A DNA stretch of 64,000 bases from Spongiibacter marinus (GTDB lineage: Bacteria > Pseudomonadota > Gammaproteobacteria > Pseudomonadales > Spongiibacteraceae), in the NCBI RefSeq assembly GCF_016906995.1, contig NZ_JAFBBD010000005.1:1-64000 (forward strand). Reading direction: 5' to 3'. Under the pieces are notes generated by a model, which worked only from the letters and a program-made list of their open reading frames with translations, did not search any database and was not told the DNA's origin. A program made the translations under genes and the position numbers. Shown here piece by piece: positions 1 through 64,000 of this stretch (its first letter is position 1; the number at the start of each line of letters is the position of its first letter).

Positions 1-223
1 TGAGATGAACTGAGGATTGCTGCGTTTTACGCCGTTGACGCGGAAATTTGGCGATATTTTATAAAAGGGAGAGGTTGTGCAGACCTTCCCTAGGTATTTA
101 CCCCTATATTGGTCGGGGTGCTGAGTGGGTCACATCTTTAACAAGCGATGGCGTTCTTGATCGAGCGCATGTTTTGCTGGTGAGGGGCTGTGTTTGAATG
201 GTTGCCTGGAAAGGAGAACCCCT
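1..223. other. Non-coding left edge
   Basis: I see no convincing gene here. The stretch is moderately AT-rich and ends with the AAGGAG ribosome-binding site (211-216) of the OsmC-like gene. It probably holds that gene's promoter, but no clear -35/-10 pair stands out. Confidence 0.4.
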
Positions 224-661
224 ATGCAAGCACTTCCCCATTTGTACACGGTCAGTGGTCGCGCCGAGTCGGCTTCAGACGTTAGCTTGAGCGCGGCAGG
301 GCTGGAAACCCTGCTATCGGCACCGCCCGCTGAATTTGGTGGCCCGGGTGACAAGTGGTCGCCGGAAACGCTGTTACTGGCATCGATGGCCGATTGCTTT
401 ATTTTAACCTTCAAGGCGGTGGCCCGGGCCTCTCATCTTGAATGGTTGAGTCTGTCCTGCGAGGTCGATGGCACTTTGGAGAAAAGCGATGGTGCTGTCC
501 GGTTTACGCGTTTCCTTACACGCGCTCGCCTGGAAATACCGGAGGGCGTCAGTGTGGAGGTGGCTGAGCGCCTGCTGCACAAATCTGAGAAAGCCTGTCT
601 AATCGCGAACTCTGTCAGCGGCGAGAAGGTGTTAGAGGCGGCTGTCAGCGTGGCGACATAG
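224..661 (+). CDS. OsmC/Ohr-family protein
   Basis: A 145-residue protein of the OsmC family, whose members reduce organic hydroperoxides with a pair of cysteines in the cytoplasm. The two expected cysteines are visible at residues 58 (ADCF) and 125 (KACLIANS), in the usual OsmC contexts. An upstream in-frame ATG exists at 194, but ATG 224 is preceded by a perfect AAGGAG at 211-216 with 7-nt spacing, so I chose 224. The length is typical for the family. The exact substrate cannot be told from sequence. The gene stands alone, followed by a separate DUF2059 gene. Confidence 0.88.
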   Translation: MQALPHLYTVSGRAESASDVSLSAAGLETLLSAPPAEFGGPGDKWSPETLLLASMADCFILTFKAVARASHLEWLSLSCEVDGTLEKSDGAVRFTRFLTRARLEIPEGVSVEVAERLLHKSEKACLIANSVSGEKVLEAAVSVAT

Positions 662-751
662 TCTCTGCGATGGCGGTGTTGTGCACCTCAGCGGGACGTT
701 GGCAGGCTGAGCGGTTATGCTTGGGCGCTAATACCGTTGATGAGACTGCCA

Positions 752-1246
752 ATGAAAACACCTGCTATATTGTTGTGCGCATGCCTGTTCGCGATGCCGG
801 GTTATGCGCAATCCGCTGATGAAAAACACGTACTGGTTGATAGCTTACTTGAGCTCACCGGCCAGTCAGTGTCGACCATCGCCAGCCAATTTTCCCGCCT
901 GTTTAACGACAGTCTGACCCGTCAGTTGCGGGCCAGTTACCCGAATTTACCCGCAGCGGCGAACAGCGTGGTTAAAGAAGAGGTTGATGCGGTGATATAC
1001 AGCCAGCTCATTGCCAGCGATGCCTATGCCAATGCGATGCGCGAGATTTACACGGAGGCATTGACCGAGCCTCAGCTCCGTGAGCTATTGACGTTTTATC
1101 GTAGTGACCTGGGAAAAACGCTGCTGCGCGTCACGCCGGCAATCAATGCGCGCAGCAGTCAACTGGGGCGAGAGTACGGTGAACGCCTATCTGCGGAGAT
1201 TCGTCGTCGCGTTAGCCAGCGGCTAGAGAAGGAAAAGCTCCTCTGA
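752..1246 (+). CDS. Exported DUF2059 domain protein
   Basis: About 164 residues. It begins with a clear signal peptide (MKTPAILLCACLFAMPGYAQS), so the product should be exported to the periplasm. The C-terminal half (ALTEPQLRELLTFYRSDLGK) is the characteristic DUF2059 segment: an aromatic YxEALTxxEL stretch followed by a helix in which FY and G are conserved. Function of the family is unknown. ATG 740 is in frame four codons earlier; neither start has a strong ribosome-binding site, and 752 is preferred because it gives a normal signal peptide. Single gene, no obvious partner. Confidence 0.8.
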   Translation: MKTPAILLCACLFAMPGYAQSADEKHVLVDSLLELTGQSVSTIASQFSRLFNDSLTRQLRASYPNLPAAANSVVKEEVDAVIYSQLIASDAYANAMREIYTEALTEPQLRELLTFYRSDLGKTLLRVTPAINARSSQLGREYGERLSAEIRRRVSQRLEKEKLL

Positions 1247-1364
1247 CGATTCGCGCTAGGGGTTAATGCGAATACAACGGTTATTAATTTGCCCGCAACC
1301 TAAAAGGCCCGTTGTAAGTGATAAAAGTGGCATGCGACGGACGTCCTTTAATGGTGATGTTGGC

Positions 1365-1846
1365 ATGGAACGGTCGCATGAATTCCTGAAAATGACCCTC
1401 GATACGATGAGCGAGCATATCGCCGTCATCGACGAGACTGGTTTGATCCTATACGTAAACAGCCGTTGGCGGCAGTTTGCTGAGCAAAACGCTTGCACAC
1501 CCCACTGCGAGTGGAAGGGGCAAAACTACTTGTCGGTGTGCGACCGCTCGGATGGTTTAACAGGCGTGGCGAATCGACGGTGTTTTGACGAGTTTTTGCG
1601 CTGGTGATGGGCAATACCTCTATTGAGCAAGCGCGGGTACTCCTTGAGCCTTTGAATGCCGCGATCAAGCAACTTGCCCTGCCAAACCGAGCGTCGCCAA
1701 TAGCGTCGGTGCTCACCGCCAGTGTGGGCTTGGCCTGCTTGGCTCTCAGGCCTGACAGTAGCGAGGATGCGCTACTGGCCTTGGCCGATGCGCAACTCTA
1801 TGCCGCGAAGGCTGCCGGGCGTAACCAGCTTGCGGCGGCGAGTTGA
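1365..1846 (+). pseudogene. PAS-GGDEF diguanylate cyclase remnant
   Basis: Three pieces of a diguanylate cyclase survive in order. The first is a PAS N-terminal half (MTLDTMSEHIAVIDETG, then WKGQNYLSVCD). It is fused directly to the start of a GGDEF domain (DGLTGVANRRCFDEFL) that stops at TGA 1605-1607. In another frame from about 1607 comes the C-terminal GGDEF end (TASVGLACLAL, then ADAQLYAAKAAGRNQ). The second half of PAS and the whole GGDEF core, including the GG(D/E)EF active loop, are missing. The product cannot make c-di-GMP. Two internal deletions plus a frame change are inferred from the joins. Confidence 0.8.
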
Positions 1847-1879
1847 GGTATGCCTAGTGATGCCTTACAGATCTAAGTA

Positions 1880-1908
1880 TTACCCCAGATGGCTGTCTCT
1901 ACTATAAC
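1880..1908 (+). promoter_or_regulatory. Possible sigma70 promoter of the outer-membrane barrel gene
   Basis: A good -10 (TATAAC, 1903-1908) lies 17 nt after a poor -35 (TTACCC, 1880-1885), about 40 bp before the start codon. The -35 is weak, so this is a suggestion only. Confidence 0.35.
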
Positions 1909-1949
1909 AGCTACCCTATGGTGCAAATTTTTCTATAAGGATTGTTGTT

Positions 1950-2465
1950 ATGAAGGGATTCGCTCCTTTTGTTTGTTTGGGTATTTTGTCGTCTCCAGTG
2001 TTGGCGAATAAGCAAGATCCTGTCGTCTATGTGGGTGCAATCTACTCTCACATACTCTACGAGGCTGGTGATTTTGACGGTGATCTAGCTGCCTACGGTG
2101 CTTTGTTGGGTTTCCCCGTAAACGAGCATTTTGCAATTGAGCTACGTTATTTGGTCGGTGAAGAGGGGGAAACCACGAACGTAGGAAGCAGCGTAGACGT
2201 TAATGATATGTTGGGTGCCTACCTTCGCGCTGGTATGCCTCTTTCGGATCGCCTCTATCCTTATGCGTTGCTCGGTAAAAGTAAGTTTGAACTAAATGGC
2301 GGCGCCCCAGGTGATGGCGGTAAGAGTGGGTTGAGTTACGGCTTGGGTATGCAGGTTTCTTTTACTGAGTCGCCAGCGCTCATCAATATCGAGTATGCGA
2401 GTTTGCTAGACAGGGACGACTACGAGTTGGCTGGTCTCACAGTAAGTCTGCAGGTGCAGTACTAG
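1950..2465 (+). CDS. Small outer-membrane beta-barrel protein
   Basis: 171 residues with a signal peptide ending near SSPVLA (residue 19). The mature part alternates polar and hydrophobic residues (YVGAIYSHILYEA, FAIELRYLVGE, YPYALLGKSKFEL, LSYGLGMQVSF, LINIEYASLL) and ends in VSLQVQY, whose terminal aromatic is the usual outer-membrane barrel signature. This fits the OmpA-like 8-strand porin-family fold. Start ATG 1950 has AAGGA upstream. The mature protein is AT-richer than its neighbours. Specific function unknown. Confidence 0.78.
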   Translation: MKGFAPFVCLGILSSPVLANKQDPVVYVGAIYSHILYEAGDFDGDLAAYGALLGFPVNEHFAIELRYLVGEEGETTNVGSSVDVNDMLGAYLRAGMPLSDRLYPYALLGKSKFELNGGAPGDGGKSGLSYGLGMQVSFTESPALINIEYASLLDRDDYELAGLTVSLQVQY

Positions 2466-2486
2466 CTATCATAGGGCGGCGGACGC

Positions 2487-3377
2487 TCACAACGTTGCCG
2501 CCAATGCGATGAGCTGTTCGCGTAGCCAGCGATGCCCCGCGTCGGCGTTGGCGCTGCGGTGCCAGTAGAGCGTCATATCGAGTGTGGGGGTAAGCACAGG
2601 CAGGGGTTGCAGCGCTAAGCCGAGCAAGTCGGCGTAGCGCTCACCCAGTTGCTGGGGAAGGGTGAGCAGTAGCGATGATGCAGCCACAACGTGGCAGGCT
2701 GCATGGTAGCTCTGACCGCGTACCTGCACCTGACGTTTGAAGCCCTGTTGCTGTAACTGTATATCCTCAAACAGCGCTCCCTCCCGCCGCCCGGAAACGC
2801 CGATATGTCGCGCCTGCAGGTAGCCTTCCATGGTGAGAGCGTGCGCGGCCAGTGGATGGTCCGCACGCATCAGTACGCAGAGTGGCTCACTGCGCAAGGG
2901 GCGCTGCTCAATACTGCTGTCGACAGTCTGGGGAACATCCACCGCTAATGACAACTCCCCAAGGGCGAGGTGGCGGCTGAGTTGATCCCGACGCAGCCGC
3001 CGACTGTGCAAAGAAAGCCCGGGTGCACTTGCTGAAAGTTGCTTGATCAGTGGCGGCAGCAGCAGGAATTCCATGGTGTCGCCCAGACCTAATACAAAGC
3101 GCCGCTGTGAGGCGCTTGGCTCAAAATGCTGCCCGCGGTGCACGCTGTCTTGCAACAAACTCAGCGCGGATTGGATGTCGTCGGCGATGGCGTCAGCGAC
3201 CGGCGTTGGCGCGATGCTACGACCACGCCTGATGAACAGGGGGTCGTCAAAATGTTCGCGCAGGCGCGACAGGGCGTTGCTCACCGCCGGTTGGCTTAGG
3301 TGGAGGTCGCGGGCGGCTTCCGTTAACGAGCCAGCGCGGTAGATCGCGTCAAAAACGCGAAAGAGATTCAGGTCCAT
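2487..3377 (-). CDS. LysR-family transcriptional regulator
   Basis: 296 residues from ATG 3377 (a GTG lies three codons upstream at 3386). The N-terminal winged helix-turn-helix is typical: LNLFRVFDAIYRAGSLTEAARDLHL, then SQPAVSNALSRLREHF and DDPLFIRRGR. The C-terminal effector domain follows. The subgroup resembles NodD/LeuO-like LysR proteins that open with MDLNLFRVFDAI. It is divergently placed from the acyl-CoA dehydrogenase gene across about 110 bp holding a LysR-type T-N11-A site, so it likely controls that fatty-acid-like catabolic pair and itself. Inducer unknown. Confidence 0.9.
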   Translation of the reverse strand: MDLNLFRVFDAIYRAGSLTEAARDLHLSQPAVSNALSRLREHFDDPLFIRRGRSIAPTPVADAIADDIQSALSLLQDSVHRGQHFEPSASQRRFVLGLGDTMEFLLLPPLIKQLSASAPGLSLHSRRLRRDQLSRHLALGELSLAVDVPQTVDSSIEQRPLRSEPLCVLMRADHPLAAHALTMEGYLQARHIGVSGRREGALFEDIQLQQQGFKRQVQVRGQSYHAACHVVAASSLLLTLPQQLGERYADLLGLALQPLPVLTPTLDMTLYWHRSANADAGHRWLREQLIALAATL

Positions 3378-3393
3378 GGCGGCCACTCAATTC

Positions 3394-3408
3394 ATTCATA
3401 ATTAGAAT
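3394..3408. promoter_or_regulatory. LysR-type operator (T-N11-A)
   Basis: ATTC-N7-GAAT, a perfect 4-bp interrupted palindrome in an AT-rich divergent spacer, matches the T-N11-A rule for LysR recognition sites. It sits 17 bp upstream of the lysR start and about 80 bp before the acyl-CoA dehydrogenase start. Confidence 0.5.
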
Positions 3409-3488
3409 AATAACTGATTTATAAAATAAATTAGACTGATGTTTTGAGTCGCCGTAATCTGGTTGGCTAAACCCGTAAGGAGCCGATC

Positions 3489-4715
3489 ATGGATTTCAGT
3501 CTCAGCCCTCGTGCCCAGGACTTGCGCGACCAAGTTCGTCATTTCATTGATAACCATATTATGCCCGTTGAAGAGGCCGTACTGCCGGAGTTGCTGCTTA
3601 GCAAACACGGCGGTGACTGGGGGCAGTGGTCGGTGTTGCCGCAGGTGGAAGCACTGAAGGAGAAAGCCCGCGAACTTGGGTTGTGGAATCTGTTTTTGCC
3701 CGATGCCGAATTCGGCGCCGGCCTGTCAGTAAGCGAATATGCGGTGCTTGCCGAGCAAATGGGGCGTTCGCATTTTGCGCCTGAAGTCTTTAACTGCAAT
3801 GCGCCCGACACCGGCAATATGGAGGTGTTGTGGAAGTATGGCAGCGAGGCGCAGAAAGCCCGCTGGCTCACCCCGTTGCTGAATGCTGAAATTCGGTCGG
3901 TATTTTTCATGACCGAACCGGATGTTGCTTCTTCCGATGCGACCAATATGGAAGCCACCATAGCGGTAGACGGCGACGAGCTGGTGCTCAACGGTAAAAA
4001 ATGGTGGTCGACAGGGGTGGGTGATCCGCGCTGTGAAGTCGGCGTATTTATGGGGCTGAGCAACCCCGATGCCGCGCGCCACAGTCGCCATTCCATGGTG
4101 TTGGTACCGATGAATACGCCAGGCGTGACCATCAAACGCATGCTGCCGGTGTTTGGCGGCTTTGATGAGCCTATCGGTCACGGCGAGGTGTGGTTTGACA
4201 ATGTTCGCGTGCCTAAAGACAACTTGATTTTGGGTTTGGGGCGCGGTTTTGAAATTGCTCAGGGCCGACTGGGGCCGGGACGTATTCACCACTGTATGCG
4301 CGCCATTGGCGCCGCTGAACGCGCATTGGAGTTAATGATTAAGCGCGGTCAGTCGCGGCAGGCCTTTGGCAAGCCGCTGATTAAGTTGGGCGCCAACCCC
4401 GAGCGTGTTGCCGACCTGAGAATTGCCATCGACCAAGCCCGATTGCTCACACAATACGCCGCATGGAAGATCGACCAAGTCGGCGCCATGGCGGCGCTCA
4501 GCGAAATTTCTGCGATCAAGGTGGTCGCGCCCAATGTGCTGCAAAATGTCGTGGATGAAGCCATTCAACTATATGGCGGAGCGGGCCTAAGCAATGACAC
4601 GCCGCTGGCATCCATGTTTGCAATGGCAAGGGTATTGCGCATCGCCGACGGCCCAGATGCGGTGCACCGCAATTTGATTGCCCGACTAGAATTTACCAAA
4701 TACAACACACCCTAA
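3489..4715 (+). CDS. Acyl-CoA dehydrogenase, ACAD10/11-like
   Basis: 408 residues covering the full acyl-CoA dehydrogenase fold: N-terminal helical domain (MDFSLSPRAQDLRDQVRHFI), middle beta domain with the FAD-contact segment FFMTEPDVASSDATNM and the strand GKKWWSTGVGDPRC, and the C-terminal helical domain with RQAFGKPL and QLYGGAGLSNDTPLA. The last part, RIADGPDAVH, is typical of the ACAD10/11-like branch. These flavoenzymes start beta-oxidation of acyl-CoA esters. Ribosome-binding site AAGGAG is at 3477-3482. It is followed 20 bp later by an SDR, suggesting a two-gene operon. Chain specificity is not readable. Confidence 0.92.
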   Translation: MDFSLSPRAQDLRDQVRHFIDNHIMPVEEAVLPELLLSKHGGDWGQWSVLPQVEALKEKARELGLWNLFLPDAEFGAGLSVSEYAVLAEQMGRSHFAPEVFNCNAPDTGNMEVLWKYGSEAQKARWLTPLLNAEIRSVFFMTEPDVASSDATNMEATIAVDGDELVLNGKKWWSTGVGDPRCEVGVFMGLSNPDAARHSRHSMVLVPMNTPGVTIKRMLPVFGGFDEPIGHGEVWFDNVRVPKDNLILGLGRGFEIAQGRLGPGRIHHCMRAIGAAERALELMIKRGQSRQAFGKPLIKLGANPERVADLRIAIDQARLLTQYAAWKIDQVGAMAALSEISAIKVVAPNVLQNVVDEAIQLYGGAGLSNDTPLASMFAMARVLRIADGPDAVHRNLIARLEFTKYNTP

Positions 4716-4735
4716 GACGAGGCACAGAGATCACT

Positions 4736-5557
4736 ATGGCAAGTATGACAACGCAGGCTCCGCGCGTATTTATTACCGGCGGCGCATCGGGATTGGGGCG
4801 CGCCTTGGCCGAGCGCTATGCGCAGGCGGGTTACTGGGTGTGCATCGGCGATATCCATAAGGAGCGCGGTGAAGAAACCCTGCAAGCGCTTCAGGCGGTT
4901 ACCACCGCGCAATATTTGCACTGCGATGTGCAGCGTGAAGACGATCTGCAGTCTGCCGCTGATTGGCTGCGCCAGCACTGGTCCGGTGTGGATGTGGTGA
5001 TCAACAACGCTGGGGTTGCCACGGCCGGTGCGATAGATGAGCAGAGCATGGAAGACTGGCAGTGGGTAATGGACATCAATGTGTTGGGTGTGGTGCGCGG
5101 TTGCAAGGTGTTCACGCCGCTGTTGCGCCAGCAGGGCGGTGGCCACTTGGTGAATGTGGCGTCGCTGGCAGGGGTGATACATCCACCGAAAATGGCGTCC
5201 TACTGTGCAACCAAAGCGGCGGTGGTGGCGTTATCGGAAACGCTGACCCTGGAGCTGGATAGCGACAATATTGCCGTTTCGGTTGTGTGCCCGGCGATCT
5301 TTCGAACCAACCTGGCAGAATCGCTGCGCGCCTCAGACCCGACGTCGACGGTATTAACTCAGAAGTTGGTTAACAAGGCGAAAGTAAGCGCTGACGAGAT
5401 TGCCGAGAAGGTATTTCGAGGGGTGGAGGAGAAGCAGTTTAAAATTCTTACCCACGACGACAGCAAGCGTTTGGTGATGCTAAAACGCCTGCTGCCCTAT
5501 CGCTGGTTTCGTAAAATTATGCTGAAAAATACCGCGGGCATGATGCGCAAGCGCTGA
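4736..5557 (+). CDS. SDR-family oxidoreductase
   Basis: 273-residue classical short-chain dehydrogenase. Visible motifs are TGGASGLG for cofactor binding near residue 14, NNAG near 90, the catalytic serine in NVASLAG, and YCATK (Tyr-x3-Lys). An acid (Asp) after beta-2 (IGDIHKERGEE) suggests NAD(H) preference. The start could be ATG 4736 or ATG 4745. It follows the acyl-CoA dehydrogenase closely, so it may oxidise the matching hydroxyacyl or alcohol intermediate. Its stop is immediately followed by the stop of the convergent MAPEG gene. Confidence 0.9.
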   Translation: MASMTTQAPRVFITGGASGLGRALAERYAQAGYWVCIGDIHKERGEETLQALQAVTTAQYLHCDVQREDDLQSAADWLRQHWSGVDVVINNAGVATAGAIDEQSMEDWQWVMDINVLGVVRGCKVFTPLLRQQGGGHLVNVASLAGVIHPPKMASYCATKAAVVALSETLTLELDSDNIAVSVVCPAIFRTNLAESLRASDPTSTVLTQKLVNKAKVSADEIAEKVFRGVEEKQFKILTHDDSKRLVMLKRLLPYRWFRKIMLKNTAGMMRKR

Positions 5558-5980
5558 TTAGACCAGTGCCAGCAGTGCATTCACTGCCATGCCGAGCACG
5601 GCCAGACTGCTTAGCGCAAAAATACTGAATCGCAGCATCACCACGTTGCTGGTGCTTTGCACGATGCTGTGAGCGATGCGGCATGCCACATAAAACCAGG
5701 CGAGCGCCAGGTTAATGCCATCGCCCTGGCCAAGCATAGCCAGCACGATTGCCGTGGCATAAAAGATAGTCGGTTGCTCCATTAGGTGGTTGTAGTTGTC
5801 CGCCTTCCATTGAATGCGCTTGTCCATCATGGTTGCCAGCTCGGCGGTGCGCTCGCCAGTGCTGGGCGGCATGCGCGCTTTTCGCATCGCCGGGAGTCGC
5901 GCCATGGCCATCCAGCTGAGCATAACCATGCTCCACAGCACCAGGATGATCACCGGCAGTAAAATGGGAGAGGCGTCCAT
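5558..5980 (-). CDS. MAPEG family membrane protein
   Basis: 140 residues with four hydrophobic segments: PILLPVIILVLWSMVML, IFYATAIVLAML, LALAWFYVACRIAHSIVQ and FSIFALSSLAVLGMAV. The motif EQPTIFYATA and the arginine-containing third helix are characteristic of the MAPEG family (membrane-associated eicosanoid and glutathione metabolism proteins). Start ATG at 5980 is chosen because AAGGAAAAG precedes it; an upstream in-frame Met at 6043 lacks a site. Bacterial members are mostly of unknown function, some being membrane glutathione transferases. It is convergent with the upstream SDR with no gap. Confidence 0.8.
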   Translation of the reverse strand: MDASPILLPVIILVLWSMVMLSWMAMARLPAMRKARMPPSTGERTAELATMMDKRIQWKADNYNHLMEQPTIFYATAIVLAMLGQGDGINLALAWFYVACRIAHSIVQSTSNVVMLRFSIFALSSLAVLGMAVNALLALV

Positions 5981-6078
5981 AGTCTTTTCCTTTGTTGTGA
6001 TTTTTATCGATGTGGCCGCTTTGGCCTGAAGCGAATATAACAATATCCATGTGAATAGAAATGAGATCGGGGGACGTT

Positions 6079-6828
6079 ATGTTTAGAAGGAATGTGTTGA
6101 TTACCGGCGCCAGCTCGGGCCTTGGTGAGGGCATGGCGCGGGCGTTTGCTGCGAAGGGCTGCAACTTGGCGCTGTGCGCACGGCGGGTTGAAAACCTGGA
6201 GGCGATTAAATCGGACCTTGAGGCAAAACACCCCGATGTTCAGGTGCTGATTAAAGCCCTGGATGTGTGTGACTATGAGCAGGTGTTTACCGTGTTTAAT
6301 GCTTTTCGCGATGAGTTGGGTAGCCTCGATAGAGTGATTGTGAATGCGGGAATGGGTAAGGGTGCGTCGATGGGCACCGGGTATTTCCACGCCAACCTTC
6401 GCACCGCACAGACTAATTTCACGGGTGCCTTGGCGCAGTGCGAAGCGGCAATGACCATATTTCGCGAGCAAAATGCCGGGCATTTGGTCACCATCTCTTC
6501 AATGAGTGCGCTGCGTGGCATGCCGCGTGCCATCAACATTTACGCTGCTACCAAAGCGGGGTTGCGCACCATGACAGAGGGGCTGCGCGCCGATGTTATT
6601 GGCACGCCGATCAAAGTGAGTTGTATCCTTCCGGGCTTTATTCTCACGCCCATCAACGAAGATCTGAAAAAAGCGCCAATGCGGGTCGACCTGGAAACGG
6701 GGTGCAAGGCCTTGGTCAAGGCTATTGAGAAAGAGCCGGGCGAAGCCAAAGTGCCGGGTTGGCCCTGGGTGCCGATGGGGTGGTTAATGAAGGTGTTGCC
6801 GCTGAGCGTGGTTGCCAAAATGACCTGA
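6079..6828 (+). CDS. SDR-family oxidoreductase
   Basis: 249 residues. TGASSGLGEGMA gives the Rossmann glycine motif, CARRVENLE the basic residues favouring NADP(H), and VNAGMGKGA replaces the usual NNAG. The catalytic serine is in ISSMSALRG and the Tyr-x3-Lys is YAATK. ATG 6079 has GGGGGA just upstream and is preferred over ATG 6061. The C-terminal tail is hydrophobic with several prolines (GWPWVPMGWLMKVLPLSVV), as in membrane-associated SDRs. Substrate unknown. It is divergent from the MAPEG gene. Confidence 0.88.
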   Translation: MFRRNVLITGASSGLGEGMARAFAAKGCNLALCARRVENLEAIKSDLEAKHPDVQVLIKALDVCDYEQVFTVFNAFRDELGSLDRVIVNAGMGKGASMGTGYFHANLRTAQTNFTGALAQCEAAMTIFREQNAGHLVTISSMSALRGMPRAINIYAATKAGLRTMTEGLRADVIGTPIKVSCILPGFILTPINEDLKKAPMRVDLETGCKALVKAIEKEPGEAKVPGWPWVPMGWLMKVLPLSVVAKMT

Positions 6829-7004
6829 CGGGGCTTGCTTTGCTGGCGCCGCGCGGTTGAATGCGGTTGCCCGTTTTCTTGCCGCTGGCGGCTAATTTAA
6901 GCCTTGCCAGCGGCGTCGGATTGCCAATGCTCGCCCCTTTCGGTAACGTTCGCTCACATTTTGTTTGCCGCCTAGGGCGGTTTGTCGTGTATTCAGGAGT
7001 GACC

Positions 7005-8666
7005 ATGGCGCAATTCGTCTACACCATGAATCGCGTGAGCAAAGTCGTGCCACCCAAGCGCGAGATTCTCAGCGATATTTCCCTTTCTTTCTTCCCGGGT
7101 GCCAAAATCGGTGTGCTGGGCTTGAACGGTGCCGGTAAGTCTACCTTGCTGCGCATTATGGCGGGGGTTGATACTGAATTTAATGGCGAGGCGCGCCCGC
7201 AGCCGGGTATCAAGATTGGTTACCTGCCCCAGGAGCCAGAGCTGGATCCGAGCAAAGACGTGCGCGGCAATGTCGAAGACGGCGTGGCAGAGGCGAAAGA
7301 TGCGCTGGCCGAGCTGGATAAAGTCTACGCCGCCTACGCCGAGGCTGACGCCGACTTTGATGCGCTGGCCAAGCGCCAAGCCGAGCTGGAAGATATTATT
7401 CAGGCGACCGATGCCCACAACCTGGATCACAAGCTGGAAGTGGCGGCCGATGCCCTGCGTCTGCCACCCTGGGATGCCGACGTAACAAAAATCTCCGGTG
7501 GTGAGCGCCGCCGTGTCGCGCTGTGTCGCTTGCTGTTGTCGAACCCGGATATGCTGCTGTTGGACGAGCCGACCAACCACTTGGATGCCGAATCGGTGGG
7601 CTGGTTGGAGCGCTTTTTATGTGACTTCCCCGGCACCGTAGTGGCGATCACGCACGACCGCTATTTCCTCGATAATGCCGCCAACTGGATTCTGGAGCTC
7701 GATCGCGGCCGCGGTATTCCCTACGAGGGTAACTATTCCGACTGGCTGGAAGCCAAGGAACAGCGCCTGGAGCAAGAGGCCAAGTCGGAGGCGTCGCGCA
7801 AAAAAGCAATTGCCACCGAGCTGGAGTGGGTGCGCAGTAACGCTAAGGGGCGTCAAAGCAAGAGCAAGGCGCGTCTGGCGCGCTTTGAGGAAATGCAGTC
7901 GCAGGAATTCCAGTCGCGCAGCGAGACCAATGAGATCTACATTCCACCGGGCCCCCGCTTGGGCGATAAGGTGATTGAGGTGAATCACGTTAGCAAGGGC
8001 TACGGTGATCGCGCGCTGATTAACGATCTTAGCTTCAGTATTCCCAAGGGCGCGATTGTGGGTATTGTCGGCGGTAACGGCGCCGGTAAGTCCACCCTGT
8101 TCCGCATGATCAGCGGAAAGGAACAGCCTGATTCCGGCAGCATTGAGTTGGGCGAGACGGTGAAGCTGGTATCGGTAGAGCAAATGCGCGATGCCCTCGA
8201 TGACAGCAAAACCGTGTGGGAAGCGGTGTCTGATGGCTTGGATGTATTGCGCATCGGCAGCTACGAAATCCCCTCGCGGGCCTATATTGGCCGCTTTAAC
8301 TTCAAGGGCAGTGACCAGCAGAAGCGCGTGGGTGAGCTGTCCGGGGGTGAACGCGGTCGACTACAATTGGCCTGCACGTTAAAAGAAGGCGGCAATGTGT
8401 TGCTGTTGGACGAGCCATCCAACGACCTCGACGTGGAAACTCTGCGTGCACTGGAAGACGCCATGCTGGACTTCCCCGGTTGCGCGCTGGTGATCTCCCA
8501 CGATCGCTGGTTCCTCGACCGAATCGCCACCCACATTTTGGCCTATGAGGGCGACAGTGAGGTGGTGTTCTTTGAGGGCAATTACAGCGAATACCACGAG
8601 GACTTTGTGGCGCGCAAAGGCAACAATGCTGCGCCCAAGCGCATGAAGTACAAAAAACTAAAATAG
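7005..8666 (+). CDS. ettA: Energy-dependent translational throttle protein EttA
   Basis: 553 residues, matching EttA (about 555 in E. coli). Two ABC-F ATPase domains are visible: Walker A GLNGAGKST near residue 39 and GGNGAGKST near 358, signature ISGGERRR and LSGGERGR, Walker B LLLDEPTNHLD and LLLDEPSNDLD. Between them lie the arm insertion (about 95-140) and the lysine-rich P-site linker (RSNAKGRQSKSKARL). EttA binds the ribosomal E site and gates entry into elongation according to ADP/ATP ratio. ATG 7005 is preceded by AGGAG at 6995-6999. It has no transmembrane domain, as expected. Confidence 0.97.
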   Translation: MAQFVYTMNRVSKVVPPKREILSDISLSFFPGAKIGVLGLNGAGKSTLLRIMAGVDTEFNGEARPQPGIKIGYLPQEPELDPSKDVRGNVEDGVAEAKDALAELDKVYAAYAEADADFDALAKRQAELEDIIQATDAHNLDHKLEVAADALRLPPWDADVTKISGGERRRVALCRLLLSNPDMLLLDEPTNHLDAESVGWLERFLCDFPGTVVAITHDRYFLDNAANWILELDRGRGIPYEGNYSDWLEAKEQRLEQEAKSEASRKKAIATELEWVRSNAKGRQSKSKARLARFEEMQSQEFQSRSETNEIYIPPGPRLGDKVIEVNHVSKGYGDRALINDLSFSIPKGAIVGIVGGNGAGKSTLFRMISGKEQPDSGSIELGETVKLVSVEQMRDALDDSKTVWEAVSDGLDVLRIGSYEIPSRAYIGRFNFKGSDQQKRVGELSGGERGRLQLACTLKEGGNVLLLDEPSNDLDVETLRALEDAMLDFPGCALVISHDRWFLDRIATHILAYEGDSEVVFFEGNYSEYHEDFVARKGNNAAPKRMKYKKLK

Positions 8667-8709
8667 TGCTGCCACCATGCGCGGCGGCAGCAATTGCCCT
8701 CGCGCACCG

Positions 8710-8726
8710 ATAAAAGCCGCTTTTAT
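8710..8726. promoter_or_regulatory. Perfect palindrome upstream of transketolase
   Basis: ATAAAAGC-C-GCTTTTAT is an 8-bp perfect inverted repeat around one base, about 100 bp upstream of the tkt start. It has no T-tract suited to termination and is best read as a possible operator for the tkt-epd block. The binding protein is unknown. Confidence 0.4.
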
Positions 8727-8758
8727 TGGTCTAGCGGCCATTTTTACGCTCCTGATAT

Positions 8759-8787
8759 TTGCTGTATCGCGCGGGGTAGGGGAAAAT
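8759..8787 (+). promoter_or_regulatory. Possible promoter of tkt
   Basis: TTGCTG (8759-8764), a 17-nt spacer, then GAAAAT (8782-8787) is the best sigma70-like pair ahead of tkt. Both boxes have only 4 of 6 consensus bases. Confidence 0.3.
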
Positions 8788-8827
8788 AGCGCCCTCTTTG
8801 CCGCCATCACAATTTCAGGAGCTCCCG

Positions 8828-10828
8828 ATGCCTTCACGTAGCGACCTCGCTAACGCCATTCGCGCTTTGAGTATGGACGCCGTCCAGAAAGCCAAGTCCG
8901 GTCATCCGGGTGCGCCCATGGGCATGGCCGATATTGCCGAGGTGTTGTGGCGCGACTACTTGCAGCATAACCCGGCCAACCCTGAGTGGGCCAACCGCGA
9001 CCGTTTTGTGCTCTCCAATGGTCACGGCTCCATGCTGATCTACTCGCTGCTTCACCTGAGCGGTTACGACCTGTCTATCGATGACCTGAAAAACTTCCGC
9101 CAGCTGCACAGCAAAACCCCCGGCCATCCTGAATACGGCTATACCCCCGGTGTTGAAACCACCACTGGGCCGCTGGGCCAGGGCATTGCCAACGCGGTGG
9201 GCATGGCCACGGCTGAGAAAATTCTCGCGGCGCAGTTTAACCGCGACGGCCACGACATCGTCGACCACTACACCTATACCTTTATGGGCGATGGCTGTCT
9301 GATGGAAGGTATCTCCCACGAGGTATGTTCACTGGCCGGTACCCTGGGCCTGGGCAAATTGATCGCTTTCTACGACGACAATGGCATTTCCATCGACGGT
9401 GAAGTGGAAGGCTGGTTCAGCGACGATACCCCCAGACGCTTTGAAGCCTACGGCTGGCAGGTGATCCCAGCGGTCGACGGCCACGACAGCGATGCCATTG
9501 CCGCTGCCATTGAGGCGGGTCGCGCCGAGCCGAACAAGCCCACACTGATCTGCTGCAAAACGGTCATTGGTAAGGGCTCGCCCAATAAGCAGGGCAAAGA
9601 AGAGTGCCACGGCGCGCCACTGGGCGATGACGAAATTGCCCTGACTCGCGAAGCGCTTAACTGGCCCCACGGCAGCTTTGAGGTGCCTGAAGATGTCTAC
9701 AGTGCCTGGAGCGCTCGTGAGCGCGGCGCCGCTGCCGAGCAAGCGTGGAATGAAAAGTTTGCCGCCTACCAGGCTGCCCACCCAGAGTTGGCGGCTGAAT
9801 TTGAGCGCCGCGTGCGCGGTGACTTGCCCGCCGACTTTGCCCAAAAGGCCGATGCTTTTATTGCCCAGTGCCAAGACGAAGGTAAAGAAGTCGCCACCCG
9901 TAAAGCGTCGCAGCTGTGTCTGGATGCCTACGGCGAGATGCTGCCAGAACTGCTTGGCGGCTCGGCCGATTTGGCGGGCTCCAACCTCACATGGTGGAAG
10001 GGTTCCAAGGCGGTTGAAGCCGACGATGCCAGTGGCAACTACCTGCACTACGGCGTGCGCGAATTCGGTATGTCGGCCATGATGAACGGTATTGCCCTGC
10101 ACGGTGGTTTTATCAACTACGGCGCGACCTTCCTGGTGTTCATGGAATACGCCCGCAACGCGGTACGTATGGCGGCGCTGATGAAGCAGCGCAGTATCTT
10201 TGTTTACACCCACGACTCCATCGGCCTGGGTGAAGACGGCCCGACTCACCAACCAATCGAGCAAATTGCGTCACTGCGTGGCACCCCGAATATGGCGCTG
10301 TGGCGCCCCTGCGATATGGTCGAATCGGCCGTGGCCTGGCGCAGCGCACTGGAGCGCGCCGATGGCCCGACGGCACTGATCTTTACCCGCCAGGGTTTGC
10401 CTCATCAGAACCGCAGCAGCGCTCAGGTTGCCGCCATTGCTCGCGGCGCCTATGTATTGAGTGACTGCGAGGGCGAGCCCGAGGCCATTATTATTGCCAC
10501 CGGTTCGGAAGTGAAACTGGCGATGGCAGCCCAGCAACAGCTGGCTGAAAATGGTCGCAAAGTACGCGTAGTGTCTATGCCCTGCGCCGAAGCCTTTGAA
10601 ACGCAAGACGGCTACTATCGCGAGTCGGTATTGCCTAGCAACGTATTGGCGCGCGTCGCCGTTGAAGCCGCGCACAAAGACTATTGGTACAAGTACGTTG
10701 GCCTGGACGGCCGTATTGTCGGGATGGACAGCTTTGGCGAGTCGGCGCCGGCGGGTGAACTCTTCAAGCACTTTGGTATTACCACCGAGGCGGTGGTTGC
10801 TGCTGTTGAGGACTGCATAGGCGAATGA
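8828..10828 (+). CDS. tkt: Transketolase
   Basis: 666 residues, full length (E. coli TktA is 663). It transfers two-carbon ketol units between sugar phosphates in the pentose phosphate pathway, using thiamine diphosphate and a divalent metal. The N-terminal [26 protein letters not shown], the diphosphate/metal motif [12 protein letters not shown] near residue 155, and the pyrimidine-domain segment [19 protein letters not shown] are all present. ATG 8828 has CAGGAG upstream. Its stop overlaps the epd start by four bases (ATGA), so tkt and epd are translationally coupled. Confidence 0.97.
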
Positions 10829-11826
10829 TTCGACTGGCGATCAATGGCTATGGGCGCATTGGGCGCTGCGTATTGCGGGCGCTCTACGAGTCGCCAATGC
10901 GCGACGCCATGCGTATTGTGGCCATTAACGAGCCTGCCGATCTGGACACCATCGCGCACTTAACGCGCTACGACAGTACCCACGGCCGTTTTGTGGGTAC
11001 GGTGGAAAAAGGTGTCGAGTGTTTGCGCATTAACGGTGACGAGATTGCCGTGAGCCACTGCACCGCGCTGCGCGATGTTGACTGGAGTCGGCACAACATC
11101 GATGTGGTGCTGGAATGCAGTGGTACCCTCGGCAGTGAGGCCGCACTCCATGAACACCTGGAGCGGGGGGCACGGCATGTGTTGTTGTCGCAGCCGGGTG
11201 AGGCGAGTATTCCGACCTATGTGTTTGGCTTAAATCACCACGGCCTGACCAGCGAGCAGCGGGTGATCTCCAATGCCTCGTGTACCACCAATGGCATTAC
11301 CCCGGTCATCGATGTGCTACACCAGGCCTTTGGTGTGCGCTCGGGTTGTATTACCACCATTCACTCGGCAATGAACGACCAGCCGGTGTTGGACGCCTAT
11401 CACCACACCGACCTGCGCAAAACGCGCGCGGCGGGTATGTCGATGATTCCGGTCGATACGGGATTGGCGGCGGGTATTGGTCGCATCTTGCCGGATCTGG
11501 ATGGCCGTTTCGCGGCGCGGGCGGTGCGTATTCCCACGCACAATGTCTCGGCGATGGAGCTGAGCGTGACCCTGCAATCTCGGGTGTCACCCAGCGATGT
11601 GAATGCGGCCCTGCAAATGGCCGCGCGCGGTCGGCTGAGCGCTGTACTGGGGGTGAGCGAGGAGCCGCTGGCGTCCTGTGATTTTAACCACGATCCGCGC
11701 TCCGGTATTGTCGATGCCGGGCAAACGCGGGTGGCGGACGAGCTGGTGAGTGTCTTCACCTGGTTCGACAATGAATGGGGCTATGCCAACCGTATGTTGG
11801 ACATGGTCGCACACTGGCTGCATTAG
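10825..11826 (+). CDS. epd: D-erythrose-4-phosphate dehydrogenase
   Basis: 333-residue member of the GAPDH superfamily. [10 protein letters not shown]-like nucleotide motif at the N terminus, catalytic Cys153 in SNASCTTNG and His180 in [10 protein letters not shown]. The run [13 protein letters not shown] and [17 protein letters not shown] fit Epd better than glycolytic GAPDH, as does the location between tkt and pgk. Epd oxidises erythrose 4-phosphate to 4-phosphoerythronate for pyridoxal phosphate synthesis. The residue after CTTN is Gly where Cys is usual in both GAPDH and Epd. A role as a second GAPDH cannot be excluded. Confidence 0.88.
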
Positions 11827-11928
11827 GCGGCACTGTTAGCGTGCCCCGGGCAATGTTGCTGTGGGTACACAGATCTGCACAAGCAGGCGAGTTTAGTTCG
11901 GTAAACGGATAGTGAAACGGGAAGTGTT

Positions 11929-13089
11929 ATGAACGTATTGAAAATGCGTGATTTGGATCTGGCGGGCAAGCGTCTGCTGATACGTGAAGATCTGAACGTG
12001 CCCATCAAGGATGGAAAAGTGAGCTCCGACGCTCGTCTGCGGGCGGCCCTGCCAACCTTGAAACTGGCGTTGGAAAAAGGGGCCAAGGTGATTGTGATGT
12101 CTCACCTCGGGCGCCCGACTGAGGGTGAGTTTGAAGAAAAATACTCAATGCGCCCTGTAGCGGACTACCTCAGTGATGCCCTCGGCCAGCCGGTACCGCT
12201 GGTAGCCGATTGGCGCGACGGCGTAGAGCTGGAGGCCGGGCAACTGGTGCTATTGGAAAACGTTCGCTTTAATCCCGGCGAAAAGAAAGATGATGAGTCC
12301 CTGGCCAAGGCCTATGCCGCGCTCTGCGACATCTTCGTTATGGACGCCTTCGGTACGGCCCACCGGGCGCAGGCGTCGACCCACGGTGTTGCCAAGTTTG
12401 CGCCAACGGCCTGTGCCGGCCCGCTGCTGGCCAATGAGCTGGAGAACTTGGAAAAGGCTTTGGCTAACCCTGCGCGCCCGATGGTTGCCATTGTCGGTGG
12501 TTCAAAGGTTTCCACTAAGCTGACCGTATTGGAAACACTGTCTGACAAAGTGGACCAGCTGATTGTTGGTGGCGGCATCGCTAACACTTTCCTGGCGGCG
12601 GCGGGCTACAACGTCGGTAAATCGCTTTGCGAGGACGACCTGATTCCACAGGCAAAAGCGCTAATGGAGAAGTGCGATATCCCGCTGCCCAGCGATGTAA
12701 TGACGGGTAAGAAGTTCGACGAGAACGAGCCGGCAACATTGCGCCCAGTGGAAAATGTCGGCGACGACGACATGATTTTTGATGTTGGCCCGGTTACCGG
12801 CTCCGTGCTGGCGGCCATTCTGCGTCAGGCTGGCACCATCATTTGGAACGGTCCGGTGGGTGTATTTGAATTCGACCAGTTTGCCGATGGCACCGAAGAC
12901 ATTGCCAACGCGATCGCTGAGTCAGACGCCTTCTCGATAGCGGGTGGTGGCGATACGCTGGCGGCGGTAGACAAATTTGGTATTGCCGACAAGGTGTCCT
13001 ACATTTCGACCGGGGGCGGCGCCTTCCTCGAATATGTTGAGGGCAAAGTATTACCGGCAGTTGCGGTACTGGAAGAGCGCGCCAAGTAA
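11929..13089 (+). CDS. pgk: Phosphoglycerate kinase
   Basis: 386 residues, the usual bacterial length. It converts 1,3-bisphosphoglycerate and ADP to 3-phosphoglycerate and ATP in glycolysis. The N-terminal signature [16 protein letters not shown], substrate-binding [19 protein letters not shown] and [13 protein letters not shown], and the C-terminal nucleotide-side loop GGGDTLAAV with [10 protein letters not shown] are present. A 102-bp spacer separates it from epd. It is followed by class II aldolase in the same direction, making a tkt-epd-pgk-fba block. Confidence 0.97.
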
Positions 13090-13141
13090 GCGCGCTCGCC
13101 GATCAATAATTCATATTTAAAATACTGAAAAGGGAACTCAC

Positions 13142-14206
13142 ATGGCACTTATCAGCATGCGTCAAATGCTGGATCACGCCGCAGAATACGGCTATGGCGT
13201 ACCGGCATTTAATGTCAATAACCTGGAGCAAACCCGCGCCATTATGGAAGCGGCGAGAGAAACCGACAGCCCAGTGATCATGCAAGCCTCGGCTGGGGCG
13301 CGAAAGTATGCTGGCGCGCCTTTCCTGCGTCATATGATTCTTGCGGCGATTGAAGAATTCCCTGAAATTCCCGTAGTGATGCACCAGGATCACGGCACCA
13401 GCCCCGCCGTTTGTCAGCGCTCGATTCAACTCGGCTTCAGCTCCGTAATGATGGACGGCTCGCTGCGTGAAGATGGCAAAACGCCCTCCGACTACGACTA
13501 CAACGTCGATGTTACCCGCACGGTTGTCGACATGGCTCACGCCTGTGGTGTTTCCGTTGAGGGTGAGTTGGGTTGTCTGGGGTCGCTGGAAACCGGGCAA
13601 GCCGGTGAAGAGGACGGCGTGGGTGCAGAGGGCACCTTGTCTCACGAGCAGATGCTTACCGACCCCGAAGAAGCCGCTGACTTCGTTGCCAAAACGGGTG
13701 TGGATGCGCTGGCTATTGCCTGTGGTACCAGCCACGGTGCCTACAAATTTACGCGTCCGCCCACTGGCGATATTCTGGCGATCGACCGTATTAAAGCTAT
13801 CCATGCGCGTATTCCCGACACGCATTTGGTAATGCACGGCAGCTCCAGTGTGCCTCAGGAGTGGCTGGCGATCATCAATGAGTTTGGCGGTGAGATTCCC
13901 GAGACATACGGTGTGCCCGTTGAGCAGATCGTCGAGGGCATTAAATACGGTGTGCGCAAGGTCAATATCGATACCGATTTACGCCTCGCGTCCACGGGTG
14001 CGGTACGTCGCTTTATGGCGCAAAACCCCAGCGAGTTTGATCCGCGCAAATACCTGAAAGAAACCATCAAGGAAATGAAGGCAATTTGTGTTGCACGCTA
14101 CGAAGCCTTCGGCACGGCCGGCAATGCCTCCAAAATTAAACCTGTTAGTTTGGAAGCGATGTTTGGCGAGTACGAGTCGGGTCGTTTAAACCCAAACATT
14201 AAATAA
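13142..14206 (+). CDS. fba: Class II fructose-bisphosphate aldolase
   Basis: 354 residues, class IIB type (Calvin-cycle/CbbA-like). The enzyme cleaves fructose 1,6-bisphosphate reversibly, using a zinc ion. Zinc ligands are expected in MHQDHG, in GTSHGAYKF and in MHGSSSVP, all visible. The phosphate-binding [13 protein letters not shown] is also present. AAGGGAA lies just upstream of ATG 13142. It is the last gene before a strong terminator at 14235-14264. With fbp at 27.3 kb it gives both glycolytic and gluconeogenic capacity. Confidence 0.96.
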
Positions 14207-14234
14207 TCGCGGCGCGCATCGCGCACTGGTGATT

Positions 14235-14264
14235 AAAAAGCCCGGTACTGCCGGGCTTTTTTTT
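14235..14264 (+). terminator. Rho-independent terminator after fba
   Basis: AAAAAGCCCGG, a TACTG loop, then CCGGGC and eight Ts. A strong stem with T-tract 28 bp after the fba stop, closing the tkt-epd-pgk-fba block. Confidence 0.93.
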
Positions 14265-14335
14265 GCCCTTTATTTTGTGCCTGCAGACGGGGCACACTAG
14301 GGCCCGCGAAAAAGAATAAACCTAAGGACCTTGCT

Positions 14336-15298
14336 ATGCCGTGGCCCGATAATATCGACCAAGAGAACCTTCCTTCGCTCAGCCCTTTGTCGTTGCAATC
14401 GACCGTCAACAGCCAGCCCTGGCTGCCGGAATACTGTGCTTACTATGGCATTGACCTTGAAAAGGACTATGCGGGTTTGCGCCATTACATTGGCTATTTC
14501 GAGGCGGAGGGCGAGCGCATTGCCACGCAGGTATTTAAGTTGCCCAACGCGCAGCGCACCGCGTTTGTTTATCACGGCTATTACGACCATGTGGGTTTGT
14601 TCAACAATGTAATCAATTACTGCTTGAAACACGGTTGCAGTGTGGTGGCTTTCGACCTGCCGGGTCATGGCCTTTCCAGTGGTGAGCGGGCATCGATAGA
14701 CAGCTTTTTTCGCTACCGCTCCGTATTGCGCGCCGCCTTTGCCGCGGTGGCCCCTTTCGAGCTGCCACCGCGACGCTTTGCCATGGCCCAAAGTACGGGT
14801 TGCGCCATTGTCGGCTCGCATATTCTGGATGGCGGCAGCGATGACTTTGAGCAGGTGATTTTAATGGCGCCGCTGGTGCGCCCGCGCGCGTTTTGGTGGG
14901 GTAAGCCCGCGCACAGTATCTTGAAGTATTTCCTTCACAGTCTGCCGCGGCGCTTTGCCGACAATTCCGACGACCAGGCCTTTCTGGAGTTTTTGCGCGA
15001 GCGCGATCCGCTTCAGCCGCGCATATTGCCGGTAGCCTGGGTGGGAGCGTTGAAACAGTGGTTGCCGTGGTTTCACGCTCAGCCAGCGTGTGACTGCCCG
15101 GTATTGATACTGCAGGGTGACGCCGATGACACGGTGGATTGGCAATACAATTTGCCCGTGCTGAGGAAGAAATATCGTCGCTTGCGCGAGGTGATTATTC
15201 CCGGCGCGCGCCATCACCTGGTAAAGGAGGGCGAGCACTACCGCGCACAAATTTGGCAGGCCTGTGACGCGTTTTTGTTTGCCGACCAAGCAGAATAA
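14336..15298 (+). CDS. Alpha/beta hydrolase (monoacylglycerol lipase-like)
   Basis: 320 residues. The core is a serine alpha/beta hydrolase of the lysophospholipase/monoacylglycerol lipase type: oxyanion strand FVYHGYYDHVGLFN, the cap-side motif VVAFDLPGHGLSSGE, nucleophile Ser153 in MAQSTGCAIVG (here A-x-S-x-G instead of G-x-S-x-G), acid Asp in QGDADDTVDW, and His in ARHHLVKEG. No signal peptide, so probably cytoplasmic. Substrate not known, though lipid esters are likely. Independent gene between two terminators. Confidence 0.85.
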   Translation: MPWPDNIDQENLPSLSPLSLQSTVNSQPWLPEYCAYYGIDLEKDYAGLRHYIGYFEAEGERIATQVFKLPNAQRTAFVYHGYYDHVGLFNNVINYCLKHGCSVVAFDLPGHGLSSGERASIDSFFRYRSVLRAAFAAVAPFELPPRRFAMAQSTGCAIVGSHILDGGSDDFEQVILMAPLVRPRAFWWGKPAHSILKYFLHSLPRRFADNSDDQAFLEFLRERDPLQPRILPVAWVGALKQWLPWFHAQPACDCPVLILQGDADDTVDWQYNLPVLRKKYRRLREVIIPGARHHLVKEGEHYRAQIWQACDAFLFADQAE

Positions 15299-15320
15299 AA
15301 AACGGAGCCGTAAGGCTCCG
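15294..15320 (-). terminator. Terminator of the cybB-yceI operon (minus strand)
   Basis: Read on the minus strand, CGGAGCC-TTAC-GGCTCCG is followed by six Ts. It lies about 60 bp past the yceI stop. It slightly overlaps the end of the convergent hydrolase gene. Confidence 0.85.
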
Positions 15321-15378
15321 AAAGAGGGTATCGAGATAAGTCGATATTAAGACCGGGTGGAAATCTAAAAAGTTCCGT

Positions 15379-15960
15379 TTACATCATGGTTTGTGCAATG
15401 CCTTCAATATCCAGGATCATTTGTACCGTGCGCGACGCGGGACCCAGATCAAAGTCGATGCCAAAATCCTTCAGGGCGAATTCAGTGGTGCCGGTAAAGC
15501 CTTGGCGGTAGCCACCCCAGGGGTCTTTGCCGCCGCCAATTTCTGTCACATCAATACTAATTTCACGAGTTACGCCGTGTAGCGTCAGCTCGCCTTTCAG
15601 TTCGGCCTTCCCGTTACCCTTAGGGATAAATGCAGTGCTTTCAAAGCGGGCCTGAGGATACTTCTCGACGTTAAGGAAGTCCTTGCCGCGCAAGTGCTTG
15701 TCGCGTTCGGCATGGTTGCTGTTGACGCTGGCAGTATCAATGACAACGGTCACATCCGAGTCTTCGGGCTTTTTGGGGTCGTAGCTAAAGCGGCCTTCGA
15801 AGTCGTCAAAGCGACCGTGCAACCAGCTGTAGCCCAAGTGCTTGATCTTAAATTGAATGAAGGCGTGGGCGCCGGCGGTGTCGATTTTGTATTCGGTGGC
15901 GTGAAGGTTACCGCTCAGGCCAATGAGCAGGGCGGCGGTGAGTGAGAGTAAGGTTTTCAT
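15379..15960 (-). CDS. YceI-family periplasmic protein
   Basis: 193 residues with a signal peptide (MKTLLSLTAALLIGLSGNLHA). YceI proteins are periplasmic lipocalin-like barrels that bind isoprenoid quinones or other long lipids. Family features are YKIDTAGAHAFIQFKIKHLGYSWLHGRF near the N terminus, a middle FLNVEKYPQARFEST, and GELTLHGVTREISIDV. The gene follows a cytochrome b561 gene 41 bp downstream in the same direction, the standard pairing for this family. Precise role in that pair is not established. Confidence 0.92.
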   Translation of the reverse strand: MKTLLSLTAALLIGLSGNLHATEYKIDTAGAHAFIQFKIKHLGYSWLHGRFDDFEGRFSYDPKKPEDSDVTVVIDTASVNSNHAERDKHLRGKDFLNVEKYPQARFESTAFIPKGNGKAELKGELTLHGVTREISIDVTEIGGGKDPWGGYRQGFTGTTEFALKDFGIDFDLGPASRTVQMILDIEGIAQTMM

Positions 15961-16001
15961 ACATACATCCTCTGTTATTGAGTGGTGAGCCAGTGCTGAA
16001 A

Positions 16002-16577
16002 CTACTTCGACCGCGAGTCCGGTGCTTGGTTGGCAAGTCCGAGCATTTTTTTCAGGGTGTTGTCGCGGTTGTAAAAATGGTGCTTGAGGGCCGCCAGTGC
16101 GTGCACACCGGCCAGCAATACAATGGCCCAGGCAAGAATCTCGTGAATCTCGCCAGCAACGTCTTCTTGGTTGGGCAGGTCCTGTACGGTAGCTGGCACA
16201 CTAAACCAATTAAAAACCTCGATGGCACGCCCGTCGGCGGTTGAGATCAGATAGCCAGCAAGCATCATCACGACTAGCATGGCATACAGGCCATAGTGGG
16301 TGAGGTGTGCGCTCAAACGTTCCCAGCGCGGGATGTTCGGTGGGCCCTGCGGTGTGGGGTTGGTCGCGCGCCACAGCAGGCGAAAGACCAGCAGCGCCAA
16401 CAGGATAAGGCCGATGCTTTTATGAATATGGGGGGCGCGCTGGTACCAAGTGTCATAGTAGCCGAGGTCGCGCATCCACAAGCCGAGCCCGAACATGGCG
16501 AAAATGGCCAGGGCCATGCCCCAATGTAAGGCGATGCTTACCCAGCCGTAGCCGGTGCTGGTATTTCTAAGGGGCAT
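16002..16577 (-). CDS. Cytochrome b561 (CybB-type)
   Basis: 191 residues with four membrane helices: SIALHWGMALAIFAMFGLGLW, HKSIGLILLALLVFRLLW, LTHYGLYAMLVVMMLAGYLI and EILAWAIVLLAGVHALAAL. Histidines in helices 1, 2, 3 and 4 (HWG, HIHKSIG, HYGL, HEILAW, GVHALAALKHHF) would bind two b haems. Di-haem CybB proteins oxidise ubiquinol or reduce superoxide at the inner membrane. It is the first gene of a two-gene operon with yceI. Confidence 0.92.
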   Translation of the reverse strand: MPLRNTSTGYGWVSIALHWGMALAIFAMFGLGLWMRDLGYYDTWYQRAPHIHKSIGLILLALLVFRLLWRATNPTPQGPPNIPRWERLSAHLTHYGLYAMLVVMMLAGYLISTADGRAIEVFNWFSVPATVQDLPNQEDVAGEIHEILAWAIVLLAGVHALAALKHHFYNRDNTLKKMLGLANQAPDSRSK

Positions 16578-16679
16578 AAGACTCGCGTCTCCATACGATG
16601 ACAGTACGCCCAGTATAGATAGGGTGAGCTGATAAAAAAGCGGATTTATCTGCGTTAATTTATCAGCTATTTCGATACG

Positions 16680-17558
16680 TTAACGACCGGCGAGCAAATT
16701 GGCGAGGCGGTCTACCTCGGCCAAATCGGCGCTGGCGGGCACCAATTGAATTTCGTCGCAACCCAGTGCTTCAATGGCGTCGAGCCCGTCGAGTATGGCC
16801 TTCGGGTCGTGCATGCGCATGGTTGCGGCGACCTTTTCCGCTTCGGCGTCGCCGAAAATTTTCAGGTAGTCGAAAACATAGTCGCGCAGCGCCTGCTCAC
16901 CATTGTCGGCCAGAGAGTACCAGAAACCACCCATGCGGTAGGGTTTGTCGGGGCGCTGGCTATTTGCCCAGGCTTGGTCGGCAGCCTTGAAAAAATAATC
17001 GATCAGCCCTGCGTCGCCGTCCATGGCAAAGCCATACAGGCCATCGGCCCACTTGGAAACGCGGTCGATACTTTTGGGGCCCATCGCACCGGCGAGAATA
17101 GGCGGCCCACCCGCTTGCACGGGCTCAGGGCCAATCTCGTCATAGTCCTCGATTTGCTCTCCCCGCCACACCCGTTTCATCAACGCGATTTGATCGTCCA
17201 TGCGCTGGAAGCGGCCTTTCATACTCGCGCCGAGCGCTTGGTAGTCTTTTTCACGACCGCCCACGCCCACGGTGAGCGTGACGCGACCCTCGGAAAGAAT
17301 ATCCAGAGTGGCAATTTCTTTGGCGGCTTGAACCGCGCTGTGCATGGGCAGCACATACAGTGCCGGGATAATGCGCACGCGCTCGGTACTGGCCGCTGCG
17401 AAAGCCAGGATGTTGCGCATTTCCATACTGTAGCCTGTAATGCGTTCACCACATGACAAGCTGTGGAAGGGGCCTTGGTCGATAATGCCGCACCAGTCTT
17501 TAAAGGTTTGACGGCTCAGGCCGCGTTTCATATAGGGAAGGCAGACGCCAATTTTCAT
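16680..17558 (-). CDS. LLM-class flavin-dependent oxidoreductase
   Basis: 292 residues from ATG 17558, preceded by AAGAGA. It has the luciferase-like monooxygenase TIM barrel: KIGVCLPYMKRG at the N terminus, RVRIIPALYVLPMHSAVQAAKEIATLDILSEGRVTLTVGVG in the middle (the conserved strand-helix with D-x-L-S-x-G-R), and PPILAGAMGPKSIDRVSKWADG. Such proteins use FMN or F420. No F420 genes are seen, so FMN is more likely. Substrate unknown. It is divergent from zntB. Confidence 0.88.
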   Translation of the reverse strand: MKIGVCLPYMKRGLSRQTFKDWCGIIDQGPFHSLSCGERITGYSMEMRNILAFAAASTERVRIIPALYVLPMHSAVQAAKEIATLDILSEGRVTLTVGVGGREKDYQALGASMKGRFQRMDDQIALMKRVWRGEQIEDYDEIGPEPVQAGGPPILAGAMGPKSIDRVSKWADGLYGFAMDGDAGLIDYFFKAADQAWANSQRPDKPYRMGGFWYSLADNGEQALRDYVFDYLKIFGDAEAEKVAATMRMHDPKAILDGLDAIEALGCDEIQLVPASADLAEVDRLANLLAGR

Positions 17559-17694
17559 TGCTGTTCTCTTATCGTGTTTTTTTACCATTCTAGGCGGATG
17601 AAGCATTTAGTGACTCACCCAGAAAGAGGAGGCTGTGAATACGCTAGTCTGCGGCTCATTTGCGTGCGATGATCCGGAAAACGGTGGAGGCTTT

Positions 17695-18681
17695 ATGAGC
17701 GAATCAATTATCTACGCCTTTATTTTCGATGGGCGAGGCGGTGCACGGGCAATTACGCGAGAGGAAATTGACCTCTGGAAGCCCGAGCAGGGCGTGCTCT
17801 GGGTACACGTGGACTACAGCCACAGTGATACGCGCTCGTGGTTATCTGCTTTCGCGAGTCGTGAAGATATTACATCGCTGGATGATCTGGCAGTTGCCGC
17901 GTTGCTGGCAGAGGAAACGCGGCCCCGCGCGGCGGCCCACAATGGCGGTCTATTGATGGCGCTGCGCGGCGTTAATATGAACCCCAATGCCGACCCCGAA
18001 GATATGGTGTCGGTGCGTATATTTGCCGACGCCAATCATATTATTAGCTCGCGAAAGCGGCGCTTGCTGTCGATGGACGATGTGGTTGGTCGGTTTGCGC
18101 GTGGTGAGGGCCCGTGTTCTAGCGCGGAGTTTGTGGCACTGCTATGTGAGCGTTTGGTTAGCCGTATGGCCGGGCCAATAGAGGAAGCTGAAGATTGCGT
18201 GGATCTGTTGGAGGAGTCATTGCTGACGACGCCGCGCGCGCGACTCAGAAATCAATTGAGCGATTTGCGTCGCCAGGCAATATCACTGCGCCGTTACCTG
18301 GCGCCGCAGCGAGAGGCTCTGAACTGGATATTAAGTGAACGTGTCGCCTGGTTTGATAATGATGCCCGGGCCACGGTTCGTGAATCCGGTGATCGCTTAG
18401 CGCAGTATATTGAAACGCTCGATAGTGTGCGTGAGCGCGCTGCCGTTACGCAGGAAGAATTGGTTAATCAAATTTCCGAAGAGTCGAACGCGCGCATGTA
18501 TGTGCTGTCCATTGTTTCGGCGATCTTTTTACCGCTCGGCTTTGCTACCGGTTTATTAGGGGTGAATGTTGGCGGAATTCCGGGGGCGGATAATCAACAA
18601 GCCTTTATGCTGTTCGTTGGCATGCTAATAGGCGTAGCGGTATTGATGTTGGTTTATTTTCGATATAAACGCTGGCTTTAA
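17695..18681 (+). CDS. zntB: Zinc transporter ZntB (CorA superfamily)
   Basis: 328 residues, like E. coli ZntB (327). N-terminal cytoplasmic funnel (AFIFDGRGGARAITREEID), TRPRAAAHNGGLLMALRGVN, the long helix with RNQLSDLRRQAISLRRYLAPQREALNW, and two C-terminal membrane helices. The pore loop GVNVGGIPGADN carries the ZntB-type GVN rather than GMN. The terminal residues KRWL match the family. ATG 17695 follows GGTGGAGG; in-frame ATG 17635 lacks a site. The stop codon TAA (18679-18681) falls inside the TTAA edge of the MITE-like element. Confidence 0.92.
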   Translation: MSESIIYAFIFDGRGGARAITREEIDLWKPEQGVLWVHVDYSHSDTRSWLSAFASREDITSLDDLAVAALLAEETRPRAAAHNGGLLMALRGVNMNPNADPEDMVSVRIFADANHIISSRKRRLLSMDDVVGRFARGEGPCSSAEFVALLCERLVSRMAGPIEEAEDCVDLLEESLLTTPRARLRNQLSDLRRQAISLRRYLAPQREALNWILSERVAWFDNDARATVRESGDRLAQYIETLDSVRERAAVTQEELVNQISEESNARMYVLSIVSAIFLPLGFATGLLGVNVGGIPGADNQQAFMLFVGMLIGVAVLMLVYFRYKRWL

Positions 18682-18949
18682 GGCACCTCTGATTAATTCG
18701 GTAATGGCTCAGCGGAGCCTCTCGCGTGCACTGGCGAGGCGCAGCGCGAAGGTCAAGGGTGGTTCTCTTGACGAGTGTTGCAACGACGGCCAGGGGGCGC
18801 GAGAGACCCGCCTTTCGGGGTTTTGCCTTATTTCGCCTGGCGGCGTTGCGCTCATTTGAAAGGCAACCAGCCTTACTGTCTGAGCGCGCCTTGCCAACCG
18901 AAATAAGGCAAAGTCTGAGTTATCACCGAATTAATCAGAGGTGCCTTAA
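18678..18949. mobile_element. MITE-like element with 25-bp terminal inverted repeats
   Basis: A 272-bp segment is bounded by a perfect 25-bp inverted repeat: 18678-18702 (TTAAGGCACCTCTG...) and 18925-18949 (...CAGAGGTGCCTTAA). The outer TTAA could be a 4-bp target duplication, which fits the YTAR target of IS5-type elements. Inside is a second perfect 14-bp inverted repeat, TTTGCCTTATTTCG at 18822-18835 against 18899-18912, plus shorter hairpins. There is no transposase. Its base composition (CG-rich core in an AT-rich spacer) differs from the flanks. The left end touches the zntB stop codon. Confidence 0.8.
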
Positions 18950-19033
18950 TCATTATTAATGGGAATTCAACACAATAATCGCGTGATTGTAGGTTAGAGC
19001 TTCGATATTTGGTTTATTTCTTGCGAGTGCTGA

Positions 19034-19061
19034 TTGATAATTAAGCGAAGATTTTTATATG
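19034..19061 (+). promoter_or_regulatory. Possible promoter of the H-NS-like gene
   Basis: TTGATA (19034-19039), 16 nt, then TATATG (19056-19061), in an AT-rich spacer 60-85 bp before the start codon. The -35 has five of six consensus bases; the -10 is weaker. Confidence 0.3.
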
Positions 19062-19119
19062 ACGCAACTACTATTTAGTTACGTGTTTTTTTCATTCAAT
19101 GATTAGTTAAGGATATCTT

Positions 19120-19497
19120 ATGGATATTGCAAAACTTCAGAAGCAGCTCGAAGCAGAGCACAAAGCGCTTGATCAGAAGTTCAAGTTTATTTCAGATCTG
19201 CAAGCACTGATGAAAAAGCACGGCCAAACTGCCGAAGGCCTGCTGGAAATTTTGAATGAAACTGAAGCTGCGGCACCTAAGAAGCGCGGCCGTAAACCCG
19301 CTGCTGCCAAAGCCGCTCCCGTCGCTAAAAAAGCGGCTGCTAAGAAGCCTCGCAAGAAGCAGGCCGCGCGCCCACTGCGTAAGTTTAAGCATCCAAAAAC
19401 CGGTGAAGTTGCAGAGACGCGCGCGCCACAGGTTGATAAAAAGATCCGTGGTTGGGCAACTGAGCTGAAGACTGACTGGCGCAAGCTGGAAGTTTAA
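19120..19497 (+). CDS. H-NS/MvaT-type nucleoid-associated protein
   Basis: 125 residues in three parts. Residues 1-48 form an amphipathic coiled coil (MDIAKLQKQLEAEHKALDQK) suited to oligomerisation. Residues 53-85 form a basic Ala/Lys/Pro linker with an AT-hook-like KKRGRKP and AAAKK repeats. Residues 87-125 (KFKHPKTGEVAETRAPQVDK, then IRGWATELK) resemble the H-NS/MvaT C-terminal DNA-binding fold with NPxTGExxETRG and LKxW. The linker is longer and more histone H1-like than in E. coli H-NS. It probably coats AT-rich DNA. Ends at a strong terminator. Confidence 0.8.
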   Translation: MDIAKLQKQLEAEHKALDQKFKFISDLQALMKKHGQTAEGLLEILNETEAAAPKKRGRKPAAAKAAPVAKKAAAKKPRKKQAARPLRKFKHPKTGEVAETRAPQVDKKIRGWATELKTDWRKLEV

Positions 19498-19535
19498 GCT
19501 CGTCGCAGAGAAAGAATTAAGCCGTTTGGCTTGAT

Positions 19536-19563
19536 AAAAAAACCGCCTTAGGGCGGTTTTTTT
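19536..19563. terminator. Bidirectional terminator
   Basis: Seven As, CCGCC, a four-base loop, GGCGG and seven Ts. It is symmetric and serves both the H-NS-like gene (plus) and the convergent fumarylacetoacetase-family gene (minus). Confidence 0.92.
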
Positions 19564-19565
19564 GT

Positions 19566-20234
19566 TTAGGGCGTTTGCACTTCTGTTGTCACACTGAGCA
19601 GCTTGTCGAGCTGGCAGGTAAGGGTGTCGCCATTTTGCAGTGGCCCCACGCCTGCCGGGGTTCCCGTCAGCACAATATCGCCGGGCTGCAATGTGAAGCT
19701 CTGACTAATGTCGGCAAGTAATACATCGATGGGAAACAGCATATCGCTGCAGTGACCCGATTGCTGCCGTTCACCGTTGCGATGCAGCTCAAAACGTAAC
19801 TCTCGCCAGTCGGGGACACTGGCCGCCGGAACAAATGCCGACAGCGGGCAGGCGCCGTCGAACGCTTTGGCTCTCTCCCAGGGGTGGCCTTTGGCCTTTA
19901 GTTCTGACTGAAGCTCCCGAAGGGTGAGATCGAGCGCCAAGCCGTATCCTGCTATCGCGGCCAGGCAGTCTTCAGGTTTCGCCTGGCTTAACGTCGAGCC
20001 GATCAGCAGGGCGACCTCTAGTTCGTGGTGGCATTCACCCTTGCCCTGTGGGAGCGCTATTGGCGCCTCCAAGGCAGCCAGGGCGCTGGCGGGTTTGATG
20101 AAAAGCAGCGGCTGCTCGGGTACCGGGTTATTCAATTCCTTGGCATGAGCCGCGTAGTTGCGGCCCACACAGACGATTTTTCCCGGTGGCATCTCCAGCG
20201 GGCGACCATCGATAAAACGGTGTTGCGAATACAT
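19566..20234 (-). CDS. Fumarylacetoacetate hydrolase-family protein
   Basis: 222 residues, one FAH C-terminal domain, resembling YcgM/FAHD1. Visible metal and fold motifs are KIVCVGRNYAAHAKEL, LFIKPASAL, the acidic ligand segment CHHELEVALLIG, and DIVLTGTPAGVGPLQNGD. Members hydrolyse or decarboxylate acylpyruvates and oxaloacetate-like acids. Residue cluster RELQSELKAKGHPWERAKAFDGACPLS is typical. It starts 13 bp after the stop of the FAD-linked oxidase, suggesting a two-gene operon. Exact substrate uncertain. Confidence 0.9.
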   Translation of the reverse strand: MYSQHRFIDGRPLEMPPGKIVCVGRNYAAHAKELNNPVPEQPLLFIKPASALAALEAPIALPQGKGECHHELEVALLIGSTLSQAKPEDCLAAIAGYGLALDLTLRELQSELKAKGHPWERAKAFDGACPLSAFVPAASVPDWRELRFELHRNGERQQSGHCSDMLFPIDVLLADISQSFTLQPGDIVLTGTPAGVGPLQNGDTLTCQLDKLLSVTTEVQTP

Positions 20235-20246
20235 GGCAAAGCCCTT

Positions 20247-21659
20247 TTAGTCGAAAATTTTTCCAGGGTTCATTACGCCGTTGGGGTCAAAAACCTGCTT
20301 CACGTGGCGCATCAGCGCAATTTCCTCGGGGCTGCGCGAGTATTGTAGATAGTCTTTTTTCAGCAGGCCGACACCGTGCTCGGCCGATACGCTGCCGCCA
20401 AAGCGTTGCACAATATCGAACACCGCCAGGCTGACCTTGCCACATTGCTCAAAGAATTCACTTTTATCCAGACTGTCTGGCTTGAGAATATTCAGGTGTA
20501 GATTTCCGTCGCCAATGTGTCCAAACCAAATGATCTCAAAATCCGGGTATTCGCTATTTACGATATTCTCGACTTCGCTGAGGAAGTTGGGGACTTTTGA
20601 AATGACCGTGGAAATATCGTTTTTATAGGGCGTCCATCGTGAAATGGTTTCGGAGATATCCTCGCGCAGACGCCACAGGTTTTTTAGCTGCTCAAGGCTT
20701 TGGCTCATTACGCCATCGAGTACCCAGCCTTCCTCTACGCAGGCTTCGAATAAGGCCATTGCCTGTTCTTCGGTTTCGTCGTTGAGTTTTTCGAATTCCA
20801 GTAGGGCGTAGTAAGGGCACGTCGACTCGAAGGGGCGTGGCAATTTGCTGTGCTCAACGACTTTTTGCAGCGCTTGCTCGGAGAAAAACTCGAAGGCAGT
20901 CAGGTCCATTTCTGATTGAAAACGGTTGAACAGGTTCATGATGCCATCGAAGTTCTCAACACCCAGTACAAAGGCAGTGAGGTTTTTCGGTTGTCGGGTT
21001 AACTGCATCGTTGCTTCGCAGATCAGTCCGAGGGTGCCCTCGGCACCGATAAACAGCTGGCGAAGGTCGTAGCCGGCATTGTTTTTAAGCAGGCCGTTGT
21101 TCAATTCCAGTATGTCGCCAGCGCCGGTGACAACGGTCAGCCCGGCAACCCAGTCGCGGGTCATGCCCCAGCGAAGAACCTTGATACCGCCAGCATTCGT
21201 GGAAATATTACCGCCAATCTGCGAGGAGCCCGCAGAGGCGAAGTCGACGGGATAGTAGAGGCCCTGCTCGTCGGCGAAGTGCTGTAGCTGTTCGGTAATC
21301 ACGCCAGCCTGACAGCGCACGGTGCGGTCGATAGCGTTGAAGTCACTGAGCTGGTTCATATAGTCGAAGGAGACAACCACCTCGCCGTTGGCAGCCACGG
21401 CGCCGCCGCTCAGGCCGGTGCGACCGCCACTTGGCACCACTGCCAGCTGTTCGGCGTTGGCCAGTTTAACAATGGCTTGAACGTGCTCGGTGCTGCGCGG
21501 AAAAACGACCGCCAGTGGTGCGGGCTCCCAGGCCTTGGTCCAGTCTCGGCCGTGGCTGTGAAGGGTGTCGGCGTCGCAGCGAACTTTGTCTTCGCCAACA
21601 ATGGCTTGAAGCTCAGCAATAACACGCTCTGGAGAGGAATGGAGATTGGCGGAAGACAT
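20247..21659 (-). CDS. FAD-linked oxidase, probable D-2-hydroxyglutarate dehydrogenase
   Basis: 470 residues from ATG 21659. N-terminal PCMH-type FAD domain (VVPSGGRTGLSGGAV, SSQIGGNISTNAGGIKVLRWG) and a C-terminal catalytic domain with metal/substrate motifs HIGDGNLHLNI and SAEHGVGLLKKDYL, as in D-lactate and D-2-hydroxyglutarate dehydrogenases. It is divergent from serA with about 90 bp between the start codons. In Pseudomonas, serA and a neighbouring D2HGDH are known to work together: SerA reduces 2-oxoglutarate to D-2-hydroxyglutarate and this enzyme re-oxidises it. A D-lactate role cannot be ruled out from sequence alone. Confidence 0.85.
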   Translation of the reverse strand: MSSANLHSSPERVIAELQAIVGEDKVRCDADTLHSHGRDWTKAWEPAPLAVVFPRSTEHVQAIVKLANAEQLAVVPSGGRTGLSGGAVAANGEVVVSFDYMNQLSDFNAIDRTVRCQAGVITEQLQHFADEQGLYYPVDFASAGSSQIGGNISTNAGGIKVLRWGMTRDWVAGLTVVTGAGDILELNNGLLKNNAGYDLRQLFIGAEGTLGLICEATMQLTRQPKNLTAFVLGVENFDGIMNLFNRFQSEMDLTAFEFFSEQALQKVVEHSKLPRPFESTCPYYALLEFEKLNDETEEQAMALFEACVEEGWVLDGVMSQSLEQLKNLWRLREDISETISRWTPYKNDISTVISKVPNFLSEVENIVNSEYPDFEIIWFGHIGDGNLHLNILKPDSLDKSEFFEQCGKVSLAVFDIVQRFGGSVSAEHGVGLLKKDYLQYSRSPEEIALMRHVKQVFDPNGVMNPGKIFD

Positions 21660-21748
21660 GGCAAATTGCCTCGGAAATTGACTACAGGAAAAGCGTTTTA
21701 TGATACCATATTGCGCTTTCATATTTCCCCTCCGAGAGCACATCCCCG

Positions 21749-22975
21749 ATGGCAAAAACCTCCCTAGACAAGGCCAAGATTAAATTCCTTCTCTTAGAAG
21801 GTGTTCACCAGTCCGCCGTAGACGCACTCCACGCCGCTGGCTACAGCAACATCGACTACTATCAGAAGGCCCTGCCCGACGATGAGCTAAAGCAAAAGAT
21901 CGCCGATGCCCATTTTGTTGGCATTCGCTCGCGTACCCAGCTGACGGCTGACGTGTTTGATTCGGCGAAGAAATTGATCGCGGTGGGTTGCTTCTGTATC
22001 GGCACAAATCAAGTAGACCTAAAAGCGGCAACTGAGCGCGGTATTGCGGTGTTCAATGCGCCGTTCTCCAACACGCGCTCGGTCGCCGAGCTGGTGATCG
22101 CCGAAGCGATCTTGCTGTTGCGTGGCATTGCTGAAAAGAACGCGGCGGCCCACCGTGGCGAGTGGATGAAAAGTGCTGTCGGCTCTTATGAAATTCGCGG
22201 TAAGCGCCTGGGAATTATCGGCTACGGCTCTATCGGTATGCAGCTTTCGGTTATTGCGGAAGGCCTGGGTATGGAGGTGTGCTTTACCGATGTTGTGAAC
22301 AAGCTGCCACTGGGCAATGCTGTTCAAGTGAGTTTGGGTGAATTGCTGGCGACCTCCGATATTGTCAGCCTTCACGTGCCGGAAACGGCGTCCACGCAGG
22401 ATATGATCGGTGCCAATGAGCTGGCCCAGATGAAGAGCGGGGCGATCCTGATCAACGCCTCGCGCGGTACGGTTGTTGATATCGATGCCTTGTGTAACGC
22501 GCTGAGCGATGCCCGCTTGTCAGGCGCTGCAATCGATGTATTTCCCGAGGAGCCGCGCGGCAATAACGACGAGTTTATCTCGCCGCTGCGTGAATTCGAC
22601 AACGTTTTCCTCACGCCGCATATCGGTGGTTCAACGGTAGAGGCTCAGCAAAACATCGGTCTGGAAGTGGCCGATAAGCTGGTGAAATACTCTGACAATG
22701 GCACAACAACCTCGTCGGTTAACTTCCCTGAAGTGGCGCTGCCGGCCCACCCAGGCAAACACCGTATTCTGCACGTGCACCGCAACGTGCCGGGTATTCT
22801 CAGCGCCATTAACCAGATTTTCTCTGAGAACAATATCAATATCTCGGGTCAGTACCTGCAAACCAACGACCAAGTCGGTTACGTGGTCATGGATCTGGAT
22901 AAGGACTCTGGGGCCTTGGCTCAAGAGAAGTTGTCGCAGATTCCCGACACTATCCGCTGCCGCTTGCTGTTCTAA
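21749..22975 (+). CDS. serA: D-3-phosphoglycerate dehydrogenase
   Basis: 408 residues, E. coli-type SerA length (410). It catalyses the first step of serine synthesis. Substrate domain FVGIRSRTQLTADVF, NAD domain GKRLGIIGYGSIGMQLSVIAEGLGMEV, catalytic arginine in NASRGTVVDIDAL, and the His-Glu pair in EEPRGNN and LTPHIGGSTVEAQ. The C-terminal ACT domain (RILHVHRNVPGILSAINQIF) suggests serine feedback inhibition. It is divergent from the putative D-2-hydroxyglutarate dehydrogenase gene; a small conserved protein follows 12 bp downstream. Confidence 0.96.
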   Translation: MAKTSLDKAKIKFLLLEGVHQSAVDALHAAGYSNIDYYQKALPDDELKQKIADAHFVGIRSRTQLTADVFDSAKKLIAVGCFCIGTNQVDLKAATERGIAVFNAPFSNTRSVAELVIAEAILLLRGIAEKNAAAHRGEWMKSAVGSYEIRGKRLGIIGYGSIGMQLSVIAEGLGMEVCFTDVVNKLPLGNAVQVSLGELLATSDIVSLHVPETASTQDMIGANELAQMKSGAILINASRGTVVDIDALCNALSDARLSGAAIDVFPEEPRGNNDEFISPLREFDNVFLTPHIGGSTVEAQQNIGLEVADKLVKYSDNGTTTSSVNFPEVALPAHPGKHRILHVHRNVPGILSAINQIFSENNINISGQYLQTNDQVGYVVMDLDKDSGALAQEKLSQIPDTIRCRLLF

Positions 22976-22987
22976 GTCAGCGCACTG

Positions 22988-23356
22988 ATGGCTGAGCTGG
23001 AACGCCTTGAGGCGCTGCTGGATAAAACGGCCCTGGTGGCGCTGAGCTACTTTGATGTAGACGGTGCCGCATTGCAGCAGCGCATGCTGTCGGGCAAGGT
23101 CGTGCGGGTAACGCCCAGCGACGGCATTACTCTGCGCCCGCCTCAGGGTGAGGAATTTACCCTGCCCTCGTCCATGTCGCCGTGGTTTATTGCGCCGCCA
23201 GGTCAATACCGCGATGGCGCTGGCCACGCTGTCGACAACCCGGATTATCTGGTCACGTGGAATGTGTATCGCTGCCAAGATAAGGATAAGCCGGAGGGCG
23301 AGCACCAGTGGTGGGAGTGGGTGGCCAATACCCAGCCACCCACGGTGGGCAGCTGA
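22988..23356 (+). CDS. Hypothetical protein downstream of serA
   Basis: 122 residues, soluble, no signal peptide. It starts MAELERLEALLDKTALVALSYFDVDG and has a strand-rich middle (GKVVRVTPSDGITLRPPQGEEFTLP), then aromatic PSSMSPWFIAPPG and a Trp-rich tail (HQWWEWVANTQPP). I do not recognise a named domain. Similar small proteins are found beside serA in Pseudomonas. The spacing (12 bp after the serA stop) suggests co-transcription. Function unknown. Confidence 0.7.
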   Translation: MAELERLEALLDKTALVALSYFDVDGAALQQRMLSGKVVRVTPSDGITLRPPQGEEFTLPSSMSPWFIAPPGQYRDGAGHAVDNPDYLVTWNVYRCQDKDKPEGEHQWWEWVANTQPPTVGS

Positions 23357-23462
23357 TCTTTTTCGCCACTGCCAAAATGCCAATTGAGCTGTTTTGCCAT
23401 AGGTCTGCGCAAGCCACCTTTCTATACTGAGCGCTTATTCGCACAGCTAGAAGGACGCGGCC

Positions 23463-24485
23463 ATGAAACTCGGCTTACATTTGGGCTACTTTCAAAAGCA
23501 ACCCACAGATCGCTTTATCGAACTTGCACAGGCTGCGGAAAACCTCGGCTTTGACTCTGTGTATACAGCGGAAGCCTACGGTTCCGACTGTTTTACCCCC
23601 TTGGCGGCGATCGCCGCAATGACCTCTAAGATTCGACTGTGTACCGGCGTTATGCAAATTTCGGCGCGTACCCCCGTGTGCGCCGCGATGTCGGCACTGA
23701 CCCTCGACCATATTTCCAATGGTCGCCTGTGTCTGGGCGTGGGGGTATCGGGGCCGCAGGTTGTTGAGGGCTGGTATGGCCAGCAGTTTAAGCGCCCTTT
23801 GGAGCGCACGCGTGAGTGGTTGGATATCTTCCAGCAGGTCATCGCCCGTGAGGCGCCGGTGGAGTTCAGCGGCAAGCAGTACAACCTGCCCTACAACGGG
23901 CCGGATAGCCTGGGTCTGGGCAAGCCCCTGAAGAGTATTACCCATCCGCTGCGCAATAAGATTCCGGTATTTCTCGGCGCTGAAGGGCCTAAGAACATCG
24001 CTCTTGCGGCAGAGCGATTCGACGGCTGGATGCCTATATTTGTCTCGCCCTACCGTATGGATATCTTTGAGGAAAGTCTGGCAAATAAGCCTGAGGGCTT
24101 CGAAATTAATGCCATGGTGAATTGCATCATTAACGATAACCTCGAAGAAGCGATGTTCCCGGGCAAGATGACCATGGCTCTCTATCTCGGCGGCATGGGC
24201 GCCCGCAAAGATAACTTCCATAAGAACTTGATGGGACGCATGGGCTTTGGCGACGAAGCCGAAAAAGTGCAGGACCTGTGGTACGAGGGTAAGCACGAAG
24301 AGGCGATCAAGGCCGTGCCGGATGCCTTAGTGGATGAAATTTCCCTGGTGGGCCCGAAGGAGCGAATTAAAGAACGCTTGCAGGACTGGAAGAAATCACC
24401 GGTGACCAGCCTGATGATCGGCCACCGCGATCACTTTGAAACGTCGGTCGAAACCATGGAGTTTTTAGCTGAGGCGGTTCTCTAA
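23463..24485 (+). CDS. LLM-class oxidoreductase, F420-dependent-like
   Basis: 340 residues of the luciferase-like TIM barrel, in the F420-dependent-like group (Rv3520c-like). Motifs are KLGLHLGYFQKQPTDRF, the strand TAEAYGSDCFTPLAAIAAMT with KIRLCTGVMQISARTP, and NGRLCLGVGVSGPQVVEGWYG. The name of the group implies F420, yet no F420 biosynthesis gene is seen here and gammaproteobacteria generally lack it, so FMN is likely. Ribosome-binding site AAGGACGCGG precedes ATG 23463. It ends at a clear terminator. Substrate unknown. Confidence 0.87.
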   Translation: MKLGLHLGYFQKQPTDRFIELAQAAENLGFDSVYTAEAYGSDCFTPLAAIAAMTSKIRLCTGVMQISARTPVCAAMSALTLDHISNGRLCLGVGVSGPQVVEGWYGQQFKRPLERTREWLDIFQQVIAREAPVEFSGKQYNLPYNGPDSLGLGKPLKSITHPLRNKIPVFLGAEGPKNIALAAERFDGWMPIFVSPYRMDIFEESLANKPEGFEINAMVNCIINDNLEEAMFPGKMTMALYLGGMGARKDNFHKNLMGRMGFGDEAEKVQDLWYEGKHEEAIKAVPDALVDEISLVGPKERIKERLQDWKKSPVTSLMIGHRDHFETSVETMEFLAEAVL

Positions 24486-24505
24486 GCCTGCCTGTCCAAC
24501 CTTTT

Positions 24506-24545
24506 CCCCACCACCGGCCGGGTGGTGGGGCGCTTCTTGTTCTCT
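24506..24545 (+). terminator. Probable terminator after the LLM gene
   Basis: CCCCACCACC and GGTGGTGGGG form a 10-bp stem around a five-base loop, followed by a pyrimidine-rich stretch (CGCTTCTTGTTCTC) rather than a pure T-tract. Confidence 0.7.
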
Positions 24546-24675
24546 CCTCCTTTAAATTCGCAAAGACCCATAACGAAAACATTGTGTTTTAGCGTTGCTG
24601 TAGTTAGGCTACATATCTGCGTCGCGTGTTTTGGCGCGCCATAACAATAATGAATAATGACAGATGGTACTCACT

Positions 24676-27261
24676 ATGCGTATGTTCTCTTGCCTCGGCC
24701 GGGGCTTGCTGCCCGGCTGCGTGTTGCTGCTAGGTGCGAGCCCGGTATTTGCTCAACAAGCGCCAGTTGCCGCCAAGGAAAAAATGGGCGGTACTATCGA
24801 AGAGGTGCTGGTAACGGCCCGTAAGCGCTCGGAAAATTTGCAGGAAACACCGGTTGCGGTCACCGCGATGAGCGGTGACGACTTGCGTGCCCAGGGCATT
24901 TTGAGCACCACCGAGTTGAGTAAATCGGTGCCCAGCTTGCAGATTAACGACAGCACGTCGGCGCAGATTTTTATTCGCGGTATTGGTCAGCGGGCACCGA
25001 TGGCGCGCTTTGATCCCTCGGTGAGTGTATATCTGGACGGCATATTTATTCCGCGCCCGGATGGCCAGCTGCTGGATACTATTGACGTCGACAGTGTGCA
25101 GGTCTTGCGTGGCCCTCAGGGCACGCTATTTGGCAAGAACAACACCGGCGGCGCCCTTGTTTTCACGCTGAGCAAACCTGAGGATGTTGCCAGTGGTTAT
25201 GTGGAGGGTGGCCTGGGTAGCTATGGTGAGAACCGGCTGCGGGCAGCGGTGAATATGCCGGTGAGTGAGGACTTCCTTACGCGCCTGTCAGTGAATAGCC
25301 ACCGCCGCGACGGCTTTCTCGAAGACCGCAGTATCGGCGACACGCAGTCCATTGACCGACTCTCGGCCATCTTTCAAACCCGCTGGCTCGCCAGTGATAG
25401 CCTGACACTGGATACCCTGACTTTCCTCGGCAAAATTCGCGAGCGCTATCCCACCTATCACTGCAAAATTGTCAATGATGACGCCTTGTTTGTGGATGGC
25501 CTCGGTCTGCTGTGGCCGGGCGATACCGACCCGAGTAACCCTCGGGCGTATCGCGACAACTGCGAGGCGAATGACCGGGATAAGCAGCCCGATTTGGTGA
25601 CCAATCAGGGTGATCAGCAGTATCAAGTTAAAGATCAAGATGTTGTGCTGCTCGGCGCGACGGCAGACTGGGAGCTCAATGCCGATCACAGTATCAAGGG
25701 GATTTTTGGCTACCGCGACGCGGTGAAAGGCGGGCCTCAGAGCAATGCGGATGAAGGCGGCCCAGCGCCCTTTTTGCGCGGCATCGTGTTGGGTGACAGC
25801 GACCAGGAATCGCTGACCTTAGAATTGCAATTCAACGGCCGGCTATTCGATGGCGCCGTAGACTACACGGCGGGGCTGTTCTGGCAAGATGAATATAAGA
25901 ACGAGCGCTTTATGGTCGGCAGCCCATTGGTTGGTGCCGATTCCACCTCCTTGGCGCAGTTGTTGGCCGGGCAAGTCCCCAGCTCGGCATTGATCCCCCC
26001 GGGTGGCACTAACCCTCCGGTGCTGGGCGCGCTGGTGCCGCTGGCAACGGTGCAGGATTTTGAAATATTCGGCGAGACAGCGGCGGCCTTTGCGCAAGCA
26101 ACGTGGCACATCACTGAGGACTGGGAGCTGACCGTCGGCGGTCGCTACACCGAAGAGAGTCGCGACTCCGAACTGGCTACACGCGAGGCCGACCTGGCGG
26201 CGGTGTCTACCGCCTTGACCTCGGCCGATCCGCGATTTGTGCCGGTCGAGCCGTCGATGGGCATTCATACTTTCCTGGGCACCTGGTCTCAGGACCCGCT
26301 GAGTATTGCCCAGGATATTCTGCGAGAGGCCTACCCCGATATCATCGGTGCGCCATTAGGCGCTGCCAAAAACTACGAAACCAGCAGCACCTTTAAGGAG
26401 TTCACGCCGATGGCATCAACCTCCTGGGTGCTGCCGGAGTCGCTACTGGAAAATAGTCTGGTGGATTCCGCCATGGTCTATGCCACGTGGAGCAATGGCT
26501 TCAAGTCGGGCTTTCACGAGCCCAGCGGGGTCGATGGCTTAGCGGTGGTTGAACCGGAGTTGCTGGAAAACCGTGAAATCGGCTTCAAGATAGACGCACT
26601 GGAGCGGTCGCTGCGCTTCAATGTGGCGCTGTATGTCATGACCTTCGAAAATATGCAGCTGATCACCGTGAGCGTGGACTCGGCCAATTCGCTGATCGTG
26701 ACCTCGCAAAATGCCGGCGAGTCGACGATTGAGGGCGGCGAGATGGAGCTGACGTGGCTGCCGACCATGAATACCTTGATTACCCTGAGCTACAGCAATA
26801 ACAACTACAGCTTTGTCGAGTTTGAAGATACGGCTCTGCTACCGCTGGCGGTGGCGGGCGACAGCGTTGCAATCGATCGCAGTGATGAAGAGTTTGCGGT
26901 GTCGCCGAGGAAAACGGCGGCACTGGGTGTTCAGTACACCTTGAATACAGAGGTGGGGTTGTTCACGCCGCGTATTGATTTGAGCTACAAGGGTGAAGTG
27001 TATATGGGCTTGGATGACGCCTCCTGGGACGTGGCCAAGCGCAACCCGGGCTTGGTGTATGCCGACGACTATATGCTGGTCGACCTGCGCCTGAGCTGGA
27101 GCAATCGCGAGGACGACCTGAACATCGCCGCCTACGTGAAAAATGCCACCGATGAGCGCTACGATATTGGTGCTGTGGCAACGGGTGAGTCGCTGGGGAC
27201 TTATGCTCAAGCGCTGGGGGATCCCCGGTTTTACGGTGTAGAAGTCTTTAAGCGGTTTTAA
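24676..27261 (+). CDS. TonB-dependent outer-membrane receptor
   Basis: About 861 residues. Signal peptide (to SPVFAQQ), a TonB box-like IEEVLVTARKRSENLQE, plug domain (QIFIRGIGQRAPMARF, SVSVYLDGIFIPR, VQVLRGPQGTLFGKNNTGGAL), a 22-strand barrel, and a terminal strand ending in YGVEVFKRF. ATG 24664 or 24682 are alternative starts. The VTARKR and FIRGIG patterns place it in the broad family seen in marine and alkane- or steroid-using proteobacteria. No transporter or regulator genes are adjacent, so the ligand is unknown. Confidence 0.93.
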   Translation: MRMFSCLGRGLLPGCVLLLGASPVFAQQAPVAAKEKMGGTIEEVLVTARKRSENLQETPVAVTAMSGDDLRAQGILSTTELSKSVPSLQINDSTSAQIFIRGIGQRAPMARFDPSVSVYLDGIFIPRPDGQLLDTIDVDSVQVLRGPQGTLFGKNNTGGALVFTLSKPEDVASGYVEGGLGSYGENRLRAAVNMPVSEDFLTRLSVNSHRRDGFLEDRSIGDTQSIDRLSAIFQTRWLASDSLTLDTLTFLGKIRERYPTYHCKIVNDDALFVDGLGLLWPGDTDPSNPRAYRDNCEANDRDKQPDLVTNQGDQQYQVKDQDVVLLGATADWELNADHSIKGIFGYRDAVKGGPQSNADEGGPAPFLRGIVLGDSDQESLTLELQFNGRLFDGAVDYTAGLFWQDEYKNERFMVGSPLVGADSTSLAQLLAGQVPSSALIPPGGTNPPVLGALVPLATVQDFEIFGETAAAFAQATWHITEDWELTVGGRYTEESRDSELATREADLAAVSTALTSADPRFVPVEPSMGIHTFLGTWSQDPLSIAQDILREAYPDIIGAPLGAAKNYETSSTFKEFTPMASTSWVLPESLLENSLVDSAMVYATWSNGFKSGFHEPSGVDGLAVVEPELLENREIGFKIDALERSLRFNVALYVMTFENMQLITVSVDSANSLIVTSQNAGESTIEGGEMELTWLPTMNTLITLSYSNNNYSFVEFEDTALLPLAVAGDSVAIDRSDEEFAVSPRKTAALGVQYTLNTEVGLFTPRIDLSYKGEVYMGLDDASWDVAKRNPGLVYADDYMLVDLRLSWSNREDDLNIAAYVKNATDERYDIGAVATGESLGTYAQALGDPRFYGVEVFKRF

Positions 27262-27306
27262 GCGAGTGCTGCCGCCTGCGCAGGGCAAGGCGGCGCTAGC
27301 GTTTCT

Positions 27307-28281
27307 TTATTGCTGGTGATAGTCCAGGCACTGCGTCACTTCATCCGCGGCGCCGAGGATCACGGGGACGCGCTGGTGGATATGCTCGGGCTGAATGTCG
27401 AGAATATTCCCGTCGGGGGTGCAGACTTTGCCGCCGGCTTGCTCGACGAGCAGTCCCATTGGGTTCGCCTCGTACATCAGGCGCAGTTTGCCGGCCTGCT
27501 CGGGTTTGCGGGCGTCCCAGGGGTAGCAGAACAGACCGCCGCGACACAGTATGCGGTGCACATCGGCCACCATCGCTGCCACCCAGCGCATGTTGTAATT
27601 CTTGCCTCTGGGGCCTTCGCTGCCCTGTAGCAGTTCACCAATATAGCGCTGCATAGCGGGGTGCCAGTGGCGCTGGTTCGACATATTAATGGCGAATTCC
27701 TTGCACTCCCTGGCAATGCTGACCTCGGCCTCGGTGAGCAGGTATTCCCCCGATTTCGGCTCGTAGGTAAACATCACCACGCCTTTGCCTAGGGTTAATA
27801 CCAGCATTACAGATGGCCCGTAAAGTACATACCCCGCAGCCAATTGTTGGCGGCCCGGCTGTAAGAACTCAGCCTCGCTAACGGCGCCTTCGCCGCGGCT
27901 GCCGAGCACCGAAAAAATGGTGCCGACCATACTGTTTATATCGATATTCGACGAGCCGTCCAGTGGGTCGAACGTGACCAAAAATTCGCCATCATTGTGG
28001 GCGGCGACGACCTCATCTTCCTCTTCAGAGGCAATGCCGCGCACGCTGGGCAATGCCGACAGTGCGGTTTTAATGCGCTCGTTGGCGATCACATCCAGCT
28101 TCTTTTGCTCTTCTCCCTGAACGTTCTCTGCACCGGCGGCACCGAGAATATCATTCAGCGCGCCGCCGGACAGGTCGTCGCGAATGGCGCGGCTGACCTC
28201 GGCAATCGACAAAATCAGTTGTGCCAGTGTCGATGAAGGCGCGTTAGAGGAAAGGTAGTCAGAGAGGTTCTGGCGGGACAT
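27307..28281 (-). CDS. fbp: Fructose-1,6-bisphosphatase class I
   Basis: 324 residues from ATG 28281. It removes the 1-phosphate of fructose 1,6-bisphosphate in gluconeogenesis. Metal and active-site motifs are visible: [11 protein letters not shown], the [11 protein letters not shown] signature, SVMLVLTLG, and the C-terminal [38 protein letters not shown]. An upstream TTG at 28311 is less likely as start. No allosteric insertion is evident. Complements the aldolase and kinase block at 7-14 kb. Confidence 0.95.
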
Positions 28282-28420
28282 ATCGGGAGCATCCGGTCGG
28301 TGTGGTAACAAAGCAGCTATTATGCCAGTGGGGGTGCATCAGTAACAGTACGTTGCGCAGGCGGGGTTACTGTTCTAGCTTCAAGGGGAAAGGTCGCTTC
28401 GCAACAGGGAGGTTGTCGAA

Positions 28421-28681
28421 ATGCGTGGGTGGATCATTGTTGGACTAACGGTGTCACTGCTGTCATTGGAGAGTGCCAATGCAGCGGATTGGCCACAGTG
28501 TAAAAGTGCTAAGCGAGAGGCGGTGCGTTTGCAGCAGGCCTTGCGCGATGGTCGTAAGTTGAAGGGCTATAAAAGTGGTGCCGCCATGAAGCGGGCGCGA
28601 AAAAGCCGGGAGCTCTGGTTGCGCAAGAACTGTCGCTATCATTCCCGCCGATTGCGGGAGGTGGAGCGCAGCATGATGTGA
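28421..28681 (+). CDS. Small exported basic protein, unknown
   Basis: 86 residues. Signal peptide MRGWIIVGLTVSLLSLESANAA, then a short helix-rich, very basic domain with two cysteines (WPQCKSAKREAV and LRKNCRYHSRR). Those two cysteines likely form one disulfide in the periplasm. A good GGGAGG site lies ahead of ATG 28421, supporting a real gene. I do not recognise the family. It is divergent from fbp and convergent with a DUF1761 gene. Confidence 0.65.
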   Translation: MRGWIIVGLTVSLLSLESANAADWPQCKSAKREAVRLQQALRDGRKLKGYKSGAAMKRARKSRELWLRKNCRYHSRRLREVERSMM

Positions 28682-28684
28682 GCG

Positions 28685-29077
28685 CTAATAAATGATGCTG
28701 TGCATCAAGTAACTGAGAATGGTGGTCGCGCCCAAAAAACTGCAATCGATAAGGGCGACCTTGCGATTTTTAGCCTGCACCCGGCGCAATAGCCAGGCCA
28801 CGCTAACATAGCTGCTGAGGCAAAGCATCATTGTGCCAGACGGAAGCAAGCCCTTGTGCAGCAGCATTACCAGCACCCCAACCATCCAGCTTTGCAGCAA
28901 GCAGGCGCTCGCCATTGCCAGCAACGACGATTCCGGGCCAGCCGCTTTATCGCTGAGCCCCTGCTCTAAACGCCAGGCGTCGCCGAATACTCGCGGTGAA
29001 TACCAGATGTAGCCAAGCAGTAAACTAAGGAGAAAGGCACTGGCTGCGGCGCCTGGGTGGAGGTCAAAAATCGACAT
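28685..29077 (-). CDS. DUF1761 membrane protein
   Basis: 130 residues with four hydrophobic segments (AAASAFLLSLLLGYIWYSP, LLAMASACLLQSWMVGVLVMLL, TMMLCLSSYVSVAWLL and a C-terminal FLGATTILSYLMHSIIY). The motif GYIWYSPRVFGDAW is the DUF1761 hallmark. Function of the family is unknown. Single gene divergent from the dienelactone hydrolase-family gene. Its stop is three bases from the stop of the exported 86-residue protein. Confidence 0.8.
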   Translation of the reverse strand: MSIFDLHPGAAASAFLLSLLLGYIWYSPRVFGDAWRLEQGLSDKAAGPESSLLAMASACLLQSWMVGVLVMLLHKGLLPSGTMMLCLSSYVSVAWLLRRVQAKNRKVALIDCSFLGATTILSYLMHSIIY

Positions 29078-29208
29078 GAGACTTGGGTCCGTACCGCAAG
29101 AGTTATCATCACCACTGGGTGTTGATGTAGAGTGTAGTCTGTAATGTTGAGAATACGAACCACGATGTGGTTTTTCATTGAGGCTGTTAATCAGGGAGAG
29201 AAAAATTA

Positions 29209-29964
29209 ATGCGACTTTTTTCGTTATTGTTCGCCGCCATTTTGGCCTTGTCGGGCGTCAGCCAATCACTGGCCGCCGAGAAGGTTCAGCTGCCGGACGA
29301 TCTCGGGATTGCAATGTTGTACAAGGCCAAGCGCAGTGACGCTCCCGCAGTTGTTGTGGTGCACGAATGGTGGGGCTTAAATGATTACGCTCGCAAGCGC
29401 GCCAAGATGCTTGCTGAGGCTGGCTATACCGCCATTGCTGTCGACATGTACGGACACGGCAAAACAGCGAGCCATCCAAAAGATGCCACGGCCTTTATGA
29501 ATGCAGCACTCGCTGAGCCGGAAAAAATGAATGCCCGCTTTGATGCGGCGATGGCTATTTTGAAGCGCCAAACCAAAGGTGATATCTACGCGATTGGCTA
29601 CTGCTTTGGTGGCGCTGTGGTGTTGAATCAGGCGCGTCGCGGGCTGGATTTGGCGGGAGTGGCGAGTTTTCACGGTAGCCTGGGTACCGAAACCCCGGCG
29701 CAAACGGGCGCGGTGAAAGCCAAGGTGCTGGTGGCCACAGGTGGGGCTGACCCCATGGTGCCCGCTGAGCAAGTCGGCGCCTTCGTTGAGGAGATGTCTT
29801 CTGCAGGTGTGGATTTACAGCTGATGAGCTTCCCTGGCGTTCAGCATAGCTTTACCAACCCCGGTGCCACGGCCGTCGGTAAAAAATACGGTCTGCCATT
29901 GAGCTATGACGCCAAGGCTGACAGCCAGAGCTGGGCAGCCCTGATGCGCATGCTGGAAGACTAA
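29209..29964 (+). CDS. Dienelactone hydrolase-family protein, exported
   Basis: 251 residues with a signal peptide (to SLAAEK). The dienelactone hydrolase fold has nucleophile Cys132 in AIGYCFGGAVV, Glu53 in VVVHEWWGLND, Asp in TGGADPMVPAEQ, and His in FPGVQHSFTNPGA. The catalytic Cys with the neighbouring EWWG is diagnostic. Export to the periplasm differs from the cytoplasmic ClcD-type enzymes, so the substrate is probably not chloro-dienelactone. It starts a run of three closely spaced genes with a SET protein and a UbiB-like kinase. Confidence 0.9.
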   Translation: MRLFSLLFAAILALSGVSQSLAAEKVQLPDDLGIAMLYKAKRSDAPAVVVVHEWWGLNDYARKRAKMLAEAGYTAIAVDMYGHGKTASHPKDATAFMNAALAEPEKMNARFDAAMAILKRQTKGDIYAIGYCFGGAVVLNQARRGLDLAGVASFHGSLGTETPAQTGAVKAKVLVATGGADPMVPAEQVGAFVEEMSSAGVDLQLMSFPGVQHSFTNPGATAVGKKYGLPLSYDAKADSQSWAALMRMLED

Positions 29965-29972
29965 GCACGGCG

Positions 29973-30278
29973 ATGGCCGGTTCGCGTTTATATAAGGTGC
30001 GCAACAGCCCTTTGCATGGCAAGGGCTTGTTTGCTCGCCGGGCTATTGCCGCCGATACCGTGATTGGCTGGTGCGAAACAGCGCCGACAGTAGAGCCGGG
30101 TTTGCACACTTTGAGCCTGGCGGATGGCCGCGACGTGGATGTTTGCTGCTCCTTGAAGTACATCAATCACGGCCGGCCGGCCAACGTGATCTACTATGAC
30201 GACTTTAGTGTGGTCGCGCTGCGAGATATCGCCCCTGGCGAAGAGCTGCTGCACGACTACGGGGATGACTGGCCCTAG
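29973..30278 (+). CDS. Small SET-domain protein
   Basis: 101 residues, one stripped-down SET domain without pre- or post-SET parts. Motifs seen are SPLHGKGLFARRAI (SET-I start), LKYINHGRPANVIYYDDF (the NHxxxPN strand), and IAPGEELLHDYGDDW (the Y-containing end). SET domains are lysine methyltransferases in eukaryotes. Bacterial stand-alone copies occur but targets are rarely known. ATG 29973 is 8 bp after the previous gene's stop. Likely translated with it. Confidence 0.85.
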   Translation: MAGSRLYKVRNSPLHGKGLFARRAIAADTVIGWCETAPTVEPGLHTLSLADGRDVDVCCSLKYINHGRPANVIYYDDFSVVALRDIAPGEELLHDYGDDWP

Positions 30279-30319
30279 GCCGCTCGTCCGCCAATTTTCC
30301 CGCCCAGTGCCACGTAGTT

Positions 30320-31675
30320 ATGAGTGATAAAGAAAAGTCCCTGCACCGCATTAAAACCGGTGGTTTTTCGCGCCGCCTGGAATTATCCAAAGTGGGGCTG
30401 CGCTACGGCAGCCGAGCCTTGCGCCAGTCGCTGCGCGAGCGCTTTTCCAACGATGAGGAGGCCGCCCTGGCCCAGCGCCGCGAGAACATTGAATTCTTTA
30501 TTGCAGAGCTGGGTAAATTGAAGGGTAGTGTGGTGAAAATTGGCCAGGTGATGGCCACCTACGCCGATTACTTAATGCCGCCAGAAGTTGCTGAAGCGCT
30601 ACATTCTCTGGAGGACGACACGCCGCCAATGAGCTGGCGGGCGATTCGCAAGGTGTTGGAAAAAGAGCTGGGCGAAGAGCGCCTTGCTGAGCTGGATATC
30701 GACACCGAGCCGCTCGCCGCCGCCTCGCTAGGCCAAGTGCACAGGGCCGTTTTGCGCAGCAGTGGTGAACAGCTGTGCGTGAAGGTGCAGTACCCCGGCG
30801 TGGATAAAACTATCGACGCCGACTTCCAGGCGTTGATGGGGCTGTTGAAACTGTCTCGGCTGCTGGATGCCACGCGTAATATTGATGACTGGTTTGGTGA
30901 TATCCGCCAGCTGTTGCACAAAGAAGTCGATTACGAGCAGGAAAAACGCGATCTCGATTTCGCCCGCCAGCGCCTGAGCGGTGAAGCGCGCTATGTGGTG
31001 CCCCGCAGTTACGACCGCTACTGCACTCGGCGTGTGCTCACCATGAGCTATGAGAGTTCGCTGGGCGTGGCTGCTTGCGACGTAGAGTCATTGTCGCAGG
31101 CGCGCCGCAACGCGCTGGGTGAGGCGCTGCTGAGGCTGTTTCTTACCGAGCTGTTTCGCTGGCAGCGTATGCAGACCGACCCCAACTTTGGCAATTACCG
31201 CGTGCGTATTAATGACGATGCCAACGACCAGTTAGTGCTGCTGGATTTCGGCGCCATGCGACTGTTGCCGCCGGACTTCGCCGAGCGTTTTTGCGAGATG
31301 ATGCGTGCCGCTTACCGTCGCGATCGCAAGGTGTTCCGGCAGTGCAGTATTGATCTGGGTTTTATGAAGGAGCACTTCCCGGACAGCGTGCTGGATAACT
31401 TCGTGGACATTGGTATGGATATCGGCGAGCCGCTGCGCTCAGCCTCCCAGGCCCCGGATGAGGCGCGTAGCGCCGACGGCCTTTACGACTGGCGGCGCAG
31501 CAACCTTCCTAAACGTATTGCCAAGCGGGCAGTGGCGGCCTCCATCAGCACGTATTTTGCGTTGCCCCCTAAGGACTTCCTTTACGTTATGCGTAAACTC
31601 ATGGGTGTCTATGCGCTGATTGCGCAGTTGGATGCCCATTTTGACGGTGAACCCGTATTCCAAGAATTTTTGTAG
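30320..31675 (+). CDS. AarF/UbiB-family protein kinase-like
   Basis: 451 residues of the ABC1/ADCK/UbiB family. Diagnostic motifs are KLKGSVVKIGQVMATYADYLMPPE (the KxGQ helix), the nucleotide loop AAASLGQVHRAVL, VKVQYPGVDKTIDADF, MQTDPNFGNYRV and the DFG-like VLLDFGAMR. UbiB proteins use ATP to support ubiquinone synthesis. This gene has a short, non-membrane C terminus and lies beside a SET domain gene, so it is a paralogue rather than ubiB itself, which normally sits with ubiE. No substrate assigned. Confidence 0.9.
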   Translation: MSDKEKSLHRIKTGGFSRRLELSKVGLRYGSRALRQSLRERFSNDEEAALAQRRENIEFFIAELGKLKGSVVKIGQVMATYADYLMPPEVAEALHSLEDDTPPMSWRAIRKVLEKELGEERLAELDIDTEPLAAASLGQVHRAVLRSSGEQLCVKVQYPGVDKTIDADFQALMGLLKLSRLLDATRNIDDWFGDIRQLLHKEVDYEQEKRDLDFARQRLSGEARYVVPRSYDRYCTRRVLTMSYESSLGVAACDVESLSQARRNALGEALLRLFLTELFRWQRMQTDPNFGNYRVRINDDANDQLVLLDFGAMRLLPPDFAERFCEMMRAAYRRDRKVFRQCSIDLGFMKEHFPDSVLDNFVDIGMDIGEPLRSASQAPDEARSADGLYDWRRSNLPKRIAKRAVAASISTYFALPPKDFLYVMRKLMGVYALIAQLDAHFDGEPVFQEFL

Positions 31676-31741
31676 TGGTGTTTATTAACGAGCTGTAACC
31701 CCCGCCGCCAGTGACTTCGGGCACTTGAGCGGGTTTTAGTC

Positions 31742-31770
31742 TTGAACTTTTCGACTATTAGGCATCTAAT
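31742..31770 (+). promoter_or_regulatory. Probable sigma70 promoter of rpoH
   Basis: TTGAAC (31742-31747), 17-nt spacer, then TCTAAT (31765-31770). Transcription would start near 31777, leaving a roughly 50-nt leader that holds a GC-rich hairpin (GGCCCCC...GAGGCC) before the ribosome-binding site. Confidence 0.6.
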
Positions 31771-31829
31771 AAGCAGTCGGTATTTTCGGGCCCCCGCGAG
31801 GGAGGCCGTAACCAGTGAGGAGGATGTGC

Positions 31830-32678
31830 ATGAGCACCCATCTGCAGCCAGTACAGCAACTTGTGCCGGGTGGTGATCTCTCTGCATATATTCAAGCAGT
31901 AGGCAGTATCCCTGTGCTCAGTGTTGAGCGTGAGCGGGAACTGGCGGAAGAACTTCACTATCGTGGCAACCTTGAGGCGGCCCGCGAGTTGGTTATGTCG
32001 CACCTTCGATTTGTGGTGCACATTGCTAAAAGCTACAGCGGCTATGGCCTGCCCCAGGCTGACCTGATTCAGGAAGGCAATGTCGGCCTGATGAAGGCGG
32101 TTAAGCGCTTTGACCCCAGCAAAGGGGTGCGTTTGGTGTCCTTTGCGGTGCACTGGATCAAGGCGGAAATTCACGAATACGTATTGCGCAACTGGCGCAT
32201 TGTGAAAGTAGCAACCACCAAGGCGCAGCGTAAGTTGTTTTTCAATCTGCGCAGCGCGAAGAAACAGCTGGCTTGGCTGAGTAATGACGAGGCCCACGCC
32301 GTGGCCAGTGATCTCGGCGTTGATGTCACTGAAGTGCGCCGTATGGAAGGGCGCCTGAGTTCGGTGGATGTCGGCTTCGATGCCAGCGACAGCGACGACG
32401 ACAGCAGTTTCGTCGCGCCGGTGCATTACCTGGAAGACAACAGCCAAGACCCCGCGCGCCTGCTGGAAGCTGACAACTGGGAAGAGAGCAACCACCAGAG
32501 TTTAGCGCTGGCGCTGGACGAGCTGGACGAGCGTAGCCGGGATATCCTGCAAAGCCGCTGGTTGGTTGAAAGCAAAGCGACGCTGCACGAGTTGGCAGAC
32601 CGCTACGGTGTTTCCGCCGAACGCATTCGACAGCTGGAAAAAGCGGCGATGAAAAAGCTTAAGGCGGCCATGGAGTAA
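31830..32678 (+). CDS. rpoH: RNA polymerase heat-shock sigma factor
   Basis: 282 residues. Region 2 is clear: [76 protein letters not shown]. The RpoH-box QRKLFFNLR follows at about residue 133-141. Region 4 ends with [30 protein letters not shown]. The RpoH box assigns it to sigma32. ATG 31830 is chosen because AGGAGG (31818-31823) lies 6 nt upstream. An ATG at 31824 would be too close. Confidence 0.95.
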
Positions 32679-32712
32679 GCGCGCCCGCCGCGGCCCTCCC
32701 CAGTAACACCTG

Positions 32713-32743
32713 AAAACGCCCCGCTAGTCGGGGCGTTTTTTTT
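32713..32743 (+). terminator. Terminator after rpoH
   Basis: AAAACGCCCCG, loop CTAGT, CGGGGCG and eight Ts. A strong intrinsic terminator 35 bp after the rpoH stop. Confidence 0.93.
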
Positions 32744-32830
32744 GCGGGCTGCCACGCATAAATACGCATGTTCCCCCGCTGAGGGACGCGCTACAAATGG
32801 CCAAGGTTTGGTGTGGCGGGGCAAAGAATA

Positions 32831-33565
32831 ATGACATTCCCTTGGCTTTCAGCACGCGGCGGCAAGCGCTGCCTCGTATTGTGCGGCGCGTTGTTACTGT
32901 GCCCGTGGCACGTCTATGGCAAGGGCTTTCTGGATTTTAACCTATACCCCTACCTTGATGACGTAGAAAGCGATTCGGTTTTTACACTGAATATTGGCGC
33001 CTAGCTTTCGCAGCGCTGGTCATACTTTGGTTTTATCAATTTCTATAACCAGCCGGCTACGGCTGAGCTGTCGGAAACGAATAGTTATTACACCGAGCAA
33101 AATCTGCGTCGGCAGTTGGCGGCAGTACCGTCGCTCGATCTAAGCGTGCAGCATAATATGCGCACCGGCGAGGACAATGACCGACTGCGCTTTGGCCTGC
33201 GGTGGCGCCTGAATGATAGTTCGTGGTTTCGCCAACTGTTTGTGCAACTCAATCTGACCTATTCGCTGACCCTGCACGCCCTGCAAATTGACGACCGCGA
33301 CGAATCGGTTTGGCAGTTAGAGCATAGCTGGCGCTGGAGTTCTCCCGCCGTGAGTGAGCGCCTATACCTCGCTGGGTTTATTGATCACACCTTTAATGAA
33401 GACCTACCTGAGGGCTTCCCGGCCAACCCGATGGTTGCCGAGCTACAACTCGGCTGGCGGCTGTGGCAGCAGTGGTATGCGGTGGCGGAATACCGCCTCA
33501 ATCAATATCGCCGGCAAGATGTGAATAACTTGGCGCTCGGGGTTGAATACCGCGTGCCTTTCTAA
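32831..33565 (+). pseudogene. Outer-membrane barrel protein interrupted by in-frame TAG
   Basis: ATG 32831 opens a signal peptide (to WHVYG) and a barrel start (FLDFNLYPYLDDVES, FTLNIGA). TAG at 33002-33004 stops it at residue 57. Without a frame change the same frame continues through LSQRWSYFGFINFYN to a natural end ALGVEYRVPF at 33565, where the terminal Phe fits an outer-membrane barrel. So a complete 244-codon gene is split by one nonsense codon, most simply CAG to TAG. The second half looks intact (YTEQNLRRQLAAVPSLDLSV, HSWRWSSPAV). Either recent loss, a sequencing error, or readthrough. Confidence 0.8.
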
Positions 33566-33648
33566 TTGCATAATTGCGACGCTGCTGCCGGCAGCTTTGC
33601 CTATCGGCTTCCAGCCCTTACAATACGCGCTGTTTTCGTGGGGGCAGT

Positions 33649-34026
33649 ATGGCGTCGATCACTTTCTTTCTGGCCGGGCTTTCCGGCTTTTTCGCTGTGG
33701 CCTTGGGCGCCTTTGGTGCCCATGGCTTAAAGGGTCGTTTATCGGCTGACATGTTGGCCGTGTATGAAACGGCCGTGCAGTATCACTTCTATCATACCTT
33801 TGCGTTATTGGCCGTCGCGTTATTGATGCAGTTGGGCGTACAACACGGTGCGCTGCGTGCGGCCACATGGCTCTTTGGCATAGGTATTGTGCTGTTTAGT
33901 GGCAGCCTTTACGCCCTGTCGATTAGTGGTATTAAAGTGCTGGGGGCGATCACCCCGGTGGGTGGCTTGTGTTTTCTTGCGGCGTGGATTTGCCTGATGG
34001 TGGCAGCCCTAAGAGGTGTGCAATGA
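33649..34026 (+). CDS. DUF423 membrane protein (YgdD-like)
   Basis: 125 residues with four hydrophobic stretches. The GAFGAHGLK motif near residue 20 and [16 protein letters not shown] near 40 are characteristic of the DUF423/YgdD family of small inner-membrane proteins of unknown function. ATG 33649 has GGGGGCAG upstream. Its stop overlaps the start of trmB (ATGA, 34023-34026), so the two are coupled. Confidence 0.88.
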
Positions 34027-34718
34027 GTGAAGAGAACACCAAAATGCGCCGAATTCGCAGCTTTGTACTGCGTACCGGGCGGATGACCGAAGGCCAAAAG
34101 CGCTCCTACGATTTGCACTGGCCAAGCAAGGGGCTGGAGCTTGAAAAGGGCGCGATAGACCTGGACGAGGTGTTCGGCCGCCGCGCACCAACGGTGTTGG
34201 AAATCGGTTTCGGTATGGGCGACTCGCTGGCCACCATGGCCGCTGCCGCGCCAGAGAAAAACTTTATCGGTGTTGAAGTGCACAGCCCCGGTGTCGGACG
34301 TCTGATGCATTTAATCGATGAGTCCGGTATCGAGAATTTGCGCGCCTACTGCGACGATGCCGTTGAAGTGTTAGAGCGCTGTATCGCTGATGAAAGCTTA
34401 AGCCGAGTGCAGGTGTATTTCCCTGATCCCTGGCATAAAAAGCGCCACCACAAGCGCCGTCTAATTCAGCCGGAATTTGTTCAGCTATTGCGCAAAAAAC
34501 TGCAGCCCGGTGGCGTGATTCACTTAGCGACTGACTGGGAAAACTACGCTGAGCACATGATGGAGGTCATGTCAGCCGCGCCCGGTTTTACCAACTGCGA
34601 GGGCGAAGGCCAATTCGCGCCGCGCCCGGAGTACCGGCCGGTGACAAAATTTGAGCGTCGCGGTGAACGCCTGGGCCACGGCGTGTGGGACTTACTGTTT
34701 GAGAAAACGGCGGACTGA
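34023..34718 (+). CDS. trmB: tRNA (guanine-N7-)-methyltransferase
   Basis: 231 residues. TrmB methylates G46 in the variable loop of tRNAs. The S-adenosylmethionine site is [27 protein letters not shown], the catalytic [16 protein letters not shown], and the end [19 protein letters not shown] all match the family. Start ATG 34023 overlaps the preceding stop. The stop codon TGA (34716-34718) sits at the centre of a perfect palindrome (34708-34726). Confidence 0.95.
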
Positions 34719-34807
34719 GTCCGCCGCCGCTGCGCCGCTCATTTAGAATAAGCAAATGTTCCCTCTCATTCTTCGAACGGCGAATTTTTCGCTGCAACAG
34801 GCGTGAC

Positions 34808-35662
34808 TCAACGAGTGTGAGCCGGCTCGAGTTGCTCGCTGTGAAAGCGAATATGGTCTTCAATAAAGCTCGCGATAAAAAAGTAACTATGGTCGTAGCC
34901 CTCTTGCATCCGCAGAGTCAGGCCAGCGCCGCCGGCTGTGGCTGCGGCCTGCAGCAACGCGGGTTTTAGCTGACTCTCTAAAAAGTCATCGTCGCTGCCC
35001 TGGTCAACCAGAATGCGTGGGGCAGTGGCGCCGTGCTCACGAATCAAAAAGCAGCTGTCCGCTTGCTGCCACTGCTCACGATCGTCCCCCAAGTACTGGC
35101 TGAGTGCCTTTTCTCCCCAAGGGCAGTTCATCGGCGAGCTAATGGGCGCGAACGCCGACAAACTGTGGAAGCGCTCGGGGTATTTTAAGCCGAGAGTCAG
35201 CGCGCCGTGCCCGCCCATGGAATGGCCGAATAGACCACAGCGGCTGGCATCAACAGGTAAGTGTGCACTTACTAGTTCTGGCAGCTCGGTGCTGATATAG
35301 CTCTCCATTTGGTAGTGTTCAGCCCAGGGTTGCTGGCTGGCATTGACATAAAAGCCCGCCCCCAGGCCCAGATCGTAGGCGCCGTCGATGTCGTCGGCAA
35401 CGCCCTCTCCGCGCGGGCTGGTATCCGGTGCGACGATCGCCACGCCATAGCGAGCGGCAAATTGCTGCGCGCCTGCTTTTTGCACGAAGTTTTCGTCGCT
35501 GCAAGTGAGTCCGGAGAGCCAGTACAGTACCGGCACCTTGGCGCTTTTCGCCTGGGGGGGCAGAAAAACGGACACCTGCATTGGGCAGTTCAGTGTCTGG
35601 CTTTGGTGGCGGTAGCGAAGTTGTCGGCCGCCAAAACAGCGGTGCTCTGCAATTTTCTCCAT
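34808..35662 (-). CDS. fghA: S-formylglutathione hydrolase
   Basis: 284 residues of the esterase D type. It hydrolyses S-formylglutathione to formate and glutathione, the second step of glutathione-dependent formaldehyde detoxification. Ser148 sits in GLFGHSMGGHGAL. Asp is in DQGSDDDFL and His in GYDHSYFFIAS. ATG 35662 has GGGGGA upstream. It follows the frmA-like dehydrogenase gene by 13 bp, so they form an operon. Confidence 0.95.
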   Translation of the reverse strand: MEKIAEHRCFGGRQLRYRHQSQTLNCPMQVSVFLPPQAKSAKVPVLYWLSGLTCSDENFVQKAGAQQFAARYGVAIVAPDTSPRGEGVADDIDGAYDLGLGAGFYVNASQQPWAEHYQMESYISTELPELVSAHLPVDASRCGLFGHSMGGHGALTLGLKYPERFHSLSAFAPISSPMNCPWGEKALSQYLGDDREQWQQADSCFLIREHGATAPRILVDQGSDDDFLESQLKPALLQAAATAGGAGLTLRMQEGYDHSYFFIASFIEDHIRFHSEQLEPAHTR

Positions 35663-35675
35663 CGTCGTCCCCCGG

Positions 35676-36815
<1,140 letters not shown>

Positions 36816-36820
36816 CTAAA

Positions 36821-36835
36821 TTGATAACTGATCAA
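36821..36835. promoter_or_regulatory. LysR-type operator, frmA side
   Basis: TTGAT-AACTG-ATCAA is a perfect 5-bp inverted repeat with T-N11-A form, about 40 bp upstream of the frmA start. Likely the site of the divergent LysR regulator. Confidence 0.55.
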
Positions 36836-36860
36836 CGATAATCCACTATTTGGTAAACTC

Positions 36861-36882
36861 ATTGTTTTTATATGACAACAAT
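36861..36882. promoter_or_regulatory. Second inverted repeat, lysR side
   Basis: ATTGTT-N10-AACAAT, immediately before the AAGGGG site of the LysR gene. The position would suit autorepression. Confidence 0.4.
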
Positions 36883-36893
36883 AAGGGGCAGCC

Positions 36894-37784
36894 GTGAAAC
36901 ATTGGGAAGCGGTGGAAGTGTTTGTTGCCGTGGTGGAGCAGGGCAGTTTTTCGGCGGCCGCGCAGCATTTGGGGATGTCAAAATCCCATGCCAGCCGTCA
37001 GCTCAGCCGCCTGGAAAATCACCTCGGTGTGCAACTGCTTACTCGCAGCACCCGGCGTTTGGTGTTGAGTGAAATCGGCGAGGCATACTTTCAGCGCTGC
37101 AAAAGTATTCTCGGGCAAATGCAAGAAACTGAGCAGGCGGTTATGCAGCAGCAGGCCAGCCCACAGGGCAATCTGCGGGTGACGGTGGCGGGGGCCTTTG
37201 GTGAACGTTACGTGGCGCCAGCGGCGGCAGAATTTTTAAAGCGTTACCCCGCCGTGAATCTGCAGCTGGATTTTAATAATCGCAACATCGACTTGCTGGA
37301 AGAAGGTTACGATCTGGCAATTCGCGCAGGGGTGCTTAAGGACTCGTCGTTGATCGCCCGGCGAATCGCCGAAAGGCGCTTGTTAATTTGTGGAAGCCGC
37401 GACTACTTCGACCTCTACGGTGTGCCCAATAGCGTAGAGGATCTGCGCGAACACAGTTGTCTGGTGGGTTCTTTACCCACGTGGCGGTTTCGCGATTCCC
37501 GTGGCCAGCATATCGAGCTCAAGGTTGAGGGGCGCTGGCGCAGCAACAATGGCCACGCGCTATTGGCGGCGGCGCGCCGCGGGTTGGGTTTGGTGCAGTT
37601 GCCAGAGTTTTACGTTTACGAGGACCTGCAGGCAGGGCGCCTGCAAGCGGTGATGCAGAGCTATCAACCCGCCGATACTGCCGTGTGGGCGGTTTATCCC
37701 CACAACCGTCATCTATCCGCCAAGGTCAGCGCCTTTGTCGACTTTTTAGCAGAGCAGTTTCGCCAGGTCGACTACCTCAGTTAG
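36894..37784 (+). CDS. LysR-family regulator, divergent from frmA
   Basis: 296 residues from GTG 36894, preceded by AAGGGG at 36883-36888. The winged helix is KHWEAVEVFVAVVEQGSFSAAAQHLGMSKSHASRQLSRLENHLGVQLLTRSTRRLVLSEIGEAY. The C-terminal inducer domain is of the CrgA/GbpR-like type (VAGAFGERYVAPAAAEFLKRYPAVNLQLDF). Its placement implies control of formaldehyde detoxification, as a known LysR-type formaldehyde regulator does in Pseudomonas. Its end overlaps the convergent HPP gene by 8 bp. Confidence 0.9.
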   Translation: MKHWEAVEVFVAVVEQGSFSAAAQHLGMSKSHASRQLSRLENHLGVQLLTRSTRRLVLSEIGEAYFQRCKSILGQMQETEQAVMQQQASPQGNLRVTVAGAFGERYVAPAAAEFLKRYPAVNLQLDFNNRNIDLLEEGYDLAIRAGVLKDSSLIARRIAERRLLICGSRDYFDLYGVPNSVEDLREHSCLVGSLPTWRFRDSRGQHIELKVEGRWRSNNGHALLAAARRGLGLVQLPEFYVYEDLQAGRLQAVMQSYQPADTAVWAVYPHNRHLSAKVSAFVDFLAEQFRQVDYLS

Positions 37785-38598
37785 CGCGCTTTTGCTTGCG
37801 AGATCGTGGGTGTGGCTGGGCTTTCATGCGCGGACGCAGACGCAATATACGCGATTCGCGATGTTGCCAGTCGCGGCGGCGCTGCGCCGCAAAGGTATTG
37901 GCGCAAGTGTACAGGCGGCTTAAATCCTCTGGGCTGATATCGACAAAGGAGTCCAGCTCGCGCAGCGCCTTGGCAACGTCCTCTTCTTGCAAACTCGATG
38001 TTGCTGCGGCGCCGCGTGCGAGGGTGCTGGGGTAGCGGCGCGAGGGAAACAGATTGTTAAACAGCAGGCCTGCCAACACCAGGGTGCAGGCGTTCAGCAG
38101 CACCGGGTTAAGCAAAAGTGAGTACGACAGCTGGTGAATCTCTGGCCCGCCCATCACGGCAAATAGCGCGGTGGCCACGCCGGGAGGGTGCAGGCAGCGC
38201 AGGTAGTACATCGCCGCAATAGATAGCCCCGTTGCCGCGATCGCGGCGAATTCGTGGGCGGGTAAATAGCGCTGGCAGCTCACGCCGATAAACGCCGAGA
38301 TAACATGCCCGCCCAATACTGGCCAGGGTTGAGACAGTGCGCCGTGGGGGATGGCGAAAATCAGGGCCGCACTGGCGCCTGTTGAGGCGAGCATCCAGGC
38401 CAGCGAATTCCCACCGGGCAGCTGGCTGCTCAGCCAGCAGGCGAAGGCCATGCCGAGTGTGCTGCCGATAATCGATAGCCACTTCTCAGCATGGGAAGTG
38501 GTGTTGGCCTCAACGCCAAGTAGGCGGGCGAGAGGCTGATGAACGTGGTGGCTTGGCACGTGCGATGGGCCCTTTGACTGGCCTTGCCGGTTTGGCAT
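37777..38598 (-). CDS. HPP-family membrane protein
   Basis: 273 residues. Five or so hydrophobic segments between residues 40 and 180. The name-giving motif appears in YYLRCLHPPGVATALFAVMGG, with upstream IIGSTLGMAFACWLSSQLP and ASTGASAALIFAIPHGALSQPW. HPP proteins in cyanobacteria and plants transport nitrite. The C-terminal 75 residues are a soluble, basic tail. A small nrtS-like nitrate/nitrite gene lies 1 kb away with a LysR gene between, which supports a nitrogen-oxyanion role. Confidence 0.85.
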   Translation of the reverse strand: MPNRQGQSKGPSHVPSHHVHQPLARLLGVEANTTSHAEKWLSIIGSTLGMAFACWLSSQLPGGNSLAWMLASTGASAALIFAIPHGALSQPWPVLGGHVISAFIGVSCQRYLPAHEFAAIAATGLSIAAMYYLRCLHPPGVATALFAVMGGPEIHQLSYSLLLNPVLLNACTLVLAGLLFNNLFPSRRYPSTLARGAAATSSLQEEDVAKALRELDSFVDISPEDLSRLYTCANTFAAQRRRDWQHRESRILRLRPRMKAQPHPRSRKQKRAN

Positions 38599-38670
38599 GG
38601 CACCAATTTAGGGCGTGCATTCTAACGAGCAATAATTATTATGTTTATGGAATATTAATCATATTAAAAT

Positions 38671-38684
38671 TTCACAAAAGTGAA
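38671..38684. promoter_or_regulatory. Inverted repeat in HPP/LysR spacer
   Basis: TTCAC-AAAA-GTGAA in the AT-rich divergent spacer, 22 bp before the LysR start. A possible operator of that regulator. Confidence 0.4.
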
Positions 38685-38705
38685 TTTAAATAGGCGGCGC
38701 CGGCT

Positions 38706-39551
38706 GTGGACAGAACCCTGTTAAAGACCTTTATGGAGATAGTGAGCGCCGGGAGTTTGCTGGCGGCCGCTGAGCGCCTGCATATCAGTCAAACGGCGGT
38801 GACTGTGCGTTTGCAGCGCCTGGAGCAGCAGCTCGGCTGTGCCCTGTTTGTGAGAAACCGCAAAGGCGCGCGCTTAACCCCGGAAGGGGAGCGTTTTGCG
38901 CCCCATGCACAGCGCTTGCTCAGTGAGTGGCAGCTGGCAGTTGACGCGCTAGCAGAGCCCCTTACCGAGCAAGCAAGGTTGGCGGTGGGGGGCGAAACCA
39001 GCCTGTGGAATCCCTTGCTGAGCGGTTGGTTGCAGTGGGCCCAGCAACAACTGGGCGGGGTGCAGTTTGAGGCCTGTGTAGAAAGTGCCGAGACCTTGCT
39101 GGCCAAGTTAGAGTGCGGTGAGCTCGATGCCGTGCTTGTGCACTTGCCGCGTTACCACAGCGACTACGTTGTGGAATTGCTGCTGGAAGAAAAGCTCCTC
39201 TTGGCTGAGACGCCATCGCGGTCAGGGCCATTTTATCTGGTTGATTGGGGGCCGGGCTTTCGCGAGCAATTTGAGGCAAGTTTGCCGCGAGCAAAGCAAC
39301 ACCGCTGTAGGGTGAATCTCGGGCCGTTGGCCCTGCAGCTGATGTTGGCCAGCGGCGGCAGCGGCTATTTTCGCAGCCGTGTGTTAGCGCCCTACTTTGA
39401 CAGTGGCCAGCTGCGCCGTGTGAACGACGCCCCCGAGTTCAGCTACCCGGTGTATTTGCTCACCCGGCGTGGTGAGCGCTCGCTGGCCTTGAGCCAAATG
39501 CTGGAGGGCTTGCGGCAACAAGCTGCCGAAGAAAAGCAGTGGCAGTTGTAA
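38706..39551 (+). CDS. LysR-family transcriptional regulator
   Basis: 281 residues from GTG 38706. N-terminal winged helix: LLKTFMEIVSAGSLLAAAERLHISQTAVTVRLQRLEQQLGCALFVRNRKGARLTPEGERFAPHAQRLL. The C-terminal domain is shorter than average. It sits between the divergent HPP gene and the nrtS-like gene, 50 bp before the latter, so it may control nitrate/nitrite uptake. No strong ribosome-binding site precedes the GTG. Confidence 0.88.
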   Translation: MDRTLLKTFMEIVSAGSLLAAAERLHISQTAVTVRLQRLEQQLGCALFVRNRKGARLTPEGERFAPHAQRLLSEWQLAVDALAEPLTEQARLAVGGETSLWNPLLSGWLQWAQQQLGGVQFEACVESAETLLAKLECGELDAVLVHLPRYHSDYVVELLLEEKLLLAETPSRSGPFYLVDWGPGFREQFEASLPRAKQHRCRVNLGPLALQLMLASGGSGYFRSRVLAPYFDSGQLRRVNDAPEFSYPVYLLTRRGERSLALSQMLEGLRQQAAEEKQWQL

Positions 39552-39601
39552 CACCGCGCCCCGCGACGCGTCATTGCGGGGAATGGTTTAAGGAGAGTGC
39601 A

Positions 39602-39856
39602 ATGGGGTTCTGGCACAGCGCAATGTCGCGGCCGGTCGTTTTCACCGCGCTGAAAGTGGCTGCCGTCGTGGGCACGATATTAAATGTGATCAATCAGGGT
39701 GAAGTGCTGTGGGCGGGTGTCGAACCGGATCTGCCGCGCTTATTGCTCAACTACCTTACGCCCTACTGAGTTGCCAGCTACAGCGGCGCGAAAACGCAAC
39801 AATTGGCCCAGCAAGCGGCCGGGCCAGGCGTGTGCCGTCAGAATAAAGCGCCTTAG
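39602..39856 (+). pseudogene. NrtS-like nitrate/nitrite transporter gene with in-frame TGA
   Basis: ATG 39602 (after GGAGAG) encodes a 55-residue piece of NrtS: MSRPVVFTALKVAAVVGTILNVINQGEVLWAG and LLLNYLTPY. The family consensus, as I recall it, continues PYCVSTYSA. Here TGA (39767-39769) stands exactly at that cysteine, and the frame continues VASYSGAKTQQLAQQ to TAG at 39854-39856, overlapping the convergent purK stop. With readthrough the product is 84 residues, a normal NrtS size. It is either a TGC/TGT to TGA loss, or recoding. A truncated protein ending before the last helix edge may also still work. Confidence 0.75.
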
Positions 39857-40920
39857 GTTAACTGGCTTTCTACCCAGTCGAAAACCGGGCCATAATTTTC
39901 CGGCAGCTGTTGTTTCAGCGCTTCTAATGCGGTGCTGACCGCCGACAGCTGTGGATGATTGATATTGATATGGCCGAGTTTGCGCCCCGGGCGAACGTCT
40001 TTGCCATACCAGTAGCACTGAGTAGAGGGAATCGCCATCCAGCGAGTGTCTCGCTCAATACCAATCAGGTTGATCATCACGCTGTGACCGCGCACCTCGG
40101 GTGCCTTGATCGGCAGTTTGGCAACAGCGCGCAAATGCATCTCAAACTGGCTGACGCAGGCGCCGGCCTGGGTCCAGTGGCCGCTGTTGTGCACGCGGGG
40201 CGCCAGCTCGTTGACGATCAGTTCATCGCCAACCCGGAAGCACTCCATCGCCATCACGCCGACGTAGTTCATGGCGTCCATAATTTTACCCAGCATGGCC
40301 TGTGCCTGGCCCTGCAGGTGATCCACGCGAGACAGCGGCGCAACGGACGCCATCAGAATACCGTTGCTGTGCAGGTTGAGTGTCAGTGGATAAAACACGT
40401 GCTTGCCATTGCTGTCGCGGGCGCCGACCAGAGACAGCTCTTCCATGAATGGAATTTTCTGCTCGGCGATGGCGGTGCCTTGCCACGCCGCGGGCACGTC
40501 GTCGGCATTGTCACTGTGCAGCCAGTACTGGCCCTTGCCGTCGTAGCCGCCCGTGCGACGCTTCAGTAATACGTCCTTGCCCAGTGCCTGGTGCAGTTCG
40601 TCGGCGCTGGTGTCCTGCTCAACGGCGCGCCACGGGGCCGTGGCAACGTCAAGGCTGTCGAGCAGAGATTTTTGGTGGAAGCGGTCGGCAATGCGCCAAA
40701 AAACATCGGCGTTGACGAAATTCGGGTGCTCACTCAAGTGGCGAGTCAGCGGTGTTTCCGGCCACTGTTCGCGCTCAACGGTGACAATATCGTTGTCGCC
40801 AATGCTGGGTAGCGCGGTCACGTCGGGGTCGAGTGGTTCAACGCGCAGCGCCAGCGGGTACGCGGCCTGTTGTAGCATGGCGCCCAATTGACCGGCGCCC
40901 AATACCCAAACAGTTTGCAT
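39853..40920 (-). CDS. purK: 5-(carboxyamino)imidazole ribonucleotide synthase
   Basis: 355 residues. ATP-grasp enzyme that makes N5-CAIR from AIR and bicarbonate in purine synthesis. [32 protein letters not shown] at the N terminus, the ATP-grasp KRRTGGYDGKGQYW, and EKIPFMEEL-like AEQKIPFMEELSLVGARDSNG with NELAPRVHNSGHWTQAG near the C terminus. The start codon overlaps the purE stop (TAATG type), confirming a purE-purK operon. Confidence 0.95.
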   Translation of the reverse strand: MQTVWVLGAGQLGAMLQQAAYPLALRVEPLDPDVTALPSIGDNDIVTVEREQWPETPLTRHLSEHPNFVNADVFWRIADRFHQKSLLDSLDVATAPWRAVEQDTSADELHQALGKDVLLKRRTGGYDGKGQYWLHSDNADDVPAAWQGTAIAEQKIPFMEELSLVGARDSNGKHVFYPLTLNLHSNGILMASVAPLSRVDHLQGQAQAMLGKIMDAMNYVGVMAMECFRVGDELIVNELAPRVHNSGHWTQAGACVSQFEMHLRAVAKLPIKAPEVRGHSVMINLIGIERDTRWMAIPSTQCYWYGKDVRPGRKLGHININHPQLSAVSTALEALKQQLPENYGPVFDWVESQLT

Positions 40921-41411
40921 TAGGCCTCCCGGGGGTCTGGATTGTCGAGAACCGTGTCGGTCTGCTTGCTGCGGAACTGTTCGAGTCGCTCGGCCAGCTC
41001 AGCATCGTGGGTGGCCAGAATCTGGCAGGCGAGCAAGCCGGCATTAAACGCACCCGCGGTGCCAATAGCCAGTGTGCCCACGGCAATCCCTTTGGGCATT
41101 TGCACGATGGATAACAGGCTGTCCATGCCATTCAGTGCGCGGCTCTGCACAGGCACACCCAATACCGGTAGGCGGGTTTTCGATGCCACCATACCGGGTA
41201 GATGGGCTGCGCCCCCAGCACCGGCGATAATCACCGAGTAGCCGTTGTCGACGGCTGTTTCGGCGAAGCTCATCAGCTTGTCGGGGGTGCGGTGAGCGGA
41301 AACCACTTCCACGTGGTGCTCGACCCCTAGCTCGCTCATGATCTCGGTGGCTGGACGCATGGTGTCCCAGTCGCTTTTGGAGCCCATGATTAGGGCAACT
41401 TTTGCTGACAT
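40920..41411 (-). CDS. purE: 5-(carboxyamino)imidazole ribonucleotide mutase
   Basis: 163 residues. Class I PurE converts N5-CAIR to [17 protein letters not shown] (substrate phosphate loop), [16 protein letters not shown] with the catalytic His, [14 protein letters not shown] and GVPVQS are present. It is the upstream partner of purK with a one-base overlap. Confidence 0.96.
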
Positions 41412-41696
41412 TGGCTTTTGCTCTCGTCGCGTAAAAACCGCGCATTATAAATCAATTTTCCGGCTCTGCGCGCGTCAATTGGTGGATTATTGAACGAATT
41501 CCTGCGATCGCAGCGCCGGCCCTCGGCAATTCTGCTGCTTTTTGCTGGCCGCTTGCTCCGTCACTGGCATTGGCGCGTAAGCCTGCACATGCTGCGGCGC
41601 ATTTTTTGACGAATTTTGTAACAAAGGCCACGCTTGTGAAACTATGAGCAGAGGCTGCATGTGCCCAGCCGGCTTACGTTTGTAAACAGGATAATT
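41412..41696. other. Divergent purE / arsS spacer
   Basis: 285 bp without a convincing gene. It must hold the promoters of purEK (minus) and arsS-arsM (plus). I see no repeat or clear -35/-10 pair. Confidence 0.4.
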
Positions 41697-42656
41697 ATGC
41701 GAGAGACCCTGCCGCTGTTAGAGCTGACCGAATTCCCCGCCATAGATCGCCACGCTATCGATACCTTACAGGTGAACCTGGGATACAAGTGCAACCAGCG
41801 CTGCCTGCACTGCCACGTGAATGCGGGGCCGACGCGGACCGAGATGATGACCGAGGACAATATTGCCCTGGTGCTCGATGTACTCCGCGCGCGCGATATC
41901 AAGGTGTTGGACCTCACTGGTGGGGCGCCAGAGCTTCACCCGCAATTCCGCGAGCTGGTTGTTAAGGCCAGGGCACTCGGGGTAAAGGTGATTGATCGCT
42001 GTAACCTGACAATTTTGTTTGAGCCGGAGCAGGAAGGGCTGGCCGAGTTTTTGGCAGCCAACGATGTAGAGGTTGTCGCGTCGCTGCCCTGTTATTCAAT
42101 GGAAAATGTCGACGCCCAGCGCGGCGACGGTGTGTTCGATAAAAGTATTGCAGGCCTTCAGACTCTCAACCAATTGGGTTACGGGCAGAGCGGCAGCGGG
42201 CGGGTTCTCAACTTGGTGTACAACCCCCAGGGGCCGGCACTGCCGCCAAATCAGCAGCGCTTGGAGGCCGATTATCGGCGTGAACTCATGGCGCACTTTG
42301 GCATTGTTTTTAACTCGCTGTTTGCGCTGGCCAATATGCCCATTCAGCGCTTCGGCTCCACGCTTATCTCCAAGGGGCAATTCGACGATTACCTCGCACT
42401 GCTAAAAGGCAGCTACAGCGAGGCCAACTTATCGTCGGTGATGTGTCGCAGTCTGGTCAGCGTTGACTGGCAGGGTTACCTGTACGACTGCGACTTTAAC
42501 CAGCAGCTGGGGCTCGGCTTGCCGAGTACCGGTGATCAGCGCGCTGACTTAACGACCCTGCTTTCTACAACGCTGCAAGGGCAGCCAATTCGCGTAGCGG
42601 GGCATTGCTATGGTTGTACAGCGGGGCAGGGCAGCAGTTGCGGTGGGGCATTGTAA
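41697..42656 (+). CDS. arsS: Arsenosugar biosynthesis radical SAM protein ArsS
   Basis: 319 residues from ATG 41697 (AGGA upstream). Radical SAM cysteines are C32-x3-C36-x2-C39 in NLGYKCNQRCLHCH, and further Cys lie in a C-terminal SPASM-like part ending HCYGCTAGQGSSCGG. The GGAPELHPQF loop is the SAM-binding GGE-like motif. ArsS joins S-adenosylmethionine-derived ribose to dimethylarsenite in arsenosugar formation. The next gene, 12 bp on, is an ArsM-type arsenite methyltransferase, exactly the expected partner. The GTG at 41661 is a less likely start. Confidence 0.92.
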   Translation: MRETLPLLELTEFPAIDRHAIDTLQVNLGYKCNQRCLHCHVNAGPTRTEMMTEDNIALVLDVLRARDIKVLDLTGGAPELHPQFRELVVKARALGVKVIDRCNLTILFEPEQEGLAEFLAANDVEVVASLPCYSMENVDAQRGDGVFDKSIAGLQTLNQLGYGQSGSGRVLNLVYNPQGPALPPNQQRLEADYRRELMAHFGIVFNSLFALANMPIQRFGSTLISKGQFDDYLALLKGSYSEANLSSVMCRSLVSVDWQGYLYDCDFNQQLGLGLPSTGDQRADLTTLLSTTLQGQPIRVAGHCYGCTAGQGSSCGGAL

Positions 42657-42668
42657 GGAAATGACACG

Positions 42669-43712
42669 ATGAGCAGTCACGATATTGTTAAAGATTATTA
42701 CGGCAAGCAGCTGCAGAGCTCCGACGACTTAAAGACCAGCGCCTGCTGCGATGCCAGTGCCATGCCCGAGTGGCTCAAGCCGCTGTTGGCCAAGCTGCAT
42801 CCCGAGGTGTTGTCGCGCTACTACGGTTGTGGGCTGGTGTGTCCCACGGAGCTGCGGGGGCGGCGCGTGCTTGATCTGGGCTGCGGCAGCGGCCGCGATG
42901 TCTACGCCCTGGCGCAAATGGTGGGGGCGGAGGGCGAGGTAGTCGGGGTGGATATGACCGACGAGCAGTTAGCGGTCGCGCGCGATACCCAGGCCTGGCA
43001 CGCTGAACAATTCGGCTTTGATAATGTGCGCTTTATCCAAGGCTATATTGAGCGCCTGGACGAATTGGACCTGGAGCCAGCCAGCTTCGACGTGGTGGTA
43101 TCCAATTGCGTGATTAATTTATCACCCGATAAAGCCGCGGTGTTAGCGGGGGTGAAGCGGCTGCTGAAGCCCGGCGGCGAATTCTATTTTTCAGATGTTT
43201 ACGCCAATCGGCGTGTTCCCGAGGCAATGCGCGATGATCCATTGCTCTACGGCGAGTGTTTGGGCGGCGCCCTGTACTGGAACGACTTTGTGCAACTCGC
43301 CAAGGGGCAGGGCTTTACCGACCCGCGGTTAGTCGAAGACCGCCCCTTGGAAATGACCGACCCGGCTGTTGCAGCAAAAACGGCAGGCGTGGAGTTTTTC
43401 TCGGCGACCTATCGTTTGTTCAATCTCGATAATTTGGAAAGCGACTGTGAAGATTACGGCCAGGCGGTTCGCTACCGTGGCAGCATTCGTGAAACGCCGG
43501 TGAACTTTGTCCTCGACAAGCACCATATTATTGAAGTGGGTCGGGTGTTTCCGGTGTGTGGCAATACCTGGCGAATGCTGGCCGACAGCCGTTTTGCCGA
43601 GCACTTTGATTTTTTGGGCGACTTTAGCCGCCACTACGGCATTTTTGAAGGCTGCGGCGTGTCGCTGCCTTTCAGTACGGCTGATGATGACGGCGCCTTG
43701 CCCTGTTGCTGA
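42669..43712 (+). CDS. arsM: Arsenite S-adenosylmethionine methyltransferase
   Basis: 347 residues. ArsM methylates As(III) stepwise. The SAM motif is VLDLGCGSGRDVYALAQMVG. The four conserved cysteines of the family can be placed: ACCDAS near 26, YYGCGL near 54, VVSNCVINLS near 152 and YGECLGG near 202. The C terminus ends DGALPCC, a cysteine pair also seen in many ArsM proteins. It follows arsS by 12 bp, so the pair makes methylated arsenicals and arsenosugars. An aldo/keto reductase follows. Confidence 0.93.
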   Translation: MSSHDIVKDYYGKQLQSSDDLKTSACCDASAMPEWLKPLLAKLHPEVLSRYYGCGLVCPTELRGRRVLDLGCGSGRDVYALAQMVGAEGEVVGVDMTDEQLAVARDTQAWHAEQFGFDNVRFIQGYIERLDELDLEPASFDVVVSNCVINLSPDKAAVLAGVKRLLKPGGEFYFSDVYANRRVPEAMRDDPLLYGECLGGALYWNDFVQLAKGQGFTDPRLVEDRPLEMTDPAVAAKTAGVEFFSATYRLFNLDNLESDCEDYGQAVRYRGSIRETPVNFVLDKHHIIEVGRVFPVCGNTWRMLADSRFAEHFDFLGDFSRHYGIFEGCGVSLPFSTADDDGALPCC

Positions 43713-43745
43713 ATTATTCGCGCAAAAATACAAAAGGAGTGTGTG

Positions 43746-44783
43746 ATGAAAATGCGTCCCCTGGGAAATTCCACTATCGAGGTCAGTGAGCTCTGCCTGG
43801 GCACAATGACCTGGGGCGAGCAGAACACCTGTGACGAGGCCTTCGAGCAAATGGATTATGCTCGCTCGCGTGGGATCAATTTTTTCGACACCGCTGAAAT
43901 GTATCCAGTGCCGCCCCGGGCGGAAACACAGGGGCGCACGGAGGAGTACATCGGTCGCTGGCTGAGTGAGCGCGGAGGTCGAGACCAACTGGTGCTTGCC
44001 AGTAAAGCCACCGGCCCCGGCAATGCACATATTCGCGGCGGCCGCGGGCTGGATCGCGACGCCCTGCTCAAGGCCTTCGAAGGCAGCCTTCAGCGCCTGC
44101 AAACCGATTACCTCGATCTCTATCAGATTCACTGGCCAAACCGCGACACCAATTTTTTTGGCAAGTTGGGCTACCGCCACAGCAGCGATAACGCCGACGT
44201 CGAAGCGAATCAGCATGAATTACTGAAAACCCTCAGCGAGTTGGTGGCCAGCGGGCAGGTAAAAACGGTGGGGCTGAGCAATGAAACCCCCTGGGGCGTA
44301 TTGAATTTCCTGCGCCTGGCCGAGCGCTATGCCCTGCCGAGGGTGGTGAGTATTCAGAACCCCTACAACCTGTTGAATCGCAGTTTTGAAGTGGGGCTGG
44401 CCGAAATCGCCCTGCGTGAAAATGTGGGGCTGCTGGCGTATTCACCGCTGGCCTTCGGCATGCTCAGTGGCAAATACCGTCACGGGCAACGGCCCGAGAA
44501 TGCCCGCATTACGCTTTTCGAGCGTTTTCAGCGTTACAACAATCCCCAGGCTGCCGTGGCGACCGAGCGCTATGCCCTGTTAGCGGAAGAACACGGTATA
44601 GACTTTGCGCAGATGGCGTTGGCATTCGTAACCAATCAGCCATTTGTCACCAGCAATATTATCGGCGCGACTTCAATGGCGCAGCTAAAAAGCAATATCG
44701 ACAGCGCCGAGCTCGTTCTCAGCGATGCGCTAATGGAAGGTATCGAGGCCATTCACACCGCCCAGCCAAATCCCGCCCCCTAG
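43746..44783 (+). CDS. Aldo/keto reductase (Tas-like)
   Basis: 345 residues. NADP(H)-dependent TIM-barrel aldo/keto reductase of the Tas/YghZ type. LGTMTWGEQNTCDEAFEQMDYA, the catalytic FFDTAEMYPVPP, LQRLQTDYLDLYQIHWPNRDTN and the C-terminal NIIGATSMAQLKSNI fit. AAGGAG (43734-43739) precedes ATG 43746; a GTG three bases earlier is less likely. It is the third gene after arsS-arsM, same direction, so possible co-transcription, but no direct link to arsenic is known. Convergent with rlmI. Confidence 0.9.
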   Translation: MKMRPLGNSTIEVSELCLGTMTWGEQNTCDEAFEQMDYARSRGINFFDTAEMYPVPPRAETQGRTEEYIGRWLSERGGRDQLVLASKATGPGNAHIRGGRGLDRDALLKAFEGSLQRLQTDYLDLYQIHWPNRDTNFFGKLGYRHSSDNADVEANQHELLKTLSELVASGQVKTVGLSNETPWGVLNFLRLAERYALPRVVSIQNPYNLLNRSFEVGLAEIALRENVGLLAYSPLAFGMLSGKYRHGQRPENARITLFERFQRYNNPQAAVATERYALLAEEHGIDFAQMALAFVTNQPFVTSNIIGATSMAQLKSNIDSAELVLSDALMEGIEAIHTAQPNPAP

Positions 44784-44795
44784 AGAACGAAAGGG

Positions 44796-45986
44796 CTAAC
44801 TGCGGCAGATCCGGCTCAGTACGGCCTTCAAGTAGCGGGTCTCGGGGATTGCCGGGTGTACGGGGTGGTCGGCGCCCTGCATACCTTCGGCCAGTATTTG
44901 AGCGTGGCGGTCAATATGGCGTGAGGCGGCCCGCACAATATCCAGTAGTGACTCGCGAGGCATGTGCATGGAACAGGAGGCCGATAGCAGATAGCCGCCG
45001 GGTTCGAGTAAGCGCATGGCCTGTTCGTTGATGCGCCGATACGCCAGAATGCCCTCTTTTTGGTCTTTCTTGCGTTTAATAAAGGCTGGTGGGTCGACGA
45101 TGATGACATCGAAACGTTGGCCGTCTTCCTTGAGCTGTTTGAGCGCCGCAAAGGCATCGCCCTGAAGGGTGTTGAAGCGCTCGCCAATGCCGTTTAGCGC
45201 GGCGTTCTCGTGGGCTTTTTCCAGAGCGAGCTCTGAGGCGTCGTTGCACCAGACCTCGCGAGCGCCAAAAACGCCGGCTTGCACACCAAAACTGCCCACA
45301 TAACTGAAGACGTCCAGCACCCGCTTATCTTTAACGATGTCGCGTAACCAAGCGCGATTGGGGCGCTGATCGTAGAACCAGCCGGTCTTTTGGCCGCTGC
45401 TCAGCGGCGCCAGGAAACGCACGCCGTTCTCCGTTAATTCAACGTCTTCCGGCGACTCGCCGTGAACGCAGACCACTTCGCTGGGCAGGCCCTCGAGCTT
45501 GCGCACCGAGGCGTCGTTGCGCAGCAAAATTGACGCCGGAGACAGCAGTTTATCCAGCGCTTTCAGCACCGGCTCGCGCAGGGCTTCCATGCCTGCGGTA
45601 TTAAACTGTACCGAGAGGTGGTCGCCGAAGCGGTCGACGACCAAGCCCGGTAACAGGTCACTTTCACCGTAGACAAGCCGGTAGCAGGGCGATGAAAAGA
45701 GTTGCTCACGCAGTGCCAGCGCCTGGGCAATACGCTGTTCTATCATTGCCTGGCCAAAGGGCTGCTGACCGCCGCTGAGCAGCCGCGCGCAGATCAGCGA
45801 CTGCGGGTTTATGTACGCCACGCCCAGTGTTTTGCCTTGGGATGACTCGACAACCACTTGCTCGCCGGCCTGGAAACTCTTCAGTGGGCTGGCCTGTTTG
45901 TCGACCTCATTGCTATAGATCCACAGATGGCCGCCGCGCAGTCGACGTTCTTCATTTTTGGCAAGGCGCAGGGTAGGCAGGGTCAT
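44796..45986 (-). CDS. rlmI: 23S rRNA m5C1962 methyltransferase RlmI
   Basis: 396 residues, E. coli RlmI length. N-terminal PUA domain (LRLAKNEERRLRGGHLWIYSNEVD), an EEHEH-type middle, and a C-terminal Rossmann methyltransferase: VLDVFSYVGSFGVQAGVFGA, VWCNDASELALEKAHENAALNG, and the catalytic VDPPAFIKRKKDQ with Cys in SASCSMHMPRE. It methylates 23S rRNA C1962. It is convergent with the aldo/keto reductase gene 12 bp away. Confidence 0.95.
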   Translation of the reverse strand: MTLPTLRLAKNEERRLRGGHLWIYSNEVDKQASPLKSFQAGEQVVVESSQGKTLGVAYINPQSLICARLLSGGQQPFGQAMIEQRIAQALALREQLFSSPCYRLVYGESDLLPGLVVDRFGDHLSVQFNTAGMEALREPVLKALDKLLSPASILLRNDASVRKLEGLPSEVVCVHGESPEDVELTENGVRFLAPLSSGQKTGWFYDQRPNRAWLRDIVKDKRVLDVFSYVGSFGVQAGVFGAREVWCNDASELALEKAHENAALNGIGERFNTLQGDAFAALKQLKEDGQRFDVIIVDPPAFIKRKKDQKEGILAYRRINEQAMRLLEPGGYLLSASCSMHMPRESLLDIVRAASRHIDRHAQILAEGMQGADHPVHPAIPETRYLKAVLSRICRS

Positions 45987-46220
45987 TGTGTTGTCTCGGT
46001 GGTGACGAAAGGCGGCATTATCGGGGATTGTGCTCGCTGGTTCCAGAAAAGCTGACTATCTTAATGTTGCCGATAAAGTTATTTGCCTGACCGTTTATGA
46101 ACTCGAAATTTGGTTAATGACCTGTTACTTTTAGGGTTTATAGATGACCACCTTCCCGGGTCGTCACGCGGTAAATAATCGAAATAGCCCTCGTGCCGGG
46201 CGTAATTGAGGAAAACAATT

Positions 46221-47468
46221 ATGAGCCAGTGTCCCTTTACCAACCTGCTCAGTCTGGATACTTACGTAAACGGTATGCCCTATGAAGAGCTGGCGAAGAT
46301 TCGCCAAGCCGGTTCAATGGTGTACATGGATGACCCCGAAAATGGCGTGCCGTACTGGGCCGTTGTAAAGCGTGATGCGCTGGATTTCGTCTCGCAAAAC
46401 CCGGATTTATTCTCATCTAACATTGAAGGTCCCTTCCCGATGGAAGTGCCCGAAGGCGAGGAAGAGATTCAAGCGGTGATGCACGAAAACATCATTATCG
46501 CCATGGATCCGCCCAAGCACATGAAGTACCGCAAAATTGTTCGCGATGCTTTCACGCCGCGCGCAGTGGCAAATATGGAAGAGTGGCTGCGCAAAGGTGC
46601 GCGCTCAATCATTGACCGTGTTGCCAAGAAAGGCGAGTGTGAGTTTGTTGAAGATGTGGCTGCCGAGCTGCCCTTGATGGCAATTCTGGAATTGCTGGGC
46701 GTGCCCCAGGAAGACCGCAAGCAGTTCTTCGATTGGACTAACATCATGGCTTTCGCCGATGACCCCGACTTGGCGACCAGCCGCGATGAAGCCAACGCGG
46801 TCAGCTTTGAGGTTATTGCCTACGCTGCCGAGCTGGCGGCTAAACAGCGCGAAAACCCCACCAGCCCCGTGGTTGAAGCCTTGCTGAATGGTGAAGTTGA
46901 CGGCAAAAAAGTCGACGAGGAAATGTTCGCCTGGATGTTCATCCTGATTATGGTCGGTGGTAACGAGAGTACTCGTACTGCAACCGCTCACGGTATGCGC
47001 CTGCTGATCGAGCACCCCGAGCAGCTGCAACACCTGGTGGATCACCCTGAAGACATCCCCGATGCGGTCGAGGAAATGCTGCGCTACAACACCGCGTTCA
47101 TCGCGATGCGCCGCACCGCCACTCAGGACATTGAATGGAATGGCCACAACATCAAAAAAGGCGACAAAGTTGTGCTGCACTACCATGCAGTCAACCACGA
47201 CGAAGACGCCTACGGTGACGATGCCATGAAGTTCGATATTCACCGCGCTAAGCGCCTGCCGAATATGCGCCGCGAGATCCGTTCTTTTGGTATCGGCGAG
47301 CATTTCTGCCTGGGTATGAACCTGGCGCGCATGGAGCTGAACATTATTTTTGAAGAGCTGATTCCACGCCTGCGTAACCCCAAGTTTGCCGGCGATGTTA
47401 CCTACATGCGCTCGTTCTTCATCAACACCATTAAAGCCATGCCGATTACTTTTGACCCAGAAGTCTAA
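46221..47468 (+). CDS. Cytochrome P450
   Basis: 415 residues from ATG 46221 (GAGGAAAAC upstream). I-helix oxygen site FILIMVGGNESTRTATAHG (note G-N-E-S-T instead of AG-x-D/E-T), K-helix E-x-x-R in VEEMLRYNTAF with R in FIAMRRT, and the haem loop RSFGIGEHFCLGMNLARMEL with Cys. Soluble, no signal peptide. It resembles the bacterial steroid/terpene P450 cluster. No ferredoxin or reductase gene is adjacent, so redox partners are elsewhere. Upstream spacer about 230 bp. Confidence 0.92.
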   Translation: MSQCPFTNLLSLDTYVNGMPYEELAKIRQAGSMVYMDDPENGVPYWAVVKRDALDFVSQNPDLFSSNIEGPFPMEVPEGEEEIQAVMHENIIIAMDPPKHMKYRKIVRDAFTPRAVANMEEWLRKGARSIIDRVAKKGECEFVEDVAAELPLMAILELLGVPQEDRKQFFDWTNIMAFADDPDLATSRDEANAVSFEVIAYAAELAAKQRENPTSPVVEALLNGEVDGKKVDEEMFAWMFILIMVGGNESTRTATAHGMRLLIEHPEQLQHLVDHPEDIPDAVEEMLRYNTAFIAMRRTATQDIEWNGHNIKKGDKVVLHYHAVNHDEDAYGDDAMKFDIHRAKRLPNMRREIRSFGIGEHFCLGMNLARMELNIIFEELIPRLRNPKFAGDVTYMRSFFINTIKAMPITFDPEV

Positions 47469-47487
47469 GTGTAGCGGCCGTGCTAAG

Positions 47488-47512
47488 AGCCCCCTTTTGG
47501 GGGCTTTTTTTT
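47488..47512 (+). terminator. Terminator after the P450 gene
   Basis: GCCCCC-TTTT-GGGGGC with eight Ts. A strong intrinsic terminator 20 bp after the P450 stop. Confidence 0.92.
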
Positions 47513-47527
47513 GCCTGAAGATTGCCG

Positions 47528-48988
47528 CTAGTTGTCCAGGCCACCCAGACACAGGTACTTCAGCTCAACGTAGTCGTCGATGCCGTATTTCGACCCTTCG
47601 CGACCGATCCCCGATTCCTTCATGCCGCCGAAAGGCGCCATTTCACTCGATGTGACGCCCTCGTTAATGCCGATAATGCCGTACTCAAGGGCCTCTGCCA
47701 CCCGCCAGACGCGGTTTAAATTCTGGGTGTAAAAGTACGCGGCGAGCCCGTAGTTAGTGTCATTGGCCAGCGCGATCGCCTGTTGTTCATCCTCGAAGCG
47801 GAACAAGGGGGCCACCGGGCCAAAAATTTCTTCCTGAAATACCCGCATGGCTGGCGTGGCATCGCGCAGCACAGTGGGTTCAAAAAAATGCTCGCCAATA
47901 CTGGCGCGTCGTCCACCGGTAATGGCTGATGCGCCTTTCGACAGCGCATCGTCGACCAGCGCGGTGACCTTGTCGCACGCCTGGCGGGTAATGAGGGGCC
48001 CCATTGTGGCATCGCTATCGCGGCCATCGCCGAGCCGGAATTGTTGGACTTCGGCGGCAAAGCGCGCGGCAAAGGCATCGTAGATGCCATCCTGCACGAG
48101 AATGCGATTGCTACAGATACACGTTTGGCCTGCGTTGCGGTACTTAGACGCCAGGGCGCCGGCGACGGCGGCGTCTATATCGGCGTCGTCAAATACGATA
48201 AATGGCGCATTGCCGCCCAATTCCATGGACGTTTTTTTAACCGTCGCGGCGCACTGTTCCATCAGAATTTTGCCGACGCGGGTCGATCCGGTGAAGCTGA
48301 GTTTGCGCACCAATGGGCTGCTTGTCATCACGCTGCCGATGTCGCTGGCCTGTGTGCCGCAGACCACATTAAACACCCCGGCAGGGAAGCCGGCCTCGTC
48401 GGCCAGGGCCGCTAAGGCAAGGGCGCTGAGCGGCGTTTCATGGGCGGGTTTGATCACAATGCAGCAACCCGCTGCCAATGCCGGCGCGGCCTTGCGAGTG
48501 ATCATGGCGTTGGGGAAATTCCACGGCGTAATCGCCGCAACCACACCAATAGCCTGTTTGATGACCAGTAGCCGTTTGTCGCGCGACGGGGCCGCGAGAA
48601 TGTCGCCATCGATGCGCTTGGCCTCTTCAGAAAACCATTCAACATAGCTGGCGCCGTAGCCAATTTCAGCATCCGCCTCGGCGAGTACTTTGCCCTGTTC
48701 GGCGGTGAGAATCGCCGCGAGATCGCGGCGGTGTTCAATGATCAACTGATACCAGCGCTGCAGAATCTGCGCGCGGGTTTTAGGTGTTTCGCTTTGCCAG
48801 GCGGCTTGTGCTGCGTCGGCTGCCGTGATGGCGGCGTCCATATCGGCGGTGCCGCCATCGGCAACCTCTGTCAGTTTCTCGCCATTGGCGGGGTTCTCTA
48901 CGGGAAAGCGCCGGCCGCTGGCGGCAGCCTGCCATTGGCCGTTAATGTAGTTGTTGTCGCGAAGCAGATCGGGGCGCTGCAACTGCAT
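47528..48988 (-). CDS. NAD(P)-dependent aldehyde dehydrogenase (succinate-semialdehyde type)
   Basis: 486 residues. Full aldehyde dehydrogenase fold: IGVVAAITPWNFPNAMITRK (cofactor strand), FTGSTRVGKILMEQCA, catalytic Glu in SMELGGNAPFIVFDDAD and catalytic Cys in NAGQTCICSNR, and C-terminal GGMKESGIGREGSKYG. Best match is GabD-like succinate-semialdehyde dehydrogenase. It lies 12 bp after the GNAT gene in one minus-strand run with the thioesterase. The gene order does not show the usual gabT partner, so the natural aldehyde is uncertain. Confidence 0.9.
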   Translation of the reverse strand: MQLQRPDLLRDNNYINGQWQAAASGRRFPVENPANGEKLTEVADGGTADMDAAITAADAAQAAWQSETPKTRAQILQRWYQLIIEHRRDLAAILTAEQGKVLAEADAEIGYGASYVEWFSEEAKRIDGDILAAPSRDKRLLVIKQAIGVVAAITPWNFPNAMITRKAAPALAAGCCIVIKPAHETPLSALALAALADEAGFPAGVFNVVCGTQASDIGSVMTSSPLVRKLSFTGSTRVGKILMEQCAATVKKTSMELGGNAPFIVFDDADIDAAVAGALASKYRNAGQTCICSNRILVQDGIYDAFAARFAAEVQQFRLGDGRDSDATMGPLITRQACDKVTALVDDALSKGASAITGGRRASIGEHFFEPTVLRDATPAMRVFQEEIFGPVAPLFRFEDEQQAIALANDTNYGLAAYFYTQNLNRVWRVAEALEYGIIGINEGVTSSEMAPFGGMKESGIGREGSKYGIDDYVELKYLCLGGLDN

Positions 48989-49000
48989 ACTTGCTCTCCT

Positions 49001-49639
49001 TTATTGATTGGTGGCGTGAAGTTCACACTCCATATAACGCTGGCCCGGTACGTAGCCGTAGGGGCTGCGCAGCTCGCCGCTGTATTCTCGCTGAACGCGA
49101 AACCCGAGTTGTTCATACAGGGCTTGGGCGCGGGGGTTTTCCACCGACACATTGAGGCCTGCGCGCCGGTAGCCTTGCTGCCTGGCGCGGGATAGCAGCT
49201 CGGCGATCATTCGCCGCCCAAAGCCCCGGCTTCGTTGTTCGGGACACACGGCAAGCTGATAGATAAAGGCGACACCTTTACCCGGCGGCTTGATAACCGA
49301 CTCGGTGCGCAGGCCGCGCCAGGCTGTGCGCAGTGCCGCCAGTGGTGAATAGTGGGCGAAAATCAGACGCATCGCGGCTAGGGTGAAACGATTGGTTTGT
49401 TCTGCGTAGCGCAGTGCGCCCACGGCCACCAGCTGGTCGTTGTCGATAAGCGCGAGGTGTTGATCGTGGCTGAATTCGTTGCCTTTGGCGATGAAGGCGC
49501 GTTCTAGAAACGACGTAAGTTGCTCGCTTTGGCGGTCGCAGAACACGTAGTGGAACGCTTCCGGGCCGGAGCTGATGATAAGCGGTAGGGCTTTTTCCCT
49601 ATCGCCAGGTCGGCATTGACGAAATGCGGTGCTAGTCAC
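49001..49639 (-). CDS. GNAT-family N-acetyltransferase
   Basis: 212 residues from GTG 49639. The acetyl-CoA loop is visible in the GNAT core: VAFIYQLAVCPEQRSRGFGRRMIAELLSRARQQGYRRAGLNVSVENPRAQALYEQLGFRVQREY, with the Q/R-x-x-G-x-G/A motif. The N-terminal segment CRPGDREKALPLII is a second lobe. Target unknown. Start overlaps the thioesterase stop by 4 bp (GTGA), giving translational coupling. Confidence 0.85.
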   Translation of the reverse strand: MTSTAFRQCRPGDREKALPLIISSGPEAFHYVFCDRQSEQLTSFLERAFIAKGNEFSHDQHLALIDNDQLVAVGALRYAEQTNRFTLAAMRLIFAHYSPLAALRTAWRGLRTESVIKPPGKGVAFIYQLAVCPEQRSRGFGRRMIAELLSRARQQGYRRAGLNVSVENPRAQALYEQLGFRVQREYSGELRSPYGYVPGQRYMECELHATNQ

Positions 49640-50085
49640 GATGGTTCGGCCTCACGTTGAATTTTTTCCAGGCCCTGCCTAAGCGCTGGGGTCATCGGCA
49701 TGGGGCGTTCGCTTTGTCGATTGACAAACACATGGGTAAAGCGGCCGTGTGCGGCAGCGATGGTTTCTCCCCGCCGGAAAATCGCTACGCCGTACTCTAC
49801 TGAACTATTGCCCAGTTTGTTGACGCACAGCGCGCCCTCCAGCTCGTCTGGAAACGCCACAGCAGAGGTGTAGAAACACTCGCTGTGAACGATGTACCCG
49901 ATTTGCTCGCCGCGGTGAATATCCAGTCCACAGGCTTCTATCAAATAACGATTCGCGGTTGTGTCGAACCACGAATAGTAGTTCACGTTATTTGCGTGAC
50001 CATAGACGTCGTTGTCCATCCAGCGGGTGGTGATTGGGGTAAACCAACGGTAGTGCGTGCGCTGGCTTAGCGGTGATGCGGTCAT
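49636..50085 (-). CDS. Hot-dog acyl-CoA thioesterase (4-hydroxybenzoyl-CoA type)
   Basis: 149 residues from ATG 50085 (AAGGA upstream). Hot-dog fold with the family motif TTRWMDNDVYGHANNVNYYSWFDTTANRYL, in which the D-x-D-x-x-G-H-x-N part holds the catalytic Asp, then GYIVHSECFYTSAVAFPDEL. Family members hydrolyse acyl-CoA esters in the cytoplasm. First gene of a minus-strand run with a GNAT and an aldehyde dehydrogenase. Confidence 0.88.
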   Translation of the reverse strand: MTASPLSQRTHYRWFTPITTRWMDNDVYGHANNVNYYSWFDTTANRYLIEACGLDIHRGEQIGYIVHSECFYTSAVAFPDELEGALCVNKLGNSSVEYGVAIFRRGETIAAAHGRFTHVFVNRQSERPMPMTPALRQGLEKIQREAEPS

Positions 50086-50529
50086 TGGTGTGTCCTTCGA
50101 GCTCGGTGCAGTAAGTGCGGCTATAAGGCGCAAATTGAAAGCGTGGTAGCTGTCAATAAGGGCTTGCCCATGCAGTCTATGGCAAGGCGATCTCAATGTG
50201 TAATTTGGTCAGGAATAGCGCTCACTGACGCGCTCAGGTACGGCGCAAAGTCGGGGGTGTGTTTCATTGCGACAGGCTTCAAAATATAGGTAAACACTTG
50301 TTAAGATACGGGTATCTACGTATTACTGTTCGTAGTTGTGCATAGTAACGTAGCCTGCAATAACTCACTGATAGCAGAGTGTTTATTTATAACGCATTTA
50401 ATATGTGGCGATGTTGTCAAATGTGAGCGAGTTCAAATTTTGCTGCAGAGCTTGCGCGTAGCATCGTGCCGTTGATGGTTACTCGAAACGACACGTCTCG
50501 CAATAAATGATAAATACGGAGTCTTTACC
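50086..50529. other. Spacer with inverted repeats
   Basis: 444 bp without a gene, increasingly AT-rich toward the right. Two inverted repeats stand out: AGATAC-GG-GTATCT (50304-50317) and an imperfect TACGTATTACT / AGTAACGTA pair (50317-50327 and 50344-50352). They are good operator candidates for the repeat-rich secreted protein gene. It also holds the promoter for the thioesterase run. Confidence 0.5.
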
Positions 50530-51369
50530 ATGTCTTTCCGCGGTTTAAGAAATGGCCTTGCCCTAAGCGTCTCGCTGGCGGCATCCAGCTTTAGTCATGC
50601 CCAAGCGGCACAAATTCCTGTTCTTGGTGGTCTGCTTACAAGCCTTGGCAGCCTACCTATTATCGGCGCGCTGCCTCTCGATGCATTGATGAATCCCGCT
50701 GCGGGCCTGGATGGCCTGTCTGGCGCAGGCTTGCCAGGTTTAGACGCGCTGCCGCTGCCAGGCTTGGAAGCACTCCCCGATGTACTGGGCAATATTGGTA
50801 GCGGCGGTCTACCCGGCCTGGATTCACTGCCCCTCGTCGGCGTGTTGGGCATAGGTGGTATGGGCGGCGCTGGTGCTGGCGATGTTCCAGGGCTGAGTGA
50901 CCTGTTGGATGCGCTGCCACTGCTGTCATCTGAAACACCGCAATTACCGGGTGTGGATGCCCTGCTGAGTATATTGAATGGCTTGGGCACTGGCGGACTG
51001 CCCGGCGCTGACTTCCTGCCATTGGCGCAGATCGCAGCAGTGGGTACCGGTGACCTGAGTATTCCCGGACTCGACGCGATTATCGATATTCCAGCACTCG
51101 CTGACTACGCGACGCTGGCAAAAGTGGAAATGGCCGTGGGTGCCGTTGAAGGCTTCATCACAGGTGTTGTTGCCGACCCGCAGTCGCTAACGACCATCGG
51201 TTCAGGCCTTGGTCCCGACACGCTGTTTGCTGTTGTCCCCCTGCTGGGTGCCTTAAAAGATGACCCCGCATCGCTGGCCACCTACTTCAGCGACGGCGGC
51301 ACCATTTTAAGCGCCGAAATCGAATTGCTTCCCCCAATTCCAGTGGTCAGCCAGCCGCTGGCACTGTGA
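50530..51369 (+). CDS. Secreted Leu/Gly/Pro-repeat protein, unknown
   Basis: 279 residues. Signal peptide to about HAQA (residue 27). Residues 30-190 are low-complexity and built from imperfect copies of G-(L/I/V)-P-G-(L/V/A)-D-x-L-P-L, e.g. GLPGLDALPLPGLEALP, GLPGLDSLPLVGVLG, DVPGLSDLLDALPLL, QLPGVDALLSILNG, GLPGADFLPLAQI, SIPGLDAIIDIPALA. There are no cysteines and few charges. The C-terminal 85 residues look globular (AKVEMAVGAVEGFITGVVADPQS). I do not recognise the family. A good terminator follows. Nothing nearby explains it. Confidence 0.85.
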   Translation: MSFRGLRNGLALSVSLAASSFSHAQAAQIPVLGGLLTSLGSLPIIGALPLDALMNPAAGLDGLSGAGLPGLDALPLPGLEALPDVLGNIGSGGLPGLDSLPLVGVLGIGGMGGAGAGDVPGLSDLLDALPLLSSETPQLPGVDALLSILNGLGTGGLPGADFLPLAQIAAVGTGDLSIPGLDAIIDIPALADYATLAKVEMAVGAVEGFITGVVADPQSLTTIGSGLGPDTLFAVVPLLGALKDDPASLATYFSDGGTILSAEIELLPPIPVVSQPLAL

Positions 51370-51415
51370 TACCTCGCCCCGGGTTACGAGGCAAATGCTT
51401 CTCCAGCATCTACTT

Positions 51416-51440
51416 GGGCGCCCTAGGGTGCCCTTTTTTT
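51416..51440 (+). terminator. Terminator after the repeat-rich protein gene
   Basis: GGGCGCCC-TA-GGGTGCCC and seven Ts, with one G-U pair. About 45 bp after the stop codon. Confidence 0.85.
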
Positions 51441-51458
51441 CGCCTGTTGGTTTAGCGG

Positions 51459-52187
51459 TTATCTCGATAGCGTGACTTCTGTATACACAAATTCCTGGGT
51501 GTACTCATAGCGCACGCTGACTTCACCGGGGCAGCCGGGTAGACCAGAGAGTTCGTCGTCGATAGTGAACCGCAATGTCTGGGCGCAAGCCTCTGCCGCG
51601 ACCAGCCGAGCGCAGGCAAAGCCAAAATAGCGCTTCACGATGGGATAGAGCGCCTTATAGATGCTCTCCTTCGCCGAAAAACTCAGCGCGACCCCAACAG
51701 CTAAGGGCAGCGCGCTCGATGCCAATAACTGCACTTCGCTTGGTGACAAAATCCGCCGTTGCAGCTTTTGCGCTGCGGATTCGCTCAGCGAGGGCTGAAT
51801 ATCGATACCCAGCGTCTGATACACACTGGCTCGACCGATGGCGCAGCGAACCTGGTTGTCGCTGTGAGTGACGCTGCCGACGGTGCCCGCCGGCCAAAGT
51901 GGGCAGCGCTTTTCATCGGCTAAGACGGTGAAATTTTGATGTCCAAACTGAGCCAGCGCCTGACTGGCCAACCAGCGGCCGGCGAAGAACTCTGCCTGGC
52001 GCTTGGTAATTGAGTCGGCAATATTGTCGGGGCAATACAGTGACCACTGCTCAAATAAAGAGGGTGAGAACGCCGCACTATCAAATTCCGCGCTCAGGCG
52101 TATCAGGCCCTCAGACGCAGCGCCGGTTTGCTGATAGGCGTGCAAAAAGGAGGGCGGGAGAGTGGCTGGTCGTGTGGGTTCACGCAT
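51459..52187 (-). CDS. 4'-phosphopantetheinyl transferase (EntD-like)
   Basis: 242 residues. EntD/Sfp-type enzymes attach phosphopantetheine from CoA to carrier proteins. Motifs are KRQAEFFAGRWLASQAL, GSVTHSDNQVRCAIG, the metal-binding GIDIQPSLS, and FSAKESIYKALYPIVKRYFGF with catalytic Lys/Glu. No carrier protein or NRPS/PKS gene is in the window, so it probably serves a megasynthase elsewhere or acts as the general enzyme. Convergent with the repeat-rich protein gene. Confidence 0.92.
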   Translation of the reverse strand: MREPTRPATLPPSFLHAYQQTGAASEGLIRLSAEFDSAAFSPSLFEQWSLYCPDNIADSITKRQAEFFAGRWLASQALAQFGHQNFTVLADEKRCPLWPAGTVGSVTHSDNQVRCAIGRASVYQTLGIDIQPSLSESAAQKLQRRILSPSEVQLLASSALPLAVGVALSFSAKESIYKALYPIVKRYFGFACARLVAAEACAQTLRFTIDDELSGLPGCPGEVSVRYEYTQEFVYTEVTLSR

Positions 52188-52258
52188 GGCGAGCAGGTTC
52201 TTAGAATGTCGCCACTATTGTAGGCTGCCCGGCGCATGCTGTCGCGCCGGGCTGGTAT

Positions 52259-52945
52259 CTAGCTTCCTTTTGCGAGATGGGCTAGCAAGGCTTCGGCGAG
52301 GGCCGCCGACGAGGCGGGGTTTTGGCCGGTAAAGATCAGGCCGTCGCAAACGATATGGCTGGCCCAGTCCTCGGCTTTTTGATAAATCGCGCCGCGCTCG
52401 CTCAGCATATCCTCCAGTGAAAAGGGCACCACCTTGCTAAGCCCAACCGCCTCTTCTTCGCTATTGCTAAACGCCGTTACGCGTTTGCCCTTGACCAAGG
52501 GTTCGCCATTCGCGGCGATGCTGTGGCGAAAGACGGCGGGCGCGTGGCAGACCGCGGCGACGGGCTTCTCGGCGTGAATAAACTGTTCGATGAGCAGCAC
52601 TGAATGCGGGTCTTCTGCTAGGTCCCAGAGTGGCCCGTGGCCGCCGGGGTAGAAGATTGCGTCGAAGTCGCGTTCGCGCATATCGTTTAAGCGCTGCGTA
52701 TGGGCAAGGCGCTGCTGAGCGTCGGCGTCCTGATTAAAACGCGCTGTTGCCGGGGTTTGGGCATCGGCCGCCGCGCTTTTTGGGTCGAGTGGGGGCTGCC
52801 CACCGGCCGGTGATGCCAGCGTAATGTCGGCGCCAGCATCGTGAAAAACGTAGTAAGGGGCGGCAAACTCCTCCAACCAGAAACCGGTTTTCTCGCCGCT
52901 GTCACCGAGTTGGTCATGAGAGGTGAGAACCATCAAAATCTTCAT
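52259..52945 (-). CDS. DJ-1/PfpI-family protein (type 1 glutamine amidotransferase-like)
   Basis: 228 residues. The Cys-His-Glu fold of the DJ-1/Hsp31/PfpI superfamily: N-terminal ILMVLTSHDQLGDSGEKTGFWLEEFAAPYYVFHDAG, the YPGGHGPLWDL loop, and the catalytic AAVCHAPAVFRHS. The TGFWLEE (Glu) and G-x-x-G pieces match ElbB-like/YhbO-like members acting as glyoxalase III or deglycase. Function here is inferred from the family. It lies downstream on the minus strand of a decayed oxidoreductase gene. Confidence 0.9.
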   Translation of the reverse strand: MKILMVLTSHDQLGDSGEKTGFWLEEFAAPYYVFHDAGADITLASPAGGQPPLDPKSAAADAQTPATARFNQDADAQQRLAHTQRLNDMRERDFDAIFYPGGHGPLWDLAEDPHSVLLIEQFIHAEKPVAAVCHAPAVFRHSIAANGEPLVKGKRVTAFSNSEEEAVGLSKVVPFSLEDMLSERGAIYQKAEDWASHIVCDGLIFTGQNPASSAALAEALLAHLAKGS

Positions 52946-52962
52946 AGTGCTTCCTGTGTTTT

Positions 52963-53184
52963 TTACTGTGATTCGGCGCTTCCCCGGACAAGCATTGTGC
53001 CGACATTACGCGACTCCAGCAGATTGATATAGGCTTGAGGGGCATTTTCCAAGCCCTCTACGCGGTGCTCGCGGCTGTTGATTTTAGCGTCGCTTAGCCA
53101 TTGCTGCATCGTCGGGGCAAATTCTGGTCAGTGCTCATCGAAAATAATAACGCCGCGCGTCTGGCTGTGGGTAATGATGACCAT
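52963..53184 (-). pseudogene. Remnant of a CurA-like NADP-dependent oxidoreductase
   Basis: Read on the minus strand, about 73 codons match the C-terminal end of the MDR family (curcumin reductase-like): SQTRGVIIFDEH, then EFAPTMQQWLSDAKI and REHRVEGLENAPQAYINLLE, ending with VGTMLVRGSAESQ. A TGA (53128-53130) interrupts it, and the N-terminal Rossmann part is absent. This is a dead 3' fragment, probably left after a deletion beside the DUF2804 gene. Confidence 0.75.
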
Positions 53185-53261
53185 GTCTCACCTGTTGACT
53201 TCAAGCGCTTTGGTCTACCATAGGCGCCGTTTAGAAGGGCATAGCCGTCGACGATGGAGAG

Positions 53262-54284
53262 GTGAAGTTGGGTGATTTAGCAGCGTTAATCAAGGCGAAT
53301 GGGCAGCCTCATTTTGGCGTTTTCGAGCGGCCTGTCGGCGATATCAATTACCGCGACTACGACCTGCGCAACGCAATGGATAAGCCGCGCGGCAAGTTGG
53401 CGCGCCACTTCGCTTTCAACCAATTTCAGTTTTTATCGCTGTGTTGTGACGAGCTGATAATTGGCGTGGCGATTGTCGACCTTAAGTGGGTGAGCAATGC
53501 CTTTGTCTATTGCTATGCGCCGGATAGCGGTGAGTACGATGAGTTCAGCTTTGTTCAGCCCCTGGGTCTGAAAACGGCCATTCACACTCAGCCCAATAAC
53601 GGCGAGGCGCATTTTTGCTCGGGGAAAAATCGCGTAAAGATTGTCGCCGGGCCCGGCCAACGCCACCTCACTGTGTCGCTTGCCAGTGGTTTGCAGGTCG
53701 ACGCAATTATCGATGAAGAACAGGGTTATCAACCCTTATCTATTTGCACGCGAGCAGGCTACGCCGGCTGGGTGTACACCCAGAAAACCACGGCCAGGCC
53801 GGTGTCGGGTAGCGTGCGGTGGCAGGGGCGCGACTACGATCTTGCTGCGATGTCGGCGCTGGCGGGGGTGGATTGGAGCGCGGGTTATATGCGGCGCGAG
53901 ACGTTCTGGAACTGGGGAAGCTTGTCAGCCCGCCTCAGTGATGGCCGTCGCATCGGCTTTAATTTAGTCGCCGGTGTAAATGATACGGGTTATACCGAAA
54001 ACGCGCTATGGCTGGATGACCAGATGGTGAAGCTCAGCACTGTCGTGTTCGACTTTGACCGCCAAGACGGCGAGGCCCCGTGGGTTATGCGATCGCAAGA
54101 TGGCATCTTGGATCTGCGTTTTGAACCAGCGGGTCAGCGCAGTGAAAAGCGCAACGCGGTGGTGATCGCTTCAAACTTTACTCAGTTTTTCGGCCGCTAC
54201 TATGGTCGCATTAGCCTGCCGGGCGAGGAGTTGGAGCTGTCAGGGCAGTGGGGTTTTGCAGAAGATCACTTCGCCCGCTGGTAG
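53262..54284 (+). CDS. DUF2804 domain protein
   Basis: 340 residues from GTG 53262, preceded by GGAGAG. A soluble beta-rich protein. Family features include RDYDLRNAMDKPRGKLARHFAFNQFQFL near the N terminus, GLQVDAIIDEEQGYQPLSICTRAGYAGWVYTQKTTARPVSG in the middle, and the Trp-rich catalytic-looking RRETFWNWGSLSARLSDGRRIGFNLVAGVND. DUF2804 is of unknown function, possibly lipid- or steroid-related. Preceding sequence holds a pseudogene fragment. Single gene. Confidence 0.85.
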   Translation: MKLGDLAALIKANGQPHFGVFERPVGDINYRDYDLRNAMDKPRGKLARHFAFNQFQFLSLCCDELIIGVAIVDLKWVSNAFVYCYAPDSGEYDEFSFVQPLGLKTAIHTQPNNGEAHFCSGKNRVKIVAGPGQRHLTVSLASGLQVDAIIDEEQGYQPLSICTRAGYAGWVYTQKTTARPVSGSVRWQGRDYDLAAMSALAGVDWSAGYMRRETFWNWGSLSARLSDGRRIGFNLVAGVNDTGYTENALWLDDQMVKLSTVVFDFDRQDGEAPWVMRSQDGILDLRFEPAGQRSEKRNAVVIASNFTQFFGRYYGRISLPGEELELSGQWGFAEDHFARW

Positions 54285-54392
54285 GGCATTTGTTGATCAC
54301 TGTCACAAAACGAGGCAATTGAGTCGCGCCAATTCTCCAATCGGCATCAGTTAACAGTTTGTATAAGTGTGCTTTGTTTATAGTCATCGCCG

Positions 54393-54416
54393 GCCCGAAG
54401 AAAGGATCGGGCTTTT
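54393..54416 (+). terminator. Weak terminator upstream of the subtilase gene
   Basis: GCCCGA and TCGGGC form a 6-bp stem over an 8-base loop followed by four Ts. It may end the DUF2804 transcript or act as an attenuator for the subtilase. Confidence 0.5.
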
Positions 54417-54455
54417 CGTTGGGACATTATAAAAATTGATTGGGGACGCACTTCA

Positions 54456-56324
54456 ATGATGAAAAACAGAGCGCTGATTATGAGCTCGATGCTGGCCTTT
54501 GGCTTGTCAGCATGTGGCGGCGGTAGTGGTGGTTCGGGCGATGACGCGAACCTGCAGAGTGCCGCGCAGCAAGACGACGCTCAGCAACTGGGCACCTTTG
54601 AAACCTCGGTCTCTGACGACCTGACCGCAGGTGAGCCGATCGACGGTCAATACATTGTGCTGTTGCAAAAAGCAGAAGACAGCTTGCTTGGGGCGCTGCC
54701 TCTGCCGGACCTGGTGGATGAATTGCTCGCGACAGTAGGCGGTCAGCTATTGGGTGTTTATCAAAATGCGGTCAGCGGTTTCGTGGCCAAAATGAGCCCG
54801 GAAGCGGCGGCCTTACTGGCCAAGAATCCCCTGGTAAAACTGGTTGAGCAGGATCAGACCGTCTCAATTGCTGCGGTTCAGAATAACGCGACCTGGGGGC
54901 TGGATCGTGTCGACCAGCCTTCGCTGCCGCTGGATAATCAATACTCTTACAGCGCCGATGGCAGTGGCGTTCACGTTTACATCGTCGATACCGGTATTCG
55001 CAGCAGTCACAATGAGTTCTCCGGCCGCACAGGTGTAGGGCGTAACTTTGCCGCCTCTGGCGGCTTGTTCTTTAGCAGTACGGACCCTGAAGATACCGAT
55101 GACTGTAATGGTCACGGCACCCACGTTGCCGGTACGGCCGCGGGCAGCACCTACGGTGTGGCAAAGGGCGCCACAGTGTATCCGGTGCGTGTACTGGGTT
55201 GTAACGGTTCAGGCAGCAACTCCGGTGTTATTGCCGGTGTGGACTGGGTCGCGGCAAACCATCAAGCGCCAGCGGTTGCCAACATGAGCCTCGGCGGCGG
55301 CAACAGTACCGCTTTGGATGCAGCGGTAAAAGGCGCGATTAATGCGGGCGTTACCTTTGTGGTGGCAGCCGGCAATGACAATACCGACGCCTGTAGCGGT
55401 TCACCTAACCGCGTGGCTGAAGCGGTTACCGTTGGCTCAACAACGTCATCTGATTCGCGTTCTTCCTTCTCCAATAAAGGAAGCTGCGTTGATATCTTTG
55501 CCCCCGGTTCGGCAATCACCTCTGCCTGGTACCAGGGCGATAACGACACTAACACCATCAGCGGCACATCAATGGCTGCGCCACACGTTGCCGGTGCGGC
55601 GGCGTTGATTCTGTCGCAAAACCCTAACGCAGCGCCGGCCAGTGTTTTCAGCACACTATTGCAAGACGGTACCAGCAATAAGTTGAGTGGTCTGGGCAGT
55701 GGCTCTCCCAACCTGCTGCTGCAGGTTGCCCAAGGTGAAGGTGTCGACTTCCCGCCGGTGGCGTCCTTTAGCTATAGCTGTAATGAACTCAGCTGTAGCT
55801 TTGATGCGTCGGCATCGTCTGACGACCAGGGCATTCAGCAGTACAGCTGGAGCTTTGGCGATGGAAGCTCGGCCGCTGGCGCGAGTGTTAGCCATACTTA
55901 TGCAGCCTACGGCGACGTTACCGTTACGCTGACGGTGAGCGACACTGCTGGCCAGCAGGATACAGATAGCCAGCTGCTGAGCCTGCAAGAGCCCGGTGCT
56001 GGTCCCTGTCCTGAGTGTGAGCAAACCAGTGGCACGCTCACTGGCAGCAATGACAATGACTACAGCCCGAGCAGCGGCGGTTTCTCCAGCAATGGTGGCC
56101 AGTTCTATGGTCTGCTAGAGGGCCCTGCAAATGCCGATTTCGATCTCATTCTGGAAAAATATAGCCGTGGCCTGTTTTTCAGCAGTTGGTCGAGCGTGGC
56201 CAGCGGTGAGACGGCGAGCTCAAGCGAAGAAGTGACCTACAACGGCACCAGTGGCACCTACCGCTGGCGTGTGAAGTCATACAGTGGCAGTGGTGATTAC
56301 ACGCTCTACACTGACAATCCCTAA
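54456..56324 (+). CDS. S8 subtilisin-family serine peptidase, lipoprotein
   Basis: 622 residues. Lipobox LSAC (Cys20) then a Gly/Ser linker. Residues 63-140 are an I9 propeptide ([13 protein letters not shown], ending [14 protein letters not shown]). Catalytic triad: Asp178 in [15 protein letters not shown], His220 in [13 protein letters not shown], Ser372 in [15 protein letters not shown]; oxyanion Asn307 in AAGND. Then a PKD domain (about 430-515) and a C-terminal PPC domain ending YTLYTDNP. It should be an outer-membrane-anchored secreted protease that matures by self-cleavage. A terminator follows. Confidence 0.96.
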
Positions 56325-56342
56325 GCGGGATATCCTTCAGCT

Positions 56343-56367
56343 AAGGCACCTTCGGGTGCCTTTTTTT
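56343..56367 (+). terminator. Terminator after the subtilase gene
   Basis: AAGGCACC-TTCG-GGTGCC followed by seven Ts. It overlaps the end of the convergent AraC gene. Confidence 0.9.
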
Positions 56368-57427
56368 ATGTCTCGGATTTTTCCCTGAGTTGCTGTCGGT
56401 AGACGCTGGGCGGGAATCCTGTCCAACTTTTAAAGGCTTTCGCAAAATTACTGGCATCGCTGTACCCCAGCTGCTCGGCGATTAACTCAATGCTTACCGC
56501 TTGGTTGAGTAACTCGCGGGCGCGCTTTTGCCGGAACTCATCTTTTAACTGCTGATAGCTGCACTGCTCGGTTTTCAGTCGCCGCTGCAGGGTCGCGGTA
56601 GACATATTGAGCCTCGCGGCAACGTCGTCAATGGTCGGTAACTCGCCCTGGCTGCGCTGCAGTTGGGCGAGCACCCGCGACGATAGGCGTTGTGATGAGA
56701 GGCTGCGTCGCAGGTCATTTTCGCAGCGCGCTTCCGCCAGTTTTGCCAGGTCGGCGTCGCGGGTCGCAAGCGGCAGATCGAGGATGCTGTTCGGCCACGA
56801 CAGGCTGTAAACCGAAGCGCCAAAGCTGATTTTGGAGCCGCCGGGGAGCGCCGGTGGCGGGCAGTTTGGGGCCTCTCCCTGCATGGTGATATGGCTAGCC
56901 AGGTGCGCGGCGCCGCGTCCAAGTATTTGTCGGCACAAGGTGTCCAGGCAGGAAAGTAAAGACAGGCAGACATAGCGCATGGCAGGGTGTTGTGGCTCGA
57001 GTGGCCGGAGGCACAGCATGGCACGATCGCTGCCTTCGGTTATTTCAGGGTGGGTTTGTCCCGACTCGAGGGTGACAAAGTTAATGCGGGTAGATACGTA
57101 GCGATACAGCTTGTCCGCGGCCTCGGACAAACTGCGGCTATGCTGGGCGGCGTAGCCCAAGTAACCGTGCTTGGATAGCGTCATCCGGCGGCCGCCTTCC
57201 AGTGCCGACCACAGGTTGTTATCAATTTTCTGAAAGTTGCTCACAGCCTGTAGAAAAGAGCGGTGGCCAATACTGACGTCTTGCAGAAGCAGCACCTCGC
57301 TGCTCAGCCCACAGCCCTGTAGCAGTTCGCCAATGGCCATGCCGCGCTCAAAAGCTTGCTCGCTGAGCGTCACCAGGTAGTCACTGGAAATGGAATACTC
57401 ACCGTCGCCGTGTTGTTCTGCGTCCAT
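56366..57427 (-). CDS. AraC-family transcriptional regulator
   Basis: 353 residues. The N-terminal 210 residues are an arabinose-binding-like ligand domain of the OruR type (HRSFLQAVSNFQKIDNNLWSALEGGRRMTLSKHGYLGYAAQHS). The C-terminal domain has two helix-turn-helix units: DDVAARLNMSTATLQRRLKTEQCSYQQLKDEFRQKRARELL and IELIAEQLGYSDASNFAKAFKSWTGFPPSVYR. It lies on the minus strand, 129 bp from the divergent PF10118 gene, which it may control, perhaps with the haem module beyond. Confidence 0.92.
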   Translation of the reverse strand: MDAEQHGDGEYSISSDYLVTLSEQAFERGMAIGELLQGCGLSSEVLLLQDVSIGHRSFLQAVSNFQKIDNNLWSALEGGRRMTLSKHGYLGYAAQHSRSLSEAADKLYRYVSTRINFVTLESGQTHPEITEGSDRAMLCLRPLEPQHPAMRYVCLSLLSCLDTLCRQILGRGAAHLASHITMQGEAPNCPPPALPGGSKISFGASVYSLSWPNSILDLPLATRDADLAKLAEARCENDLRRSLSSQRLSSRVLAQLQRSQGELPTIDDVAARLNMSTATLQRRLKTEQCSYQQLKDEFRQKRARELLNQAVSIELIAEQLGYSDASNFAKAFKSWTGFPPSVYRQQLREKSET

Positions 57428-57555
57428 AACGTGTCCTGTGTCGTTAAAGCACCGGAGGCTGCGAGAAATTAACCTGCTAGCAGTAAAAGCACTATGCCAT
57501 AGTTTCCGTCGGGTGGTTGAGCACGCCTAGCACCGCGACAAGTTGGAGAATAATA

Positions 57556-58386
57556 ATGCAGGTTAATAATGGGATTACCGTTCGGCGGATGCACTTTCCT
57601 GCGCCCGCATCCATGGACAAATACTGGTTTGGTGGGAATCCGCTGATTTCGACTTTTTTCTATGCGATGTCGGCGACCTTTCCCGACGGCGAGCGCTTTT
57701 TCATTGATACCGTGCGCCACTACCAGCCCGAGGTTAGCGACCCGGCGCTGACGCAGCGCATTCGGGCCTTTATCGGCCAGGAAGCCCACCACGGCAAGGC
57801 GCATGAAGACTTCAACAGTGCTTTGGAAGCCCAGGGCTTTCCTATGGCAAAGGTTGCCGCACGGGCAAAGGCGCTGCTCGATACTGCGCGAAAACGCCTG
57901 TCGCCCCAGCGCCAACTCGCGATTACGGTGTCTTTGGAACATGTTACCGCAACGCTTGCTGAGCACGCTTTGCGTCATCCCGAGGTACTGGGCGAGATGG
58001 ACCCGACATTTCGGGACATGTTGGTATGGCACGCGGTTGAGGAGATCGAACACAAGGCGGTGGCCTTCGATGTCTTTCGTCGCCACGTGGGCAGTGAGTT
58101 TCTGCGCAGGCGTGTACTTATGCTGTCGCTGATGCTTTTTTTCTTCCGCATCAGCGTATTTCAGCGCCAGTTACTGCGGGCGGATGGCCGGCGTGTGACG
58201 TGGCGTGAGCGCTGGCAGGCGTTGTGCTTTTTCTGGGGGCGGGGCGGGCTGATGACGGAGGCAATGCCGCACTTTTTGAAGGCATTTCGTCGCGGCTTTC
58301 ACCCCGATGATATTGACCAGCGTGCACTGATTAACGATTGGCAGTTGCGCTATCCCGATGTCGCTGCTCGCCAAGTGAATCGCTAG
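57556..58386 (+). CDS. PF10118 metal-dependent hydrolase-like protein
   Basis: 276 residues from ATG 57556 (TTGGAGA upstream). Members of this family carry conserved acid/histidine pairs, visible here as FIGQEAHHGKAHEDFN, SLEHVTATLAEHA and LVWHAVEEIEHKAVAFD. These look like a di-iron or other metal site, though the true activity is not known. A hydrophobic stretch (LMLSLMLFFFRISVFQRQ) follows near residue 190. Seen often beside AraC-type regulators in proteobacteria that degrade steroids or alkanes. Confidence 0.85.
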   Translation: MQVNNGITVRRMHFPAPASMDKYWFGGNPLISTFFYAMSATFPDGERFFIDTVRHYQPEVSDPALTQRIRAFIGQEAHHGKAHEDFNSALEAQGFPMAKVAARAKALLDTARKRLSPQRQLAITVSLEHVTATLAEHALRHPEVLGEMDPTFRDMLVWHAVEEIEHKAVAFDVFRRHVGSEFLRRRVLMLSLMLFFFRISVFQRQLLRADGRRVTWRERWQALCFFWGRGGLMTEAMPHFLKAFRRGFHPDDIDQRALINDWQLRYPDVAARQVNR

Positions 58387-58436
58387 TTTTCCTTTCAAAG
58401 ACACCGCTCTTTTCAGTGGCCTTTTCGATGCCTTTG

Positions 58437-58465
58437 CCCCTTTGTCCTCGCGAAGGGGTCTTTTT
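58437..58465 (+). terminator. Terminator after the PF10118 gene
   Basis: CCCCTT and AAGGGG around a 10-base loop, then a TCTTTTT tract, about 50 bp after the stop. Confidence 0.8.
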
Positions 58466-58481
58466 ATCTCAATGAAAAATA

Positions 58482-58499
58482 TAGAAAATTTCTAGAAAT
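58482..58499. promoter_or_regulatory. Overlapping palindromes upstream of the cytochrome operon
   Basis: TAGAAA-A-TTTCTA (58482-58494) and ATTTCTAGAAAT (58488-58499) overlap, giving three alternating TTTC/GAAA half-sites about 210 bp before the first gene. A strong operator candidate. Confidence 0.5.
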
Positions 58500-58580
58500 C
58501 TACACCGTGGGCGTATTTTTTACGCGATTGTAATGTGTGTGGGGCTTAACAGCCATGGCGGAAGCGGGTATCGTCAATGT

Positions 58581-58608
58581 AATACACGTAAACTTTGCTG
58601 TGTGTATT
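58581..58608. promoter_or_regulatory. Inverted repeat near the cytochrome operon promoter
   Basis: AATACAC-N14-GTGTATT, about 100 bp upstream of the first gene of the exported haem module. Spacing of two helical turns fits a dimeric regulator. Confidence 0.4.
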
Positions 58609-58710
58609 GGCTGTGCTTTTTTATGGCACGGTCTATGCTGAATAAAAATAATAATACTGGCCTGCACCACTCGTTGTGGCCAGTTCTACATAGGATTACG
58701 GAGCCGCCCC

Positions 58711-59436
58711 ATGGAAAGTGTGTCTGGCCATTTCAATTTGCATAACTTCAAGCGCTATCGCCGCCTGGCGGTGGTGCTGTGCTCGCTTGCCGTCGTGGCG
58801 TGTAGTTCTGACCAGGGGCCATCGGCCGATAGCGAACAAGCCGCAGCGGCAGCTCAGCAACTGCTGGCCAAGGGAGCGGGGGCAGATGGCAAGGCGCTCT
58901 ATCAGGCCTGCGTGGCCTGCCATGGCGATGAGGCACAGGGCAATCAGTCGCTGGGCGCGCCGTCGCTGCGCAACCAGCAGAGCTGGTATTTGACGCGTCA
59001 GTTGCAGGCCTATCGCTCGGGGCTGCGCGGCAGCCATCCTGAAGACAGCTATGGCCAGCAAATGCAGGCAATCGCCAAGACCTTACCCGACAGCGAGGCG
59101 GTCGACGCGGTCGTGACATACATCTCGGCGATGGGAAGTCAGGCGGCAGCGGCGACGCTCAGCGGCGACCTAAAACGCGGCGCCGATTACTACAGCAATC
59201 TGTGTGGTGCCTGTCATGGCCCCGCGGCTGAAGGGATTGAATTGCTGCAAGCGCCTGCTTTGGCGGGGGTTGATGACTGGTATTTGGAGCGTCAATTTAT
59301 TCATTTTCGAGACGGTATTCGCGGTGCGGATGAAGCCGATAAATACGGCTACCAAATGGCGATGATGGCGGATTCCCTGCCAGACGAAGCCGTACTGCGC
59401 GATGTCCTGGCGTATATTCAGTCACTGGCCGACTAG
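58711..59436 (+). CDS. Di-haem cytochrome c lipoprotein
   Basis: 241 residues. The N terminus holds a hydrophobic segment and lipobox-like VVAC (Cys31), so it is likely a lipoprotein. Two cytochrome c domains follow, with CVACH at 67-71 and CGACH at 165-169. Methionine ligands are probably in YGQQMQAIAKTLPD and YGYQMAMMADSLPD, which are tandem copies of the c4/c553-type pattern. The next gene starts 2 bp after its stop, so the proteins are made together. It should pass electrons to or from the di-haem peroxidase beside it. Confidence 0.92.
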   Translation: MESVSGHFNLHNFKRYRRLAVVLCSLAVVACSSDQGPSADSEQAAAAAQQLLAKGAGADGKALYQACVACHGDEAQGNQSLGAPSLRNQQSWYLTRQLQAYRSGLRGSHPEDSYGQQMQAIAKTLPDSEAVDAVVTYISAMGSQAAAATLSGDLKRGADYYSNLCGACHGPAAEGIELLQAPALAGVDDWYLERQFIHFRDGIRGADEADKYGYQMAMMADSLPDEAVLRDVLAYIQSLAD

Positions 59437-59438
59437 CA

Positions 59439-60596
59439 ATGAGTGCTTACACGCGGGCCTTGTTGCCTTGCCTCGTGCTGCTGTTTTATTTGCCGGCTGT
59501 CCACGCTGCGCAAACCTGGAAACTCAATGAATTTTGTCCGGCGGGTTTTACCTTGCGCGATGGCGGCTGCTATTTGCTGAGCTTGTATCGCGATTACCGA
59601 TCGCTGCAAAAAAGTGGTGTGGGCGGACTGAAAACCGGCTTACCCACGCTGCGAGAGGGCTTTAGCCCGCAGCAAATTGACCTCGGCCGCTTGCTGTTCT
59701 TTGACCCGGTGCTGTCGGGTAATCACCAGTTGAGCTGTGCCTCCTGTCACGATCCGAGTAAGGGGTTTGCCGATGGACGTGGACTGAGCATTGGCGCCGG
59801 AGGGCAGCTTGCCAAGCGATCGGCGCCGAGTTTGTGGAATGTCGGTTTTCTTAAGCGCTTGTTCTGGGATGTCAGGGCAGACTCGCTGGAGGCGCAAATG
59901 CAGGGCCCCCTTTACGACCCGGTGGAGATGGCGAACAGCCCGGCACAACTGCTGGCCGATCTTCGCGCCTCGGCGCATTACCCCGCGCTATTTGCCGAGG
60001 CCTTCGGTGGTGATGCATCGATTCAGTTGGATCAGATATACACCGCGATTGCCGCTTTTGAGTCTTCCCTGGTGTCGTTAAACAGCCGTTACGACCTCTA
60101 CGCCCACGGCTATCACGATGTTCTCAACGCCCAGGAAATTGAGGGGATGAACATCTTTCGCTCGTTTGTGGCGCGCTGCGCGGAGTGCCACACCCCGCCG
60201 CTGTTTACTAACCAGCAGGTTGCGGTACTGGGGACGCCAGAGCCGGACGGGCGAGCACTTGACCCCGGCGTGCAGGGCGTGACCGGTGACGCGTCGCAGC
60301 GTGGCGGCTTTAAAGTGCCCTCGTTGCGCAATGTTGCGCTGACGGCGCCCTATATGCACTCGGGGCGTTTTGCCACGCTGCGCGATGCCACGGCGTTTTA
60401 TAACGGCGGACGGGGACACGCTGTACCCGCCGGCGAGAAGCTCAGCCTGCACTGGCATATTTGGGAGCCGAATCTCACCGATGAGGAGCTGGATCGCCTC
60501 GTCGACTTTATGAAAACACTGACTGACGAAAGCTATATGCCGACACTGCCCGAACGCGTGCCGTCAGGGCTGACGCCAGTATTGGGAAGCCATTGA
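59439..60596 (+). CDS. Di-haem cytochrome c peroxidase/MauG-family protein
   Basis: 385 residues with a signal peptide (to VHAA). Two haem motifs are CASCH (100-104) and CAECH (247-251). The bacterial CCP/MauG fold is shown by RLLFFDPVLSGNHQLSCASCHDPSKGFADGRGLSIG, SAPSLWNVGFLKRLFWDVRADSLEAQMQGPLYDP and FKVPSLRNVALTAPYMHSGRFATLRDATAFYNGG. Such enzymes reduce H2O2 or modify a partner protein by long-range oxidation. The N-terminal 50 residues contain an extra pair of Cys (EFCPAGFTLRDGGCY). Part of the exported haem module. Confidence 0.93.
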   Translation: MSAYTRALLPCLVLLFYLPAVHAAQTWKLNEFCPAGFTLRDGGCYLLSLYRDYRSLQKSGVGGLKTGLPTLREGFSPQQIDLGRLLFFDPVLSGNHQLSCASCHDPSKGFADGRGLSIGAGGQLAKRSAPSLWNVGFLKRLFWDVRADSLEAQMQGPLYDPVEMANSPAQLLADLRASAHYPALFAEAFGGDASIQLDQIYTAIAAFESSLVSLNSRYDLYAHGYHDVLNAQEIEGMNIFRSFVARCAECHTPPLFTNQQVAVLGTPEPDGRALDPGVQGVTGDASQRGGFKVPSLRNVALTAPYMHSGRFATLRDATAFYNGGRGHAVPAGEKLSLHWHIWEPNLTDEELDRLVDFMKTLTDESYMPTLPERVPSGLTPVLGSH

Positions 60597-60637
60597 TAGC
60601 AATCAATGCCTGGGTAGAAAACCTAAGGAGCAGAACC

Positions 60638-62035
60638 ATGAAAAAGCCCGTTGCCAAGTTGGCGCTATGGCTGTGTTTGTTAATCACTTCAGGCGCGGCC
60701 ATTGCCGCCGAGCTTGCCGTGAAAGATGGCCAATCTATTCAGGAGGCAGTGAACGCGGCTGCGCCTGGGGATGTGATTTTAATTCACCCCGGTACATACA
60801 AAGAAAGCGTCTATATCGATAAGGACAATATCACCCTGCGAGGCGTGGTGGTTGAGGGGGAGTGGCCGGTACTCGACGGCGAGCACAAACGCAATGACGC
60901 GATTTTGTACTCCGGTAACGACGTTACCGTAGAGTGGCTGACCATTAAGCATTACAAAGGCAATGCCATTATGGGGCAGGCCGGTAATAACTACATCATC
61001 CGCTATAACCGGGTTATCGATACCGGCGTCTACGGCATATTCCCTCAGTTCGGTAAAAACGGCCTGATTGAATACAACGTGCTCAGTGGCATCGAGGATG
61101 CGGCGATCTACGTTGGCATGTGTGACAACGTCGTGGTTCGCCACAATGAAGTGTTTGACAACGTGGCGGGGATTGAAATTGAAAACACCCGGCATGCGAT
61201 TGTCGAAAACAATTATGCTCACAACAATACGGCAGGTCTGCTGGTATTCATTACCCCTGGCTTACCGATTAAAACTGCCTACGATGTGATTCTGCGCGAC
61301 AACTTTGTGGTGAATAACAATACCGAAAATTTTGGTGCGCCGGGCTCGATTGTTGCCAAGGTGCCGCGCGGTATCGGTGTGGTTATCATGGCGGCGGATG
61401 ATGTGATCGTCGAGGGTAATATCATTTCTGGTAACACGACGGCGGGTATCGTAATTACCGATCTCGGCTTTGTTACCGATATTGCTTCCGACCCCGAATC
61501 TGAGCCGAACCCGGATCGTATCGCCATTCTCGATAATCTAATGTATGACAACGGCACCGACCCTGTTCCCGAAATTAAAGCGGCCATGCTCACGCAATTC
61601 ACCCGCCGTGGCCCGGATGTTTTTGCCAATATCGGTTCTGCTCAAGAGCCGGATAACTGCATCTTGCAAAAAGAACAGTACATCACCTTTGGCCTAAAGA
61701 AATGGAGCAAGTGCGAGCGAACCAATACGCACGATATTGATACCTACCTGCTTGCTGATGGTGCACCGCCACGAGAAATCGAAAATGATGAGGACCGTAC
61801 TAAGCGGCTTTATCAAGGTATTTGTGCGGGGTGTCACGCCTACAATATGCGGATGATTGGGCCGCCCACGCTGGCGATCCAAGCCCTGTACCACAAGAAC
61901 CCAGAGGGCATTGCCAATTATATTGCTGACCCGCACAAGATTCGCCCGGATTATCCGCCTATGCCAACTCAGTCGCATCTATCGGAAGAGTTAAGGCGCA
62001 AAGTGGCAGAATATATGCTAGAGATTGAGAAATAA
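60638..62035 (+). CDS. Parallel beta-helix protein with C-terminal cytochrome c domain
   Basis: 465 residues from ATG 60638, preceded by AAGGAG. Signal peptide to AAIAAEL. Residues 30-330 form a right-handed beta helix of CASH/NosD type, with many N-x-I/V steps (DNITLRGVVVEG, NNYIIRYNRVIDT, DNVVVRHNEVFDNVAGIEIENT, DDVIVEGNIISGNTTAGI). The C terminus is a mono-haem cytochrome c: CAGCH at 396-400 and Met in YPPMPTQ. This fusion is unusual. It may present or bind a polysaccharide or other ligand and deliver electrons to it, using the two upstream haem proteins. Confidence 0.93.
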   Translation: MKKPVAKLALWLCLLITSGAAIAAELAVKDGQSIQEAVNAAAPGDVILIHPGTYKESVYIDKDNITLRGVVVEGEWPVLDGEHKRNDAILYSGNDVTVEWLTIKHYKGNAIMGQAGNNYIIRYNRVIDTGVYGIFPQFGKNGLIEYNVLSGIEDAAIYVGMCDNVVVRHNEVFDNVAGIEIENTRHAIVENNYAHNNTAGLLVFITPGLPIKTAYDVILRDNFVVNNNTENFGAPGSIVAKVPRGIGVVIMAADDVIVEGNIISGNTTAGIVITDLGFVTDIASDPESEPNPDRIAILDNLMYDNGTDPVPEIKAAMLTQFTRRGPDVFANIGSAQEPDNCILQKEQYITFGLKKWSKCERTNTHDIDTYLLADGAPPREIENDEDRTKRLYQGICAGCHAYNMRMIGPPTLAIQALYHKNPEGIANYIADPHKIRPDYPPMPTQSHLSEELRRKVAEYMLEIEK

Positions 62036-62065
62036 GAGATTGAGAAGTAAGAGATTAAAAAGTAA
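62021..62065 (+). repeat. 15-bp tandem repeat carrying stop codons
   Basis: Three copies of GAGATTGAGAAATAA (62021-62035, 62036-62050, 62051-62065), the second and third with one and three changes. The first copy is the last five codons and stop of the beta-helix gene, so the frame meets two further stops in tandem. Confidence 0.85.
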
Positions 62066-62173
62066 GAGGTAAACGATCGAGGCTTGTGAGTTGTGACGGC
62101 GTCGCCAGAACGCCGCTCTTCTTTTCGAATGCAAGCCGCCGCGCAGCATGGTGAGAAGCGAAGAGGGTAAAGC

Positions 62174-64000
62174 ATGAAGGCAGGGCATCGAGCGCGAATA
62201 GGCGCAGCAATCGCCGCGACCGTAGTGGCAACAGGCGCGCAGGCGGCAAACAACCTCGCCCTAGAGGAAGTTTTGGTCACCGCGCAGAAGCGGGAGCAGA
62301 GTGCCATGACGGTGCCGGTAACCGTGGATACCTTCAGTACCCAGGATCTGGAAAATACCGGGGCCTTAACCATGACCGACATTCAAGCCTATATTCCAGG
62401 CTTGAAAGTGGGGACTAACATTCAGGATGCTGGCGGTGTTACCCAGTCCTCTTTTGTGATCCGCGGTATTGAAAGCTCTAATATCAGTACCGGTGGCGAC
62501 CCCTCTGTCGCCACATTCTTGGATGGTGTCTACCTTCCTCGCGCGGCGATAACGGTGCCATTTTCAGATATGGACCGTGTCGAGGTTTTGAAAGGCCCGC
62601 AGGGCACGCTGTTCGGGCGTAATGCCGCAGCAGGCGTGGTCAGCTTCGTTTCCAACCTTCCCGACCTTGAGGCGCGCGAGGGCTTTCTCTCCGCGAAACT
62701 CGGGAATTACGGCCTCGTTCGCATTGAGGGCATGGGGAATGTGCCGCTGAGCGATAATCTGGCTTTGCGGGTCAATGTGCTGCACAACCAGCGTGATGCC
62801 GTGGTCGACAATAAGGGGCCATCGCGGCCAGACCCGCGAGAGCAGGATAACCAATTCGCCAAAGTATCACTGTTGTGGCAGGCCAGTGATCGGCTGCGTA
62901 TGCAGCTGTCTGCCGATTACGACAAGGTCGATAACGGCCCGCAGGCGATGATGGGAATTAGCGAGCAATACGCGGATTTTCCCGACCCAACGGATAGAAA
63001 AGTCAGTACCGATGCGCGCAAGCCCGGTGAGCGTCGCGATATGTACGGCGTGGTTGGCAAACTCTGGTTTGATGTGAACGATGCCAGTACCTTAAGCCTG
63101 ATCGCTAGCCATCGCGAATTTGAAACCTATAACTTGCAAGATGAAGACGGTACTGCCGTTGAAGATGTTTATGTAGATACCAACAACGTCGAAGACTCCG
63201 ATATCAGCTATCTCGAAGCGCAGCTCAATATCGCTCTGGAAAATGTCGATATGGTTTTCGGTGTTAACTACAGCACCGAAGATACCTACCAGCTCACCGC
63301 GTTAACCTTTAGTTACGGCGCCGTCGTCGAGCTGGCCTCCGACATGTTGGGCCTGCCCGCCAACGTGCTCAACTCGTTAATCGGAGGGGTGATTGCCGGT
63401 AATTATGTTACCGAGACGATGACCAATATCGGTGACTTTGAAAACTACGGCGTTTACTCAGACGTCGATTTTACGGTGACGGACCGGCTGAATATTCTAG
63501 CCGGTTTGCGCTACAGCAAAGATGACAAGCAGTTCAGCTGGGATGCGCCGCTTACTGATTTCCCGCTGTCGCAATTACAAGGGGAAAACTTTTTCTTCAA
63601 CACCAATGGTGTTGAGCGTGCCAGCGAAAGCTGGGACAAAATTACCGGCCGCCTGGTGGCGAACTATCAGCTGGCCGAGGGAGCGATGGCCTTCGCCAGT
63701 TACTCTACGGGTTACAAGTCTGGTGGCTACGACTCGTTAAACCCCGGCTCGGGGGATGTTCCTCTGGAACCAGAGGTCGTTAATAACTATGAGCTGGGGA
63801 TAAAAGGCGACTTTTTAGCCACGACGATTCGAACGCAGTTGGCGTTATTCCAAATGACCATCGACGACCGTCAGGAGGCTATTGAGTCGCAGCAGCCGGG
63901 CAGTGGCGCGGCAGTGCCGACGGTGATTAACACTGATGAAGATATCAGTGGTGTCGAGCTGACCTTAGATTGGTTGGTCACCGAGTCGCTCCGCTTTGGC
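62174..64000 (+). CDS. TonB-dependent receptor (partial, runs off the window)
   Basis: 609 codons are visible and the frame is still open at the right edge. Signal peptide to TGAQAAN, TonB box-like LEEVLVTAQKREQSA, plug with SFVIRGIESSNIST, VATFLDGVYLPRA and VEVLKGPQGTLFGRNAAAGVV, then barrel strands (AFASYSTGYKSGGYDS). It lies 138 bp after the beta-helix cytochrome gene. It is the outer-membrane import gate that completes the exported haem module. Ligand unknown. Confidence 0.92.
   Translation, partial: MKAGHRARIGAAIAATVVATGAQAANNLALEEVLVTAQKREQSAMTVPVTVDTFSTQDLENTGALTMTDIQAYIPGLKVGTNIQDAGGVTQSSFVIRGIESSNISTGGDPSVATFLDGVYLPRAAITVPFSDMDRVEVLKGPQGTLFGRNAAAGVVSFVSNLPDLEAREGFLSAKLGNYGLVRIEGMGNVPLSDNLALRVNVLHNQRDAVVDNKGPSRPDPREQDNQFAKVSLLWQASDRLRMQLSADYDKVDNGPQAMMGISEQYADFPDPTDRKVSTDARKPGERRDMYGVVGKLWFDVNDASTLSLIASHREFETYNLQDEDGTAVEDVYVDTNNVEDSDISYLEAQLNIALENVDMVFGVNYSTEDTYQLTALTFSYGAVVELASDMLGLPANVLNSLIGGVIAGNYVTETMTNIGDFENYGVYSDVDFTVTDRLNILAGLRYSKDDKQFSWDAPLTDFPLSQLQGENFFFNTNGVERASESWDKITGRLVANYQLAEGAMAFASYSTGYKSGGYDSLNPGSGDVPLEPEVVNNYELGIKGDFLATTIRTQLALFQMTIDDRQEAIESQQPGSGAAVPTVINTDEDISGVELTLDWLVTESLRFG

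Follow-up and report, generated by a model that had tools for sequence, protein, structure and literature searches.

The window analysed here, 64,000 nucleotides at the start of a Spongiibacter marinus contig, closes with four consecutive genes (58711–64000) that, in the ORF listing and with signal sequences judged by eye, all encode exported products; the first-pass annotation had described four such exported or outer-membrane genes in a row, the first two 2 bp apart, and both observations are borne out. The genes encode a cytochrome (CytC2), a MauG-like di-haem enzyme, a beta-helix protein with a cytochrome tail (BHcyt) and a TonB-dependent receptor, the last gene ending 444 bp past the window. 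PADLOC gave no match.

Table 1 Features at the end of the window (C5, contig coordinate; L002, flank coordinates).
Feature	Position	Strand	Description
Terminator-like hairpin	58436..58459	+	10-bp stem with a T run; separates the PF10118 gene from the module
CytC2, exported di-haem class I cytochrome c	58711..59436	+	241 aa; PF00034; lipoprotein here
MauG-like di-haem enzyme	59439..60596	+	385 aa; CCP_MauG (PF03150, 4e-55)
BHcyt	60638..62035	+	465 aa; signal peptide, right-handed beta-helix, C-terminal mono-haem class I cytochrome c
Weak terminator-like hairpin	62097..62115	+	Between BHcyt and TonB receptor; at shuffle-expected level
TonB-dependent receptor	62174..64000, on to C5:64444	+	756 aa; accessory; L002:175-2445

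The hairpin upstream of CytC2 suggests that the module is transcribed separately, as a unit; terminator-like sites in the region are not above the level of shuffles (4 found, shuffle mean 4.7), and it is the stem length alone that speaks for a terminator. With the weaker hairpin intervening, the receptor gene may be only partly co-transcribed with the module. The AraC regulator and PF10118 hydrolase genes upstream were rejected as module parts, given the hairpin between; of the 80 loci kept from 339 relatives, L041, nearly identical in sequence, is the only one where this pair flanks the module; in L047 it lies 7–8 kb away. The metallophosphoesterase gene 3' of the receptor (L002:2518-4041), beside the module only in L041 among the 80 loci, was also left out. 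Directly upstream, other lineages have regulators of their own, of AraC type in alteromonads and LytTR in Bacteroidota, as assigned by Pfam in L112, L083 and L102 only and by clustering in the remaining loci.

CytC2 matches Cytochrom_C in two stretches (2e-22), with CxxCH motifs at residues 67 and 165 (58909–58923 and 59203–59217). Its earlier description as a lipoprotein holds for this genome, where a lipobox, LAVVAC, can be read off the sequence, but not as a general trait: 25 of 63 homologues contain the lipobox pattern, an undercount by a simple pattern that missed the near-identical L041 because of a long ORF start, and many of the negative homologues have, by eye, plain soluble signal peptides.

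In the MauG-like enzyme, the CxxCH motifs lie at residues 100 and 247 (59736–59750 and 60177–60191), and a conserved segment with Cys33 and Cys44 precedes the CCP domain. Tyr321 (60399–60401), a Tyr in all 73 sequences compared (the window and 72 relatives), aligns with the Tyr of MbnH, with chain position 294 of MauG (in three of the four chains listed), and with a Met of MacA; from the alignment, it is predicted to be the ligand of the six-coordinate haem. We take this position to be that of the Met ligand of the electron-donating haem in bCCPs, so the canonical bCCP ligand is replaced throughout. Over the C-terminal 104 residues, the best matches are MauG (8e-14) and MbnH (1e-13), ahead of bCCPs at 1e-7 or worse. 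Over the whole protein, ordinary bCCPs rank equal or higher in both sequence and fold: MacA is matched at 1.6e-46, a profile search puts the Nitrosomonas enzyme first, and Foldseek with the AlphaFold model (pLDDT 81), which retrieves bCCP, MbnH and MauG, has a bCCP at rank 1. MbnH (TIGR04039) is the highest-scoring curated family, and the cut-offs of both MbnH (227.8 vs 362.85 bits) and MauG (TIGR03791; 167.9 vs 443.85 bits) are missed.

The open frame of BHcyt runs from TTG 60593, with the signal peptide, by eye, starting from ATG 60638. The beta-helix spans residues 25–303 (about 60710–61546; Beta_helix PF13229, 3.1e-17) and passes the TIGR03805 cut-off (215.9 vs 141.5 bits). NCBIfam calls this family 'parallel beta-helix domain-containing protein', a name based on fold alone, so the objection that the protein might belong to a characterised family with a different role fails. 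The C-terminus matches a CBB3-type cytochrome (1.3e-5; 25.9 bits, slightly below Pfam's 27) and consists of helices in residues 384–462 (about 61787–62023) with CxxCH at 396–400 (61823–61837) and Met442 (61961–61963); CxxCH followed by 'MP' is kept in all 80 fetched relatives. The only PDB sequence match is a small cytochrome (E 0.002), and the solved folds closest to the helix in the AlphaFold model (pLDDT 89) are polysaccharide enzymes, at 14–17% identity among the top six. Such matches could be expected from a right-handed beta-helix of any function, and a polysaccharide-lyase reading was rejected as resting on this generic similarity, as was a copper reading based on NosD (TIGR04247, 63.8 bits against a cut-off of 300). 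Oxidation of an extracellular polymer and import of a product, in line with the first-pass suggestion, may occur but draw no support from such generic fold matches, nor from any recurrent permease or ligand-specific enzyme among the identified neighbour clusters. No Trp is invariant in BHcyt across 59 sequences and 21 more, the best column, Trp76, being Trp in 53 of 80 rows.

The association of BHcyt with the MauG-like enzyme is strict. All 74 loci with a flank of 1.4 kb or more (six with shorter flanks being left out) have a MauG-like gene upstream of BHcyt, on the same strand and no more than 2 kb away, and in 62 of the 73 loci whose flank reaches 2.2 kb a CytC2 homologue lies upstream as well. 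Among 194 genomes of the order, a single sample of one order for which hit tables were matched by hand, BHcyt was detected in 30 (E<=1e-100) and the MauG-like protein in 29 (E<=1e-80); the genes of all 29 MauG-like proteins neighbour BHcyt and share its contig and strand, with 1.2 kb separating the two in one case, and at these thresholds none was found without BHcyt. According to the record titles, BHcyt loci span four phyla; in Ruegeria pomeroyi the gene order is cytochrome, peroxidase-like, TPR, BHcyt. CytC2, the MauG-like enzyme and BHcyt are thus a widespread conserved module, and the objection that the genes might not co-occur fails for these three. Across 62 loci, BHcyt and the MauG-like enzyme are better conserved than CytC2, at mean pairwise identities of 0.60 and 0.64 compared with 0.41, which we count in favour of a dedicated pair; the distance correlations (BHcyt-MauG 0.69, BHcyt-CytC2 0.73, MauG-CytC2 0.72) do not single this pair out.

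The receptor is a recurrent accessory rather than part of the core, so that of the four-gene set originally proposed the first three genes stand and the fourth holds for some loci only. A homologue with at least 41% identity adjoins the module in 21 of 80 loci. It follows the module in Spongiibacteraceae and precedes it in alteromonads, and among the latter it is the whole-genome best match in five of the five genomes tested; some Bacteroidota have other TonB or SusC/SusD receptors next to the module, and many other loci have no receptor there. The protein contains Plug (PF07715, 2.8e-19) and barrel (PF00593, 8.7e-31) domains, but its PDB matches are weak and mostly confined to the plug (best 1.6e-19, to a pesticin receptor, over residues 33–197), so the ligand cannot be inferred from them. 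A permease or ligand-specific enzyme, for which the first-pass annotation had advised looking downstream, does not recur at a fixed place among the identified neighbour clusters. Genes for a glycyl radical enzyme, an FAD oxidoreductase, GH3, DUF3604, an aldehyde dehydrogenase and SDR occur near a few modules each, those for SDR at scattered places in 15 loci; lacking a common theme, these neighbours were rejected as substrate clues. In the open-licence literature, we recognised no account of this gene set.

The helix of BHcyt has one conserved face, comprising Tyr132, Phe135, Asp154, Tyr158, Glu180, Glu182 and Asn183, residues that, judging by strand alternation in the model, probably point outward. 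Because Tyr132-Gln137 and Tyr158-Asn164 are part of the two peptide patterns on which the motif scan was based, invariance there might be an artefact. In a control set of 21 proteins obtained independently of the scan (20 BHcyt from a whole-protein search, plus Ruegeria), these seven residues as well as Met112, Pro136, Met161 and Lys212 are identical in 21 of 21; all 20 from the whole-protein search also match the first pattern, so that Tyr132-Gln137 is constant either way. Met251, present in 18 of 21, was dropped from the invariant residues.

The same surface site is common to a second branch of TIGR03805 without MauG, and Met112, Met161 and Lys212, which adjoin it, separate the two. Both Met residues are present in 59 of 59 MauG-paired proteins and in none of 23 MauG-less ones, which mostly have Lys/Arg at 112 (18/23) and Gln at 161 (19/23); Lys212 is found in 59/59 and 3/23, respectively. 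A two-CxxCH cytochrome, fused or encoded downstream, accompanies 18 of the 23 sampled MauG-less members, identified by model as TIGR03806 only in a Novosphingobium pair and a fusion on contig C1 of this genome. The site is therefore kept with another cytochrome partner and can serve without MauG, which counts against the explanation preferred below. TIGR03806 is not found beside the beta-helix gene at the present locus, its sole match in the genome (E<=0.001) being C1:248262-249365. A paper on a Shewanella electron-transfer network (PMC4837345) mentions SO2930 once.

The C1 TIGR03805-TIGR03806 fusion adjoins an alkane-hydroxylase-like gene (PF00487) that contains the AlkB motif NYxEHYGL. This link was dropped as a functional clue because, of 21 family genomes, just the present one (G000) and G011, almost its twin, have an AlkB homologue beside a fusion relative (taken as frames of 1020–1206 aa, with TIGR03806 tested in G000 alone); in the other genomes that have both, the two lie apart.

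Our preferred, still tentative explanation is that BHcyt, with its haem tail, is matured or oxidised by a MauG-type enzyme dedicated to it, a pair usually served by CytC2. So strict a pairing points to BHcyt as either the target of the enzyme or its working partner. By their signal sequences, all parts would end up in the periplasm or outer membrane, where the conserved helix face may bind a ligand or form an active site. Through its Tyr-ligated haem and with peroxide or oxygen, the enzyme would oxidise either BHcyt itself or something bound on the helix face, most likely in a one-time maturation of BHcyt comparable to that of methylamine dehydrogenase by MauG. Finished BHcyt would be a periplasmic oxidoreductase that passes electrons from its own putatively Met-ligated haem to CytC2 and from there into respiration; in several lineages, the linked TonB or SusC/D receptor might handle the substrate or product at the outer membrane. 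Without an invariant Trp in BHcyt, the known Trp chemistry of such enzymes, that of MauG (PMC6405878) and that of MbnH, does not carry over; non-Trp targets for modification are possible. BHcyt might then stand for a new class of MauG-type partner: the enzyme would make a protein-derived non-Trp modification on it, perhaps at Met112 or Met161 or at a Tyr close by, and bacteria of several phyla would so have turned a scaffold like that of polysaccharide enzymes into a redox enzyme. We consider this rather unlikely.

The conserved helix face, with its resemblance to a ligand site, and the adjacent receptors of several lineages would suit a direct oxygenase or peroxygenase of a small or polymeric substrate, comparable to the fatty-acid di-haem CCPs of Pseudomonas aeruginosa or the rubber oxygenase RoxA, with BHcyt holding the substrate and feeding electrons and the receptor importing the product. 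Exported oxygenases of the CCP superfamily that act on lipids do exist (PMC4496055, in the part available), but these fatty-acid enzymes have 624–634 aa, compared with 385 here; no neighbour at a fixed place was recognised as a lipid or polymer gene, and the AlkB adjacency of the C1 fusion is not kept in the family beyond G011. We regard such an oxygenase as somewhat improbable. Slightly less probable still is periplasmic peroxide reduction by a bCCP with CytC2 and the haem tail of BHcyt as donors. The strong whole-protein matches to bCCPs and the likeness of CytC2 to a donor cytochrome favour it, and BthA, which has the Tyr, still reduces H2O2 efficiently in the available part of its description (PMC6405878), so a Tyr-ligated haem is compatible with this activity. 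What weighs against a detoxifying role is the constant Tyr at the Met-ligand position of bCCPs and the exclusive occurrence with a beta-helix partner, which would not be expected of a detoxifier.

MbnH-type genes are located with TonB receptors in methanobactin loci, and MbnH is among the nearest solved relatives of the enzyme; together with the branch-specific Met112 and Met161 and the weak NosD similarity, this raises the alternative that the enzyme creates a site for copper or another metal on BHcyt and that the receptor imports the metal complex. The NosD score falls far below its cut-off, the annotated neighbours include no recognised copper chaperone or transporter, and the two Met residues lie, by sequence register, about two helix turns apart, which makes a shared metal site doubtful. 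We consider this alternative very unlikely.

To our knowledge, MauG-type di-haem enzymes have few known protein partners; BHcyt is a partner predictable from sequence alone, and the pairing makes the targets of uncharacterised CCP_MauG proteins directly testable and provides a lead on the TIGR03805 family.

Among known systems, MauG shares with the enzyme described here the di-haem CCP_MauG fold, a Tyr at the Tyr294 position and a gene beside that of one exported partner; it differs in that the present enzyme scores far below the family cut-off and has the extra Cys33/Cys44 segment, its partner is a beta-helix without an invariant Trp, and no mau gene was recognised by eye among the ORFs of the window and flank. 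MbnH aligns over the CCP part with the same Tyr position, but the score is again below the cut-off, and the Pfam and NCBIfam hits of the window genes include no MbnP-type match. In the mtoX-SCO1-mauG operon of methanethiol oxidase (PMC5739008, in the part available), a mauG-like gene likewise adjoins that of a single catalytic partner, there SBP56 with the copper chaperone SCO1 and here a beta-helix with cytochromes. BthA and the fatty-acid di-haem CCPs PA2077/PA2078 of Pseudomonas aeruginosa, whose chemistry goes beyond or stands beside that of classic bCCPs (PMC6405878, PMC4496055), belong, like RoxA, to the same superfamily; the available portions of these sources mention no beta-helix partner, and the fatty-acid enzymes are much larger. 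The pairs of TIGR03805 with TIGR03806 or SO2930-family proteins have the same beta-helix family and the same surface site, but lack the fused mono-haem tail and carry Lys/Arg at 112 and Gln at 161 where the MauG-paired branch has Met.

The four genes that the first-pass annotation had described at the end of the window are present as it had them, according to ORF and domain matches, with export signals judged by eye. They encode a di-haem cytochrome c (CytC2), a MauG-like di-haem enzyme, a beta-helix protein fused to a mono-haem cytochrome c (BHcyt) and a TonB-dependent receptor, and the surrounding genome is 3.57 Mb in size. The BHcyt of Neomelitea salexigens DSM 19753 (Spongiibacteraceae) is 99% identical to that of the window.

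Coordinates of the module genes and of other features observed in the same genome (window positions unless a contig or stretch is named; C5, the window's contig; L002, a C5 stretch running past the window end; L123, a stretch of contig C1)
Feature	Position	Strand	Description
CytC2	58711-59436	+	two-domain class I cytochrome c, lipobox
MauG-like enzyme	59439-60596	+	CCP_MauG protein
BHcyt	ATG 60638 to 62035	+	beta-helix, C-terminal mono-haem cytochrome c
TonB-dependent receptor	62174 to C5:64444	+	fourth gene
Gene pair	41661-43712		Radical-SAM-like protein, then methyltransferase-like protein; presumably resembles the arsS/arsM arsenosugar pair
Repeat-rich protein	50530-51369		signal-like start, many Leu/Gly/Pro imperfect repeats (by eye)
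Protease	54456-56324		S8 subtilase with PKD domain
Large ORF	L002:5039-9186 (C5:67038-71185)		contains a tandem repeat
Repeat array	L002:6650-9111		15.4 copies of a 159-bp (53-aa, cysteine-containing) unit, 81% matches
TIGR03805-TIGR03806 fusion	L123:7131-10193		1020 aa, lipoprotein-like start

The MauG-like enzyme is consistently found with BHcyt in both samples analyzed. GTDB species genomes (stated database size 84,980) were scanned with two peptide patterns, a search biased to near relatives, which yielded 339 BHcyt relatives, and the best 80 of these were kept with their loci (L041-L120). Among these 80, the MauG-like gene lies at most 2 kb upstream of BHcyt in all 74 loci whose flank spans 1.4 kb or more, a CytC2 homologue is found upstream in 62 of the 73 that have a flank of 2.2 kb or more, and a CxxCH motif followed by ..MP is present in every BHcyt (80/80). 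The 11 loci without a CytC2 match all belong to Bacteroidota by title, 7 of them being placed in Flavobacteriaceae, and a more distant cytochrome is possible there. The co-occurrence of four genes proposed earlier thus holds for the MauG-like enzyme and largely for CytC2, but the TonB receptor is only recurrent, in part of the loci. The 80 rows of the tree, which represent 79 loci plus Ruegeria and include several metagenome bins, comprise by title 52 Pseudomonadota, 22 Bacteroidota, 2 Fidelibacterota, 1 Myxococcota and 3 with no group; Bacteroidota and Fidelibacterota form one branch (support 98/98). In Ruegeria pomeroyi, a more distant version of the module is located on the megaplasmid; a TPR gene separates BHcyt from the peroxidase-like gene, and there is also a divergent AraC gene.

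The second sample comprises 194 genomes from the order, the nearest members of which overlap with the first sample. BHcyt was detected in 30 (threshold 1e-100) and the MauG-like protein in 29 (threshold 1e-80, weaker CCP relatives being left out of the count), and in all 29 the two adjoin on the same contig and strand (two tables compared by hand). In one of these genomes (G203), the gap is 1.2 kb, space enough for one gene, as in Ruegeria. The 30th genome (G076), which has no MauG-like match, is incomplete (83%), and its BHcyt match lacks the first 49 residues and probably sits at a contig end. As to other neighbors, a gene related to the S8 subtilase is located upstream of CytC2 in eight loci, often with DUF2804 (by clustering, with Pfam on L044 only), and two Bacteroidota bins have a glycyl radical enzyme gene downstream of BHcyt (L066 by Pfam, L084 by likeness), preceded in L066 by an activase-like gene.

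The BHcyt model (pLDDT 89) consists of a beta-helix (residues 25-303) and a cytochrome (residues 384-462). The top six Foldseek matches are alginate epimerases and lyases (14-17% identity, TM about 0.5), which is a generic result for this fold. In 59 BHcyt sequences, from the window and from 58 of the 80 loci, the invariant positions concentrate in each turn on the long third strand and the following loop. BHcyt belongs to the beta-helix family TIGR03805 which, together with the two-CxxCH cytochrome TIGR03806 of the SO2930 family, is presumably described in NCBIfam as paired genes of unknown function. For comparison, we used 23 other TIGR03805 proteins from the order (of 29 such rows, the ones for which a locus was available), the MauG-less branch, in which two CxxCH motifs are present in 18 (fused in 5, in a downstream ORF in 13), one in 2 and none in 3, one of the latter being cut at a contig end. 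With badly aligned rows kept in the count and an ORF of just 49 aa used for L142, 18-21 of the 23 retain Tyr132, Phe/Tyr135, Pro136, Asp154, Tyr158, Gly160, Glu180, Glu182 and Asn183. In contrast, Met112 and Met161 are each found in 59/59 BHcyt and 0/23 MauG-less proteins (Lys/Arg in 18 and Gln in 19, respectively), and Lys212 in 59/59 and 3/23. Because the scan patterns overlap part of the conserved site, the count was repeated on the Ruegeria protein and 20 BHcyt retrieved by whole-protein search: Met112, Met161 and Lys212 are each present in 21/21, and Met251, at first 59/59, in 18/21. The window's genome also encodes a MauG-less relative, the fusion on contig C1. Its TIGR03806 part scores below that model's cut-off. 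Genes for an AlkB-like protein, an AraC protein and a TonB receptor flank the fusion, and the AlkB neighbor is shared only by the near twin genome G011.

A scripted tally of the 57 loci that extend 7 kb or more upstream and 4 kb or more downstream gives a homologue of the window's receptor in the flanks of 23. Of all 80 loci, 21 have one of at least 41% identity near the module. It lies directly downstream in 15 loci (L041-L052, L054, L056, L060) and upstream, with a regulator gene between, in 6 (L083, L090, L099, L112, L117, L120); 6 further loci have weak homologues (26-31% identity), three of them 8-11 kb off. Five of six alteromonad-type genomes were searched whole, and in 5/5 the module-linked receptor, on the opposite flank to that seen in the window, is the best match to the window's (38-46% identity by piece versus 25-30% for the next best; positions matched to loci by hand). 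In HTCC2148 and Pseudomaricurvus (L089, L116), the nearest homologue is located elsewhere in the genome. SusC/SusD genes are adjacent in four loci (L086, L087, L092, L103; one SusC and one SusD identified by Pfam, the others by clustering) and Plug proteins in L081, L102, L108 and L057. Halieaceae, Pseudomonas and Microbulbifer loci have no homologue of the window's receptor in the flank (up to 10 kb), and other receptor types are possible there. The TonB receptor is, then, a recurrent accessory of the module. Beyond it on the contig, two overlapping ORFs (to 8611 and from 8566 of L002) cover the repeat array, so that the reading frame changes inside the array.

Among curated families, the MauG-like enzyme scores best against MbnH (227.8 bits; cut-off, 362.85) and then MauG (167.9 bits; cut-off, 443.85), and it falls short of both cut-offs. 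Two bCCP entries lead the PDB matches of the whole protein, with MbnH third; for the C-terminal 104 residues, the order is MauG (8e-14), MbnH (1e-13), BthA (1e-10) and bCCPs (1e-7 or worse). The predicted model (pLDDT 81) matches bCCPs, MbnH and MauG, with bCCPs slightly better, so that the fold does not decide among the three. Cys33 and Cys44, ahead of the CCP domain, and His338-Trp339-His340-Ile341 are constant. Tyr321 is Tyr in 73/73 sequences (the window and 72 relatives, after 6 of 78 that were cut or had unread bases were dropped) and aligns to chain position 294 of MauG in three of the four chains listed, the fourth being offset by six. The aligned residue is Tyr in MbnH but Met in MacA and generally in bCCPs. 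One study reports Tyr-His ligation of the six-coordinate haem in MauG and the same Tyr in BthA (PMC6405878).

The MauG-like enzyme is best read as acting on BHcyt or jointly with it because, in these samples, this MauG-type enzyme is never seen without that one exported partner. By analogy with MauG and the mto operon, we favor a scheme in which the enzyme would mature BHcyt, and the matured protein would pass electrons via its own haem to CytC2; the TTQ cofactor of the mto operon is itself only proposed (PMC5739008). The strongest points against maturation are that BHcyt has no invariant Trp, which would require a chemistry other than that of the known cases, and that distance correlations do not set the BHcyt/MauG-like pair apart from CytC2. 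Alternatively, the enzyme may directly oxygenate a bound substrate, for which there is precedent (PMC4496055), or may simply reduce peroxide: Tyr321 alone is compatible with a peroxidase given that BthA, with the same Tyr, reduces H2O2 efficiently, according to the same study (PMC6405878). In the open-licence literature, we found no paper recognizable as describing this gene set. The parts are of known kinds; as far as we searched, neither their constant combination nor the residues specific to the MauG-paired branch have been described.
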